NCBI GenBank assembly: GCA_013821605.1
Contig: JACDGP010000039.1
Location: forward strand, 1-43,079
Length of the DNA: 43,079 nucleotides
From: Herpetosiphonaceae bacterium
GTDB lineage: Bacteria; Chloroflexota; Chloroflexia; Chloroflexales; Kallotenuaceae
Direction: 5' to 3'
Shown: positions 1 through 43,079 of the stretch, piece after piece
How positions within the stretch are numbered: position 1 is the stretch's first letter
Layout: every line of letters begins with the position of its first letter
The notes under the pieces: generated by a model
The model's database searches: none
Told to the model about the DNA's origin: nothing
What the model saw: the letters and a program-made list of their open reading frames with translations, nothing else
Made by a program: the position numbers and the translations under genes

Positions 1-184
1 TGCTGAAACCGACCTGATCCTGGGTTGTGCGATCTTGGGCATCGAGGGCGGCGAAATCATGGCGCTCTTCCAGCTCGCGATGATGGGCAAGCTGCCGTAT
101 ACCACGCTGCGTGATGCAACCTTCGCTCATCCCACATTGGCCGAGTCGCTCAATAACTTATTCGGACAGTTCGAGGGCGAGTAA
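1..184 (+). CDS. C-terminal end of a pyridine nucleotide-disulfide oxidoreductase (partial)
   Basis: The reading frame is open from base 2 to a TAA at 182-184 and gives the last 60 residues of a protein whose start lies before the window. The text ([15 protein letters not shown], then [12 protein letters not shown], then a [13 protein letters not shown] end) is typical of the dimerisation domain that closes mercuric reductase or dihydrolipoamide dehydrogenase-like flavoproteins. In that family this domain supplies the His-Glu pair to the partner subunit; here the conserved FAHPT stretch is visible. The enzyme would be a cytosolic FAD- and NAD(P)H-dependent reductase. The substrate cannot be told because the FAD-binding and redox-active cysteine regions are outside the window. 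Confidence 0.85.
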
Positions 185-259
185 CTGAGCAGCCGGGTGG
201 CAAGAAAGCAGCCCGGCGCTTGCCGAGCTGCTTTCGCGAACGATGAAAAGGGAGTGTCT

Positions 260-762
260 TTAGAAGCCGCCGGTCCCGTTCGGTGTGCCGTTGCCCGTGG
301 GACCATCATAGCCGGGTTTGCCGGTGCAGAGGTACGAGCCACCACAAGAGCCATTGCTGCCGCTCGTCACGTCAAAGAGGTTCGCCGTGTGGCTGTAGGA
401 ATACGAGCCGTAGGTGACACTGGCCGCGTTGCCCGCCAGCGCATACACACCGGCAATGATCGGCGACGCGACACTGGTGCCGCCATAGACCTGCCAACCA
501 TTGCTCTGATAGGTATCGTAGACTGCTACGCCGGTGCTGGGATTGGCCACAGCTGAGACGTCAGCAATCGTACGCTTGCTGCAACCGGTATCAGTCTGCC
601 AGCTGGGTTTCGGATCATATTTGCTACAACCGCTGCCGGCGCCATTCCACACGGTTTCCGTCCAGCCGCGACCGCCGCTTGAGCCCCAAGGTACGCAGCA
701 TCAAGCACCTCTCGCTGTACGTAAGAGGCCGAGGCTGGACGATGCCACGTAATACTCATCAT
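260..762 (-). pseudogene. Decayed S53 (sedolisin/kumamolisin) protease, C-terminal remnant
   Basis: The frame from about 690 down to 260 encodes the end of an S53 serine-carboxyl protease: GRGWTETVWNG, then DVSAVANPSTGVAVYDTY, the nucleophile motif GGTSVASP, and the usual family ending PGYDGPTGNGTPNGTGGF. Further upstream the frame has an in-frame TGA near 700, and the next recognisable piece (PASASYV, which should lead into a VTAVGGTSL-type strand) lies in another frame, so there is at least one frameshift and one stop. Nothing of the pro-domain or of the Glu/Asp catalytic residues, which need several hundred more residues, is found upstream; the sequence before about 780 is AT-rich and unrelated. 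I read this as the remnant of a secreted protease of normally 500-600 residues. Translation of the intact last 130 residues alone would not give an active enzyme. Confidence 0.75.
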
Positions 763-946
763 TGAGTCGTATAGTGTGTAACCCTTGAGTGTAAAACACT
801 ATAATATAAGGCCATACGGCCGGTCAATCACCCACTGGCCGTATTCTAAGCAGTAGGTCCCCATCTGCGGTCGTCAAAGGTACTGTGTAGGGTGGGGGTC
901 ACAGGGTGATCTCTTGCTGTGTCGCGTATTAACGATACGGGTGGTG

Positions 947-975
947 CTGGCATGCCCACCCTAATCTGCTACAAT
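947..975 (+). promoter_or_regulatory. Putative promoter giving a leaderless transcript
   Basis: CTGGCA (947-952) and TACAAT (970-975) are separated by 17 bases and resemble sigma-70 -35 and -10 boxes. Transcription would begin at about 982, at or one base before the ATG of the lipoprotein gene at 983. No Shine-Dalgarno sequence is visible before that ATG, which agrees with a leaderless message. This is a motif match only. Confidence 0.4.
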
Positions 976-982
976 CAAGCTC

Positions 983-1504
983 ATGCTCAAGCTTGGTCAC
1001 GCAATACATTGTCTGCTGCCTGCACTACCGCTCCTCCTGCTACTGACTGCCTGTGACCCATCGATATTTGGTCAAACTGCCGGTGGGCTTGCGGGTACCT
1101 CAGCTTCATCCTTGCCCGATCCGTGTTCCTTGCTGACATCTACTGAGGTGCTACGTGCGCTCGGGCAGCCGCTTACCGATCCAACCGTTGAGCAGGAATT
1201 AGGGGATGCGGAATGCACCTATGAAACGCCGGCGGCGCCAGGTGAACCGGCGGTGGTCATTGAGTTAACCAAGGTCAATGCGCAGAATGCGACCTTTGGC
1301 CAGCGCGTGCAGTTTTTTCGAACAGAAGGTGCCAAGCCCATCTCCGGCATCGGGCCAGAAGCCTATGCCCTTGCCGGCCACATCCTGACCTACAAGCCCG
1401 GCGTCATTCTTTTCGTCAGCGTGGCCGACGGACGGAGTAATGACCAGCAATTATTGCAGGCGGCTCGTCGCCTCACCGCCACCGTCCTCAACCGTCTACC
1501 TTAG
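983..1504 (+). CDS. Secreted lipoprotein, DUF3558-like
   Basis: The 173-residue product begins with a lipoprotein signal peptide: a leucine-rich core and the lipobox LLTAC with the cysteine near residue 24. After a short Gly/Ser linker the mature part starts with PDPCSLLTSTEVLRALG, followed by a second cysteine in the phrase DAECTYE and a late GIGPEAYAL segment. That order (DPCSLLT, a second Cys 40-50 residues later, then GlGd-type text) is what I recall of DUF3558-like lipoproteins of Gram-positive bacteria, so a disulfide-bonded small extracellular domain is likely. No catalytic residues are evident. The MFS gene starts 14 bases after the stop, so the two may be co-transcribed. Function is unknown. 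Confidence 0.7.
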   Translation: MLKLGHAIHCLLPALPLLLLLTACDPSIFGQTAGGLAGTSASSLPDPCSLLTSTEVLRALGQPLTDPTVEQELGDAECTYETPAAPGEPAVVIELTKVNAQNATFGQRVQFFRTEGAKPISGIGPEAYALAGHILTYKPGVILFVSVADGRSNDQQLLQAARRLTATVLNRLP

Positions 1505-1518
1505 TCAACGGAGTCTCC

Positions 1519-2760
1519 GTGGAAGTCGAAACACCGGCGTCAAGCCCAGTGGTCGAGCATTCTGGCTGGCGAGCTGGGCTGAATCGCAATGTCATCGTGC
1601 TCGGGCTGGTCAGCTTATTCACCGACATCAGCAGCGAAATGCTGGTCCCGATCCGCTTCTTGTTTCTAGTCAATTGGATGGGCACGCCGCTGGTGCTCGC
1701 ATCGCTGATCGAAGGGCTGACCGAAGCCGCCTCGAGCCTTTTGAAAGTGGGGGTCGGCAAGCGCACTGATCGCGTGCAGCGGCGCACACCGATGATCCTG
1801 CTCGGCTATAGCTTGAGCAATCTCGCCAAACCGTTGATCGGCTGGGTTCCATCCTGGCAGCCGGCACTTGGCCTTCTGCTGACGGATCGGATAGGCAAGG
1901 CTATTCGTGGTGCCCCACGCGATACCATGATCGCTGACAGCGTTCCAGCCCGCTACCGGGGCAAAGCCTTTGGCTTTCACCGCAGTATGGACACTGCCGG
2001 AGCAGCCCTTGGCCCGCTCCTGACCGCTCTCATTCTGAGCCGCACCAGTGGCAGTCTCCCAGGTGTCTTCAAATGGACGCTTGTGCCGGGCGTGCTCGGC
2101 ATCCTGATCATTCCGTTGTTTCTGCGCGAAAAGCCGCGTGAAGCGAGCACTGTCCCCAAAGCTGCGGCGCAGGTGGACGTGCCAGCAACGCCGCTCGGTC
2201 GTCGCTTCTGGACGTTTACGCTGATCTGGGCGCTCTTCTCGCTCGGCAATTCGTCCGACTCGTTTATCTTCTTGCGCAGTGTTGATATTGATGCGCAACT
2301 GATTCGGCTGCCCCTGTATTACGCCGCGATGAATGTGACCTACGCGCTCTTAGCCACCCCTTTGGGTGCATTAAGTGATCGCATTGGCCGCTTGCCGATC
2401 TTGATCTTGAGCCTGGGCGTCTTCGCGCTCGCCTATGCCGGTTGGAACACGGTGACGCAAAGCTGGCAGATCTTGGGGCTATTTTTACTCTACGGATTGT
2501 ATTATGCCGCGACCGAAGGTATTGCACGCGCGTTTGTCGCCGATTTGATTCCGCAAGGACGGCGCGGCGTCGCCTTAGGTTGGTTTACAGCCATGACCGG
2601 CCTCGCCGTTTTGCCGGCCAATCTCGCTGCCGCCTATCTATGGAATCACTTTGGTCATCCCGCCCCGTTCCGGTATGGGGCGCTGCTAGCCGCGATTGCG
2701 GCGATCGCACTGCTGCTGTGTTGGCAAGCGCTGGAACAAAAGCCGGTGCGGGCTGCCTAA
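1519..2760 (+). CDS. MFS transporter
   Basis: The 413-residue product has about 12 hydrophobic segments and the signatures of the major facilitator superfamily. The segment after helix 2 reads KVGVGKRTDRVQRR, the usual loop 2-3 position for the GxxxDRxGRR-type motif, and the second half repeats it as GALSDRIGRLP at about residue 279. The first helix text, LVSLFTDISSEML, and the phrase RGAPRDTMIAD are typical of a subgroup of bacterial MFS proteins often annotated only as MFS transporter. The start is a GTG at 1519 with GGAG six bases before it; there is no earlier in-frame start that does not run into the lipoprotein gene. It would export or import a small molecule across the cytoplasmic membrane by proton exchange; the substrate cannot be deduced. 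Confidence 0.9.
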   Translation: MEVETPASSPVVEHSGWRAGLNRNVIVLGLVSLFTDISSEMLVPIRFLFLVNWMGTPLVLASLIEGLTEAASSLLKVGVGKRTDRVQRRTPMILLGYSLSNLAKPLIGWVPSWQPALGLLLTDRIGKAIRGAPRDTMIADSVPARYRGKAFGFHRSMDTAGAALGPLLTALILSRTSGSLPGVFKWTLVPGVLGILIIPLFLREKPREASTVPKAAAQVDVPATPLGRRFWTFTLIWALFSLGNSSDSFIFLRSVDIDAQLIRLPLYYAAMNVTYALLATPLGALSDRIGRLPILILSLGVFALAYAGWNTVTQSWQILGLFLLYGLYYAATEGIARAFVADLIPQGRRGVALGWFTAMTGLAVLPANLAAAYLWNHFGHPAPFRYGALLAAIAAIALLLCWQALEQKPVRAA

Positions 2761-2978
2761 GCGCAGTAGGTATGCGATTGTGGCGCTACGGTTTTGGCGC
2801 CCAATGCCGCAACTCCTTGGCGTGAAGGCTCCTAATCATCAAAGCGTTACTATAAGACGAGAGCCAACATCATAAGCAAGTCATGTCGGATTCTGGTCAC
2901 GATGCTGCACCATCGCGGAGGCACTCTCCACCGCCTGGGCATGGCACCATGGCCCTTGTCGTTGGGAACGCGAAGCGG

Positions 2979-4052
2979 TTAGGGTGTCTTGAGCCGTGTA
3001 TGGTGTTTCGCGGCATCAACAACCTGCTGGATCGCAGCACTCACGATCTGCGGATGGTCACAGTGGATGCAGTGGTCGCTGTCTTTCGCTATAATCTGGA
3101 TGCTATTCGACGAGAGGCCAGCTTGCTCGTGTTGCATAGCCTGCCACGCCTGCTCCAGCTTCGCCGCGACCGCAGCTGTGATGAACGGCGGCTGCTGATG
3201 ATTGCCGGCCGTCAGGACCAGGAGCGGGATGTCACCTAGTGAATGGGAGGCTCGCACCTGTACGGCGCTCGTCTCAAAGTCCTGGCCCTCAGGATTATCC
3301 GGCGAGTTGATGGGCGATGGGGCCGTCCAGCCTTGCCGATACTGGGTGAGGTCAGGACTTTCGCCTGGCGACGGCGGTGGGATAGCCGCGACCATGCGGG
3401 GCCCCTGATCCGGGTGCGAGGCGTCGACCAAGACGATCCCAGCGACCTCCTTGGGGTACTGGTTGGCAAACAGCCGGACATTCCAGCCGGCAATCGAATG
3501 CCCGACGAGGACATAGGGTCCGGCAAGATGCGCATTGACCAACAAGGTGTGTAAGTCTTTCACCATATCCTGGCTGGTGCGCGGCTTCGGTGCTGGGTCG
3601 CTCAGACCGAGGTTTGCACGATCATAGACACAGACTTGGGTTGCCTTCCCCACCCGGTACTGGACAGCAGCCCACACATCCGACGTATCGCCTGCGCCAG
3701 TATCGAGGATGACTGTTGGCGTGCCGGTGCCGATGCACAAAATGTGGAGCGTCCGACCACCAACATCGATGTTCTTGGCAAACCCGCCTGGTGTTGGCGT
3801 GACCGGCACAGTGCTGGAAGAAGCCGTAGCAACTGTCGTTTCGGCCGTGAGCGTAGGAGGAACCGTGGGTGTCGGCAGCACCACTGTCCGTGTTGGCATG
3901 CTGGTCGGCAGTGGGGCGGTGGTCGGGCTCGAGACAGCCGTGAGGACGGTCGTGGGCTGTGCGGCGACTTGGGGCGTGGCTGGCGTAGTGCCACAGGCTG
4001 CGAGGCCGATGGTCAGGGAAAGCAGGGGAAGCACGAGGAACGGGCGGTGCAT
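2979..4052 (-). CDS. Secreted alpha/beta-hydrolase lipoprotein
   Basis: The 357-residue protein starts with a signal peptide and a lipobox (GLAAC), followed by about 75 residues rich in Thr, Pro, Ala and Val that look like a flexible wall-spanning linker. The catalytic part is an alpha/beta hydrolase: an early oxyanion strand ending in DTGAGDTSDVW, the nucleophile elbow GHSIAGW, the strand IVLVDASHPDQ, and a late histidine in the phrase DSDHCIHCDHP. The start is fixed by AAGGAG seven bases before the ATG. It would act on esters or peptides on the outer face of the membrane. It is transcribed toward the MFS gene, and the next minus-strand gene upstream is the YVTN protein about 200 bases away. 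Substrate unknown. Confidence 0.85.
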   Translation of the reverse strand: MHRPFLVLPLLSLTIGLAACGTTPATPQVAAQPTTVLTAVSSPTTAPLPTSMPTRTVVLPTPTVPPTLTAETTVATASSSTVPVTPTPGGFAKNIDVGGRTLHILCIGTGTPTVILDTGAGDTSDVWAAVQYRVGKATQVCVYDRANLGLSDPAPKPRTSQDMVKDLHTLLVNAHLAGPYVLVGHSIAGWNVRLFANQYPKEVAGIVLVDASHPDQGPRMVAAIPPPSPGESPDLTQYRQGWTAPSPINSPDNPEGQDFETSAVQVRASHSLGDIPLLVLTAGNHQQPPFITAAVAAKLEQAWQAMQHEQAGLSSNSIQIIAKDSDHCIHCDHPQIVSAAIQQVVDAAKHHTRLKTP

Positions 4053-4253
4053 GCGGGATCTCCTTGTGTAACAGGTGGCCAGACGCTGGCGACGTGCGGC
4101 GGCGCAAGAACGGTGTGAGCAGCGACGCCAACGTGTTCGATTCTACGGTATCGCGTCTAATGATACGGCGGCTTCCCCACGACAACCCATAAAAGAAGCG
4201 AAAGGGCGTCCTGCTCCAGCGGAGCTAGCTGTCGCAGTGGGGAATGATTGCTC

Positions 4254-5378
4254 TTATTGCCCGGTGATCACCGAGACCGTGTTGGAGTACTCGTTCGCAG
4301 TATAGACGCGGTCGGGCTCCTCCGGCTTCACCGCGATACCAATCGGGCTCAGCCCGACGGTCACGGTGGCAACGACAGTATTCGTGCGCGTATTGATCAC
4401 CGAGACGGTGCCGTCAAACTGGTTCGTGACATAGGCGCGCTGGTTGTCCGGGTTCACCTTGACATCCACCGGGTTCAGCCCCACCAGGATGATGGACACC
4501 ACGTTATGCGTGCGCGTATTGATCACCGAGACCGTATTGTCGCCTTGGTTGGTGACATAGGCGCGGTGGATCGCGGGGAAGACGTCAACCAGCACTGGAC
4601 CTAACCCTACGGAAATGCTGCCACTCACGGTATTAGTCGTGGTATCCACCACCGAGACCGTACCGTCGTCGACATTCGTGACATAGGCCTCGTGGGCAGC
4701 GCGGTTTAGCGCAACCCCAAGCGGGAACGCCCCCACCGGGATATTCGTCACGACGCTATTGGTGGTCGTATTGAGCACCGTGAGGGTGTTGGAGAACGCC
4801 GTCGTGACATAGGCGCGGTGGGTCCCCTCGTTCACGGCGATGTCGATTGGCCCCGCGTTCACGGGAATGGTGGCGAGGACGCTATTGGTCGTGCCATTGA
4901 GCACCGAGACGGAGGCGCTGGACTCATTCGCGACATAGACGCGATTGGTCTGGTGGTCGACGGCGACCATCTGGGGGGCAACGCCAACGGGAATGGTGGT
5001 GATGACGCGCTGGGTGGTGGTATTGACCACCGCGACGCTGTTGTCGCCAGAGTTCGCGACATAGGCGCGGTGGATGGGGGGGTTCACCTCCACGCCGATG
5101 GGACAGGACCCCACGGGAATGGTGGTGACGCGCGTGGTCGGACGGGCACTGAACGGGCAACTGGTGCCGTTAGGCACCGCCCCCGGTCGGGCGGTGGGCC
5201 AGGCGTGGCTGGAGCGGATGGGACGGGGAGCAGCGCCGGCGGGGAGCACGGTACAGAGGGTGAGCAGCAGGACGAACATGGTGGACACGGGCAGCGAACA
5301 GCGGAAATGGCTTCTCAATATCACCACCACATGAATGCCCAGTTGTCCCTTCCGTCCTCGTGTGTTGATCCGTGGCAT
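4254..5378 (-). CDS. Secreted seven-bladed YVTN beta-propeller protein
   Basis: After a long signal region (basic N-terminus, then a leucine-rich core ending TVLPAGAAP near residue 50) the 374-residue protein is made of seven repeats of about 42 residues. Each carries a variant of HRAYVTNxxDNTVSVINTxTNxVVxTIPVG, with the AYV/VYV strand seen seven times, which matches the seven blades of a YVTN or lactonase-like beta-propeller. Such proteins are extracellular and usually serve as binding scaffolds; no enzymatic residues can be assigned. An in-frame GTG exists at 5387, but GAGG at eight bases before the ATG at 5378 favours the ATG. The gene is divergent from the STAND regulator, and the 12-bp repeats lie between them. 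Confidence 0.85.
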   Translation of the reverse strand: MPRINTRGRKGQLGIHVVVILRSHFRCSLPVSTMFVLLLTLCTVLPAGAAPRPIRSSHAWPTARPGAVPNGTSCPFSARPTTRVTTIPVGSCPIGVEVNPPIHRAYVANSGDNSVAVVNTTTQRVITTIPVGVAPQMVAVDHQTNRVYVANESSASVSVLNGTTNSVLATIPVNAGPIDIAVNEGTHRAYVTTAFSNTLTVLNTTTNSVVTNIPVGAFPLGVALNRAAHEAYVTNVDDGTVSVVDTTTNTVSGSISVGLGPVLVDVFPAIHRAYVTNQGDNTVSVINTRTHNVVSIILVGLNPVDVKVNPDNQRAYVTNQFDGTVSVINTRTNTVVATVTVGLSPIGIAVKPEEPDRVYTANEYSNTVSVITGQ

Positions 5379-5476
5379 GGTCTTCACCTCGTTCGTCGTG
5401 CGTATCGTCTGCTGTCCATTCGTCCGTGCTGCGGTCTCATTGGCCGTTGATTGATAGGGTCATTAGACCATTCAGC

Positions 5477-5543
5477 CGGGTATGACGGGTATGTGTGATG
5501 CATACAAGTAGGCATACAATGACGCATACAAGCGGGCATGCAT
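5477..5543. promoter_or_regulatory. 12-bp iteron cluster in a divergent intergenic region
   Basis: GCATACAA occurs at 5500-5507, 5512-5519 and 5524-5531, with a fourth related copy GCATGCAT at 5536-5543, so the units are spaced by exactly 12 bp. Just before them CGGGTATG occurs twice (5477-5484 and 5486-5493), and its GTATG is the reverse complement of the CATAC core, giving an imperfect dyad around 5489-5505. Regular spacing slightly over one helical turn suggests cooperative binding of a protein on one face of DNA. A TATACT box at 5588-5593 lacks a good -35, so the array may be an activator site for the regulator gene downstream. It is not a CRISPR array: the units are far too short. Confidence 0.6.
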
Positions 5544-5671
5544 CGCGTGGTGCTGAGTAGACCGACCGTTGGCTTGACGCTGCGGCGTATACTGGAGGTG
5601 GGCAGGGCAGCCGCGCCACAGTGCTTGGACAGCCGGTTCCCAGCGCACCTATGTTGCCCCGCGGAGAACTC

Positions 5672-8320
5672 ATGGAGCAATCCTTTTCATTCGGCAGTTG
5701 GCTCCGCCAGCGGCGCAAGATGCTCGACCTGACACAGGCCGAGCTCGCCCAGCAGCTCGGTTGCGCGACCATTACGCTCCAGAAGATCGAGCTAGATGAG
5801 CGCCGTCCCTCGAAGGAGATGGCGGAGCGGTTGGCAGATGTCCTGACGATTCCACCTGCCGAGCGCGCCGCCTTTCTCCAACGCACACGTGGCGAGCTCG
5901 CTGTCGACCAGCTGGTCGTCGCCGCTGTCCAGCCGGCTGCTCCCGCGCCCTGGCGTGACAAGCCCTGCCCCAGCCACCATCTGCCCGTCCCAGCCACGCC
6001 GCTTATCGGCCGCGTGCAGGAGGTGGCGGCGGTCGTAGCACGGCTTCGGGAGCCGAGCCTGCGGCTGCTGACGCTCACTGGTCCGGGCGGGATGGGCAAG
6101 ACCCGCCTCGCCCTGGCTGTCGCCGAGCAGTTCGTTGCCGTCTTTCCGGATGGTGTGACCTTCGTCGCCCTCGCGCCGATCAGTGACCCCGCGCTCGTGA
6201 TTCCCACCATCGCGCAGGCACTGAGAATCCGCGAGACGCGCGACCAGCCGCTGCTCGATCAGTTGGCTGCGGTCCTGCGCCACCATCGGACGCTGCTGGT
6301 ACTCGACAACTTTGAGCAGGTGCTCGCGGCGGCGCCCGACGTCGCCCGCCTGCTGGCTGCTGCACCCCGGCTGCAGGTGCTGGTCACCAGTCGAGCGGCG
6401 CTGCGTCTCTCGGGCGAGCAGGAGTATCCGGTCGCGCCCTTGGCTCTCCCCGACCGCGACCACCTGCCGAACTTGGCGGCGCTCACGCAGTATGATGCCG
6501 TGGCCCTCTTCATCCAGCGCGTCTGTGCTGTCAAGCCCGACTTCGAGGTGACCAACGCGAATGCGCTCGCAGTAGCCGAGATCTGCGCCCGGCTGGACGG
6601 CTTGCCATTGGCGATTGAACTGGCGGCCGCGCGCAGCCGCCTCTTTGCGCCCGCGGCGCTGCTGGCCCGCTTACGGAATCGCTTGCAGTTTTTGACTAGT
6701 GGCGCACGCGACCTGCCGCAGCGCCAGCAGACGATCCGCAACACCATCGCCTGGAGCTATGATCTGCTGGACGCGGCCCACCAGCAGTTCTTCCGGCGCC
6801 TCGCCGTGTTTGTGGGAGGCTGGACACTGGAGGCGGCGGAGACGGTCTGTAATGCCGACGACGCGCTAGGGGTCGATGTGCTGGACGGGCTGACGACCTT
6901 AGTCGAGCAGAGTCTGGTCCGCCAGGTGGATGGCCCCTATGGCGAGCCCCGTTTCCGCCGCCTGGAGACCATCCGCGAGTTTGCACTTGCGCAATTGACG
7001 GCGAGTGGCGAGGCTGGAGCGCTACGGTGGCAGCATGCCAGCTATTGCCTTGCACTCGTTGAGACGGCGGATCTAGAACTGCGTGAGCGCGAGCCGCGGA
7101 TCTGGCTGCAGCGCCTGGAAGCGGAACACGACAATCTGCGGGCGGCCCTCGCCTGGGCCGTGCAAGGGGCGCCAAATCCCGACGCGCCGCTGCTTGATGG
7201 CAGCGCCTCCGGCGAGTTGGGACTCCGGCTGTGCCACGCCCTTTGGGACTTCTGGCGCAGCCGAGGGTACCTGCGCGAGCAACGACAGTGGCTGGCCGCA
7301 GCCCTTGCCAGCACTGCAGGCAACGACCCAGCGCAGCGCCCCCTCCGGATGCGGGCACTGCGGGAAGCTGGCGAACTGGCGGAGGAGGCAGGTGACTGGG
7401 AGCAGGCGCAGGTGTTTTACCAGGAGGAACTGGGGCTGGCACGCACCCTGGGTGACACGCTTGATGCTGCAGAAACCCTCGTCCGGCTCGCACTTCTTGC
7501 GGACGACCAGAGTGATCAGCACGGATCCGCCCGGCTGCTCGACGAGAGTCTCGCGCTCTTCCATGAGATCGGGGCAGCAGCGTGGGGCATACATCCGTTG
7601 CACTACTTTGGCGTCGTCGGCCTCCAGTTGGGTGACTACGCGCGCGCGTTTGCACTGCTCGAAGACAGCCTGGCTCACTTTCAGCGGGTGAATGACCGGA
7701 CAGGCAGCGCCCACGCACTCAGGATATTGGGCACGACGGCGCGCGATCAGGGTGACTATGGGCGGGCCGAAGCATACTTGCTGGAGAGCTTGGCGCTCTT
7801 CCGCGAGGTGGGCGATAGGCCTTGGGTCGCAAGGATCCTCCATGGTCTGGGTGAGACCGCCCTGTTGCAGGAGCAGGATGTGCGCGCCTACGCGTTGGAA
7901 GCGGAGAGCTTGGTGCTTGTGCGGGAACTCGGCGACAAGCTCTTCGCGGCCTGGCCCTTGCTGAACCTGGGCCATATCGCCAAACATCAGGGTGATACGG
8001 TGCAGGCGCGTGCCCACGTAGTGGAAAGTCTGACGATCCTGCACGACGCAGGCAAAGTCTTCGGGATTGCGGCGTGTCTGGCTGGCTTGGCGGGGTGCGC
8101 AGGACGGCAGGATCAGCCGGCGCGAGCGGCGCGGCTCTTTGGCGCGGCGGCGCGGCTGGCCGTTGGGTATGCGCTGGCGCATCGCATCGAACTGGACAGC
8201 GACGTGGCGACGGCCCGGACTTTGATCGACCACGGAGCCTGGGAGGCCGCGTGGGCCGAGGGGCAGGCGCTGACGACTGAGCAGGCGGTCGCCTATGCGC
8301 TCGACGAGGCAGCCTTCTAA
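5672..8320 (+). CDS. HTH-STAND-TPR transcriptional regulator
   Basis: The product (882 residues from the ATG chosen here) has three parts. Residues 8-62 form an XRE-type helix-turn-helix ([18 protein letters not shown] and following). Residues 105-400 are a STAND/NB-ARC-like ATPase with P-loop GPGGMGKT at 137-144, Walker [10 protein letters not shown] around Asp212, a TSR sensor strand and the [12 protein letters not shown] motif. Residues 560-860 are TPR-like helical repeats (several units of GDYxxAxxLLEESL type). Such proteins bind a ligand or partner through the repeats, exchange nucleotide and switch DNA binding. GGAG lies five bases before the ATG at 5672; a longer in-frame start at 5621 has no such site. 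The 12-bp iterons upstream are a plausible autoregulatory site. Target genes are unknown; the divergent YVTN gene is the first candidate. Confidence 0.88.
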
Positions 8321-8657
8321 GCAGAACCCATCGCGACGAGGGTCTTGGTTCCATAACACGACTTCTGTCAACCACCCCTGCTGATTTTACCCGCAGACAT
8401 CCAAAATTTGGTTGCATATCATTGGTTTATATCCAGATTATGGAAACCAGATTTTTGCTCGTTTCCTCGTTGTCCCTTTGCTCCGTCCTTGCTAGGATGG
8501 GTCATAGAGCAAGGACACAACGCTATCCTTGGATGGTGCAAGCAACCCAAAATGAGCAACGATCACCAGCGTCTTTCGCACTAGCAGACTGGGTCTGCGA
8601 TACGGGATACGATTCGGCCTACAATACACGTTGTTCCCAATGACGAAAGGTATGGAT
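8321..8657. other. Intergenic region with an inverted repeat and a weak promoter
   Basis: No gene is supported here. GTCCTTGCT (8485-8493) and AGCAAGGAC (8508-8516) form a perfect 9-bp inverted repeat with a 14-base spacer; it has no T tract, so it is not a clear terminator and might be an operator. TACAAT at 8620-8625 could be a -10 box for the glycosidase gene, with only a poor -35; it would place the RNA start about 26 bases before the ATG at 8658. A possible 73-codon frame at 8422-8643 has no recognisable product. Confidence 0.4.
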
Positions 8658-10457
8658 ATGCCGGTTTCTGCGCTGCCTGGGATGGGTGCGAGGCAATGTG
8701 ATGGTGGTGTTAGCTTTCGGGTGTGGGCGCCCAATGCGCGCGGGATTGCGGTTGTGGGCGATTTCAATGGCTGGTCAGCGACGGCCGATGCCTTGACCAG
8801 CGAGGATAACGGCTATTGGTCGGGCGATGTAGCCGGGGCGCGGATCGGTCAACAATACAAATACCTAATCCAGAACGGTGACGCATCCTTCTGGAAGAAC
8901 GACCCCTACGCCTTCGAGATGACGCAATCGAATGGCAATGCCATTATCCCTGACCCCTCCTTCGACTGGGGCACCGACGTTTTTCAAATGCCATCCTGGA
9001 ATGATATGGTGATCTACGAAATCCATATCGGCACCTTCCATTCTGAGCCAAATACCGGCAAAGGTACTTTCGAAAGTGCAATGCAGAAGTTGCCATACCT
9101 ACAGGATTTGGGCATTAACGTGGTCGAGATCATGGCATCGGACGAATTTCCGACCGATAGCTCCTGGGGCTATAATCCGTCGCAGATCTTCGCGGTCGAG
9201 AGTTCGTATGGTGGCTTTCGAGGTTTGAATACCTTCGTCAAGGCAGCTCACGCCCATGGGATTGCCGTGGTGTATGACGTGGTCTACAACCACCTGGGGC
9301 CGGGTGACCTCGACTTGTGGCAGTTCGATGGCTGGCAAATCGACGGCAAGGGCGGCATCTATTTTTACCAAGATTGGCGTGCGGCCACGCCGTGGGGTGA
9401 TACGCGACCGGACTACGGTCGGAGCGAAGTGCGCCAGTATCTTTTGGATAATGCCCTGATGTGGCTTGAGCAACGCCACCTGGATGGACTGCGCTGGGAT
9501 GCAACCAACTATATTCGCAACGTCCATGGAAGCGACGCCGACAGAGCGGCAGATCTGCCCGAGGGCTGGACCTTGATACAACAGATCAACGATGCGATCG
9601 ATGTGAGCCAGTCCTGGAAGATCAGCATTGCCGAAGATATGCAGGGCAACTCTGCGATCACCACTCCTACCGCTGCGGGTGGAGCCGGCTTCGATGCGCA
9701 ATGGGACGAGGCCTTTCTGGGAGCCGTCCGCGGTGCTCTGGTCGATCAGAATGATGCCAGTCGGGATATTCAGGGTGTTGCCGTCGCGCTTGACCATCGC
9801 TTAGATGGGAGTGCTTGGTCGCGCGTGATTTATACCGAGTCGCATGACGCCAATGCCAATGGCCACGCACGTCTCCCCGAGGAGATCTGGCCCGGCAACG
9901 CCGGCAGTTGGCAGGCTCGCAAGCGCTCAGCCTTGGGTGCTGTCCTGACGCTGACTGCGCCCGGCATTCCCATGCTGTTTCAAGGCCAAGAGTTTCTGGA
10001 GGATCGCTACTTTAGCGATATGATCCCTTTGGATTGGAACAAAGCCGAGAGCTACAGCGGTATTCGCCAGTTGTATTGCGACCTGATCCGCTTACGTCGC
10101 AACCAATCTGGTACGACGGGTGGTTTGTGCGGCGAGCATATTGTGGTGCACCATGTGGACTCTGCTACCAAGGTCATCGCCTATCACCGCTGGTCGGCAG
10201 GTGGTTCAGGTGATGACGTGGTGGTCGTGGTTAACTTCAGCGAGCAAAGCTACCCCAGCTATAGCATTGGCTTCCCCAGTTCTGGGATATGGAAGGTGCG
10301 CTTCAACAGCGACTGGACTGGCTACGGTCCCGATTTTGGTGGTGAGCTAAGTTATGATACCGAGGCTACCGGCGAAGGCCGCGATGATATGCCGTACAAT
10401 GGTAACGTAGGCCTCGGTCCATATGGAGCCATCATCTTGTCGCAGGATCGTTCATGA
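8658..10457 (+). CDS. GH13 family glycosidase (alpha-amylase/branching-enzyme-like)
   Basis: The 599-residue protein starts with a CBM48-type beta-sandwich (FRVWAPNARGIAVVGDFNGW) and continues with a GH13 barrel. The four conserved regions are present: DVVYNHLGP (I), GLRWDATNY with the nucleophile Asp281 (II), SIAEDMQG with acid/base Glu326 (III) and TESHDAN with Asp397 (IV). The layout is that of branching enzymes and maltooligosyl-trehalose hydrolases; there is no signal peptide, so it acts on cytosolic alpha-glucan. The start is uncertain: ATGs occur at 8640, 8652 and 8658, and GAAAGG at 8645-8650 sits seven bases before the last. The stop overlaps the peptidase start by four bases (ATGA), so the two are translationally coupled. 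Whether it branches, hydrolyses or transfers cannot be told from these motifs. Confidence 0.88.
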   Translation: MPVSALPGMGARQCDGGVSFRVWAPNARGIAVVGDFNGWSATADALTSEDNGYWSGDVAGARIGQQYKYLIQNGDASFWKNDPYAFEMTQSNGNAIIPDPSFDWGTDVFQMPSWNDMVIYEIHIGTFHSEPNTGKGTFESAMQKLPYLQDLGINVVEIMASDEFPTDSSWGYNPSQIFAVESSYGGFRGLNTFVKAAHAHGIAVVYDVVYNHLGPGDLDLWQFDGWQIDGKGGIYFYQDWRAATPWGDTRPDYGRSEVRQYLLDNALMWLEQRHLDGLRWDATNYIRNVHGSDADRAADLPEGWTLIQQINDAIDVSQSWKISIAEDMQGNSAITTPTAAGGAGFDAQWDEAFLGAVRGALVDQNDASRDIQGVAVALDHRLDGSAWSRVIYTESHDANANGHARLPEEIWPGNAGSWQARKRSALGAVLTLTAPGIPMLFQGQEFLEDRYFSDMIPLDWNKAESYSGIRQLYCDLIRLRRNQSGTTGGLCGEHIVVHHVDSATKVIAYHRWSAGGSGDDVVVVVNFSEQSYPSYSIGFPSSGIWKVRFNSDWTGYGPDFGGELSYDTEATGEGRDDMPYNGNVGLGPYGAIILSQDRS

Positions 10458-12121
10458 TATCGCCTTGGCACGACGTTGCTCGTGCGCTGACACTGAATTT
10501 AGTAGCTCATGCCAGTGTGACCAACACGCCCGGTGAAGTAACCTTCGCCGATCACCTGCTGGCGTTGCTGCGTGAGCATCCGTACTTTCAGGCACACCCG
10601 GCGCAGGTGTGGCTCGAACCAATCTCCAATGATCCCCGCCAGCGCCGCAACGTGTGGGCACTGGTGCGGGGCACCGGCGCACAGACAGTTGTGCTTGCCG
10701 GTCATTATGATGTCGTCAGCCTGGCCAACTACGGCCCGCTGGAGCCCTGGTCATGCAATCCTGAAGCCTTGTTGCCTAGGCTCATTGCCGACTTACGGAC
10801 GAGCGTACAGAGTGAAGGCGACGAGTTGGCACTGCGCGATCTCGAGAGCGGTGCATTCCTGCCGGGCCGTGGTGCGCTTGATATGAAAAGTGGCCTAGCT
10901 GCCGGCCTCGCAGTGCTCTTTCGTTGTGCTGAAGCTCCGACGTCGTCCGGTAACCTCCTGTTTATCGCCACGCCCGATGAAGAAGACACCTCCTATGGGA
11001 TGCGTGGTGTCACCTCGCAACTGCCCGCGATTATCCAGCAATGGGGCCTCGATCCCATCGCGGCGATCAACTTAGATGCGACGGGCGACCGCGCCGGTGG
11101 CGAAGAAGGCCAGGCGATCTTTTTGGGCAGTGTCGGCAAACTGTTGCCCTCGGCCTATATCATCGGGCGTGATACACACGCGGGCGCGCCCTTCGATGGC
11201 CTCAATCCCAACCTGTTGGCGGCAGCAATCACCCGCCGCCTCGAATGCAACGTCGCGCTGTCGGATGTTGCTGAGGGGGAGGTTGCCCCACCACCAACCT
11301 GTCTGCAACAAATTGACCTCAAGTCACATTATGATGTAACCACCCCGGCGACAGCCTGGTGCGTCTATAACGTGCTGAACCATACTCGGACACCAGCGCA
11401 GGTGCTGGCACTCTTCCAGACCGAGGTGCAGACCGCACTTGATGAAGCTACCTCTGCTGTGGCCGAGCAAGGCCGCCGCTATGCCGGGCTTACGGGTCAT
11501 GCCGCAACACATTGGCAGCCCCGTGTGCTGACCTTTGCCGAGCTTAAGGCTCACGTGCTGGAGCAGGGCGGCGCCGCTAGGGAACAGGATTGGGCCGAGC
11601 TCAAGCAGCGGCTGGCTGGCGACCTCGACTTGAGTCTGCCGCAGCTGAGCCGCTGCTTGACGGAAGCGTTATGGCAATGGAGCAGCCTTACCGGCCCGGC
11701 GGTCGTGATCGGCTTCGCGTCCTTTTACTATCCTGCCGTGCTGGTCGGTAAAACACGACCACGTCATACACGCCTGCGCGAGGTGGCGGTCCACCAGGCG
11801 GCGGTATCGCGCCGGCAGGGTGTGCCGGTCTACCTCCGTGCCTTTTTGCCCGGCATCTCAGATATGAGTCTGCTTGGCACGATGGAAGAGGCCGGCGATC
11901 TCACCCCGGTGCTCGCCAACACGCCCCCATATGGATCGCGCATTCGCTTCGACTACGCTGCTGTGCAAGCACTAGACCTGCCAACCATTAACGTTGGTCC
12001 CTGGGGCCGTGATTACCACCAGCGGACCGAACGTGTTTATACGCCCTATACCTTCGGCCAGTTGCCTGAACTCATCCACCAAATCGTGCAGGAACTGCTG
12101 AACGAGCTACCACACTCTTAA
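10454..12121 (+). CDS. M20 family metallopeptidase, RocB-like
   Basis: The 555-residue product shows the dinuclear-metal pattern of M20 peptidases: LAGHYDVV with the first His-x-Asp pair, GRGALDMKSG with the bridging Asp, and ATPDEEDTS with the general-base Glu followed by a metal Glu; a late HAG is in RDTHAGAPFDG. The length and the long C-terminal half (KSHYDVTTP, FASFYYPAV, ending in a GRDYHQRTERV segment) match RocB-type proteins associated with arginine use rather than shorter carboxypeptidase G2 enzymes. It is cytosolic. It overlaps the glycosidase gene by four bases and the P450 gene begins 14 bases after its stop, so the three form one transcript. The substrate is unknown and the link with a glucan enzyme is unusual. 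Confidence 0.85.
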   Translation: MISPWHDVARALTLNLVAHASVTNTPGEVTFADHLLALLREHPYFQAHPAQVWLEPISNDPRQRRNVWALVRGTGAQTVVLAGHYDVVSLANYGPLEPWSCNPEALLPRLIADLRTSVQSEGDELALRDLESGAFLPGRGALDMKSGLAAGLAVLFRCAEAPTSSGNLLFIATPDEEDTSYGMRGVTSQLPAIIQQWGLDPIAAINLDATGDRAGGEEGQAIFLGSVGKLLPSAYIIGRDTHAGAPFDGLNPNLLAAAITRRLECNVALSDVAEGEVAPPPTCLQQIDLKSHYDVTTPATAWCVYNVLNHTRTPAQVLALFQTEVQTALDEATSAVAEQGRRYAGLTGHAATHWQPRVLTFAELKAHVLEQGGAAREQDWAELKQRLAGDLDLSLPQLSRCLTEALWQWSSLTGPAVVIGFASFYYPAVLVGKTRPRHTRLREVAVHQAAVSRRQGVPVYLRAFLPGISDMSLLGTMEEAGDLTPVLANTPPYGSRIRFDYAAVQALDLPTINVGPWGRDYHQRTERVYTPYTFGQLPELIHQIVQELLNELPHS

Positions 12122-12135
12122 GGAGCATCCGTTCC

Positions 12136-13311
12136 ATGATCAATCCTACTTCGATCACACATCAACTGAACCCATTTCCATGGTATGCCACGATGCGTGC
12201 CTCGCAGCCGGTCGCCTTCGACCCGGCGCGGCAGTCCTGGAATGTGTTTCGCTACGAGGATGTGCTGCGTGTCTTGTCCGACTATACGAACTTCTCGTCG
12301 CAGCTGCGCCGCGGTCCGGCTCAAGCAGCTACCCCTGATCAGCCGCTCGCGACGAGTCTGATCAACACCGACCCGCCCCGCCACCGGCAGCTACGCACGC
12401 TAGTTACCCAGGCCTTTACCCCGCGTTCAGTCGAAGCACTCGCGCCACGCATTACGACCATTGTCCATGAACTGCTCGACACAGTAGCATCCACCGGCCG
12501 GATGGATATCATCCACGATCTCGGGTATCCATTACCCGTCATCGTAATTGCCGAACTGCTGGGTGTGCCATCTGCCGACCGCGAGCGCTTCAAACACTGG
12601 TCGGATGCGATTGTAGCGACCCCGCCGCCGGGCTCACCGGGCAATAATGCCCATGGCACTGCTCAGCGCGAGATGGGCACCTATTTTGTCCAGATGATCG
12701 AGCAGCGCCGCAACTCCCCCGGTGATGATTTGATTAGTGCTCTGCTGAAGGCCCAGATCGAAGGCGAGCATCTGTCTGTGCAAGAGTTGCTCGGCTTCTG
12801 CGCACTGCTGCTCGTGGCCGGCAACGAAACAACAACGAACCTAATCGGTAATGCCTTGCTGTGTTTCACGGATCATCCCGGCAGTTGGGAGCAGCTGCGC
12901 GCGGATCGCACGCTGCTCCCTGCGGCCATCGAAGAAGTTCTGCGCTACCGCTCGCCGGTACAATCGATGTTCCGAGTCGCGGCGCAGGACACGCTGATCG
13001 GCGATCAGCAGATCCCTGCGGGCTCATTCATGGTCAGCTGGATCGGCTCCGGCAACCACGACGAGGCACAGTTCCCTGAGCCTGAAACGTTCAAGCTTGA
13101 CCGTCAGCCCAACCGTCATCTTGCCTTTGGTCAGGGTGTGCACTTTTGCTTGGGTGCGCCGCTCGCGCGCCTAGAAGCAAGAATCGCGCTTGACCTGCTG
13201 CTTGATCGCTTCGAGTCGATTGAGCGCGTCCCCGATACCGTTCTGGTACCACTTCCTAGCTCAATCGTGTATGGTGTCGAGAGTTTACCGGTCACGTTCG
13301 AAGCGGCTTAG
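12136..13311 (+). CDS. Cytochrome P450
   Basis: This 391-residue protein is of the usual bacterial soluble P450 length. The oxygen-binding I-helix motif is A228-G-N-E-T-T, the K-helix ExxR is E267-V-L-R270, and the haem loop is FGQGVHFCLG with the proximal thiolate at Cys338. The N-terminal text, PFPWYATMRASQPVAFD, is typical of bacterial CYP families that oxidise small molecules or polyketides. It would need a ferredoxin and reductase, neither of which is encoded nearby. AAGGAG lies nine bases before the ATG and overlaps the stop codon of the peptidase gene. Together with the following F420-type protein it suggests a small oxidative modification pathway. Substrate unknown. Confidence 0.93.
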   Translation: MINPTSITHQLNPFPWYATMRASQPVAFDPARQSWNVFRYEDVLRVLSDYTNFSSQLRRGPAQAATPDQPLATSLINTDPPRHRQLRTLVTQAFTPRSVEALAPRITTIVHELLDTVASTGRMDIIHDLGYPLPVIVIAELLGVPSADRERFKHWSDAIVATPPPGSPGNNAHGTAQREMGTYFVQMIEQRRNSPGDDLISALLKAQIEGEHLSVQELLGFCALLLVAGNETTTNLIGNALLCFTDHPGSWEQLRADRTLLPAAIEEVLRYRSPVQSMFRVAAQDTLIGDQQIPAGSFMVSWIGSGNHDEAQFPEPETFKLDRQPNRHLAFGQGVHFCLGAPLARLEARIALDLLLDRFESIERVPDTVLVPLPSSIVYGVESLPVTFEAA

Positions 13312-13363
13312 GTGACCCCCAATGAGCTCAAGCGTACAGCGTTGAAACGAGGAGTACATCGCA

Positions 13364-13723
13364 ATGACCATCGATTTGCCAGCCTTGGCTAACACGGAAT
13401 TTTGCTATCTCACGACGACGGGACGGGTCACAGGTAAACCGCATACCATCGAAATTTGGTTTGCCCTGCAGGCTCCGGTGCTGTATATGCTGGCGGGCAG
13501 TGGCAACAACGCCGACTGGGTTAAAAACGCCCAACACCAGCCCGAGGTGAGCGTGCGCATCAACGAGGTTGAGCTGGCAGGCGCAGCGCGCGTTGTCACA
13601 GCTACCGAGGAAGATGCGCTGGCTCGGCGCTTGATCCTTGAAAAATATGAGGGTCACTCGGAGGATGACTTAACGGAATGGGGACGTACCTCGCTCCCGG
13701 TCGCAATCGACCTCCAGGTGTAA
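13364..13723 (+). CDS. Deazaflavin (F420)-dependent nitroreductase-family protein
   Basis: The 119-residue protein is a single split-barrel domain: FCYLTTTGRVTGKPHTIEIWF, then LYMLAGSGNNADWVKNAQHQPEVSVRI and a C-terminal helix ending RTSLPVAIDL. This order (TTTGRKTGKPH, W-N-x-N-P, V) is the signature of the Ddn/FDOR family, which in actinobacteria and chloroflexi binds cofactor F420 or a flavin. Reaction type would be a two-electron reduction or an oxygenase-linked step. It follows the P450 gene by 52 bases in the same direction. A GAGGAG site is near 13350. No start alternative is needed. Confidence 0.82.
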   Translation: MTIDLPALANTEFCYLTTTGRVTGKPHTIEIWFALQAPVLYMLAGSGNNADWVKNAQHQPEVSVRINEVELAGAARVVTATEEDALARRLILEKYEGHSEDDLTEWGRTSLPVAIDLQV

Positions 13724-13797
13724 CCGCAGATCGCTTTCTCACTCAGTCCTCATCCCTCAGTTCTTTTCACTCGCGTTGTCGAGTATACTAATGATTG

Positions 13798-14205
13798 ATG
13801 GATGGATCGGCTCGACTTCGCGAGCAGGATGTGTATAGGAGCCAGCCGTTCTGGTTGCGGCCATATTGGTGGCTGTGGACCGGCGGCTGCGCGTTGTTGA
13901 TCCTGGTGCTCAGTCTCGGGGCACCATTGCTCTGCGTTGTGCATTGCGCGCTCCTAGACTCCATTCATGCTCAGATGCACCACGCCGACACTTCAGTAAC
14001 CACTGCTGAGGTTCCCTGCTCGATTGGTGCTCCGTTGCCGACGGACCAGCACATCCCGCTCCAGGCAATCTTTCCTGCGATCCTGGTCACCGCTTTTGGC
14101 GTGGCCTGGTGGCCGATCTGGCATAGGTTGCCGGTGCGTGGCTCGCTTCGTCTGCAGCCGTGGGTTATGCCCCCATCATTGCCCCCGCCCCGTATTCACG
14201 GGTAA
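13798..14205 (+). CDS. Small membrane protein of the copper/redox operon
   Basis: The 135-residue product is unfamiliar. It has two strongly hydrophobic segments (about residues 23-50 and 90-105), a His- and Met-containing outside loop between them (CVVHCALLDSIHAQMHHAD) and a basic C-terminus. Three cysteines and several histidines in the first half would suit metal binding. The start is an ATG with no Shine-Dalgarno sequence, but TATACT at 13784-13789 lies eight bases before it, so the message may be leaderless. It is followed by copC, copCD and a cytochrome c gene in the same direction, which is why I connect it with copper or respiratory-chain assembly. Confidence 0.6.
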   Translation: MDGSARLREQDVYRSQPFWLRPYWWLWTGGCALLILVLSLGAPLLCVVHCALLDSIHAQMHHADTSVTTAEVPCSIGAPLPTDQHIPLQAIFPAILVTAFGVAWWPIWHRLPVRGSLRLQPWVMPPSLPPPRIHG

Positions 14206-14335
14206 CTCCGCACTATCGACACGTTTGCTCGCCGCAGGGCTTCGGCCCCGCAGTTGGCGCGTGCTTGTTCGCCGCATCTGCCCCAGGCAGATACACGGGA
14301 TCACGCTATACGTACTATTCCAAGGAGTTATGATC

Positions 14336-14881
14336 ATGCGTTCAATGAAATATATGGCGGCTGTCCTCTTCGTGCTCGCGCTGGCACAACCGGCGCTCGT
14401 GTCGGCCCACGCCAAGCTGGTAAGCTCAAATCCGGCGAATGGTGCGGTTCTTACGACCATGCCATCTCACATCGTCGCGATCTTCGATGAGGAGTTGAAA
14501 GCGACCGGCCCTTCTATCTTCGTGACCAATGCTGCCGGCAAGCAAGTTGATGCCGGAGATGGCAAGGTTGATCTCAACGATGTCGACCACAAGACGTTAG
14601 CAGTGACCTTAAAGCCCGGACTTGGGGCCGGGACTTATACGATCCACTGGCAAGCGATCACGGCGGATGATAATGGTGTGACGAACGGCGAAATTACCTT
14701 TACCGTCCAAGGCCCTGCGGTCAGGCAACCGTCGTCCGGTACGACCCCAACCACGAGCTCTGCGCCCACGCTGCCCAGCACCGGCAGTTCGGCACCGCAG
14801 TTTGGCTGGCTCTATGCCCTTGCCCTAACGCTTGGCCTGCTCGGCTGGACCGTGCGTCGTCGTTCAGCTTACCAGAGCTAA
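14336..14881 (+). CDS. copC: CopC-domain copper-binding protein with an LPSTG C-terminal tail
   Basis: The 181-residue protein has a signal peptide (ending LVSAHAK) whose cleavage would expose a histidine at the mature N-terminus, as in CopC. The beta-sandwich text HAKLVSSNPANGAVL and the late ITADDNGVTNGEITFTV fit the family, but the usual Asp-Gly-His of the Cu(II) site is DNG here, so one ligand is missing. A Ser/Thr/Pro linker leads to LPSTG, a hydrophobic stretch (LYALALTLGLLGW) and a basic end (VRRRSAYQS), which is the layout of a sortase anchor. The start at 14336 has AAGGAG eight bases before it; another ATG at 14330 is too close to that site. Role: copper binding outside the membrane, delivering to CopD or a cytochrome oxidase. 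Confidence 0.85.
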   Translation: MRSMKYMAAVLFVLALAQPALVSAHAKLVSSNPANGAVLTTMPSHIVAIFDEELKATGPSIFVTNAAGKQVDAGDGKVDLNDVDHKTLAVTLKPGLGAGTYTIHWQAITADDNGVTNGEITFTVQGPAVRQPSSGTTPTTSSAPTLPSTGSSAPQFGWLYALALTLGLLGWTVRRRSAYQS

Positions 14882-14891
14882 ACCGGGTAGC

Positions 14892-14917
14892 GGGAGCCGT
14901 GCATGTGCACGGCTCCC
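14892..14917. promoter_or_regulatory. Perfect 12-bp inverted repeat between copC and copCD
   Basis: GGGAGCCGTGCA and TGCACGGCTCCC are perfect reverse complements with a two-base centre. The repeat fills most of the gap between the stop of copC and the AGGA ribosome site (14918-14921) of the next gene. As RNA it would make a very stable hairpin ending just before the ribosome site; as DNA it is a 26-bp palindrome suited to a dimeric regulator. There is no T tract, so it is not a standard terminator. Confidence 0.65.
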
Positions 14918-14927
14918 AGGAATGATG

Positions 14928-16904
14928 ATGATATTTTTGCCTATCCGTCGTTTAACGCTTGCCGCTGTTGCCCTCGTGCTCTTCTTCGCCGCTGTACCGA
15001 CTGTGAGTGCCCACGCCCAACTGGTTCGCTCGGATCCAGCCTATGGGGCGGTGCTGGTGACGCCGCCAACTGCGGTTCGTTTGTGGTATAGCGAGCGGGT
15101 CGATCCTGCGTTCAGCAGCGCGACCATCGTTGCCGCGAATGGTGCTACGATTGCTACGCCCCAGCCTGCGAGTCGTGCGACCGACGATCCTACAGAGCTG
15201 GTTTTACCCCTAAGCCCACTGGCTCCCGGCACCTATACCGTGGTTTGGCGGGCGGTTTCGGCGGATGATGGTCATAAAACCAACGGTACAATCGTGTTTA
15301 CGGTTGGTCCAGCTCCGGCGGCAAGCCAGGCCGCAAGTGGTGCTAGTGGAGTCGCCACACCGACGGCAAGCCAAGGCGCGAGTGGTGCCACGACCGTCGG
15401 CACGCCGTTCGCCGCCACACCGACGAGCTTGCCTCCGGGAACGAGCCCGACGCTGCCTCCAACCTCCAATGACGTCAGCGAGGAACCTACGCTCTTTGCC
15501 GTAGTGATCCGTTGGCTGGAGTTGTTTGGTGTGGCCTTACTGATCGGCGCGGTTTTTATGGGGTTAGTTGCCTTGCGGCCGCTGGCCGTTCGTGCTGCCC
15601 CCGCCCTGAACGGTTTAGCCCGCATGTGGCGCCGCACCTTGCGCGTTGCACTCCTATGTCTCGGGCTGGGGGTTGCGGGTACCCTGCTGCTACAGGTTGC
15701 AACCGTGAGCGATCAAGGCATGGGGCAAGTGTTTCAGCCGGCCGTCCTTGTGCCCTTGCTTGCGAGTCGCTGGGGTATTCTGTGGGCGCTGCGCGTATGG
15801 TGCGCGCTACTCCTCGTCCCGCTCCTTGTGCCTGCCTTCTGGCAACTACGCTCCTTACCATTGGTCGGAGCCCTGCTGGTCGCCCTGCCCCTCCTATTAA
15901 GCTTTAGCCTGATGAGCCATGCCGCCGCGCTACAGCATGGCGTCGTGCTGGCAGTCGCCACCGATGCCGTACATTATGCAATGGCCTCCCTTTGGGCCGG
16001 TGGCCTCGCGATGCTCCTGCTGTTGCTCGTGTGTACGCGTCGCTTGCCCGTGGAGCAGCGTACGCCGCTGACGCTCCAGCTTGTCGGCATGTTTAGCCGC
16101 GTATCAGTAATCGCCGTCGGCGTGTTAATTGCGACAGGCACCTATAGCTCACTCACTCAATTCACCAGCACAGGTGAATTAATCAGCACGAGCTATGGTC
16201 GTACCTTGTTGCTCAAACTGGCCCTGGCTGCGGTTGCTTTTCTGTTGGGTGGCTACCATTGGCTGATGGCACGTCCCCAAATCGCTACCGTCGCGGGTCG
16301 CTCTGGCCCTGCCCGACGGCTCCTTGATCGCTTACGTGGCACCATCGGCCTCGAAAGTGGTGTCGCTATGCTGGTTCTGCTGGCAGCCAGCGGACTGGTA
16401 CAAACGCCGCCACCTGCCGATGCTAATATGCGAGGTATGGTGATGGCTCCGACAGCGGGTGCATCAAGCACCCCTGTTCCCGTGGTACCTACCGCCACCG
16501 TCTCCACCGCCACACCAACCCCGACCGCAAGCCCGGTGCCGACTGCCAGCCCCACCGCACCTCCTTCGGCCACGCCCACACCCTCGCCCTTTCACGGATC
16601 GGTCATCACTGGTGGGCTTGAAATTGGCCTGACGCTGGATACGCAGGCGATTGGGGAGCGGCAATTCACCGTGACGGTCAAACAGTCGGGCGCTCCCGTT
16701 GCTGCCGATCGTGTGCGCTTGCAGGTGAGTAAGCTTGATCAGGAGCTCGGTACAACCTTGGTTGAGTTGCAGCCACAACAGGCAGGTACTTATCAGGCGC
16801 GTAGTCCCGTCCTGAGCTTGGCCGGGCGCTGGCAGGTCATCGTGCTCGTCCGGCGACGAGGGTTAGAGGATGTTACGGCAAGCTTTCCCATTGATATTCC
16901 ATAG
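14928..16904 (+). CDS. CopC-CopD fusion, copper import/resistance membrane protein
   Basis: The 658-residue product begins with a signal peptide and a CopC domain (mature N-terminus HAQLVRSDPAYGAVL; the second ligand motif is intact as SADDGHKTNG). A low-complexity Ala/Ser/Thr/Pro linker (about residues 125-185) leads to eight or so membrane helices of the CopD type (from LFGVALLIGAVFM to LVLLAASGLVQTPPP, with MSHAAAL and DAVHYAMASLWAGGL). A second Pro/Thr linker then leads to a C-terminal sandwich (ITGGLEIGLTLDTQAIGERQFTV) like YtkA/FixH domains. It would move copper across the membrane or hand it to an oxidase. Three ATGs in a row follow AGGA; the third, at 14928, has the best spacing (six bases). 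Confidence 0.85.
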   Translation: MIFLPIRRLTLAAVALVLFFAAVPTVSAHAQLVRSDPAYGAVLVTPPTAVRLWYSERVDPAFSSATIVAANGATIATPQPASRATDDPTELVLPLSPLAPGTYTVVWRAVSADDGHKTNGTIVFTVGPAPAASQAASGASGVATPTASQGASGATTVGTPFAATPTSLPPGTSPTLPPTSNDVSEEPTLFAVVIRWLELFGVALLIGAVFMGLVALRPLAVRAAPALNGLARMWRRTLRVALLCLGLGVAGTLLLQVATVSDQGMGQVFQPAVLVPLLASRWGILWALRVWCALLLVPLLVPAFWQLRSLPLVGALLVALPLLLSFSLMSHAAALQHGVVLAVATDAVHYAMASLWAGGLAMLLLLLVCTRRLPVEQRTPLTLQLVGMFSRVSVIAVGVLIATGTYSSLTQFTSTGELISTSYGRTLLLKLALAAVAFLLGGYHWLMARPQIATVAGRSGPARRLLDRLRGTIGLESGVAMLVLLAASGLVQTPPPADANMRGMVMAPTAGASSTPVPVVPTATVSTATPTPTASPVPTASPTAPPSATPTPSPFHGSVITGGLEIGLTLDTQAIGERQFTVTVKQSGAPVAADRVRLQVSKLDQELGTTLVELQPQQAGTYQARSPVLSLAGRWQVIVLVRRRGLEDVTASFPIDIP

Positions 16905-16922
16905 CAGAGGAGCAGGAGACGT

Positions 16923-17864
16923 ATGCATCGTTACAAAAACATAGGGTTGATGCTGTTGGTGGTCGCTAGCTTGTTCGTGTACCGCAGTGTCCAGGCACAG
17001 GCCGGTGGTCCGGTGCAACCCATCCAACAAACCCAGCAGGTCAACGGCTATTCACTGACGCTTAATACGACGCCGGCCACCGGTGAACAAGGCGTCATGG
17101 TCCAGGTCATGGACCCCAAGGGCCAGCTTATGCCCGACGCCCAGGTCATGGTGAACTTCATCATGCCCGGCATGCAAATGACGACGGTACCCAGACCCGC
17201 TGTCGCTGCCGTGCCGGGCCGCTATGATGGGATGGGGGCGTTTAGTATGGCTGGGACGTGGGATGTTGAGGTCACGGTGACACCGGCCAATGCGGCACCT
17301 TTGGTGGCAACCTTTCACGTACCGGTGGTTGATGCCGTGCCCTTGCCGGCACGCCCGGCCCCGTTGCCGCCATCCTTTTGGACCCCTTGGACGGCCACGT
17401 CGCTCGGTTTGCTGGTGGTCGGGCTGGTTGCTGCCGCCTGGACCCAGTGGGGCCGTAAGCGCCAACAAGCGCTCGGTTTTGTGGTGAGTTGGCTTCTTAT
17501 TCTGGCTGCTGCCGGCACCTGGCTTGTGCCTACCGCGCTCGGTGCGCCCTACGCCCTCGGCGCGCCGCGCCAAACTTCTATCAGCCGTGCGACTCCAATC
17601 TTTAAAGCGAACTGTGCTCCCTGCCATGGCGTTGCTGGCCATGGCGATGGCCTGGCGGCGCGGACCCTCAATCCTCCCCCTGCCAACTTAACCGCGCCGC
17701 ACGTCGACCAACATCCTGATGGCCAAATCTATGGCTGGATTCACGATGGCTTCCCAGGTTCTGCCATGCCGGCCTTTGGTCAGCGCTTGACCAGTGACCA
17801 AATCTGGGATTTGGTGGATTACGTGCGCCATCTACGCGCCGTAGCTGCCGGTACAGCAAAATAG
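16923..17864 (+). CDS. YtkA-like domain fused to membrane helices and cytochrome c
   Basis: The 313-residue protein has four parts: a signal peptide (to about residue 26), an extracytoplasmic YtkA/FixH-like sandwich with a Met-rich loop (VNFIMPGMQMTTVPRP and GAFSMAGTWDVEV), two membrane helices (around residues 156-175 and 185-205) and a class I cytochrome c domain. The haem is attached at C231-A-P-C-H235, and Met282 in the phrase SAMPAFGQRL is the expected sixth ligand. The whole faces outside and is membrane-tethered. The start has AGGAG seven bases before it, and the gene follows copCD by 18 bases. It is probably an electron carrier coupled to copper handling for a cytochrome oxidase. The methionines in the first domain could bind Cu(I). 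Confidence 0.85.
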   Translation: MHRYKNIGLMLLVVASLFVYRSVQAQAGGPVQPIQQTQQVNGYSLTLNTTPATGEQGVMVQVMDPKGQLMPDAQVMVNFIMPGMQMTTVPRPAVAAVPGRYDGMGAFSMAGTWDVEVTVTPANAAPLVATFHVPVVDAVPLPARPAPLPPSFWTPWTATSLGLLVVGLVAAAWTQWGRKRQQALGFVVSWLLILAAAGTWLVPTALGAPYALGAPRQTSISRATPIFKANCAPCHGVAGHGDGLAARTLNPPPANLTAPHVDQHPDGQIYGWIHDGFPGSAMPAFGQRLTSDQIWDLVDYVRHLRAVAAGTAK

Positions 17865-17868
17865 CGGT

Positions 17869-18426
17869 TCATCTCCTCCACACTCGGAGTCTCATCTCGC
17901 TTGCGGCCAACGGCAAGCGTCTGCGTCCATCAAGCATGCGCTGCAACGCGTCCACTGCCTGAAGCGTAGAAATAATTTCCAAGCGCACGATTTCATCGAG
18001 AAGCCATAGAGTGCCATGCGTGTTGATCTGCTCTTGTGTTGCCGCCTTACGGAGATGCTCGTCGCCGGTGAGTAATAGTGCACCGAGCGATTGAGCAAGC
18101 ACTAAGGCAAATAGATCGTTAACTGACAGCCGGCGGTAGCGGATTCTGAGTTCTTGGACCTGTAGCACCTATTCACCTGACAGCTCCACGCTCTGTAGCC
18201 GGTACGCTTGTAATGCTGCACCGCGTAGCTCTTGTACCTCCGCGACGATAACATCCGGGACGACCGCCGCATATGGCAGGCGGAAAAAGTGCTCCAAACA
18301 GCCCCCGACATGACCATCAATAAGTACATTTGCATCAAAGACTGAGTGCGACAGGGAAGCCTCCGTGCTGCTCTGCTTCCCAAGCGTAAAATGCTGCCAA
18401 AGGCATTCCAAGTAGCTCTGCCGCAC
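17869..18426 (-). pseudogene. PIN-domain toxin gene interrupted by an in-frame TAG
   Basis: Two open stretches in one frame are separated only by a TAG at 18171-18169. The first holds the PIN start (VFDANVLIDG, VVPDVIVAEVQEL); the second continues it without any lost text (VNDLFALVLAQSLGALLLTGDEHLRKAA and HGTLWLLDEIV), so the full protein would be about 185 residues. The first acidic residues (Asp31, Glu63 in the long frame) are before the stop and the Asp of VNDLFAL and TGDEHL after it; a product ending at the stop cannot form the nuclease site. The changed codon could have been CAG (Gln). The beginning overlaps the end of the HTH-ImmA gene, a known toxin-antitoxin arrangement. The exact start is uncertain (GTG at 18426 or a later codon). 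Readthrough cannot be excluded. Confidence 0.75.
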
Positions 18427-19396
18427 GGCTCTCTGAGATCATGTCTTCGCTGAGTGCCCGGAGCACCAGTCGCTTCATCCGCCCTGACTCTTCTGGTGGA
18501 AACACATCGCCCGGCTCTATCTCGCGCCAGCCGCGCTTGCGAAACTGCCCAAATAGTCGCCCAGCGTCTTGCTCGCTCAGCACACCAAGATCCTTCGCTC
18601 GGCAGACCCAGTCCTGCATACTCATGCCATACTTGTGCTTAAGGAGATGTAATTCATACTCGCCCAGGTTACGGCGACGAAGCCCTAGCTCGCACTGTGC
18701 GTCGGTAGCAGGTACCAGAAATGCAGTGGCAAAACGATGTGCCGCTTTTTCCGCATCCAATTCTTCGGGGATGTCTAAGACGAGATGCCCTAGCTCATAT
18801 GCAAGGTTGAAGCGTTGGCGGTCTCCCGGCACGTCGCCCTTGACTGCGATCACCGGTAGCGTGTCGTTCACCCAAAAGGTACACGCATCAAAATCAGGCT
18901 GACCAACTACCAGCCCGACTTTGATGCCGTGTGCCTCTATCACTTCCATTAAGCCATCAATCGGGCCATCTCCCAAATGCCATTCCTCACGCAGACCCAG
19001 CGCAGCCTGCTCGATGTCATCCATGGATGTAATAGCACGCCGAAAGTGCGAAAACGGAGTGGCACATCCCTCGTTCTCAAACAGACTTTCTACCTCAAGG
19101 TAGCGCTCTAGCCATTCTTGAATAGCCAGCAGGATCCTGTCTTGATTGCCCCGGGAGAGGGAAATATGACATCGAAACGTGGGCCTGGAGACGCTGACAG
19201 TAACGGGCCGGAAGAAATACTCGAGTTTTATGTCCAACGCGTGTGCAAGATTAAGTAGCACGCCGGAACCTGGTGCATCCTGATTCCGCTCGTACTTGGA
19301 AATAGCCATTGCACTGACCCCCGCTGCTTCTCCAAGGTCACGTTGACTCAACCGCGCCATCACACGCGCACTTTTTATCCGTTCACCGATGCTCAT
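18335..19396 (-). CDS. XRE-ImmA/IrrE family protein (COG2856-like antitoxin)
   Basis: Residues 1-65 of 353 form an XRE helix-turn-helix (ERIKSARVMARLSQRDLGE, ISKYERNQDAP) and residues 150-250 an ImmA/IrrE-type peptidase domain. The family zinc motif HExGH reads YELGH here: codon 18799-18797 is TAT, so residue 200 is Tyr rather than His, while Glu201 and His204 are kept. The usual third-ligand Glu position before FA (EKAAHRFA) is an alanine, so zinc binding and proteolysis are doubtful. The C-terminus (SRAAELLGMPLAAFYAWE) resembles a small helical DNA- or toxin-binding element. GGAGG lies seven bases before the ATG. It is followed, overlapping, by the broken PIN gene. Likely role: DNA-binding antitoxin that represses its own promoter. 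Confidence 0.85.
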   Translation of the reverse strand: MSIGERIKSARVMARLSQRDLGEAAGVSAMAISKYERNQDAPGSGVLLNLAHALDIKLEYFFRPVTVSVSRPTFRCHISLSRGNQDRILLAIQEWLERYLEVESLFENEGCATPFSHFRRAITSMDDIEQAALGLREEWHLGDGPIDGLMEVIEAHGIKVGLVVGQPDFDACTFWVNDTLPVIAVKGDVPGDRQRFNLAYELGHLVLDIPEELDAEKAAHRFATAFLVPATDAQCELGLRRRNLGEYELHLLKHKYGMSMQDWVCRAKDLGVLSEQDAGRLFGQFRKRGWREIEPGDVFPPEESGRMKRLVLRALSEDMISESRAAELLGMPLAAFYAWEAEQHGGFPVALSL

Positions 19397-19406
19397 AGCA
19401 CCACCT

Positions 19407-19448
19407 CCGGTTTACATATTATATCGATTTATAGTGTTTGTAAACCGG
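19407..19448 (-). promoter_or_regulatory. Operator-like inverted repeat at the XRE-ImmA promoter
   Basis: CCGGTTTACA (19407-19416) and TGTAAACCGG (19439-19448) are perfect 10-bp inverted repeats 22 bp apart. On the minus strand a TATAAT lies between them (19423-19418), one repeat covers the expected -35 region and the other the start site and ribosome site. This is the usual geometry for autorepression by an HTH antitoxin. Confidence 0.6.
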
Positions 19449-19519
19449 ACGTCTTAACAGTTCTCTAGCAGCAGCCTATCTGAGCATAGCAACAGTGTCT
19501 AAACATCGCCTCCAGCGGT

Positions 19520-20881
19520 TCAGCCAATGTTCGGCAAGCCCGCCAGCGCCATCGCGATTTCTTCTTGTGGGTATTCGTAATCCTGTAATTTACCTGCCTG
19601 ATAGTCGATATACGCTTGCATGTCGAAGTGTCCATGGCCGCACAGATTGAACAGGATCGTTTGCCCTTTGCCTTCGGCCTTGCAGCGCAGTGCCTCGTCG
19701 ATAGCCCCACGGACTGCATGGTTAGCCTCGGGGGCCGGGATAATACCCTCCGCCCGCGCAAACATCAGCCCCGCCTCGAAACAGCGCAACTGCGGCTCGG
19801 CCCGTGCCTCGATCGCATCGAGGTGCTTCAAATGGCTCACGATCGATGCCATGCCGTGATAGCGTAGACCACCGGCATGAAAGCCCGGTGGGACGAAGTC
19901 GTGGCCGAGCGTATTCATTTTGACCAGGGGTGTCAGCTTGGCCGTATCGCCATAGTCGTAGGCTAGCGGTCCCTTTGTCAAGCTCGGACAGGCCGCCGGT
20001 TCGACCGCGATAATGCGGGTATTGCGATCGCCGCGCCACTTCGCCGCCAAGAACGGCAAGACGATGCCCGCGAAGTTCGAGCCACCGCCCGTACAGCCCA
20101 CGATAATATCGGGATACTCGCCCGCCATTTCGAGCTGGAGCAAGGCTTCCTCGCCGATGATTGTCTGGTGCATCAACACATGATTAAGCACCGAGCCCAG
20201 TGCATACTTGATCGTTCCACCACTCGTTGCCGCAACCTCCACCGCTTCCGAAATCGCGATGCCCAGGCTGCCCGATGAATCGGGATGTTCCGCCAGCACC
20301 GCGCGTCCGGATTGTGTCATCGGACTGGGACTGGCCGTGACCCGTGCGCCGAAAGCTTCCATCAATGCCCGGCGGTACGGCTTTTGATCATAGCTCACGC
20401 GCACCATATACACATCGCACTCCAGGCCAAAGAAGGCACAGGCCATCGCTAACGAGGAGCCCCACTGCCCCGCGCCTGTCTCCGTCGCAAGCTTGCGTAC
20501 ACCTTCCTGCTTGTTGTAATACGCCTGCGGCACAGCCGTATTGGGCTTATGGCTACCCGCAGGACTCACACCTTCATACTTGTAATAAATATGGGCCGGC
20601 GTATCCAGCATCCGTTCTAATCGGTGTGCCCGGAACAACGGTGTGCAGCGCCACTGGCGATACACCTGCTGCACTTCCTCGGGGATCTCAATATACCGTT
20701 CGGTCGAAACTTCCTGCTTGATCAATTCCATCGGGAACAGCGGTGCCAGATCGGCCGGCCCGATCGGTTGGTGTGTCCCAGGATGGAGCACCGGCGGCAG
20801 CGGCTCCGGCAGATCGGCCTGGATGTTGTACCAAGCGGTCGGCATGCGCTCTTCGGGTAACGTGTACTTAATAGTGTCCAT
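19520..20881 (-). CDS. trpB: TrpB-like PLP enzyme (TrpB2 type tryptophan synthase beta chain)
   Basis: The 453-residue protein is longer than ordinary TrpB and matches the TrpB2 group: an N-terminal extension ([25 protein letters not shown]), [12 protein letters not shown], the PLP lysine in [20 protein letters not shown], and the phosphate-binding [11 protein letters not shown]. It joins indole and serine to tryptophan in the cytosol. No trpA is adjacent, which is common for TrpB2, thought to salvage free indole. AAGGA lies six bases before the ATG. Codon use and GC match the neighbours. It is divergent from the acid-sugar operon and unlikely to be functionally tied to it. Confidence 0.92.
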
Positions 20882-21036
20882 GCAGATCCTTCGATTTCAA
20901 GACCCGTCCGTGGGGAGACCTGCCCATAGTATACGTGCACTCGCAACTGCTTATGATTTGCTTGCGCCTGCGTAGCCCTGCTACACTTGCACTACTGGAC
21001 TCGCCAGTCTGCCGGCTACATATCGTTAGGTGCTAC

Positions 21037-21966
21037 ATGGATGATCGAGCTGCGATCCAGTGTGTTGGCTTTGTCGGCGTCGGGCGCATGGGTGGACCCA
21101 TGGCCTTCAACCTCCATCGCGCCGGCTTTGTCGTCCAAGCCTTTGACGTAGCCTCCGCGCCACTCCAGCACCTCGCTCAGGCTGGCGTCCCCACGGCAGA
21201 TTCACTACAGACCGCCGTCACCAACGCCGGTGCCATCATTCTCATGCTACCCAGCGACGACGCCCTGCGGCAGACTATGGAAGGCAGTGAGGGCTTGCTC
21301 AGTTGCCTACAACCCGGCCAACTGGTGATCGACATGAGCACCAGTACCCTCGCCAGCAGCCGCCACTTCGCCACGCTCGTGGCTGAACGCGGTGCCACCA
21401 TGCTCGACGCACCGGTCAGTGGCGGTGAAGCCGGTGCGCAGGCCGGCACCCTCAGCATCATGGTCGGCGGCGACACGACGGCCCTTGAGCGTTGTCGCCC
21501 ACTGTTCGAGGCGTTGGGCCGCACCATCACGCACATCGGTGGTAACGGCCTGGGCTTGGTTGCCAAATACGTGAACCAAATGTTGATGGAAGCTACCTTC
21601 TGCGCCGTCGCCGAGTCCTTTGCCTTAGCTGCCAAAGCGGGCGCCGATCTCGCAGCCATCTACCAGGCGGTCGGCAACGGCCTTGGTGGCTCGCGTGTGC
21701 TTGACTCGATGATCCCGCAGCTCTTGTCCGGCGACCTGGGCCACGGCCGTGAGCTTGCCTTGCACTACAAGGATGGTGGCTATGCACTCGCGGCGGGTGA
21801 GTTCTTGGGCGCGTGGGTTCCCGTAACTCAGCTAACCCACGATCTGTTTGCTGCGGCCGTCGCCGCCGGGCAGGAAACGCATAGTGCTGTCGCCGTAGCC
21901 CGCGTCTACGAGCAACGCACGGGCGTTCAGATCGTTTCGCAGCCGGCCACCGGCACCGGAAAGTGA
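21037..21966 (+). CDS. NAD(P)-dependent beta-hydroxyacid dehydrogenase (LtnD-like)
   Basis: The 309-residue protein opens with the dinucleotide-binding text VGFVGVGRMGGPMAFNLHRAG and shows the family substrate motif DAPVSGGEAGAQAGTLSIMVGG, and the catalytic lysine in GLGLVAKYVNQML. This is the beta-hydroxyacid dehydrogenase family (hydroxyisobutyrate, tartronate semialdehyde and threonate enzymes). Because a DUF1537 kinase follows six bases later, threonate-type dehydrogenase activity is the best guess: oxidation of a four-carbon acid sugar at C2. The in-frame start at 20935 lacks homology before residue 35; the ATG at 21037 has an AGG upstream and begins right before the Rossmann strand. Confidence 0.88.
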   Translation: MDDRAAIQCVGFVGVGRMGGPMAFNLHRAGFVVQAFDVASAPLQHLAQAGVPTADSLQTAVTNAGAIILMLPSDDALRQTMEGSEGLLSCLQPGQLVIDMSTSTLASSRHFATLVAERGATMLDAPVSGGEAGAQAGTLSIMVGGDTTALERCRPLFEALGRTITHIGGNGLGLVAKYVNQMLMEATFCAVAESFALAAKAGADLAAIYQAVGNGLGGSRVLDSMIPQLLSGDLGHGRELALHYKDGGYALAAGEFLGAWVPVTQLTHDLFAAAVAAGQETHSAVAVARVYEQRTGVQIVSQPATGTGK

Positions 21967-21972
21967 TCGCCG

Positions 21973-23388
21973 ATGGCTGACAGCTACGACCGGCAATACC
22001 TGCTCGCTGCATTGCCGCCCGAGTGGTCGACTGACCTGCTGCCCGCCATCCAGCAGGAGATCGCCGCCACCCGTCGCAAACTGGTAGTGCTCGATGACGA
22101 CCCTACCGGCACCCAGACGGTGCACGATATCCCCGTCCTCACCGCATGGTCCGTGGACCGGTTACGCACTGAGTTAGCCGCCGACGCCCCGGCGTTTTAC
22201 CTGCTCACCAACTCCCGCAGCCTGCCATTGACGGAAGCCCAGGCCCTGAACCGCGAAATCGGCCGTAACCTAGTGCTTGCCGGGCAAGCGGCCCAGCGCG
22301 ACTTCGATGTAGTCAGCCGTAGTGATTCGACCTTGCGCGGTCACTTTCCGGGCGAAGTAACTGCCCTCGCTGCCGCGCTGGATCAGCCCTTCGACGGCTG
22401 GCTGATCATCCCGTTTTTCCTGGAAGGCGGGCGCTATACCATCAACGATGTACATTACGTTGCTCAGGGCGAACAGCTTGTCCAGGCCGGTGCCACCGAG
22501 TTTGCCCACGACGCTGCCTTTGGTTACCGTGCCTCCAACCTCCGTGAATGGGTTGCGGAAAAGACGAACGACCAGATCCCATCCGCTGCCGTAGCCTCTA
22601 TTTCGCTCCACGACCTCCGGAGGGGCGGACCCGAGCGCGTGGAACAACAGCTTCTCCAACTCAAGGACGGTCGGATCTGCATCGTCAACGCCGCCAGCAT
22701 GCGCGATCTGCAGGTTCTGACGCTCGCACTGCTGCGCGCCGAGGCTCGCGGCCAGCGCTTCTTGTATCGCACTGCCGCCTCGTTTGTGCAGGTGCGCGCC
22801 GGCCTCGCCCCGCGTCCCCTCCTCGTCCCCACCGAACTTGCGCTTCCTAGCTCGGGCGGTGGCCTGATTGTCGTTGGCTCCTATGTTCCTTCAACCTCGG
22901 CCCAGGTCGCCGCCTTGCTGGGCCAGACAAACACGGTGAACGTCGAGATCGCCGTTGCTGCGCTGCTCGATACTGATCGCCGCCTGGCCGAGATTGAGCG
23001 CGTGGCCGCTGTTGCGGATCGTGCCTTGCGGGCAAATCAGGATGTTGTGATCTACACCAGTCGCCAACTGGTCGTTGCCACTGATGCCGCTCACAGCCTA
23101 GCAATCGGCCGGGAGATCTCAGCCAGTCTGGTCGCTATCGTCCGCGCGATCAAGACTCGGCCACGCTACCTCCTGGCGAAAGGCGGTATTACCTCAAGCG
23201 ACATCGCCACCCAAGCGTTAGATGTCAAGCGCGCCGTGGTGCGTGGGCAACTGCTGCCGGGCGTGCCCGTCTGGCAACTCGGCCCCGACAGCCGCTATCC
23301 CGATCTGACCTATATCGTCTTTCCCGGCAACGTCGGCGGCCCCCAGGCCTTGTGCGATGTGGTCAACACGCTCAAGCGCGTAGGCTAA
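21973..23388 (+). CDS. Four-carbon acid-sugar kinase family protein (DUF1537, OtnK-like)
   Basis: The 471-residue protein has the two-domain form of DUF1537 kinases. The N-terminal substrate domain carries LVVLDDDPTGTQTVHD, the phrase TNSRSLP and SRSDSTLRGHFPGE; the C-terminal nucleotide domain carries LPSSGGGLIVVGSYVPSTS, LAKGGITSSDIA and the end FPGNVGGPQAL. In characterised members (3-oxo-tetronate 4-kinase) the sugar acid is phosphorylated at the terminal hydroxyl. It sits six bases after the dehydrogenase and four before the aldolase, all one operon. Ligand specificity cannot be read from the sequence. Confidence 0.88.
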   Translation: MADSYDRQYLLAALPPEWSTDLLPAIQQEIAATRRKLVVLDDDPTGTQTVHDIPVLTAWSVDRLRTELAADAPAFYLLTNSRSLPLTEAQALNREIGRNLVLAGQAAQRDFDVVSRSDSTLRGHFPGEVTALAAALDQPFDGWLIIPFFLEGGRYTINDVHYVAQGEQLVQAGATEFAHDAAFGYRASNLREWVAEKTNDQIPSAAVASISLHDLRRGGPERVEQQLLQLKDGRICIVNAASMRDLQVLTLALLRAEARGQRFLYRTAASFVQVRAGLAPRPLLVPTELALPSSGGGLIVVGSYVPSTSAQVAALLGQTNTVNVEIAVAALLDTDRRLAEIERVAAVADRALRANQDVVIYTSRQLVVATDAAHSLAIGREISASLVAIVRAIKTRPRYLLAKGGITSSDIATQALDVKRAVVRGQLLPGVPVWQLGPDSRYPDLTYIVFPGNVGGPQALCDVVNTLKRVG

Positions 23389-23392
23389 TGCC

Positions 23393-24238
23393 ATGCTCGT
23401 GTCTACACGTCAACTGCTCCAAGCCGCCCAGCAAGGCAACTATGCGCTCGGCGCCTTCAACGTCTATAACCTCGAAGGCGTGCGCGCTGTGGTGCTGGCC
23501 GCTGAGACCGAGCGCAGTCCCGCGCTGCTGCAACTTCATCCGAGCGCCTTCGCATACGGTGGGCCACCTCTCGTTGCCCTGTGCCTCGCCGCCGCCAAAC
23601 ATGCCAGCGTGCCGATCTCGGTCCATTTGGATCACAGCGCTTCACCGGATGCGATCCAGGCATCCATGGCCGCCGGCCTGACCTCGATCATGGCCGACGG
23701 CTCACACCTCGCGTACCACGACAACGTCACCTTTACTCGGCAGATGGCCAAGCTCGTCCACGCCTCCGGTGGCTTCATCGAGGCCGAACTTGGGCTGCTG
23801 AGCGGTACCGAAGATGGCCTAACCGTGCCCGAATACGAAGCGAAGCTCACCGACCCCCAGCAAGCCGCCTCGTTCGCCGCCGAAACCGGCATTGACGCGC
23901 TGGCCGTCTGTATCGGCAATGTGCACGGTCACTACCACGGCGCGCCGCAGCTTGACTTCGACCGCCTGGCCCTGCTCCAACGCGCCATCCCCGTGCCACT
24001 CGTCCTACACGGTGCCTCCGGCCTGCCCGCTCCCCTGGTACGCCGCGCCATTGCACTCGGCGTCCGCAAGCTCAATGTCAATACCGAGCTTCGCGAAGCC
24101 TATCTCGGCGCACTTAAGTCAAGCTTGGGCAGCTCCCAATCACCGGACCTCCTCGCCCTGTTGCAGACTGCGGTGGCAGCCATGCAAGCCGTGGTTGCCG
24201 AGAAGCTACAGCTTTTTGGCTCAGCTGGACGGATCTAG
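23393..24238 (+). CDS. Class II fructose-bisphosphate aldolase family protein
   Basis: The 281-residue protein is a zinc-dependent class II aldolase of the FbaA/GatY/KbaY family: GAFNVYNLEGVRAVV near the start, the catalytic Asp80 and zinc His81 in HLDHS, EAELGLLSG, the zinc histidines in GNVHGHYHG and VLHGASGLP, and the phosphate loop NVNTELREAY. It cleaves or forms ketose phosphates through dihydroxyacetone phosphate. In known LtnD-OtnK pathways the third enzyme is an AraD-like decarboxylase (OtnC); here an FBA-type protein takes its place. It would then either decarboxylate the 3-oxo acid phosphate or split a longer phosphorylated sugar acid. Start ATG four bases after the kinase stop. Confidence 0.88.
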   Translation: MLVSTRQLLQAAQQGNYALGAFNVYNLEGVRAVVLAAETERSPALLQLHPSAFAYGGPPLVALCLAAAKHASVPISVHLDHSASPDAIQASMAAGLTSIMADGSHLAYHDNVTFTRQMAKLVHASGGFIEAELGLLSGTEDGLTVPEYEAKLTDPQQAASFAAETGIDALAVCIGNVHGHYHGAPQLDFDRLALLQRAIPVPLVLHGASGLPAPLVRRAIALGVRKLNVNTELREAYLGALKSSLGSSQSPDLLALLQTAVAAMQAVVAEKLQLFGSAGRI

Positions 24239-24282
24239 CAGTGAGGGCTAAGATCTTCTCAATGGCCTTAGTGCACGGTTCC

Positions 24283-25074
24283 TCAACCGTTAGCATGCCG
24301 GTCTTCCCATGCCACAATGCGCTCCCGTGCCCATCCCGCGTCGTCTGCGCCCAATGGCGGCGCTGGGACCGGGGCGTCGTAATTAATCGCAATGTCGTAG
24401 TGCCCACGCCGGTAGGCCAACTCGATCATCGCCTGGAGATCGAGTGGTGTGTCTAGCAAGGGCGCATGCGTTGGCACCGCGATGACCGGTAGCCGTTCCC
24501 GCAACATGGCAACCCAAACCTCGTATGGTGCCTCCGCCTCGCCACGGTGCAGCAACGCGTAGTATGAACCCCGGCCCTGCACTTCAGCTGGGCGCTCTCC
24601 CACTCGCAGCAAATCGATCTCGACCCAATGCGTCCGAGAAGCAAGGATGCGTCGTCGTTTGTATAGGAATTTCTTACGACCCGTCGTCCCTGTAGCCTTG
24701 TTCGCTGGTGAGAGCAGCTCGATCGTCGTAACCACAGCACGCGTCTCGGCGTCCAGAATCTCTAGGTAGCGCTCGCGCACCTGCTCTTCCTCCAGAGGCT
24801 CGATTAAGAGCGGCGGCGTAATAGCTACAGCGCCAGTGCCCTGCGGTGCCTGATTGCTAGCTTCGACCAGGAACACATCCGGTTGGACCGAGGGCATCCG
24901 CAGCAGATCACCCGGTGTAGCGATGTACACACGTTCCTCAACAGCTACGACAAATGCTGGCGCGAGTGTATCACCAAGCGTTTCGGCGATGGCCGAGAGC
25001 AGGTGGTGATGGACACCTGGCCAACGGGTGGCGGCCTCTAAATAGGGGTCCATGCCGGGAAACGGTGATGCCAT
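24283..25074 (-). CDS. DUF4058 family protein
   Basis: The 263-residue protein starts with MASPFPGMDPYLE, the hallmark opening of DUF4058, and continues with WPGVHHHLLSAIAETL, VEERVYI, and IELLSPANK with a following Lys-rich stretch (RKKFLYKRRRIL). The IELLSPANK/ExD-type strands resemble a PD-(D/E)XK-like fold, but I cannot confirm active residues. The family is abundant in cyanobacteria, planctomycetes and Chloroflexota and has no known function. GAGGTAGG upstream supports the ATG at 25074 over the in-frame ATG at 25101. It converges with the acid-sugar operon, 44 bases apart. Confidence 0.85.
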   Translation of the reverse strand: MASPFPGMDPYLEAATRWPGVHHHLLSAIAETLGDTLAPAFVVAVEERVYIATPGDLLRMPSVQPDVFLVEASNQAPQGTGAVAITPPLLIEPLEEEQVRERYLEILDAETRAVVTTIELLSPANKATGTTGRKKFLYKRRRILASRTHWVEIDLLRVGERPAEVQGRGSYYALLHRGEAEAPYEVWVAMLRERLPVIAVPTHAPLLDTPLDLQAMIELAYRRGHYDIAINYDAPVPAPPLGADDAGWARERIVAWEDRHANG

Positions 25075-25101
25075 GGCCCTACCTCGCTTCCCAAAAAACA
25101 T

Positions 25102-25380
25102 TCATATCTGCGTGATTTCGCGCATATTGCCCACACGTTGTAAACATGCGCATAAGTATAGCAAGCTTTGCAGCCGAGCGATATGGATGCAAAGACGCAG
25201 GATGAGCTGCCCGCACTGTGCAGCGACGCTCGTTGCAAAAGCGCGATCTAAAGCTTTCTTACCTAGCCATCGAATAATAGCTGGTGCATACCTGATGGGC
25301 GTAGCTCAGCAGGACTAGCGGCCCCTCATCACATCTCACCCGCGGCGGTATGATATACACATCACGCAACTGCGGGGCCA
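25102..25380. other. Intergenic region upstream of the riboswitch
   Basis: I see no convincing gene. A frame at 25202-25318 could encode 38 residues starting MSCPHCAATL, like one knuckle of a zinc ribbon, possibly a remnant. Overlapping its end, 25297-25320 resembles the first 24 bases of a tRNA (acceptor strand and D-arm) but nothing after it folds as one. TATGAT at 25349-25354 may be the -10 box for the riboswitch transcript; no good -35 is visible. Confidence 0.3.
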
Positions 25381-25385
25381 TGCCG

Positions 25386-25487
25386 CTCCACGGTTTACCG
25401 AACAGGCAAACCCGTCGTAAGGCGGGGACGCAAAGCCACGGGTCCAGGATTGTCTGGATAGCCGGGCTCCCGAATTAAACCGAGGAG
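25386..25487 (+). ncRNA. Cyclic-di-GMP-I (GEMM-I) riboswitch with the ribosome site in its P1 extension
   Basis: The core has the conserved GEMM text: ACAGGCAAACC, then a hairpin CCCGTC-GTAA-GGCGGG with a GNRA loop, the linker GGGACGCAAAGCC, a second helix with TCCAG/CTGGA ends, and TAGCCGGG. The closing helix P1 is CGGTTTA (25391-25397) with TAAACCG (25476-25482). This helix extends outward: CTCC (25386-25389) can pair with GGAG (25484-25487), the Shine-Dalgarno of the next gene, over one A-A mismatch. If ligand stabilises P1, the ribosome site is hidden, so cyclic-di-GMP should lower translation. That direction is an inference; identity of the aptamer is clear from conserved bases. It controls the secreted esterase starting seven bases after the SD. 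Confidence 0.9.
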
Positions 25488-25494
25488 TACCATC

Positions 25495-26400
25495 ATGCCA
25501 CGACGTTTCACGCTCGTACTCTTGACCATCATCTGCCTTACCGCTCTTAGCTCCAGGCAGAGCGCCCACGCCGCTACCCCCTGGAGCGGCCTCACGGACT
25601 ACACCATCCAAGTTGGTAGCTATCAACGTACCTATCATGTCCACCTTCCCGTCTCCTACACCGGCACGACCGCCCTGCCACTGGTCGTGGCCCTGCACGC
25701 CTCCAAGGACAACGGTCCGAATATGTCCGGCCTCACTCACTTCAACACGGTAGCCGATACCTATGGCGTCATCGCCGCATATCCAGATGCACTCAAGGGC
25801 GTTTGGAACATGGACGGGACCGCACCGCAAGACGACTTCGCCTTTATCTCGGCGATGATCCAGCAGCTGCGTAGCAGCTTCGCGGTGAATGCCCATCAGA
25901 TCTACGCGATGGGCTTTTCCGAGGGCGGCCAAATGACCGAGGAGTTAGGCTGCAACCTTAGTTCGCAATTGGCCGGCATTGCTTCCGTCTCCGGCCACAT
26001 GTCCAGCACCTATGCCTGCCCAGTCGCTCATCCCATGCCCTACCTTACCTTTCATGGCACAGCTGACACCATCTGGTCCTATACCGGGTGGGCCGGCCTC
26101 AGAGATGGCAAGCACTTGATGGGCGCAACCGATGCTCAGAACAAGTGGGCTTCGCTTGCCTCCTGCACCGCCCCTGCCACCACAACCAACATGCCCAATA
26201 CCGTGCTGACCGATGGTACGACCGAACAACTGCGTGCGATTGGCGGATGCGCAAGCGGTGTTCAGACGCAGTTGTACACCATCACCAATGGTGGCCACAC
26301 CTGGCCGGGCGGTCAACTCTTACCATGGTTTGGGCTGACGAGCCTCGACATTGATGCCAGCACCCTGATCTGGCAATTCTTCGCACAGTATCAAAACTGA
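25495..26400 (+). CDS. Secreted PHB-depolymerase-family esterase
   Basis: The 301-residue protein has a signal peptide (hydrophobic core, cleavage near SAHA-AT) and an alpha/beta hydrolase of the poly(3-hydroxybutyrate) depolymerase/feruloyl esterase (LpqC-like) family. The catalytic Ser142 is in GFSEGGQM, Asp191 in HGTADTIW and His268 in GGHTWPGG. Substrates in this family are polyester chains or plant-wall feruloyl and acetyl esters. It is monocistronic, lies under the cyclic-di-GMP riboswitch, and is followed by a hairpin at 26454-26480. Regulation by cyclic-di-GMP suggests that secretion is tied to the surface-attached or developmental state. Confidence 0.88.
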   Translation: MPRRFTLVLLTIICLTALSSRQSAHAATPWSGLTDYTIQVGSYQRTYHVHLPVSYTGTTALPLVVALHASKDNGPNMSGLTHFNTVADTYGVIAAYPDALKGVWNMDGTAPQDDFAFISAMIQQLRSSFAVNAHQIYAMGFSEGGQMTEELGCNLSSQLAGIASVSGHMSSTYACPVAHPMPYLTFHGTADTIWSYTGWAGLRDGKHLMGATDAQNKWASLASCTAPATTTNMPNTVLTDGTTEQLRAIGGCASGVQTQLYTITNGGHTWPGGQLLPWFGLTSLDIDASTLIWQFFAQYQN

Positions 26401-26453
26401 ACCCGGCCGAGCTCATGGGAGGACCACGATAAAACGATTGCTCACGTGAGAAT

Positions 26454-26483
26454 ACTGCCCCGGCTCTGTGCCGGGGCAGTTTC
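26454..26483 (+). terminator. Hairpin after the esterase gene
   Basis: ACTGCCCCGGC (26454-26464) and GCCGGGGCAGT (26470-26480) make a perfect 11-bp stem with a five-base loop, followed by TTC with only a short T run. The stem is strong; the poor T tract makes it a probable, not certain, intrinsic terminator for the esterase transcript. It also lies beyond the end of the converging telA operon. Confidence 0.6.
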
Positions 26484-26614
26484 GTGCCGACGTTCGCGTG
26501 CTGAGCACTGCGCCGTTCTTAAGGAGCGTTTCATCTCTTTGGCTCGACCGGACGGGCGGAGCCGTACGGGCTATCACCAGTTCACCGCTGGTGACCTAAG
26601 AGCGTCTCGAATGG

Positions 26615-27889
26615 CTAGGTCGTCTCCAGACGTCTGGTTGCGTTCGACACCAGATCGTTCACCACATTATCGCTCACACGCTCGGTCGCGTTCTGAATGA
26701 CTCGTTGTGCGGTCACGATGGCGTCATCGACCTCGGCCCGGCGCTGTTTGCCGGTCGCGTATGCGTCCATAATGCCCTGTGCCTGTTGCTCCACTGCTCC
26801 GGCCATTGCTGCAATCGTCTGTGGCGTGAGCGACGGCGTCTGAACCGCCTCAGCAATCAGTGGCACCGCCTGTGCCCCGGCGTTGGCATACGCTGTCAAC
26901 CACTCGTTCGCAGCCTCGGCGACAACTTTTTCCATCATCGCCCCCTGCTGACTCTGGATCATCATGCGCCATTGCAGGATGGTTCCTTTCATGACCGGGA
27001 TCGTCAAGTTGATCAGCAGATCGAGCTTCTGCGCCAGGCCGATGTCGAGCGTGCGCATATTCGTCACTTGTGGCGAGGTGGTCCAGCCGACGAAGAGCCG
27101 ATTCTTGTACTCCGCAATCTTAATCTCCATGTTGTTGACGAACTCGGCGATCAAGCGCTTGCGTTCCGACCGTAGGCGGTCGCCCGGATTGTTCGGATCG
27201 ACCGTGATTGTGGCGACATCGCGCGTCGCCATATCGCGAATCAACTCCATCACCCCAATGGTGCCAATCACGTTCATGATCTCCTGCTCGTTCGTCGTGT
27301 AAAGCTGGTCGTACATATGGACGTTACGCACGAGTTGCTGCGCCTTACCGGCCAGGCGTGACGTGGCACGGTCGAGTTGCTGCTCCAGCGACATCGCATC
27401 TTCCATCAGTGCTTCCAGCAGCGACTTGTGCCGTCCAAACCAGCCGCGCACACCCTGAGCCCACTTTTCCAGCTTCTCGCGCGTCTGTGGGTCAGAAATG
27501 TCGTACTTACCGCGGATCTTGCGCATCTCGTTGTTGAGGTCGCGCATCAGCGCTGTAAGCTCCGGAATATCAACGGGTGTGACCTCACGGAGCAGTTGAT
27601 CGATCAACGAGTTCATGCCCGCGATCGCATCTTTGCCGAACTCCATAAAGATCTGCGTATTGGCGAGCATCTGCGGGTACAACTCCGCAGCGAGTTGTTG
27701 AGCATTGGCCAGACTTTGGCCCGTCAATAAATCTTTGCAGATCAGTTGCTGGCGGGTCGCTTGGCTGCCGGCCAACTGCATCATATACTCATTGGCCTGA
27801 CCTTCAGGCGACGGGGGGACGATGAGTTGTGTACTCACACCCACAGGCCGCGGAAACTGTACCTGGAGGTTGCCACTTGAAGTTGTCAT
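26615..27889 (-). CDS. telA: TelA/KlaA family (toxic anion resistance) protein
   Basis: The 424-residue protein is almost wholly helical and charged, as expected for TelA (toxic-anion or tellurite resistance, YceH-like): repeated helices with the conserved end part (TLDIGLAQKLDLLINLTIPVMKGTI, then QWRMMIQSQQG, then a final helix rich in Ala/Gln). There is no signal peptide or membrane segment, so it is cytosolic, probably acting at the membrane face with XpaC. AGGAG lies six bases before the ATG at 27889; the longer open frame upstream overlaps the previous gene and lacks that site. It is the last gene of a four-gene minus-strand operon, 23 bases after the solute-binding protein. Biochemical activity is unknown for the family. 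Confidence 0.85.
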   Translation of the reverse strand: MTTSSGNLQVQFPRPVGVSTQLIVPPSPEGQANEYMMQLAGSQATRQQLICKDLLTGQSLANAQQLAAELYPQMLANTQIFMEFGKDAIAGMNSLIDQLLREVTPVDIPELTALMRDLNNEMRKIRGKYDISDPQTREKLEKWAQGVRGWFGRHKSLLEALMEDAMSLEQQLDRATSRLAGKAQQLVRNVHMYDQLYTTNEQEIMNVIGTIGVMELIRDMATRDVATITVDPNNPGDRLRSERKRLIAEFVNNMEIKIAEYKNRLFVGWTTSPQVTNMRTLDIGLAQKLDLLINLTIPVMKGTILQWRMMIQSQQGAMMEKVVAEAANEWLTAYANAGAQAVPLIAEAVQTPSLTPQTIAAMAGAVEQQAQGIMDAYATGKQRRAEVDDAIVTAQRVIQNATERVSDNVVNDLVSNATRRLETT

Positions 27890-27912
27890 ACCAGTCTCCT
27901 TAAGCGAATCGA

Positions 27913-29055
27913 CTACTTGCTGCAGGCACCATTTTTTAGACACTCCTGCAGCATCAGAATGACCTCCGCACTCGGCAGCTTGGTTGTCTGAATTCTGTCT
28001 GCCAGGGGCATGTTGGGGAACGCCGTTAGATCCGTAACACCCAGCAGGATCGAGCGGAAACCATACCGTTTCCAAGCGATGCTCTGAATCTGGGGATCCT
28101 TAAGCGCGTCGATGAGCCGCCCTGCGTCTTTGTTGAGCGCCAGAACCGGATGCTCGTTATAAACAGTTGGGTCTGGATACAGGATGCGCACATCCTTCAA
28201 GATCTGCGTGGCCTGTTGCGGATTCTGCACCACCTTCTCAATAATCTGCGATTCATAGCCTGCGTACAGCGGCGAGCTTAGTTCGCCACCCTCCAGCAGC
28301 CATTGATCAAAGCCGAAACCAGAGCTCCTGGCCTGGAGTCCTTGCGCGTCGTAGAGCGCCTTGATCGTTGGCAAGGCCACACGAGCTTCTTGGATCGTTG
28401 GTGGTCTGTAGACATCGTTGGTCGACACAATACTCAGCTGCAACAGATACAACGTGAAGCCGCTGTTCGATTGGGTAGGATTAGTACTCTCAACGATGAT
28501 TGGACCGCGTAATGTCGGTGCGTTAATATCCGTCCAAGTCTTCCCTTTCAGAACATTCGCAAGTAACAGCTCTTTCATCTTGACAATGAAATAGCGGTCA
28601 TTGCGTTTTTCGACGATCCCAATAGTGCTGAGTGCGGTGACGCCTTCGGGGCCGGCATAGATCACTTCCGGTGAGTTAAGCACCGTCTCCGCCCGGTAGC
28701 CGGGATAGTCCGCGAGGTTATGTTTCGCCTCAAAGACAAGTTGCGCGCTGGCACTGGAAGGCCACAGGCAGTTGACGCCGCGCTGTTTGAGCTCATCTGT
28801 CGAGAGCAGCACCTGGTCCAGCGACCCCGTCGCGCGGAAATCAATCGTAAGCGCGTATTTAGACTGCAGGATCTGCTTTACCTCCTGATCGGCCATGAGA
28901 CCCGTCTTCTCGCTGCCGCCGAGACAGGTGACCGTGATTGCCGGCGGCCCAGCGGGTGCTGCTGTCGGCCGGAAAACGGTCGATAGTAACACGACGGTTA
29001 TCAACGTAATAAGTACCAGGCCGGCACCGATGCCAAACCGAAGGGTACGGCTCAT
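27913..29055 (-). CDS. Membrane-anchored solute-binding-like protein
   Basis: The 380-residue protein has an N-terminal membrane anchor (AGLVLITLITVVLLSTVF) with no lipobox cysteine. The rest is a periplasmic-binding-protein-like fold: ITVTCLGGSEK at the first strand, a middle STNPTQSNSGFTLYLLQL motif and a C-terminal lobe ending in a cysteine-containing tail. The NPxQSNSG motif is shared with the VWA protein upstream in the operon, so the two are paralogues. No permease or ATPase is present, so it more likely senses than transports. It follows xpaC by nine bases. Ligand unknown; the fold resembles oxyanion-binding proteins. Confidence 0.75.
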   Translation of the reverse strand: MSRTLRFGIGAGLVLITLITVVLLSTVFRPTAAPAGPPAITVTCLGGSEKTGLMADQEVKQILQSKYALTIDFRATGSLDQVLLSTDELKQRGVNCLWPSSASAQLVFEAKHNLADYPGYRAETVLNSPEVIYAGPEGVTALSTIGIVEKRNDRYFIVKMKELLLANVLKGKTWTDINAPTLRGPIIVESTNPTQSNSGFTLYLLQLSIVSTNDVYRPPTIQEARVALPTIKALYDAQGLQARSSGFGFDQWLLEGGELSSPLYAGYESQIIEKVVQNPQQATQILKDVRILYPDPTVYNEHPVLALNKDAGRLIDALKDPQIQSIAWKRYGFRSILLGVTDLTAFPNMPLADRIQTTKLPSAEVILMLQECLKNGACSK

Positions 29056-29064
29056 CTGCGTTCC

Positions 29065-29691
29065 TTATGTGAGTGCACTATATTTCGTTGCTTCAAGCAT
29101 CTTGAGGGCGACGTCGTACCCCAGGGTATCCCCACGCTCGACCAGTTTGATGCTTTTCACCAAGAAATCGGCGAAGCCCGCGATCGCGGCTTCGCCTTGT
29201 CGTAGTTTCTCATCGGGTGCATCGAAGTAGCGCGGATGCTGCTGAATGTCGACATACTGGTCGATCACAACGACGAGGTTTGCGATATGCCCCTGCAGAA
29301 TCGTCGCCGTCGATAGCAGCGCGTTCGAGTTGCGCTCTCGGATTCGGGTAATCAGTACCTCCGTATCCGCACACTCCTGCTCGATGAGTTGCTTCGTCTG
29401 CGGCGCAACAATCGTCGCTGCGTGGCGCCGGATCTCGCTAAGTTGTTTCAACACTGCCCTGACCTTGAGTTCGGCTTCGGCGCTGTAGACGTCGAACTCC
29501 ACCTGACGCGTGCTCCGTGTGTCAACCATCAACCAGACTCCGGTGGCGGCTAGCAGGAAGAGCACGGACGCCACCAGGAGCGATATCACAAGCGACCAGT
29601 TCGCGCTCCGCAGCACCAGGAACGTCGCACCGAAGACCGCCACACCACCGAGCAAGGCCACCGGAACAGCCAACTGTCCTCGTTTTATCAT
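29065..29691 (-). CDS. XpaC-like membrane protein
   Basis: The 208-residue product has two N-terminal membrane helices (VALLGGVAVFGATFLVL and VISLLVASVLFLLAATGVWLM) and a long cytosolic helical region (AEAELKVRAVLKQLSEIRRHAATI and onward). This is the layout of XpaC (5-bromo-4-chloroindolyl phosphate hydrolysis protein), and the pairing with telA is the yceG/telA-type association known in Firmicutes. XpaC members are thought to be scaffolds rather than true phosphatases. It lies 11 bases after the VWA gene and nine before the solute-binding gene. No catalytic residues are seen. Confidence 0.7.
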   Translation of the reverse strand: MIKRGQLAVPVALLGGVAVFGATFLVLRSANWSLVISLLVASVLFLLAATGVWLMVDTRSTRQVEFDVYSAEAELKVRAVLKQLSEIRRHAATIVAPQTKQLIEQECADTEVLITRIRERNSNALLSTATILQGHIANLVVVIDQYVDIQQHPRYFDAPDEKLRQGEAAIAGFADFLVKSIKLVERGDTLGYDVALKMLEATKYSALT

Positions 29692-29702
29692 GACGCCGAT
29701 CC

Positions 29703-31349
29703 CTATTTGTAGCCGGTGGCTTGCCGCAGCGCGTCGACCAGGTTGGTGTTGACAATCACGCTCCCGCGCGTCTTATCTGCCAGTTCCTTCAGTTGTGATG
29801 GATCCGCATCGCCGAAGGCAATCGAGATAATCGGGATATTCATAGACGTAATCGTGCCGACAGCTTCGCTGGCACCGTCGGTATCGGACCGCCCATCGGT
29901 CATCACGATGATCAACCGCTTGTGGCTATCGTTCGCCTGCTGATTAAAGAGTTGTGCTGCCTGCTTAAGGCAGGCATACATATTCGTTCCATCTTGAGGT
30001 TTGAACGTATGGATATTGTCGTACAGCCCATTGAGTTTCTGAGCGTCGTTGCCCTCAACCGTCCACGGCCCACCGACAACCGCACTGTCGAAGATCATCA
30101 CCGTCGTAACGTCCTCGGGATGGGTCTGGAGGTTATAGCCGGTAGCAATCGCTTGGTCAAAGATCAGCTTCGATGCCTGATCGAGGTCGCTCCATCCTTT
30201 GGACGCCATACTCCCGGAGCCATCGAGACAGTAGATCGTATGCGTCGGCCGGCGGTAGCTCGTCTGGTAGCGTGCCAGCGCCGCTTGGATCACATCGGCG
30301 GCCGGGTACGTGATCGGACGCTGCCTCAGTGTCGCCTTAATGCCCCATTCCTGGTTAAAGACCTTGGCGTCCGGGTGGTCAAACGTCAGGCCGATGCTGC
30401 TCACCGGTCGGCGGCCCAGGCTCACAAGCTTCTGCTGGGCCTCCGGCGACAGCAGATAGCTCTGCAGATCCTGAAACGCCTGATCTTTCCGGCTGTTCTC
30501 CACCCCAGGATGTGGAAAAAATCCCATTGGTGCATCGGCGATCGCTAGGCTCTCCTTTGGGTAGACAACGTAGAGTGGCTCGTGTCCTTGCGCCGTAAGC
30601 TCCAGGTTCTTTTCGATCACCAGTGCCTCATACACAAAAAGCGACCGGCATGTTGCTTCGTTCTTGACACAGTCGTTCATCAGCGTGCCGGAGCTTGGTG
30701 GCGTTTGATCCATTGCCCGAATAAAGCGGGTAATGCCATCTTTGACCGGCGCGGAGTCCAGTTGCGGCATCGTCAAAGCCACGCCGGGCCCATTGCCGGC
30801 AAAGTAGTTCAGAAAGCCGAAGAAGACGGTTGCCCCCGAGTTCGACTGGCCCGGATTGGTCAGCCAGGCTGTCGTCTTGCCCGACTCGACCGCGTTCAAG
30901 ATCTCGCTGATCGAGACATCGCGCCCCACAAAGCCAAGCTTGGCCATCTCGGATTTCCAGCCCGCGTAGACCAGGGGTGTGATAAACATGGGTTTGACAT
31001 GCTGCAGTTTCCCGGCCTTATCACCGACCTGCAGGAAGACCGTGCTGGCGAACCAGTACACATCGTAGGTGCTGGTACCGGCTGCCAGCAGTGTGGCCTG
31101 ATCGACGGAGCCTTTCAGGGTATAGTTGCAGGTGAGCTTATGCGAGCGGCACCAGGGCACCACAATCTCGTTGAGGATCTTCTCCTGCTCGCTGCCAGCG
31201 ATGATGTTAAGCACCGCCGGATCGGCGTTATATGTTGTCACAGCCGTCGCTCCGGTCGTCACAACATTGGACGTCCCGCCACACGCCGACATCCCAACAC
31301 TGGCCATGAGCATCACCAACAACACCACGACCGTAGCTTTATGGGGCAT
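29703..31349 (-). CDS. Lipoprotein with solute-binding and VWA domains
   Basis: The 548-residue protein begins with a lipobox (SVGMSAC). Residues of about 40-340 form a solute-binding-like domain with LTNPGQSNSGATVFFGF, related to the third protein of the operon, and the last 180 residues a von Willebrand factor A domain. The metal-ion site is present: DGSGSM with Asp376 (MIDAS DxSxS), Thr in the QDGTNMY phrase and Asp in VMTDGRSD. VWA domains bind protein partners through a divalent metal. GAGG at six bases supports the ATG at 31349 over the earlier one at 31361. It is the first gene of the VWA-SBP/XpaC/SBP/TelA operon, and would sit outside the membrane as a sensing or recruiting module. 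Confidence 0.85.
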   Translation of the reverse strand: MPHKATVVVLLVMLMASVGMSACGGTSNVVTTGATAVTTYNADPAVLNIIAGSEQEKILNEIVVPWCRSHKLTCNYTLKGSVDQATLLAAGTSTYDVYWFASTVFLQVGDKAGKLQHVKPMFITPLVYAGWKSEMAKLGFVGRDVSISEILNAVESGKTTAWLTNPGQSNSGATVFFGFLNYFAGNGPGVALTMPQLDSAPVKDGITRFIRAMDQTPPSSGTLMNDCVKNEATCRSLFVYEALVIEKNLELTAQGHEPLYVVYPKESLAIADAPMGFFPHPGVENSRKDQAFQDLQSYLLSPEAQQKLVSLGRRPVSSIGLTFDHPDAKVFNQEWGIKATLRQRPITYPAADVIQAALARYQTSYRRPTHTIYCLDGSGSMASKGWSDLDQASKLIFDQAIATGYNLQTHPEDVTTVMIFDSAVVGGPWTVEGNDAQKLNGLYDNIHTFKPQDGTNMYACLKQAAQLFNQQANDSHKRLIIVMTDGRSDTDGASEAVGTITSMNIPIISIAFGDADPSQLKELADKTRGSVIVNTNLVDALRQATGYK

Positions 31350-31631
31350 CTCGATCCTCATTTCTGTCCATCATGCGCCTCCGCGCGCCGACGCTCCATC
31401 GCTCACCCGGATCATCGCTATGCTGTACGTATGGCTCGTGCAAGATGTTGCACCGGCGCCAGCAAACGTGGTATGGCGAGACCGATATGCAGCTGCTGGT
31501 CCGATACCGCAATCATACGGTATTCGGATTAAGACTAGGTTAAGCCCTGGATTTGGACCCAACGCTAGCGGCGCTCGATTATCCTGCCCACCTCCACTAC
31601 ATCGTAACTCTAGGACGTCACTGTCTATGCT

Positions 31632-31916
31632 CTAGTCTTCCTGAGTGTGGCTGCCAATCTTGTCAACAATGAGGCTGGCGAAGGTTGGTGCTTGCTTAGC
31701 AATGCTATCTAGCACCTCACGATGTGTTTTTGGCGGCGAACGTAGGGCAGCAGCCTGGCCGATAACAATTTGGACCATAAGCTCGGGAACGAGTTTGAAG
31801 AGCTGTGTCAGAAAGTCATCTGTAGCTGCTGCCCGCAACAACGTATCGCGGATCGCTGCCGGAAAAAGAACCGAAGCATCAAGCACAACCCCAAAGGTAG
31901 GCACGCTAGCTATCAT
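31632..31916 (-). pseudogene. PIN-domain toxin with an internal in-frame deletion
   Basis: The 94-residue frame begins like a type II PIN toxin (VVLDASVLFPAAIRDTLLRAAATD) and then, without a break in frame, continues as the family's C-terminus (DDFLTQLFKLVPELMV, then QAAALRSPPKTHREVLDSIAK). In full-length relatives about 100 residues lie between these parts, including the conserved Asp/Glu residues of the nuclease site. The joint falls near 31815-31822. So the protein retains the first Asp but lacks the catalytic centre, and I call it inactive. It starts 11 bases inside the end of the HTH gene, as usual for an antitoxin-toxin pair. Confidence 0.75.
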
Positions 31917-32358
31917 AGAGCCCGAGCTCTTGACTCAACTGAGCCAGCTGCACCAATCCTTCCTCCCGTCGTGCATCCCGCTGCGCCTTATATTGCAGTA
32001 CATCTGCAAAGCGGACCCGGCGATGCCTGCCAGTCATCGTATGAGGTATTAGCCCTTGATCAAGGAGCTTGACCAGGTACGGTCGCGAGACATTAAGGAG
32101 TGCAGCCGCTTGCTGTGTCGTGAGCACCTTGTCCACCGGCACAAGCGTGACTGTCTGCCCTTCGACCAAATAATGGACCAGCATATGCATCAAGTGCAGG
32201 AGTGACGCTGGCACCTCGACCGCTTCGCCATCCGCACGTACCAGTCGCGGACGAGCTTGATCTGTCATATGATCAATGAACTGTTCAACCTTGCTTAAAG
32301 CTACATGTTCGCCCTCAGCCACGCTGATCGGCGCTTGTTCTATGACATGCTCTACCAT
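31906..32358 (-). CDS. HTH (excisionase/MerR-like) antitoxin
   Basis: The 150-residue protein has an N-terminal helical part and a clear HTH of the excisionase/MerR type near residues 75-125 (LTTQQAAALLNVSRPYLVKLLDQG, then the wing RRVRFADVLQYK). That domain pairs with PF13470-type PIN toxins in many genomes, and here it overlaps the remnant PIN gene by 11 bases, so it is probably an antitoxin and autorepressor. The start has AAGGAG six bases before the ATG at 32358; a longer frame starts at 32442 without such a site. The gene looks intact while its partner is broken. Confidence 0.8.
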   Translation of the reverse strand: MVEHVIEQAPISVAEGEHVALSKVEQFIDHMTDQARPRLVRADGEAVEVPASLLHLMHMLVHYLVEGQTVTLVPVDKVLTTQQAAALLNVSRPYLVKLLDQGLIPHTMTGRHRRVRFADVLQYKAQRDARREEGLVQLAQLSQELGLYDS

Positions 32359-32596
32359 CACCAGCTCCTTCTGCACGCCCTGAATGGTACCAGTATTCGC
32401 AATAAACGCAATAGGCGAGCCTTTTTCTCTTCTGACGATCATTCGCTATCATTCCTTGCATGACAACAAGAGGTCAGCGATGCAGCGAAATGACAATGAA
32501 TACGGTCACACTCCCCTCAAACTTTGCTCGCTTGCCTACTCCCCCTGTCCTATTCCTTCGTCATCATCGCCATCCTTGACCCTCATCGGTATGCTG

Positions 32597-32648
32597 CTTT
32601 GAAAGAATCATGCTATATGCTTTCAAAGTTCCGCACACTTTGAAAGCA
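32597..32648. promoter_or_regulatory. Three CTTTSAAAG operator-like sites at the start of the Fic gene
   Basis: CTTTGAAAG (32597-32605), CTTTCAAAG (32620-32628) and CTTTGAAAG (32638-32646) each form a short palindrome. The last two are the cores of a perfect 12-bp inverted repeat, TGCTTTCAAAGT and ACTTTGAAAGCA (32618-32629 and 32637-32648), with a seven-base centre. They flank or overlap the first codons of the Fic gene, so the site probably belongs to autoregulation; a later start for the Fic frame is possible. The repeat could also act as an RNA hairpin over the start. Confidence 0.5.
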
Positions 32649-33373
32649 GCCTTTATTCCTACTCGACTGCCACCCGCTCTTGTCTATGATGCGGCCCTGG
32701 TGCTTGCACTATCCCGTGCTGACACAGCGCTCGGTGAACTGGCGGGACTTGGTCGGCAGTTGCCCAACCCAAATCTCCTGATTGGGCCATATGTTCGGCG
32801 AGAGCCAGTGCTGTCATCACGCATCGAAGGTACCCGCACGAGTTTGTCTGAACTACTGCTCGACGAGGTAGATGATCATAGGCATCGTCCACAAGATGCC
32901 GATCTCCAGGAGGTCCGCAACTATATAGAGGCCCTGGAGTACGGCATTCAGCGTCTGCAAGAGTTCCCTCTTTCTCTACGATTGGTGCGCGAGATCCACG
33001 CTCGGCTGATGACCGGCTGGCTCCACTTCTTTCTCACCGGCGTAACCGAGACCGCTCATACGGCTGTACAGCAAGCCAAAACGCTCATGGATTTGCGCGA
33101 GGAGTTTCGTGCTCGGCTGCGTGATAAACCGAAAGCCCAGGCGCTGCTCGATGATTATTTGTGAACCCCTATATCACTGTCACGAAAGCAGCCCTGGCGC
33201 TGCAATCCTCAACCCCCACAGCACGCCCGGCTATACAGGTCCTGGAAGCCGATGGCATGCTGCAAGAGATGACCGGTGGTAATTGGCGACGAGTCTACCT
33301 TGCAACTCCCATTCTGCGAGCGATTGAAGGAGCAAGCACTGCTAGTTCCGAACATTTGCTATCCAACTCCTAA
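32610..33373 (+). pseudogene. Fic-family gene with catalytic core deleted and a frameshift
   Basis: The first part is a Fic protein's N-terminal domain: RLPPALVYDAALVLALSRAD, LLIGPYVRREPVLSSRIEGTRTSLSELLLDEV and IHARLMTG. It then jumps directly to GWLHFFLTGVTETAHTAV, which in full-length relatives follows the Fic core. The whole core with the HPFxDGNGR motif is missing; the joint is near 33009-33020. A further frameshift near 33155-33165 separates the last helix-turn-helix (VNPYITVTKAALALQ, MLQEMTGGNWRRVY), which continues in another frame to 33373. With no catalytic motif it cannot transfer AMP. It is divergent from the HTH antitoxin of the neighbouring PIN pair. Confidence 0.8.
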
Positions 33374-33378
33374 TTTCA

Positions 33379-33407
33379 ATAACATCCGTATGCGGTTGTA
33401 GTACAAT
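33379..33407 (+). promoter_or_regulatory. Promoter with an antitoxin-type palindrome
   Basis: ATAACA (33379-33384) and TACAAT (33402-33407) are 17 bases apart. The palindrome TTGTA-G-TACAA (33396-33406) covers the -10 box. Short palindromes overlapping the -10 are typical operators of ribbon-helix-helix antitoxins, and the RHH gene follows at 33439. Confidence 0.45.
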
Positions 33408-33438
33408 TAATACAGCTTTTCGTAGCTGGAGTACTCGT

Positions 33439-33849
33439 ATGCCTAAATCTGAGCCCTTTACCTTGCGTCTTCCGACTGACCTCGACCAATGGGTCACTGC
33501 GGAAGCCCAGCGCACGCGGCGCTCCAAAGCCGCGATCATTGAGATGCTTGCTATGGAAGGTGCCCGCATGCACCGCTTTCCCGGCATCGCCTTTCGCGGT
33601 CCCGAGCACAACCGGCGAGCATGGCTGCTAGGAACCGCGCTCGACGTGTGGGAAGTGATCGAAGCCTACCAGCAGCTTGGCTCGCTCGAATCTCTCCTGA
33701 GCGAAGGCGACCTACCCGAACGCCATGTGCGCCTTGCCCTCTCCTACTACGCGGCCTACCCCACTGAGATTGACCAAGCGATTGCAGCGAATCAGAATAC
33801 CCAAGCTGCGCTGCACACGCACTATCCGACATTCGTCCCCGAAGCCTAA
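33439..33849 (+). CDS. RHH/DUF433-like antitoxin
   Basis: The 136-residue protein starts with a ribbon-helix-helix (FTLRLPTDLDQWVTAEAQRTRRSKAAIIEML) and continues with a DUF433-like helical domain (RMHRFPGIAFRGPEHNRRAWLLGTALDVWEVIEAYQQLGS, then LALSYYAAYPTEIDQAI). The order matches antitoxins that pair with DUF5615 PIN-like toxins, which indeed follow five bases later. It would bind the palindrome upstream and the toxin. GGAG precedes the ATG. Looks intact. Confidence 0.82.
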   Translation: MPKSEPFTLRLPTDLDQWVTAEAQRTRRSKAAIIEMLAMEGARMHRFPGIAFRGPEHNRRAWLLGTALDVWEVIEAYQQLGSLESLLSEGDLPERHVRLALSYYAAYPTEIDQAIAANQNTQAALHTHYPTFVPEA

Positions 33850-33854
33850 CCGCC

Positions 33855-34220
33855 GTGCGGCTCTTGCTCGATGCCCACATCTCCGGTCGTCGCGTCGCGC
33901 AGGCGCTCCGCGACTTGGGTCATGACGTCCGCGCGGCTGACGAGGAGCGTGCACTCGACGGCATGGATGATGTCGACCTCCTCGCACTGGCTGCGACCGA
34001 CGAACGCATTGTGGTGACGTTTAATGTGAAGGATTTCCTGCCGATTATCCGCGCGTGGGCAGAAGATAATCGCTCACATGCTGGCTGTATCTTGATCGCG
34101 AGCAGCCTGCGTCATCACCACTTCGGCCTGCTGATCGCTGGCATCCACCGGCTGCTCGTGGACCTTCCTGAACAAGCTGCATGGGAGGATCATGTTGTGT
34201 GGCTGGCCCACCCGACATAA
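33855..34220 (+). CDS. DUF5615 PIN-like toxin
   Basis: The 121-residue protein is a compact Mut7-C/DUF5615 PIN-like domain: LLLDAHISGRRVAQALRDLGHDV, DEERALDGMDDVDLLALAATDERIVVTFNVKDFLPI, then a C-terminal helix pair. The acidic residues expected for the RNase site (Asp in LLLDAH, Asp in VDLLALA, Asp in VKDFLP) are all present, so the gene looks functional, unlike the other toxins in this window. It starts at a GTG five bases after the RHH gene. Role: RNase toxin, or part of a plasmid-type maintenance or phage-response pair. Confidence 0.8.
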   Translation: MRLLLDAHISGRRVAQALRDLGHDVRAADEERALDGMDDVDLLALAATDERIVVTFNVKDFLPIIRAWAEDNRSHAGCILIASSLRHHHFGLLIAGIHRLLVDLPEQAAWEDHVVWLAHPT

Positions 34221-34351
34221 TGCTCCCCTCGCTCCGCAACCCCCATCCCAATTGGCAGCGCAAGTGCCACTCAGATCCCAGTGCGTTGCTGGCTAACGCA
34301 ATCGTGTCGGGCATGATGCTTTCCCGAATCTAGTATAGAGCTTCCTGATGG

Positions 34352-34396
34352 TTGACCCTCACCAATTCTGCCGGTATCATGCCTACTACTGTAGTA
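34352..34396 (+). promoter_or_regulatory. Strong sigma-70-type promoter with a dyad over the start site
   Basis: TTGACC (34352-34357) and TATCAT (34375-34380) are separated by exactly 17 bases. Transcription should start near 34387, which lies inside the perfect dyad TACTAC-T-GTAGTA (34384-34396). A repressor binding there would block initiation, so the defence operon may be repressed until needed. The untranslated leader would be about 113 bases. Confidence 0.6.
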
Positions 34397-34499
34397 TTCA
34401 ATATGTTCATCGATCAGAATCCTACTGCTGCCGTCCTTTACCCTGCCGCATTATCTGGAGCGCACATTGTAGATAGGTACAGCTAGCGAGGAGTATCAT

Positions 34500-34796
34500 A
34501 TGCCAAGCAGAACAGCGGAGAAGAAAACAGCAGGTGTTTACGATCTCGTCGCATCAGTCTTAAAGACGTTTCAATCACGGTACAGTGAAGATGTGATTGA
34601 AGACGTCTTTTTTGCCATTGAGCAGAACCCGGTATGGCTGCGACAATATCGTGATCTCAGTGACGATCTCCGGCAGTGGGTAGTCACTAACTGGGTCGGC
34701 CACTATACCAAACAGCTTACCGGCATGAAGGTACTCCGCGTGGTTAGTGCTAAACGGGGTACCTTGATCAAGGGGTTTTCGAAGCTCACTCAGTAA
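34500..34796 (+). CDS. Small helical protein at the head of the defence operon
   Basis: The 98-residue product is not recognised. It has a Lys-rich start (PSRTAEKKTAG), then alternating helices: VYDLVASVLKTF, VIEDVFFAIEQNPVWLRQYRDLSD, and a basic C-terminal region (KVLRVVSAKRGTLIKGFSKL). GAGGAG sits six bases before the ATG. It ends 30 bases before the helicase gene and is the first gene behind the strong promoter. A size of about 100 residues and helical, basic character would fit a DNA-binding autoregulator or an accessory subunit, but no HTH is clear. Confidence 0.55.
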   Translation: MPSRTAEKKTAGVYDLVASVLKTFQSRYSEDVIEDVFFAIEQNPVWLRQYRDLSDDLRQWVVTNWVGHYTKQLTGMKVLRVVSAKRGTLIKGFSKLTQ

Positions 34797-34826
34797 TCTA
34801 CAGTCATCCCATCCGGAGCCAACCAC

Positions 34827-37800
34827 ATGCCCCACATTTTCGATAACATTGAAGCACCACTATTGCCCGCGTTGCGTGCTACGCTCCAAGAATCCTATCG
34901 CGCCGACTTTTGTATCGGCTACTTTAACCTACGGGGCTGGGAGCAGCTCGCCGCATCGGTTGACCATCTTGCTGGTACTCCCGAATCCTGTTGCCGACTG
35001 CTGGTCGGCATGCACCGAGTACCGGAAGACGCCATGCGCGAGGCCCAGCGCGCTGTACGGCGTGATGAATCCCTCGATGGTCCCACCATTGCGCGGCTGC
35101 ACACCAAAGCAGCCCGCAGCTTTCGTGAACAGTTAGAGTTTGGCGTACCGTCGGCCCGCGCGCAAGGGGCACTACGGAAGCTGGCCGAGCAACTGCGTGT
35201 ACATAAGGTTCAGGTCAAACTCTTTCTGCAATATCCGCTGCACGCCAAGCTCTATCTCTTACATCGCCATGATCGCATCACCCCACTTGTCGGCTACGTC
35301 GGCTCAAGCAACTTGACGCTTTCTGGCCTCCTCTCTCAGGGTGAGCTCAATGTCGATGTAGTCGAGCAGGATGCTGCCGTCAAGCTCCAGCATTGGTTTG
35401 ATGAGCGTTGGGATGATCGCTTGGCTTTCGACATTTCGGCTGAGTTGGTCGAGTTGATCGAAACCAGTTGGGCGGCTGATCGCCTCATCCAACCTTATCA
35501 CGTCTACCTCAAGATGGCCTACCATCTGAGCGAGGAGGCTCGTCGTGGTGAACGCGAATTCAAGCCGACGCCTGAGTTTAGGGATGTGTTGCTGCCATTC
35601 CAAGAGAAAGCAGTCTCCCTCGCCGCCTACTATCTCCAGCGGCGGGGCGGCGTACTGCTCGGTGACGTTGTTGGCCTCGGCAAGACGCTCATGGCTACCG
35701 CCGTCGCCAAGATTTTCCAGCAGGATGACAACAGCAACACACTAATTATCTGCCCGCCGAAGCTCCAGGAGATGTGGGAGTGGTACGTCGGGCAATACCA
35801 TCTCGCGGCACGCGTCCTTTCGCTGGGCCGTGTAATCGAAGATCTGCCCGGCCTGCTGCGCTATCGCCTGGTGATCATCGATGAAAGTCACAACTTGCGC
35901 AATCGCGAAGGCAAGCGCTATAGTGCAGTCCGCGACTACATCGTGCGCAACGAATCGCAGGTCTTGCTGCTCACGGCCACGCCCTATAACAAGCAATACA
36001 CCGATTTGAGCAACCAATTGCGCCTGTTCCTGGACGAAGACCAGGATCTGCATGTGCGCCCCGAGCAGTTTTTTCAGACCTGGACCGAGCGCGGACGCAA
36101 CGAGGCCGACTTCGTCGCCGATTTTCAAACGTCGCCTCGTTCGATTCGTGCCTTTGAGCAAAGCACCTTTCCTGACGATTGGCGCGATTTGATGCGACTG
36201 TTTTTGGTACGCCGTACACGCCAGTTCATCATCCGCAACTACGCGCAATGGGATGCAGATCGGCAGCGGTCGTTCGTGCTGCTCAATGGTCAACCATCCT
36301 ACTTTCCCTTACGCCAACCTAAAACCGTGCAATTCGCCCTAGACGAAACTGATGCTGGCGACCAGTACGCCCGCCTTTATCGCGACGAGGTCGTTGATGC
36401 TATCGGCGATCTAGCCCTGCCGCGCTACAATCTGGCCGAGTTTTTCATCGCGAATCCGCAGCGGCGTGCGAATGCCCAGGAAAAGCGCATCATCGACAAC
36501 CTTGAGCGTGCCGGACGCCGTCTGCGTGGCTTTAGCCGCTCGAATCTCTTTAAGCGCCTGGAGTCAAGCGGCTATAGCTTTTTGCGCTCGCTGGATCACC
36601 ACATTTTGCGCAACATGATTACCTTACACGCCCTTGAACATAACGAGCTGGTGCCGATTGGCACCCAAAATGCTGCCTTGCTCGATCCCTTCGTGCGCGA
36701 CGTAGACGACGAGGAAGCCAGCGAGGAGCTTGCGGGTAGTAGCGAGAACGACACGCCTACCAGCATTGAAACTCCCGTGTTTGCTTCTGATCTAGATACC
36801 TATCGCGACCGTGCGGCGCAGGCTTACCGTGCCTACCGCGCTGACTTTGAACGTCGTTTCACCTGGCTGCCTGCCAAGTTCTTTCAAGCCCAGCTCAAGC
36901 AAACGCTGCGCAACGATGCTGAAGCCTTGCTTGCTATCCTGCAGGAGGTAGGCGTCTGGCAGCCCGCGTACGACGTGAAGATGAATGCCCTGTATGAGCT
37001 CATCGTCCAGACCCATCCGCACGATAAGCTACTCATCTTCACACAGTTTGCCGATACTGCGCACTATCTCGGCGAACTCCTTGCGGCTCGTGGCTTGACC
37101 CGCTTTGCGGTTGCTACCGGCCAGTCCGGTGACCCAACGGCCTTAGCTCGTCGCTTTAGCCCCCACAGTAATGGTGGGCTACGACCGGGTGAAACCGAAT
37201 TGCGTGTGCTGGTCGCGACCGATGTGCTGGGCGAAGGTCAGAACTTGCAAGACTCGCACGTGGTCGTCAACTTTGATCTGCCGTGGGCCATTATTCGCTT
37301 GATCCAGCGTGCGGGGCGTGTTGATCGCATTGGGCAAAAGCAAGATACCATCAACGTCTATTCCTTCTTGCCCGCCGAAGGCATCGAGCGCATTATTCGC
37401 CTGCGCTCGCGGCTGACCGAGCGCCTAAGCCACTTTCACGAGGTCATCGGTTCGGATGAGACCTTCTTCGGTGAAGATGCCGCCTTGAAGTTGCGCGATT
37501 TGTACACCGAACAGCAAGGTGTGCTCGATGAAGACGATGATAGCGATGTTGACCTAGCGAGCGTGGCCTTACAGGTCTGGAACAGCGCCTCGGATGCCGA
37601 TCGTGGTGCTGCCGAACGCTTGCCGCCGGTGATTGCAGCCGCTCGTTCGGTCAGTGATGGCGTGGTTTCCGGTGATGGGCAGCCCGGCGTCATTACCTAT
37701 CTCCGTTTCCCCGATGGCACCGATGCCCTCGTCCATGTGAATGCCGCCGGTAATCTCGTCGGCCAATCACTCTCACGTGCATTTCGCTCTGCCGCCTGCG

Positions 37801-38243
37801 GACCTGACACCGTAGCCCTACCCGTTCCCGATCAGCACTACGATCTTGTTGCCGAGGCCGTGCAGCAGGCGGTCCAAGAGCAAACGACCTTCGGCGGTGA
37901 GCTTGGCTCCTTACGCTCCACTCGGCGCAAGGTCTACGAGCAACTGAAGCTCTTTATAATGCAACAACAGGCCCATCCTACCTTGTTCACCGGCCCATTG
38001 CTAGAGCGCCTCAACCCTGCCTTCGAGCTCATCCGGCGGTATCCACTCCGGGAGACCGCCCGCGATACCCTCGGTCGTCAAATGCGTCTCCGGATTGGGG
38101 ACCAGCCGTTAGCAGAACTGATGATCCGCTTACACGAAGAAGATCGGCTCTCGGTCATTATCGACGAAGTCGAGCAGCCCGAGCCGCAGGTGGTCTGCTC
38201 GCTTGGGCTGGTCGCCCCGGACCCCGCCACGTTGCTTTCATAA
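34827..38243 (+). CDS. PLD-domain SNF2-type helicase (defence system)
   Basis: The 1138-residue protein joins two enzyme modules. The N-terminal third is a phospholipase D-like nuclease domain with the HKD pattern: H139-A-K-L-Y-L and, 20 residues on, GSSN (159-162) in VGSSNLTLSGLL. The rest is a superfamily 2 helicase of SNF2 type: Walker A GDVVGLGKT (279-287), DESH box (352-355), the SAT-like TATPYNKQYTDL, and motif VI RAGRVDRIGQ (828-837). Known relatives act in restriction or DISARM-like systems, where the helicase translocates on DNA and the PLD-type domain can cleave it. It is followed 28 bases later by the methylase. The single HKD could require dimerisation to form an active site. Confidence 0.88.
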   Translation: MPHIFDNIEAPLLPALRATLQESYRADFCIGYFNLRGWEQLAASVDHLAGTPESCCRLLVGMHRVPEDAMREAQRAVRRDESLDGPTIARLHTKAARSFREQLEFGVPSARAQGALRKLAEQLRVHKVQVKLFLQYPLHAKLYLLHRHDRITPLVGYVGSSNLTLSGLLSQGELNVDVVEQDAAVKLQHWFDERWDDRLAFDISAELVELIETSWAADRLIQPYHVYLKMAYHLSEEARRGEREFKPTPEFRDVLLPFQEKAVSLAAYYLQRRGGVLLGDVVGLGKTLMATAVAKIFQQDDNSNTLIICPPKLQEMWEWYVGQYHLAARVLSLGRVIEDLPGLLRYRLVIIDESHNLRNREGKRYSAVRDYIVRNESQVLLLTATPYNKQYTDLSNQLRLFLDEDQDLHVRPEQFFQTWTERGRNEADFVADFQTSPRSIRAFEQSTFPDDWRDLMRLFLVRRTRQFIIRNYAQWDADRQRSFVLLNGQPSYFPLRQPKTVQFALDETDAGDQYARLYRDEVVDAIGDLALPRYNLAEFFIANPQRRANAQEKRIIDNLERAGRRLRGFSRSNLFKRLESSGYSFLRSLDHHILRNMITLHALEHNELVPIGTQNAALLDPFVRDVDDEEASEELAGSSENDTPTSIETPVFASDLDTYRDRAAQAYRAYRADFERRFTWLPAKFFQAQLKQTLRNDAEALLAILQEVGVWQPAYDVKMNALYELIVQTHPHDKLLIFTQFADTAHYLGELLAARGLTRFAVATGQSGDPTALARRFSPHSNGGLRPGETELRVLVATDVLGEGQNLQDSHVVVNFDLPWAIIRLIQRAGRVDRIGQKQDTINVYSFLPAEGIERIIRLRSRLTERLSHFHEVIGSDETFFGEDAALKLRDLYTEQQGVLDEDDDSDVDLASVALQVWNSASDADRGAAERLPPVIAAARSVSDGVVSGDGQPGVITYLRFPDGTDALVHVNAAGNLVGQSLSRAFRSAACGPDTVALPVPDQHYDLVAEAVQQAVQEQTTFGGELGSLRSTRRKVYEQLKLFIMQQQAHPTLFTGPLLERLNPAFELIRRYPLRETARDTLGRQMRLRIGDQPLAELMIRLHEEDRLSVIIDEVEQPEPQVVCSLGLVAPDPATLLS

Positions 38244-38271
38244 CGTCTCGTTGAAAGAAGGAAGCCCTGGT

Positions 38272-41200
38272 ATGTCGACACTGCTCGAAGAAATCAAGTC
38301 ATTACTCGATTCGCCTCGGCTCCGCGATAACCTTGCCGCACTCTTTGCGCGCACGCTGAATTGGGGCAAGCCTCAGGGTGCAGCACGCACAATTTCTGCC
38401 GGTACACCCGTCGGTACGAGCGTTACAGCGATTCCCATCGCCCAACTCAGCGGCTTGCCGGTGTTTCGCATCGACTGGCCCAAAACCACGCTGCCGACGA
38501 TCACCGAGCGGCGCGCGGTCTACCATGCGCTGGCCTCGACTTCCATTGAACAGCTTGTCTGCTATGTGACGAGCGACGGCAAGCGGGCCGCGTTTGTGTG
38601 GGCCAAGCAGACGGCCCGCCACAAAACCGAGCTTCGCACGTTGCCCTACGAGGTCGGCGCGCCTGCGCGAACGACCATCGAGCGGCTTGGCGAGCTAGCA
38701 TTCACACTGCAAGAACTCGGCTTGCTTGGTGATCCGCCCTTCACGCATGTGCTCCGCAAGCTCAATACGGCCTTCGACGTGGAGGCCGTGACCAAGAAGT
38801 TCTTCGAGCGCTACCGCGAACTTTTCTTCAAGGTTGAGGAGCAGGTGACTGGATTGACCGGCGATGCGCGGCGTATGTTCACGCAAAAGCTCTTCAACCG
38901 CCTCATGTTTATCGTTTTCCTGGAGCGCAAGGGCTGGCTCAAGCTCAATAGCCGCACCGACTACCTGAAGGCTCTCTGGGACGCCCATTGTCGTGAGCGG
39001 GACACGGATGCAGCCGCGCTCACATTCTACGGTGACCGTTTAAAACTTCTCTTCTTTTCCGGCCTGAACGCGCCGAACGAGGTTGATGTGGCCGGCATCA
39101 ATCCACGCGGCATGCTCGCGACCAAAATCGGCCAGGTGCCATATCTCAACGGTGGGCTCTTCGAGGAGGATGACGATGATCGCAATCCGGTCGTCACTTT
39201 GCCCGATGCGGCCTTAGAGCGGGTCATCGACGAGCTTTTCTACCAGTTCAACTTTACGATCACCGAGTCGACGCCGCTTGATGTCGAGGTAGCCGTCGAT
39301 CCCGAGATGCTGGGCAAGGTCTTTGAGGAACTGGTGACCGGCCGACACGAGTCGGGCTCGTACTATACGCCCAAGCCGGTCGTAGCGTTTATGTGCCGTG
39401 AAGCGCTTAAGGGCTACCTGGCAACCAAAGTTCCCGCCGAGTCTCACGATGCCCTCGCCCGGTTCGTCGATGAGCACGACGCCCAAGACTTGCACAACCC
39501 CGAGCCAATCCTGGAAGCGCTGCGCCAGGTTACCGTCTGCGACCCGGCCTGTGGCAGTGGCGCGTATCTCCTCGGTATGCTCCAAGAGTTGCTGCAACTA
39601 CGCGCTGCACTCTTTGTGACCAAGCAAATTGACGCGCGCTCGGTCTATGACCGCAAGCTCGAAATCATCCAGAACAATGTGTATGGTGTGGACATCGACC
39701 CGTTCGCCGTAAATATTGCACGGCTACGACTGTGGCTATCGCTGGTCGTGGATTACAGCGACTCGAATCCGCCGCCGCTGCCCAACCTCGACTACAAAAT
39801 TGAGGCAGGTGACAGTTTGCTCGCACCTGACCCATCTGCGACACAACTCAGCTTATTCCGCCAGGATGTCGAGACATTGTTCCGCCTCAAAGAGGAGTTT
39901 TTGCGAGCGCACGGTGCTGAGAAGCGGGCTCGTAAGGCCGAGGTTGATGCCCTCCGCAAAAATATTGCAGCGATGACGAATGCGCACTTAGGCGATGGTG
40001 TGCTTGACTGGCAGGTGGAGTTTGCCGAAGTATTTATGCGCGGTGGCTTCGACATTGTCGTCGCTAATCCGCCCTATGTCCGACAGGAGTTGATCAGTGA
40101 CCTTAAGCCAGCACTTAAAAAGGTATATCCTGAAGTGTATAGCGGCACTGCCGACCTCTATTGCTACTTCTATGGACGCGCAGTCCAACTGCTCCGATCT
40201 GGTGGCATGCTGGCATTCATTTCGCCAAACAAGTGGTTTCGTGTCGACTATGGGGCAAATCTCCGCAAATATATAGCAGGCAAGACGACCGTTCAAAGCA
40301 TTACAGACTTTGGTGATTTACCAGTATTCCAAGCTGCTACAACTTATGCAATGATCTTTGTCGCTCAAAAGGGCAAGGAAGCACTGGAAACAACGATGTT
40401 GACACAAGTCAAAACCCTGGATGAGCCTTATCCCGATCTTTTAGCGATTATTGAGGAGCAAGGGCATACGCTGCCGAATGAAGCTATCGCTGGAGCAGAT
40501 TGGCGTCTTACAGGTGCGGTGTCTGCTGCAATGACTCGTGTAATGGAAAGGGCTCCGATTTCACTCAGCAAATATGTGAGTGGACAGCTTTACTACGGGA
40601 TCAAAACTGGTTTCAACCAAGCCTTCGTAATAGATGGGCCGACCCGAGCCTCCTTGATTGCAGAAGATGCTAAAAGCGTAGATGTCATAAGACCACTTGC
40701 CGTGGGGAAGGATATTAAGAAGTGGCGAGTAGTGGACAAGGATCGCTGGCTTATTTTCACCCCGATCAGCATAAAGATACACCAGTATCCGGCAATCTTC
40801 GCGCACCTCCGCCAATGGCAATCCGAGTTGGAGAAGCGTCAAGACCAAGGTAACCATTGGTGGGAATTACGATCCTGTTCGTACTATGAAGCGTTTGACA
40901 AGCCCAAGATTATTTATCCGCAGATACTTGTCAATCCGTGTTTCGCCTATGATGAAACAGGAACGCTGACCAATCAAAAATGCTACTTCATCACGAATGC
41001 CGATAAATACCTCCTGGGCGTTCTTAACTCCTCCACCATTTGGAAGCTCATTCTCGACGGTAGTCCTGGGCTAAGAGGAGGATACGCTGAACCCCGAAAA
41101 GAATTTATTTTGTCACTCCCCATACCGGATGCACCTGCTCTGGAGCGCACCGCCATCGCTGTCTTGGCGCAGAACTGCCTCGACGCCAAAGGACAGGGGC

Positions 41201-41280
41201 CGCAGGTAGCGGATTGGGAAGCGGAGATCAACGAGCGAGTGGCGCGGCTGTATGGGCTGAAGCCAGCAGACGTGGTGTAA
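38272..41280 (+). CDS. Eco57I/TaqI-type adenine-N6 DNA methyltransferase
   Basis: The 1002-residue protein begins with a region like the N-terminal part of Eco57I-type enzymes, without a clear PD-(D/E)XK nuclease motif, then the methylase core: motif I DPACGSGAYL (from Asp424), IDPFAVNIARLRLW, and motif IV NPPY (599-602), a gamma-class N6-adenine methylase. The C-terminal 380 residues (from LYYGIKTGFNQAFVIDG to the TaqI-like end) are the target-recognition half. Start ATG at 38272 follows GAAGGAAG; the frame opens earlier inside the helicase gene. It marks host DNA in a pattern read by the PLD helicase. The second half has noticeably lower GC than the first, which suggests domain swapping. 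Confidence 0.9.
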   Translation: MSTLLEEIKSLLDSPRLRDNLAALFARTLNWGKPQGAARTISAGTPVGTSVTAIPIAQLSGLPVFRIDWPKTTLPTITERRAVYHALASTSIEQLVCYVTSDGKRAAFVWAKQTARHKTELRTLPYEVGAPARTTIERLGELAFTLQELGLLGDPPFTHVLRKLNTAFDVEAVTKKFFERYRELFFKVEEQVTGLTGDARRMFTQKLFNRLMFIVFLERKGWLKLNSRTDYLKALWDAHCRERDTDAAALTFYGDRLKLLFFSGLNAPNEVDVAGINPRGMLATKIGQVPYLNGGLFEEDDDDRNPVVTLPDAALERVIDELFYQFNFTITESTPLDVEVAVDPEMLGKVFEELVTGRHESGSYYTPKPVVAFMCREALKGYLATKVPAESHDALARFVDEHDAQDLHNPEPILEALRQVTVCDPACGSGAYLLGMLQELLQLRAALFVTKQIDARSVYDRKLEIIQNNVYGVDIDPFAVNIARLRLWLSLVVDYSDSNPPPLPNLDYKIEAGDSLLAPDPSATQLSLFRQDVETLFRLKEEFLRAHGAEKRARKAEVDALRKNIAAMTNAHLGDGVLDWQVEFAEVFMRGGFDIVVANPPYVRQELISDLKPALKKVYPEVYSGTADLYCYFYGRAVQLLRSGGMLAFISPNKWFRVDYGANLRKYIAGKTTVQSITDFGDLPVFQAATTYAMIFVAQKGKEALETTMLTQVKTLDEPYPDLLAIIEEQGHTLPNEAIAGADWRLTGAVSAAMTRVMERAPISLSKYVSGQLYYGIKTGFNQAFVIDGPTRASLIAEDAKSVDVIRPLAVGKDIKKWRVVDKDRWLIFTPISIKIHQYPAIFAHLRQWQSELEKRQDQGNHWWELRSCSYYEAFDKPKIIYPQILVNPCFAYDETGTLTNQKCYFITNADKYLLGVLNSSTIWKLILDGSPGLRGGYAEPRKEFILSLPIPDAPALERTAIAVLAQNCLDAKGQGPQVADWEAEINERVARLYGLKPADVV

Positions 41281-41440
41281 ATCGACAAGCGGGTTTATTG
41301 TAGGGAGTGAAGCGTGTCGGAGTTCCAGTTTGGCGACTAAGCGAAAACGTGGTAATCCGGGACTGAAAGGTCGATTGTTGGGCAACAAGTCTTTGCTCGC
41401 GAGATAAAGCAGCAAGCAGCTTTACTGAGAGGATATGTTC

Positions 41441-42130
41441 ATGGAAGAGCGAGTACGCCAAATCCTAACCGACCTTGAACGCGTGCGTGAGAACTTGCTT
41501 GCACTGTCGGATGATATTTGGCTCAGCATCGACCACAACGATCAAGATGCGCTTCTGGAAGGCGTTGAATTCAAGCGGATTTACAATGAGAAGATGGCGC
41601 AGTTGAACAGCACTGCGACCGGCCTGTCGGCCCTCATTCAAAAGTTTACCGATGTGCCGCTTGAGCAGCCCATCACAGGTGGACCGCATAGGAACGGTAC
41701 GACCGAAAACGAGCGCATTATTCGTGAATTGAACCGGGAAACACAGCACACGCTCGATGAAGACTTTTCGTATAAACGCCCCTACGGCTTTGTACTTGAC
41801 GGCCAAGCTTATCAAGAAATTCTGACCTGGCGCGGCTTATACGAATTACTGGGTCGACAACTGTCGATCAAAGACGGTGCACGTTTCAGAGATCTACCCA
41901 ATAATCCGCACTTTATCAGTAAGCGCGGGAATAAATCTTTTGCCAACTCACCGGCCGATCTCCGTTTTCCCCTTGAGATAGCAGCAGGCGTGTACGCGGA
42001 AGGCAACTTATCGGCCAATAATATCCGCGACAATATCAAACACCTGCTCCAGGAATTTGGCATCGATCCTCAAACGTTTGTCATTTACCTACGGGAAGAT
42101 CGAGATGCTCTCGCTGATACGCAAGTATAG
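41441..42130 (+). CDS. Unknown protein of the defence operon
   Basis: I do not recognise the 229-residue product with confidence. It has a charged, likely coiled N-terminus (VRQILTDLERVRENLLALSD, MAQLNSTATGLSAL), a central segment (YKRPYGFVLDGQAYQEILTWRG) and a C-terminal region (ANSPADLRFPLEIAAGVYAEGNLSANNIRDNIKHLLQEFGI). The last part resembles, from memory, text seen in restriction-type neighbourhoods with DUF262 proteins, but I cannot name a family. ATGs occur at 41435 and 41441; GAGAGGA favours the second with seven-base spacing. Gap to the methylase is 160 bases. It is probably part of the DUF262 module that follows. Confidence 0.6.
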   Translation: MEERVRQILTDLERVRENLLALSDDIWLSIDHNDQDALLEGVEFKRIYNEKMAQLNSTATGLSALIQKFTDVPLEQPITGGPHRNGTTENERIIRELNRETQHTLDEDFSYKRPYGFVLDGQAYQEILTWRGLYELLGRQLSIKDGARFRDLPNNPHFISKRGNKSFANSPADLRFPLEIAAGVYAEGNLSANNIRDNIKHLLQEFGIDPQTFVIYLREDRDALADTQV

Positions 42131-42211
42131 TTTTTGCTTCAGGATGGCTACAGGTCATGTTGAGCATGTACACATTGGGACAAAGAGACGAGAAAGAAAG
42201 GACGAACACGG

Positions 42212-43079
42212 ATGACAGCAGCAGAACTCGAAACCGGGCTTGAACAGTATGCCGAACTGGAAGCCGAAACGGAAGAAGTAAGTGACGAGCGTGACGATAG
42301 ACCAGTATCAAGCCAGCCGTACGACTGGACGATCTCGACGCTACGAAGCAAATATGATCGTGGCCGAATTGACCTCCAGCCGCATTACCAACGCGAGTAT
42401 GTATGGGAGCTAAAGCCGGAACTCCCTTCACGTCTCATTGAGTCGCTATTGCTCGAAATCCCGATCCCACCTATCTACTTCGGAAAGGTCGCCGGAGAAC
42501 AAATGGAGGTGATTGACGGACAGCAACGACTTACAACATTGATACGATTTGTTAGTAACGAGTTTGCTCTGCAAAAGCTAAAAGGGATGAACAGTCTCAA
42601 TGGCAAGCAGTTCAAGGATCTCACTGCTGAACAGCAGGAAAAGATTCTTGACGCGCCTATCCGCAGTATCGTCATTGATGCCGGGGGCAATCAAAAGCTA
42701 CGCTATGAAGTATTCGAGCGGCTTAACCGGGGGTCGATGGCACTGAATGAGCAAGAGCTGCGGAACTGTGCGTACCGGGGGCCATTTTGTAATTTATTAG
42801 CCGAGCTAGAGCAGGAGCAGTCCTGGCGTAGAGTTAAAGGTGGGGACAAGCCGGAGCCGCGGTTCGTCGAGCGGGAAATGATCCTGCGATTTTTTGCCTT
42901 TACGGATCGAATCGACCACTACGTGGGGAACTTAAGAGGTTTTCTCAACGAATACATGAGCATGTATGCGCCCAAAACGCCGCAGCAAATAGCATCGCAC
43001 GCGGCTATGTTCCGGCAAACGATGCAGAACATATACACAGTATTTGGGCCGCTCTCCGCTCACTTGTATGGTACTGGCT
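42212..43079 (+). CDS. DUF262 (GmrS-like) protein, cut at the window end
   Basis: The frame is open from an ATG to the last base (289 residues and continuing). After a short acidic N-terminus it has the DUF262 hallmarks: LQPHYQREYVWELKPEL, the DGQQRLTTL motif (Asp102-Gly-Gln-Gln-Arg106), the RLNRGSMALNEQELRN strand. DUF262 is the nucleotide-binding and cleavage half of GmrSD type IV restriction enzymes and appears in many anti-phage systems. AAGGA lies nine bases before the ATG. The C-terminal partner (DUF1524 in GmrSD) is not in view. Five bases into the operon's fifth gene, the window ends, so completeness is unknown. Confidence 0.88.
   Translation, partial: MTAAELETGLEQYAELEAETEEVSDERDDRPVSSQPYDWTISTLRSKYDRGRIDLQPHYQREYVWELKPELPSRLIESLLLEIPIPPIYFGKVAGEQMEVIDGQQRLTTLIRFVSNEFALQKLKGMNSLNGKQFKDLTAEQQEKILDAPIRSIVIDAGGNQKLRYEVFERLNRGSMALNEQELRNCAYRGPFCNLLAELEQEQSWRRVKGGDKPEPRFVEREMILRFFAFTDRIDHYVGNLRGFLNEYMSMYAPKTPQQIASHAAMFRQTMQNIYTVFGPLSAHLYGTG

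Follow-up and report, generated by a model that had tools for sequence, protein, structure and literature searches.

The contig JACDGP010000039.1 of a Herpetosiphonaceae bacterium (assembly GCA_013821605.1), whose 43,079 nucleotides were analyzed as a whole and are called here the window, carries two neighbouring genes with CopC domains. They raise the question of what a short, secreted CopC protein with a sortase-type tail and an altered copper motif would do beside a CopC-CopD fusion. An earlier note on this DNA had proposed a two-step copper relay, in which the first protein is anchored in the wall and has a weakened Cu(II) site. The first gene, and the parts of its product that concern the fold, are as follows.

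14336 to 14881, + strand: stand-alone CopC gene, with signal peptide, CopC domain, linker and sorting-type tail (translation and orthologs)
14336 to 14407, + strand: signal peptide, residues 1-24, presumed to be cleaved before H25 (read from the sequence)
14408 to 14707, + strand: CopC domain, residues 25-124 (PF04234, AF2 model and fold match)
14408 to 14410, + strand: N-terminal His ligand (His25) of the CopC domain (sequence)

The gene translates into 181 amino acids, and its product is indeed, as the note had described it, a CopC protein ending in LPSTG, a hydrophobic stretch and a basic tail. Its start, read from the translation by eye, resembles a signal peptide that ends in LVSA and is followed by HAKL. 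The pair A24-H25 is invariant across 15 aligned proteins, and His25 would be the first residue of the mature protein after signal cleavage. A Pfam scan of the protein matched PF04234 at residues 25-124 with an E value of 3.6e-18 (66.8 bits, cut-off 23.3), and CopC structures ranked first in a fold search. The AF2 model of the mature protein, built with 48 aligned sequences, has a pLDDT near 98 over residues 1-100, a helix at residues 133-155 and a loose linker. The solved structure closest to the model is the CopC domain of YcnJ (PDB 9c14; Foldseek E 1.2e-9; Z 17.6, rmsd 1.2 over 97 residues). The linker between the CopC domain and LPSTG is composed of Ser, Thr and Pro, and by eye the protein lacks the Met-rich Cu(I) motif. 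The tail comprises three further features.

14771 to 14785, + strand: LPSTG sorting motif, residues 146-150 (translation and anchor models; kept in all 20 orthologs)
14804 to 14872, + strand: C-terminal helix, mature residues 133-155 (AF2 helix and sequence)
14855 to 14863, + strand: RRR after the C-terminal hydrophobic stretch (sequence)

The tail reads LPSTG-SSAPQFGW-LYALALTLGLLGWTV-RRR-SAYQS, so that the protein has the signal peptide, LPxTG, hydrophobic helix and basic end of a sortase substrate, with model scores that lie near the cut-offs, on either side of them. In protein scans the tail was borderline (PF00746, 19.1 bits with a cut-off of 20; TIGR01167, 14.6 with a cut-off of 15.9), and in genome scans its locus passed both anchor models (18.1 bits and 20.9 bits). 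Across 158 genomes of the class, 20 stand-alone CopCs at E <= 3.6e-59 were taken as clear orthologs, the next match being at 9.0e-38. The pentapeptide precedes the helix in every one of them, as LPxTG (14), LPATS (4) or VPATG (2). Past the CopC domain, the alignment of 15 proteins has just five invariant positions: P147 and T149, which belong to the motif, and G170, R174 and R175; the P and T of the pentapeptide are kept in 15 of 15 distinct ortholog tails, and positions beyond the pentapeptide vary. Owing to this conservation the tail is more than a chance resemblance, and we take it to be a conserved sorting signal, through which the protein would be linked covalently to the wall.

The note had made its reading depend on a sortase gene in the genome, and our search found three. 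By eye, a T(L/M)x(T/S)C motif supplies each of the encoded proteins with a Cys, and an Arg lies further on; their top-scoring models are of class E, E and F, at values under the cut-offs of those models. At least one sortase gene was found in 59 of the 60 genomes searched, the source genome included, and the co-occurrence of sortase and tail is for that reason uninformative. Within the source genome (G000), the anchor model matched 21 places at E up to 10, and 10 of them are C-terminal [LM]PxTG tails, stand-alone CopC included. The nine others, four of them MPNTG, lie on contigs C6, C30, C31, C38, C126, C212, C223 and C247, and suggest a wider sorting system. On contig C53 a sortase gene (L001 847-3340) is directly followed by the gene of a repeat-rich protein with an LPATSGG-hydrophobic-RTRRKR tail, likely a sortase-substrate pair, and on C223 a sortase gene lies about 2 kb from that of an LPNTG-tailed protein. 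For Chloroflexus, passages of a 2006 paper report no evidence that its sortase-like protein functions as a sortase (PMC1586193).

The best surviving alternative is a tail that does no more than anchor the C-terminus in the membrane, with no sortase acting on it, so that the protein stays there as YcnI of Bacillus subtilis does. The anchor models that fell just under their cut-offs in the protein scans fit this reading, as do four stand-alone CopCs (L088, L091, L092 and L093) that by eye end in a hydrophobic stretch without LPxTG, and YcnI itself functions with a membrane helix. However, a plain anchor would not explain why an LPxTG-type tail is kept in 20 of 20 orthologs, with P and T fixed and the positions beyond the pentapeptide varying, and both the sortase genes in 59 of the 60 genomes and the nine other tails of the source genome speak against it. 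We consider it somewhat unlikely and proceed with the sorting signal.

The second peculiarity of the protein is its copper motif.

14669 to 14677, + strand: D112-N113-G114, replacing the Asp-x-His motif of the Cu(II) site (alignments; DGH in 18 of 20 orthologs)

The alignment confirmed both earlier statements about this motif: the usual Asp-Gly-His reads DNG in the stand-alone protein (ADDNGVTNG), whereas the CopC domain of the adjacent fusion retains DGH at equal spacing (ADDGHKTNG). The Asn and Gly codons each differ by two bases from the Gly and His codons, and DNG is hence not a simple sequencing slip. The alteration is not general among the orthologs: 18 of 20 have DGH, and the exceptions, the source genome and G005 (DGE), belong to one family. 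Since 18 orthologs keep DGH, neither the tail nor the pairing with the fusion needs the altered site. The sortase search did not refute the proposed wall-anchored relay; the 18 orthologs speak against a relay that depends on a weakened site. To read the lost His as a weakened Cu(II) site in this particular protein is nonetheless fair.

Beyond the orthologs, the His is missing in 14 of the 36 stand-alone CopCs read, which are best-scoring loci and no census. Seven of the 36 came from a wider search of 400 genomes of the phylum, and five of these seven lack the His (G279, G293, G310, G328 and G433). The motif of the 14 reads DGD in seven proteins, DNG in two, and DGE, DDD, DQG, DGG and DEA in one each, which places an acid at the position of the lost His in nine. 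All 14 retain the motif Asp and the N-terminal His, a retention partly built in for the nine proteins from the class, whose mature start was located via the His after the signal. Eight of the 14 have a tail with LPxTG (6) or LPxAG (2). We found no general replacement for the lost His: L087 alone among the class's other His-less proteins has, by eye, a His aligned with H85, as does the DGH-keeping protein of G012, and in the same alignment none has a His exactly at H104.

We built a tree of 59 CopC domains from a 109-column alignment, in which many forks are unsure. One branch (96/86) separates 30 partner domains from 29 stand-alone domains; partner, or fusion, means here a long or open-ended frame, and two of the 30 (L050 and L065) are cut off with CopD unconfirmed. 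DxH is kept in all 30, and DGH in all eight partner domains outside the tree (G012, six of genus g4, and G155). L059, dropped beforehand for its short CopC row, keeps DGH and resembles a broken partner gene. The His-less state maps to three changes, at least two of them on well-supported branches, all among stand-alone proteins. The CopC encoded at 14336-14881 groups weakly (82/47; inner fork 98/70) with the His-less proteins of G079, G089 and G104, which come from three other families and carry the tails LPTTG, LPTTG and LPNAG. A private error of this genome is rejected as the origin of the altered motif, given that the tree needs at least two losses and that DGE, DGD, DDD, DQG, DNG, DGG and DEA occur in other genomes.

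A domain that repeatedly loses a ligand might also be degenerate, that is, a CopC that binds no metal, like those of class C0-0, and that serves the fusion only as a partner in structure or interaction. CopCs that have no His-coordinated copper site already form a recognised class (passages of PMC12154828), and the residues that replace the His vary among the 14 proteins. Against this reading, all 14 keep the motif Asp and the N-terminal His (with the reservation made above for nine), nine of them have an acid where the His was, and the structure model gives a CopC fold at high confidence. We therefore regard a degenerate domain as unlikely. Instead, the stand-alone protein could possibly bind Cu(II) through its N-terminal His and the Asp, and such a site should be more labile than the DGH one in the fusion.

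The region downstream of the gene contains the following features.

14892 to 14917, + strand: intergenic hairpin with a perfect stem of 11 bp, separating the CopC genes (RNAfold -25.3 kcal/mol, z -3.76)
about 14922 to 16904, + strand: CopC-CopD-YtkA fusion, whose CopC keeps DGH (PF04234, PF05425 and PF13115; scanned from 14928)
16923 to 17864, + strand: gene with a YtkA domain and a c-type cytochrome domain (PF13115 and PF00034; spacing)

With its CopC-CopD-YtkA order and its DxH (DGH), the fusion appears to be a YcnJ-type protein with a putative role in import. The same domain order is found in B. subtilis YcnJ (passages of PMC12154828), and in that organism the CopC-CopD protein serves copper import, as stated in passages of PMC12154828 and PMC13344008. 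The gene at 16923-17864 probably belongs to the same operon as the fusion. On the other side of the stand-alone gene, a small ORF (13795-14205) encodes a hydrophobic stretch, CVVHC and further His residues; the 113-aa part of it that was scanned had no Pfam match, and it may be part of the copper operon.

The pairing is conserved. Of the 20 orthologs, 19 are followed immediately by another CopC gene, in which CopD was identified in 18 cases; the contig of G005 breaks off within the partner gene, and in G016 the ortholog itself is at a contig end. Among the 14 His-less CopCs a second CopC gene adjoins in 10 (upstream in G079), and the partner has D-x-H in nine of the nine readable cases, the partner in G279 being cut off before the motif. 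The partner in G293 had no CopD match, the sequences of G328 and G433 end before CopD, and no second CopC gene was seen in the available stretch for G104, G147, G150 and G310.

Stems comparable to the intergenic hairpin (perfect, at least 8 bp, shuffle p <= 0.02) lie just 3' of the stand-alone gene in 11 of the 20 orthologs, followed by terminator-like T runs in six genomes of one family. No such perfect stem was found in the other nine, nor at the three further His-less loci tested (G079, G089 and G137). Where present, the hairpin could favour more stand-alone protein than fusion. As a genome-wide operator it was rejected, with a single occurrence in the genome at up to 3 mismatches. CopC first became known as a copper-resistance protein, and the stand-alone protein might instead be a copper sponge in the wall that serves defence or resistance and does not depend on the importer. 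This reading could draw on that original description and on hairpins that might raise the protein's output over that of the fusion, but the conserved pairing with CopC-CopD (confirmed in 18 of 20), a protein that serves import in B. subtilis, makes it quite improbable.

Elsewhere in the window we observed a c-di-GMP-I-GGC riboswitch (25396-25475; 65.8 bits) just 5' of a gene at 25495 that resembles those of esterases, a protein that begins with a Fic N-terminal domain (32610-33161), and a large SNF2-like helicase that also carries a PLD-like domain (34827-38240), which may be a defence or restriction gene.

We propose, with moderate confidence and by analogy with B. subtilis, that the stand-alone CopC is a sortase-anchored partner of the YcnJ-type fusion that captures or buffers Cu(II) and stands in the slot of YcnI, with a one-histidine brace. 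The secreted domain would be held at the cell surface by its tail, would take up or buffer Cu(II) outside the membrane and would exchange it with the two-histidine CopC domain of the adjacent importer, filling the place that B. subtilis gives to YcnI (DUF1775). In this lineage the brace would have lost its second His, which leaves His1, the Asp and perhaps other acids as a one-histidine brace like that of YcnI. We infer the covalent wall linkage, the Cu(II) binding by half a site, the transfer to the fusion and its direction, and that the copper is imported and not exported; export or detoxification is possible instead. The interpretation in the note is partly supported; its two-step relay would rest on the analogy with YcnI and YcnJ, the conserved adjacency and the position of the gene. 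Points against the proposed role include the 18 orthologs with DGH, the four His-less CopCs with no second CopC gene in the available stretch, and, among the findings on YcnI given below, the apparent preference for transfer from YcnJ to YcnI, the secondary role of YcnI and the small effect of His27Ala. YcnI also needs its membrane anchor (passages of PMC12154828), and a wall-linked protein would sit differently.

A bolder version, which we offer tentatively and think rather unlikely, is that in bacteria like these Chloroflexota a one-histidine, sortase-anchored CopC replaced YcnI as a wall-held donor of Cu(II) to the adjacent YcnJ-type importer. It would have arisen by repeated loss of a brace ligand in a CopC paralog, and the relay would consist of two versions of one domain. 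If the proposed role is right, these proteins would amount to a natural, repeated experiment on the role of the second histidine in the CopC brace, an independent counterpart to the YcnI-YcnJ pair of B. subtilis, and a concrete candidate substrate for asking whether the sortases of these bacteria anchor proteins. In the portions of the open-licence literature available on CopC, sortase/LPXTG, YcnI, Chloroflexota and Herpetosiphon, we found no description of this pairing.

Compared with known systems, the stand-alone CopC has the features of Gram-positive sortase substrates (signal peptide, LPxTG, hydrophobic helix and basic end, with sortase genes in the genome), but comes from a Chloroflexales-like lineage. 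A search with the single CopC protein found nothing, and the lineage was inferred from a tryptophan-synthase-like neighbour: Viridilinea, Roseiflexus, Chloroploca and Chloroflexaceae are among its best named matches, and other phyla match at similar identity. Among the CopC classes, it resembles C0-1 and C0-0 in being a stand-alone CopC and in its apparent lack of the Met-rich Cu(I) motif. C0-1 has both His, whereas here His25 and Asp112 are present and Gly114 stands in place of the second His; C0-0 lacks both Cu(I) ligands and a Cu(II) site coordinated by His (passages of PMC12154828), whereas one His and the Asp remain here, so that the protein falls between the two. CopC homologues with a hydrophobic C-terminus (PMC10924467) share the CopC domain, the signal peptide and the C-terminal stretch; in the passages available from that source they are not described as having an altered copper site, a sorting motif or a pairing with an importer. 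The CopC domain of YcnJ shares the fold, the N-terminal His and the Asp, and differs in having a second His and in being fused to CopD and YtkA, whereas the stand-alone protein has a sorting-type tail.

YcnI belongs to another family: PF07987 had no match in the stand-alone CopC at E up to 1, and DUF1775 had none in any of the 20 ortholog genomes, the source genome included. DUF1775 occurs in seven of the 158 genomes of the class, where a CopC gene adjoins all eight loci. A mutual exclusion of DUF1775 and tailed CopC was rejected: they occupy the same slot, yet with seven DUF1775 genomes among 158 their non-overlap is not significant (0.38 by chance). According to the passages available from PMC8424229 and PMC12154828, YcnI binds Cu(II) through its N-terminal His and a Glu, with a nearby Trp and without a second His; a helix at its C-terminus anchors it, and Cu(II) passes between it and YcnJ's CopC domain. 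Removal of the anchor or change of the Trp mimics deletion under copper limitation, and His27Ala has a small effect (same sources), for which reason the retained His of the stand-alone CopC may matter less than assumed. Transfer between YcnI and YcnJ in vitro is bidirectional, with an apparent preference from YcnJ to YcnI (PMC12154828), and in later work YcnI is assigned a secondary role (PMC13344008), again in the passages available. The stand-alone CopC differs from YcnI, then, in family and in YcnI's Glu, Trp and membrane helix; it would resemble YcnI as an extracellular Cu(II) domain with an N-terminal His, no second His and a hydrophobic C-terminal tail, encoded, as YcnI is (passages of PMC8424229 and PMC12154828), beside a CopC-CopD-YtkA protein.

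Follow-up and report, generated by a model that had tools for sequence, protein, structure and literature searches.

A candidate c-di-GMP-I OFF riboswitch with a Shine-Dalgarno sequence in its extended P1 helix and a competing upstream hairpin, preceding a secreted esterase gene in Chloroflexota

Background

The c-di-GMP-I riboswitch Vc2 of Vibrio cholerae, located upstream of tfoY, is described in PMC9262584 (citing Inuzuka et al. 2018) as a translational OFF switch in which the stability of the P1 helix is decisive. In the direct-occlusion riboswitches (SAM-II, SAM-III, preQ1-I of T. tengcongensis, and preQ1-II), the fold that the ligand stabilises includes the ribosome site itself (PMC10907184). 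No description of a Shine-Dalgarno (SD) sequence embedded in P1 together with a 5′ competitor was found for the c-di-GMP-I class in the mostly open-access literature searched.

The DNA analysed here, referred to as the window, is a stretch of 43,079 nt from a Herpetosiphonaceae bacterium of the Chloroflexota (assembly GCA_013821605.1, contig JACDGP010000039.1), and all positions in it are given on the forward (+) strand. The leader at approximately 25361–25494 was interpreted, with a probability of roughly 0.6, as a translational c-di-GMP-I OFF riboswitch that lowers the synthesis of a secreted esterase by exchange between an upstream hairpin, P0, and P1. Other genomes, contigs, and loci are denoted by G, C, and L numbers, respectively.

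Results

The gene following the leader (25495–26400) encodes a protein of 301 aa with a Sec-type signal peptide and a GFSEGG nucleophile motif. The protein narrowly passed PF10503 (25 bits, cut-off 23), which places it in the PHB depolymerase family, and PF02230 (29 bits, cut-off 23); its NF050058 score of 137.6 bits was below the cut-off of 150, and its nearest solved relative was the feruloyl esterase 9j07. The secreted PHB-depolymerase-type esterase named in an earlier sequence-only reading of this DNA was thus upheld by the PF10503 match and the signal peptide. A probable −10 element, TATGAT, was read at 25349–25354, and the block GGTATNNTATNNACATCA recurs upstream of the paralogues C145, C212, and C122. 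Transcription is expected to start near 25361. No site passed a sigma-70 consensus scan of the leader promoter, and the −35 element is therefore weak or absent.

The sole Rfam RNA in the window was the element at 25396–25475. The covariance model RF01051 (c-di-GMP-I, GEMM-I) matched at 25395–25474 with 75.2 bits (cut-off 35), and the aptamer as a whole (25395–25475) comprises the helices P2 (25406–25431) and P3 (25434–25468). The canonical ligand contacts are present as G25405, A25432, and C25470, which we take to be Vc2 positions 20, 47, and 92 from our own alignment to the Vc2 sequence. The model score and the contact bases agree with the GEMM-I aptamer with a conserved core proposed earlier, and the element is, judged by its bases, an ordinary c-di-GMP-I aptamer with c-di-GMP as the predicted ligand. 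The source genome has 11 GGDEF domains, so c-di-GMP is likely made by the host.

The 5′ strand of a P1 extension lies at 25385–25397 and consists of the anti-SD GCUCC, a mismatched A, and the clamp CGGUUUA. Opposite it are the 3′ strand of the clamp, UAAACCG (25476–25482), and the SD sequence AGGAG (25483–25488, with GGAG at 25484–25487), placed 7 nt before the ATG at 25495. CUCC (25386–25389) pairs with GGAG, and CGGUUUA (25391–25397) pairs with UAAACCG; with the additional G25385·U25488 pair, the extension has 12 pairs and one mismatch (A25390·A25483), continues the aptamer P1, and covers the SD, which was paired in the folds when P1 was closed. Dinucleotide-shuffled 5′ flanks reached the duplex energy of the extension in 0.6% of cases (p = 0.006) and shuffled 3′ flanks in 0 of 5000 (p < 0.0002). 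The trap was also included in the minimum-energy fold of 25375–25500 (z = −3.3), and none of 200 shuffles was as good. The pairing of CTCC-A-CGGTTTA with TAAACCG-A-GGAG over the SD, pointed out in the sequence-only reading, is thereby confirmed beyond shuffles. In three homologues taken singly, the extension was not significant against shuffles (p 0.07–0.32). No covariation was found in the extension, two pairs of which are broken in C165.

Folding also predicted an anti-sequester hairpin, P0, at 25368–25395: AACUG-C-GGGGC(CAUGCC)GCUCC-A-CGGUU. P0 occupies the 5′ strand of the trap, anti-SD included, except for its last two bases, and the two helices are mutually exclusive. When growing transcripts from 25360 were folded, P0 had a probability of 0.8–1.0 for almost every 3′ end as far as 25484 (it fell to 0.31 at 25420), and the P1 extension one of 1.0 from 25488; the SD-free fold thus forms first and the trap follows. 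The bare aptamer with P0 and the bare aptamer with the trap differ by 1.2 kcal/mol (−45.0 vs −46.2 kcal/mol). In the ensemble of the full-length RNA, the trap is favoured over P0 by ~8 kcal/mol because of additional pairing, both in P1 and near the start codon. The barrier for direct ON-to-OFF conversion was estimated at 8 kcal/mol, which is low and counts against the preferred reading.

In the paralogous leaders C165, C145, and C180, P0 is kept, with 90% of the cells paired (37–53% in slid controls). Covariation among the four sequences was limited to one double change (C-G to U-A, in C145) and four one-sided changes, and the control was not passed with so few sequences, as 267 of 500 shuffles did as well; each sequence, judged by P0 alone, beat its shuffles by a small margin only (p 0.05–0.2). 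P0 is likely a real element, and the homologues of the window leader carry comparable competitors. The sequence-only reading had held that no separate expression platform is needed, a view that the folds did not support: P0 takes up the greater part of the trap's 5′ strand and is predicted to dominate until the SD is transcribed. An expression platform therefore probably exists, and it would lie 5′ of the aptamer.

In a sister genus, two leaders (G052:C27 and G052:C149) have the clamp GGUUUA/UAGACC and an SD placed as in the window. The former precedes a secreted GHL15 glycosyl hydrolase (PF14885, 79.4 bits) and the latter a close relative of it, a protein that differs from the esterase. A scan of the genome collection for close esterase relatives returned only one distant Ktedonobacteria locus, and hence no close leader homologue was found outside family f1. 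Aptamers of the c-di-GMP-I type were present in 31 of 158 genomes of the taxonomic class and in 90 genomes of a 400-genome sample of the phylum. An SD and a start codon followed within 60 nt in 39 of 151 aptamers. The SD is at or inside the P1 end also in G402:C99, G090:C102, G281:C96, G469:C37, and G236:C3, which, like the window leader, have a complementary 5′ flank but shorter extensions. With the four leaders and this handful elsewhere, the arrangement recurs.

Position 20 was G in 137 of the 151 aptamers, A in 11, and C in three, and A47 was found in nearly all. An A at position 20, seen for example in G448:C23:60717, G355:C4:148225, and G299:C3:27312, is the mark of cGAMP-type GEMM riboswitches. 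A C at this position was also found in the tandem pair at G485:C6:36930-37019 and 37101-37191 (L140). In four genomes of one genus, an aptamer and a 5′ UTR of ~290–330 nt precede a sigma-factor-like gene, by reading a probable RNA polymerase sigma factor: L068 (G053:C99:4186), G054:C1078:7683, G055:C221:111921, and L082 (G052:C37:37319). Tandem c-di-GMP-I riboswitches precede a secreted protein in L066 (G053:C118:8688 and 8869) and L069 (G052:C140:922 and 1099), where the first seems to be of the terminator type and the second translational; the protein in G053 carries thrombospondin-3-like calcium repeats. In L071 (G052:C148:43613-43707), an aptamer scoring only 35 bits, in which an insertion of ~14 bases forming a small hairpin lies between P2 and P3, adjoins a normal one; a subtilisin-like protease is encoded next.

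Ligand was modelled as an energy bonus added to every structure with P2 and P1 closed. For the GEMM class, a bonus of 4–8 kcal/mol corresponds approximately to affinities in the nanomolar to picomolar range when the ligand is micromolar. The equilibrium model of the full-length RNA gave an open SD in the window copy at ~2e-6 without ligand and ~6e-7 with it. As it is trapped in both cases, switching would be kinetic (via P0) or depend on an unstable ligand-free P1. With a bonus of 8 kcal/mol, SD opening fell from 0.98 to 0.002 in G052:C27 and from 0.93 to 0.013 in G052:C149, and these two leaders would, according to the model, act as textbook cases of balanced OFF switches. The SD of C165 did not respond (0.065 and 0.074 without and with the bonus), and its trap appears uncoupled in the model. 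Modelling thus best supports the OFF mechanism for the architecture, and less well for the window copy.

Fourteen esterase matches, the window gene included, were found in the source genome, seven of them close to the window gene (63–79% identity). C165 is the only other esterase leader that keeps the riboswitch (RF01051, 66 bits, 7249–7328; L005); its aptamer has C at position 20 and lacks one pair of P2, and two clamp pairs are C·A. Leaders of similar length without an aptamer precede the paralogues C145 (L086), C212 (L087), C41 (L088), and C180 (L089), in which an Rfam search at thresholds as loose as E = 10 returned no riboswitch. Kinship to the window leader, scored without the SD end, was evident for C180 (z = 9.5), C145 (6.7), and C212 (4.0), and doubtful for C41 (2.3). 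P0, the anti-SD, and the SD end are kept in C145 and C180; P0 and the anti-SD are both lost in C212 and C41; and all four retain AAGGAGTA and a hairpin located roughly where P3 would be. On the simplest reading, the aptamer was lost after duplication and the anti-SD was then hidden in P0 or removed. The order of these changes was not resolved by the protein tree.

A CRP-like palindrome (AGTGAAATCTATCACA and similar) follows the probable −10 element, ~120–170 nt before the ATG, in L089, L087, L086, and L088, and is absent from both riboswitch-type leaders. The two exact matches to its pattern in the genome are both in aptamer-less esterase leaders, and it possibly reflects a change of regulator in these paralogues. 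In L091 (G000:C122:13865-15559), the promoter-like block is fused to the middle of a truncated esterase gene, probably a pseudogene.

Discussion

As the P1 helix runs into the ribosome site, c-di-GMP probably turns the gene off, and with the SD inside the extended P1, the OFF direction suggested by the sequence-only reading is the best-supported one. In the proposed mechanism, the 5′ end of the nascent RNA would fold first into P0, which would hold GCUCC-A-CGGUU, and P2 and P3 of the aptamer would fold thereafter. The emerging UAAACCG-A-GGAG would exchange into the GCUCC-A-CGGUU strand, closing P1 and continuing over the SD. If c-di-GMP binds the aptamer, and binds well only when P1 is closed, it would drive the P0-to-P1 exchange; without it, P0 would leave the SD free at least temporarily, and may last long enough for ribosomes to load.

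That the ligand is what closes the trap, as also proposed earlier, finds no support in the energy model, which closes the window copy without it. The alternative that survives best, although we consider it rather unlikely, is that this copy is locked OFF, its strong extension trapping the SD regardless and the aptamer being a relic or fine-tuning a very low basal level. Such a state would fit an SD open at only ~2e-6 irrespective of ligand in the model, a 12-pair extension stronger (−15.3 kcal/mol) than those of three homologues (−5.6 to −12.2 kcal/mol), and the decay of the same leader in other paralogues. It fits less well with an aptamer core, three contact bases, and a P0 that are all intact. 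The energy model, moreover, probably overrates the ligand-free P1 of the GEMM-I class: in the pilM aptamer, P1 was visible only with ligand (PMC9262584), and a ligand-free P1 weaker than calculated is plausible here.

It is improbable that the SD pairing is incidental and that the aptamer acts by another route, such as transcription termination, Rho, or mRNA decay. A downstream hairpin followed by a T run is indeed found instead in many GEMM-I relatives of the taxonomic class, but a scan found no terminator-like site between the aptamer and the ATG, which are 20 nt apart, and the extension exceeds chance and recurs at the same position in the sister genus.

Recognition of another cyclic dinucleotide, as the label c-di-GMP-I-GGC might suggest, is still less probable. 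RF03167, the model with this label, passed its cut-off at 25396–25475 (65.8 vs 59 bits) and was named best of the clan by cmscan, in which models that overlap compete within their clan, RF01051 being the parent model. RF01051 gives more bits, however, and the base at position 20 is G instead of the A that marks cGAMP riboswitches. The RF03167 consensus GACGCGAAGCC has G where the window, GACGCAAAGCC, has A25432 at the position of Vc2 A47; the window base is therefore that of an ordinary c-di-GMP riboswitch and not of the GGC type, whose letters presumably denote the bases at positions 20, 47, and 92. RF03167 was rejected as the true family, as its diagnostic G is missing and RF01051 scores higher. 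The weakest alternative, an ON switch in which ligand binding opens the SD, is very hard to reconcile with an SD in the strand continuing the ligand-stabilised P1 and a modelled cost of 9.6 kcal/mol for closed P1 with the SD open rather than trapped, even though GEMM-I aptamers serve both ON and OFF switches (PMC9262584).

Beyond the preferred OFF reading of the window copy, we tentatively propose a leader type with a 5′ platform, in which P0 would fold before P1 and give way to it once ligand closes P1. It may have spread with the duplicated secreted esterase, some copies losing the aptamer core but not P0 and the SD end; the genome would then show successive stages of escape from the riboswitch, with a trapped leader in C128, an uncoupled one in C165, and aptamer-free ones in C145, C180, C212, and C41. 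Intact, altered, and eroded leaders of one esterase family in one genome would offer a natural series for the loss of riboswitch control. The locus would tie secreted hydrolases to c-di-GMP in a lineage of Chloroflexota that has been little studied, where c-di-GMP-I aptamers are found upstream of esterases, GHL15 glycosyl hydrolases, and subtilisin-like proteases as well as a probable sigma factor, and high c-di-GMP would restrain enzymes that could attack a matrix or external polymer.

The window leader shares with Vc2 the aptamer class and, in the proposed mechanism, translational OFF control and a decisive role of P1 stability. In Vc2, as far as the cited account describes it, the ribosome site is masked at a distance from the aptamer, whereas the window SD is in the helix continuing P1, and the window leader has in addition a competing hairpin 5′ of the aptamer. 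As in direct-occlusion riboswitches, the ribosome site would belong to the ligand-stabilised fold; unlike in those, it lies in a helix added on to the conserved aptamer and not in the aptamer itself, with P0 as a strand-exchange partner. Translational OFF control through P1 is thus already known from Vc2, and the direct continuation of P1 over the SD, combined with a 5′ competitor, is possibly a variant of it.
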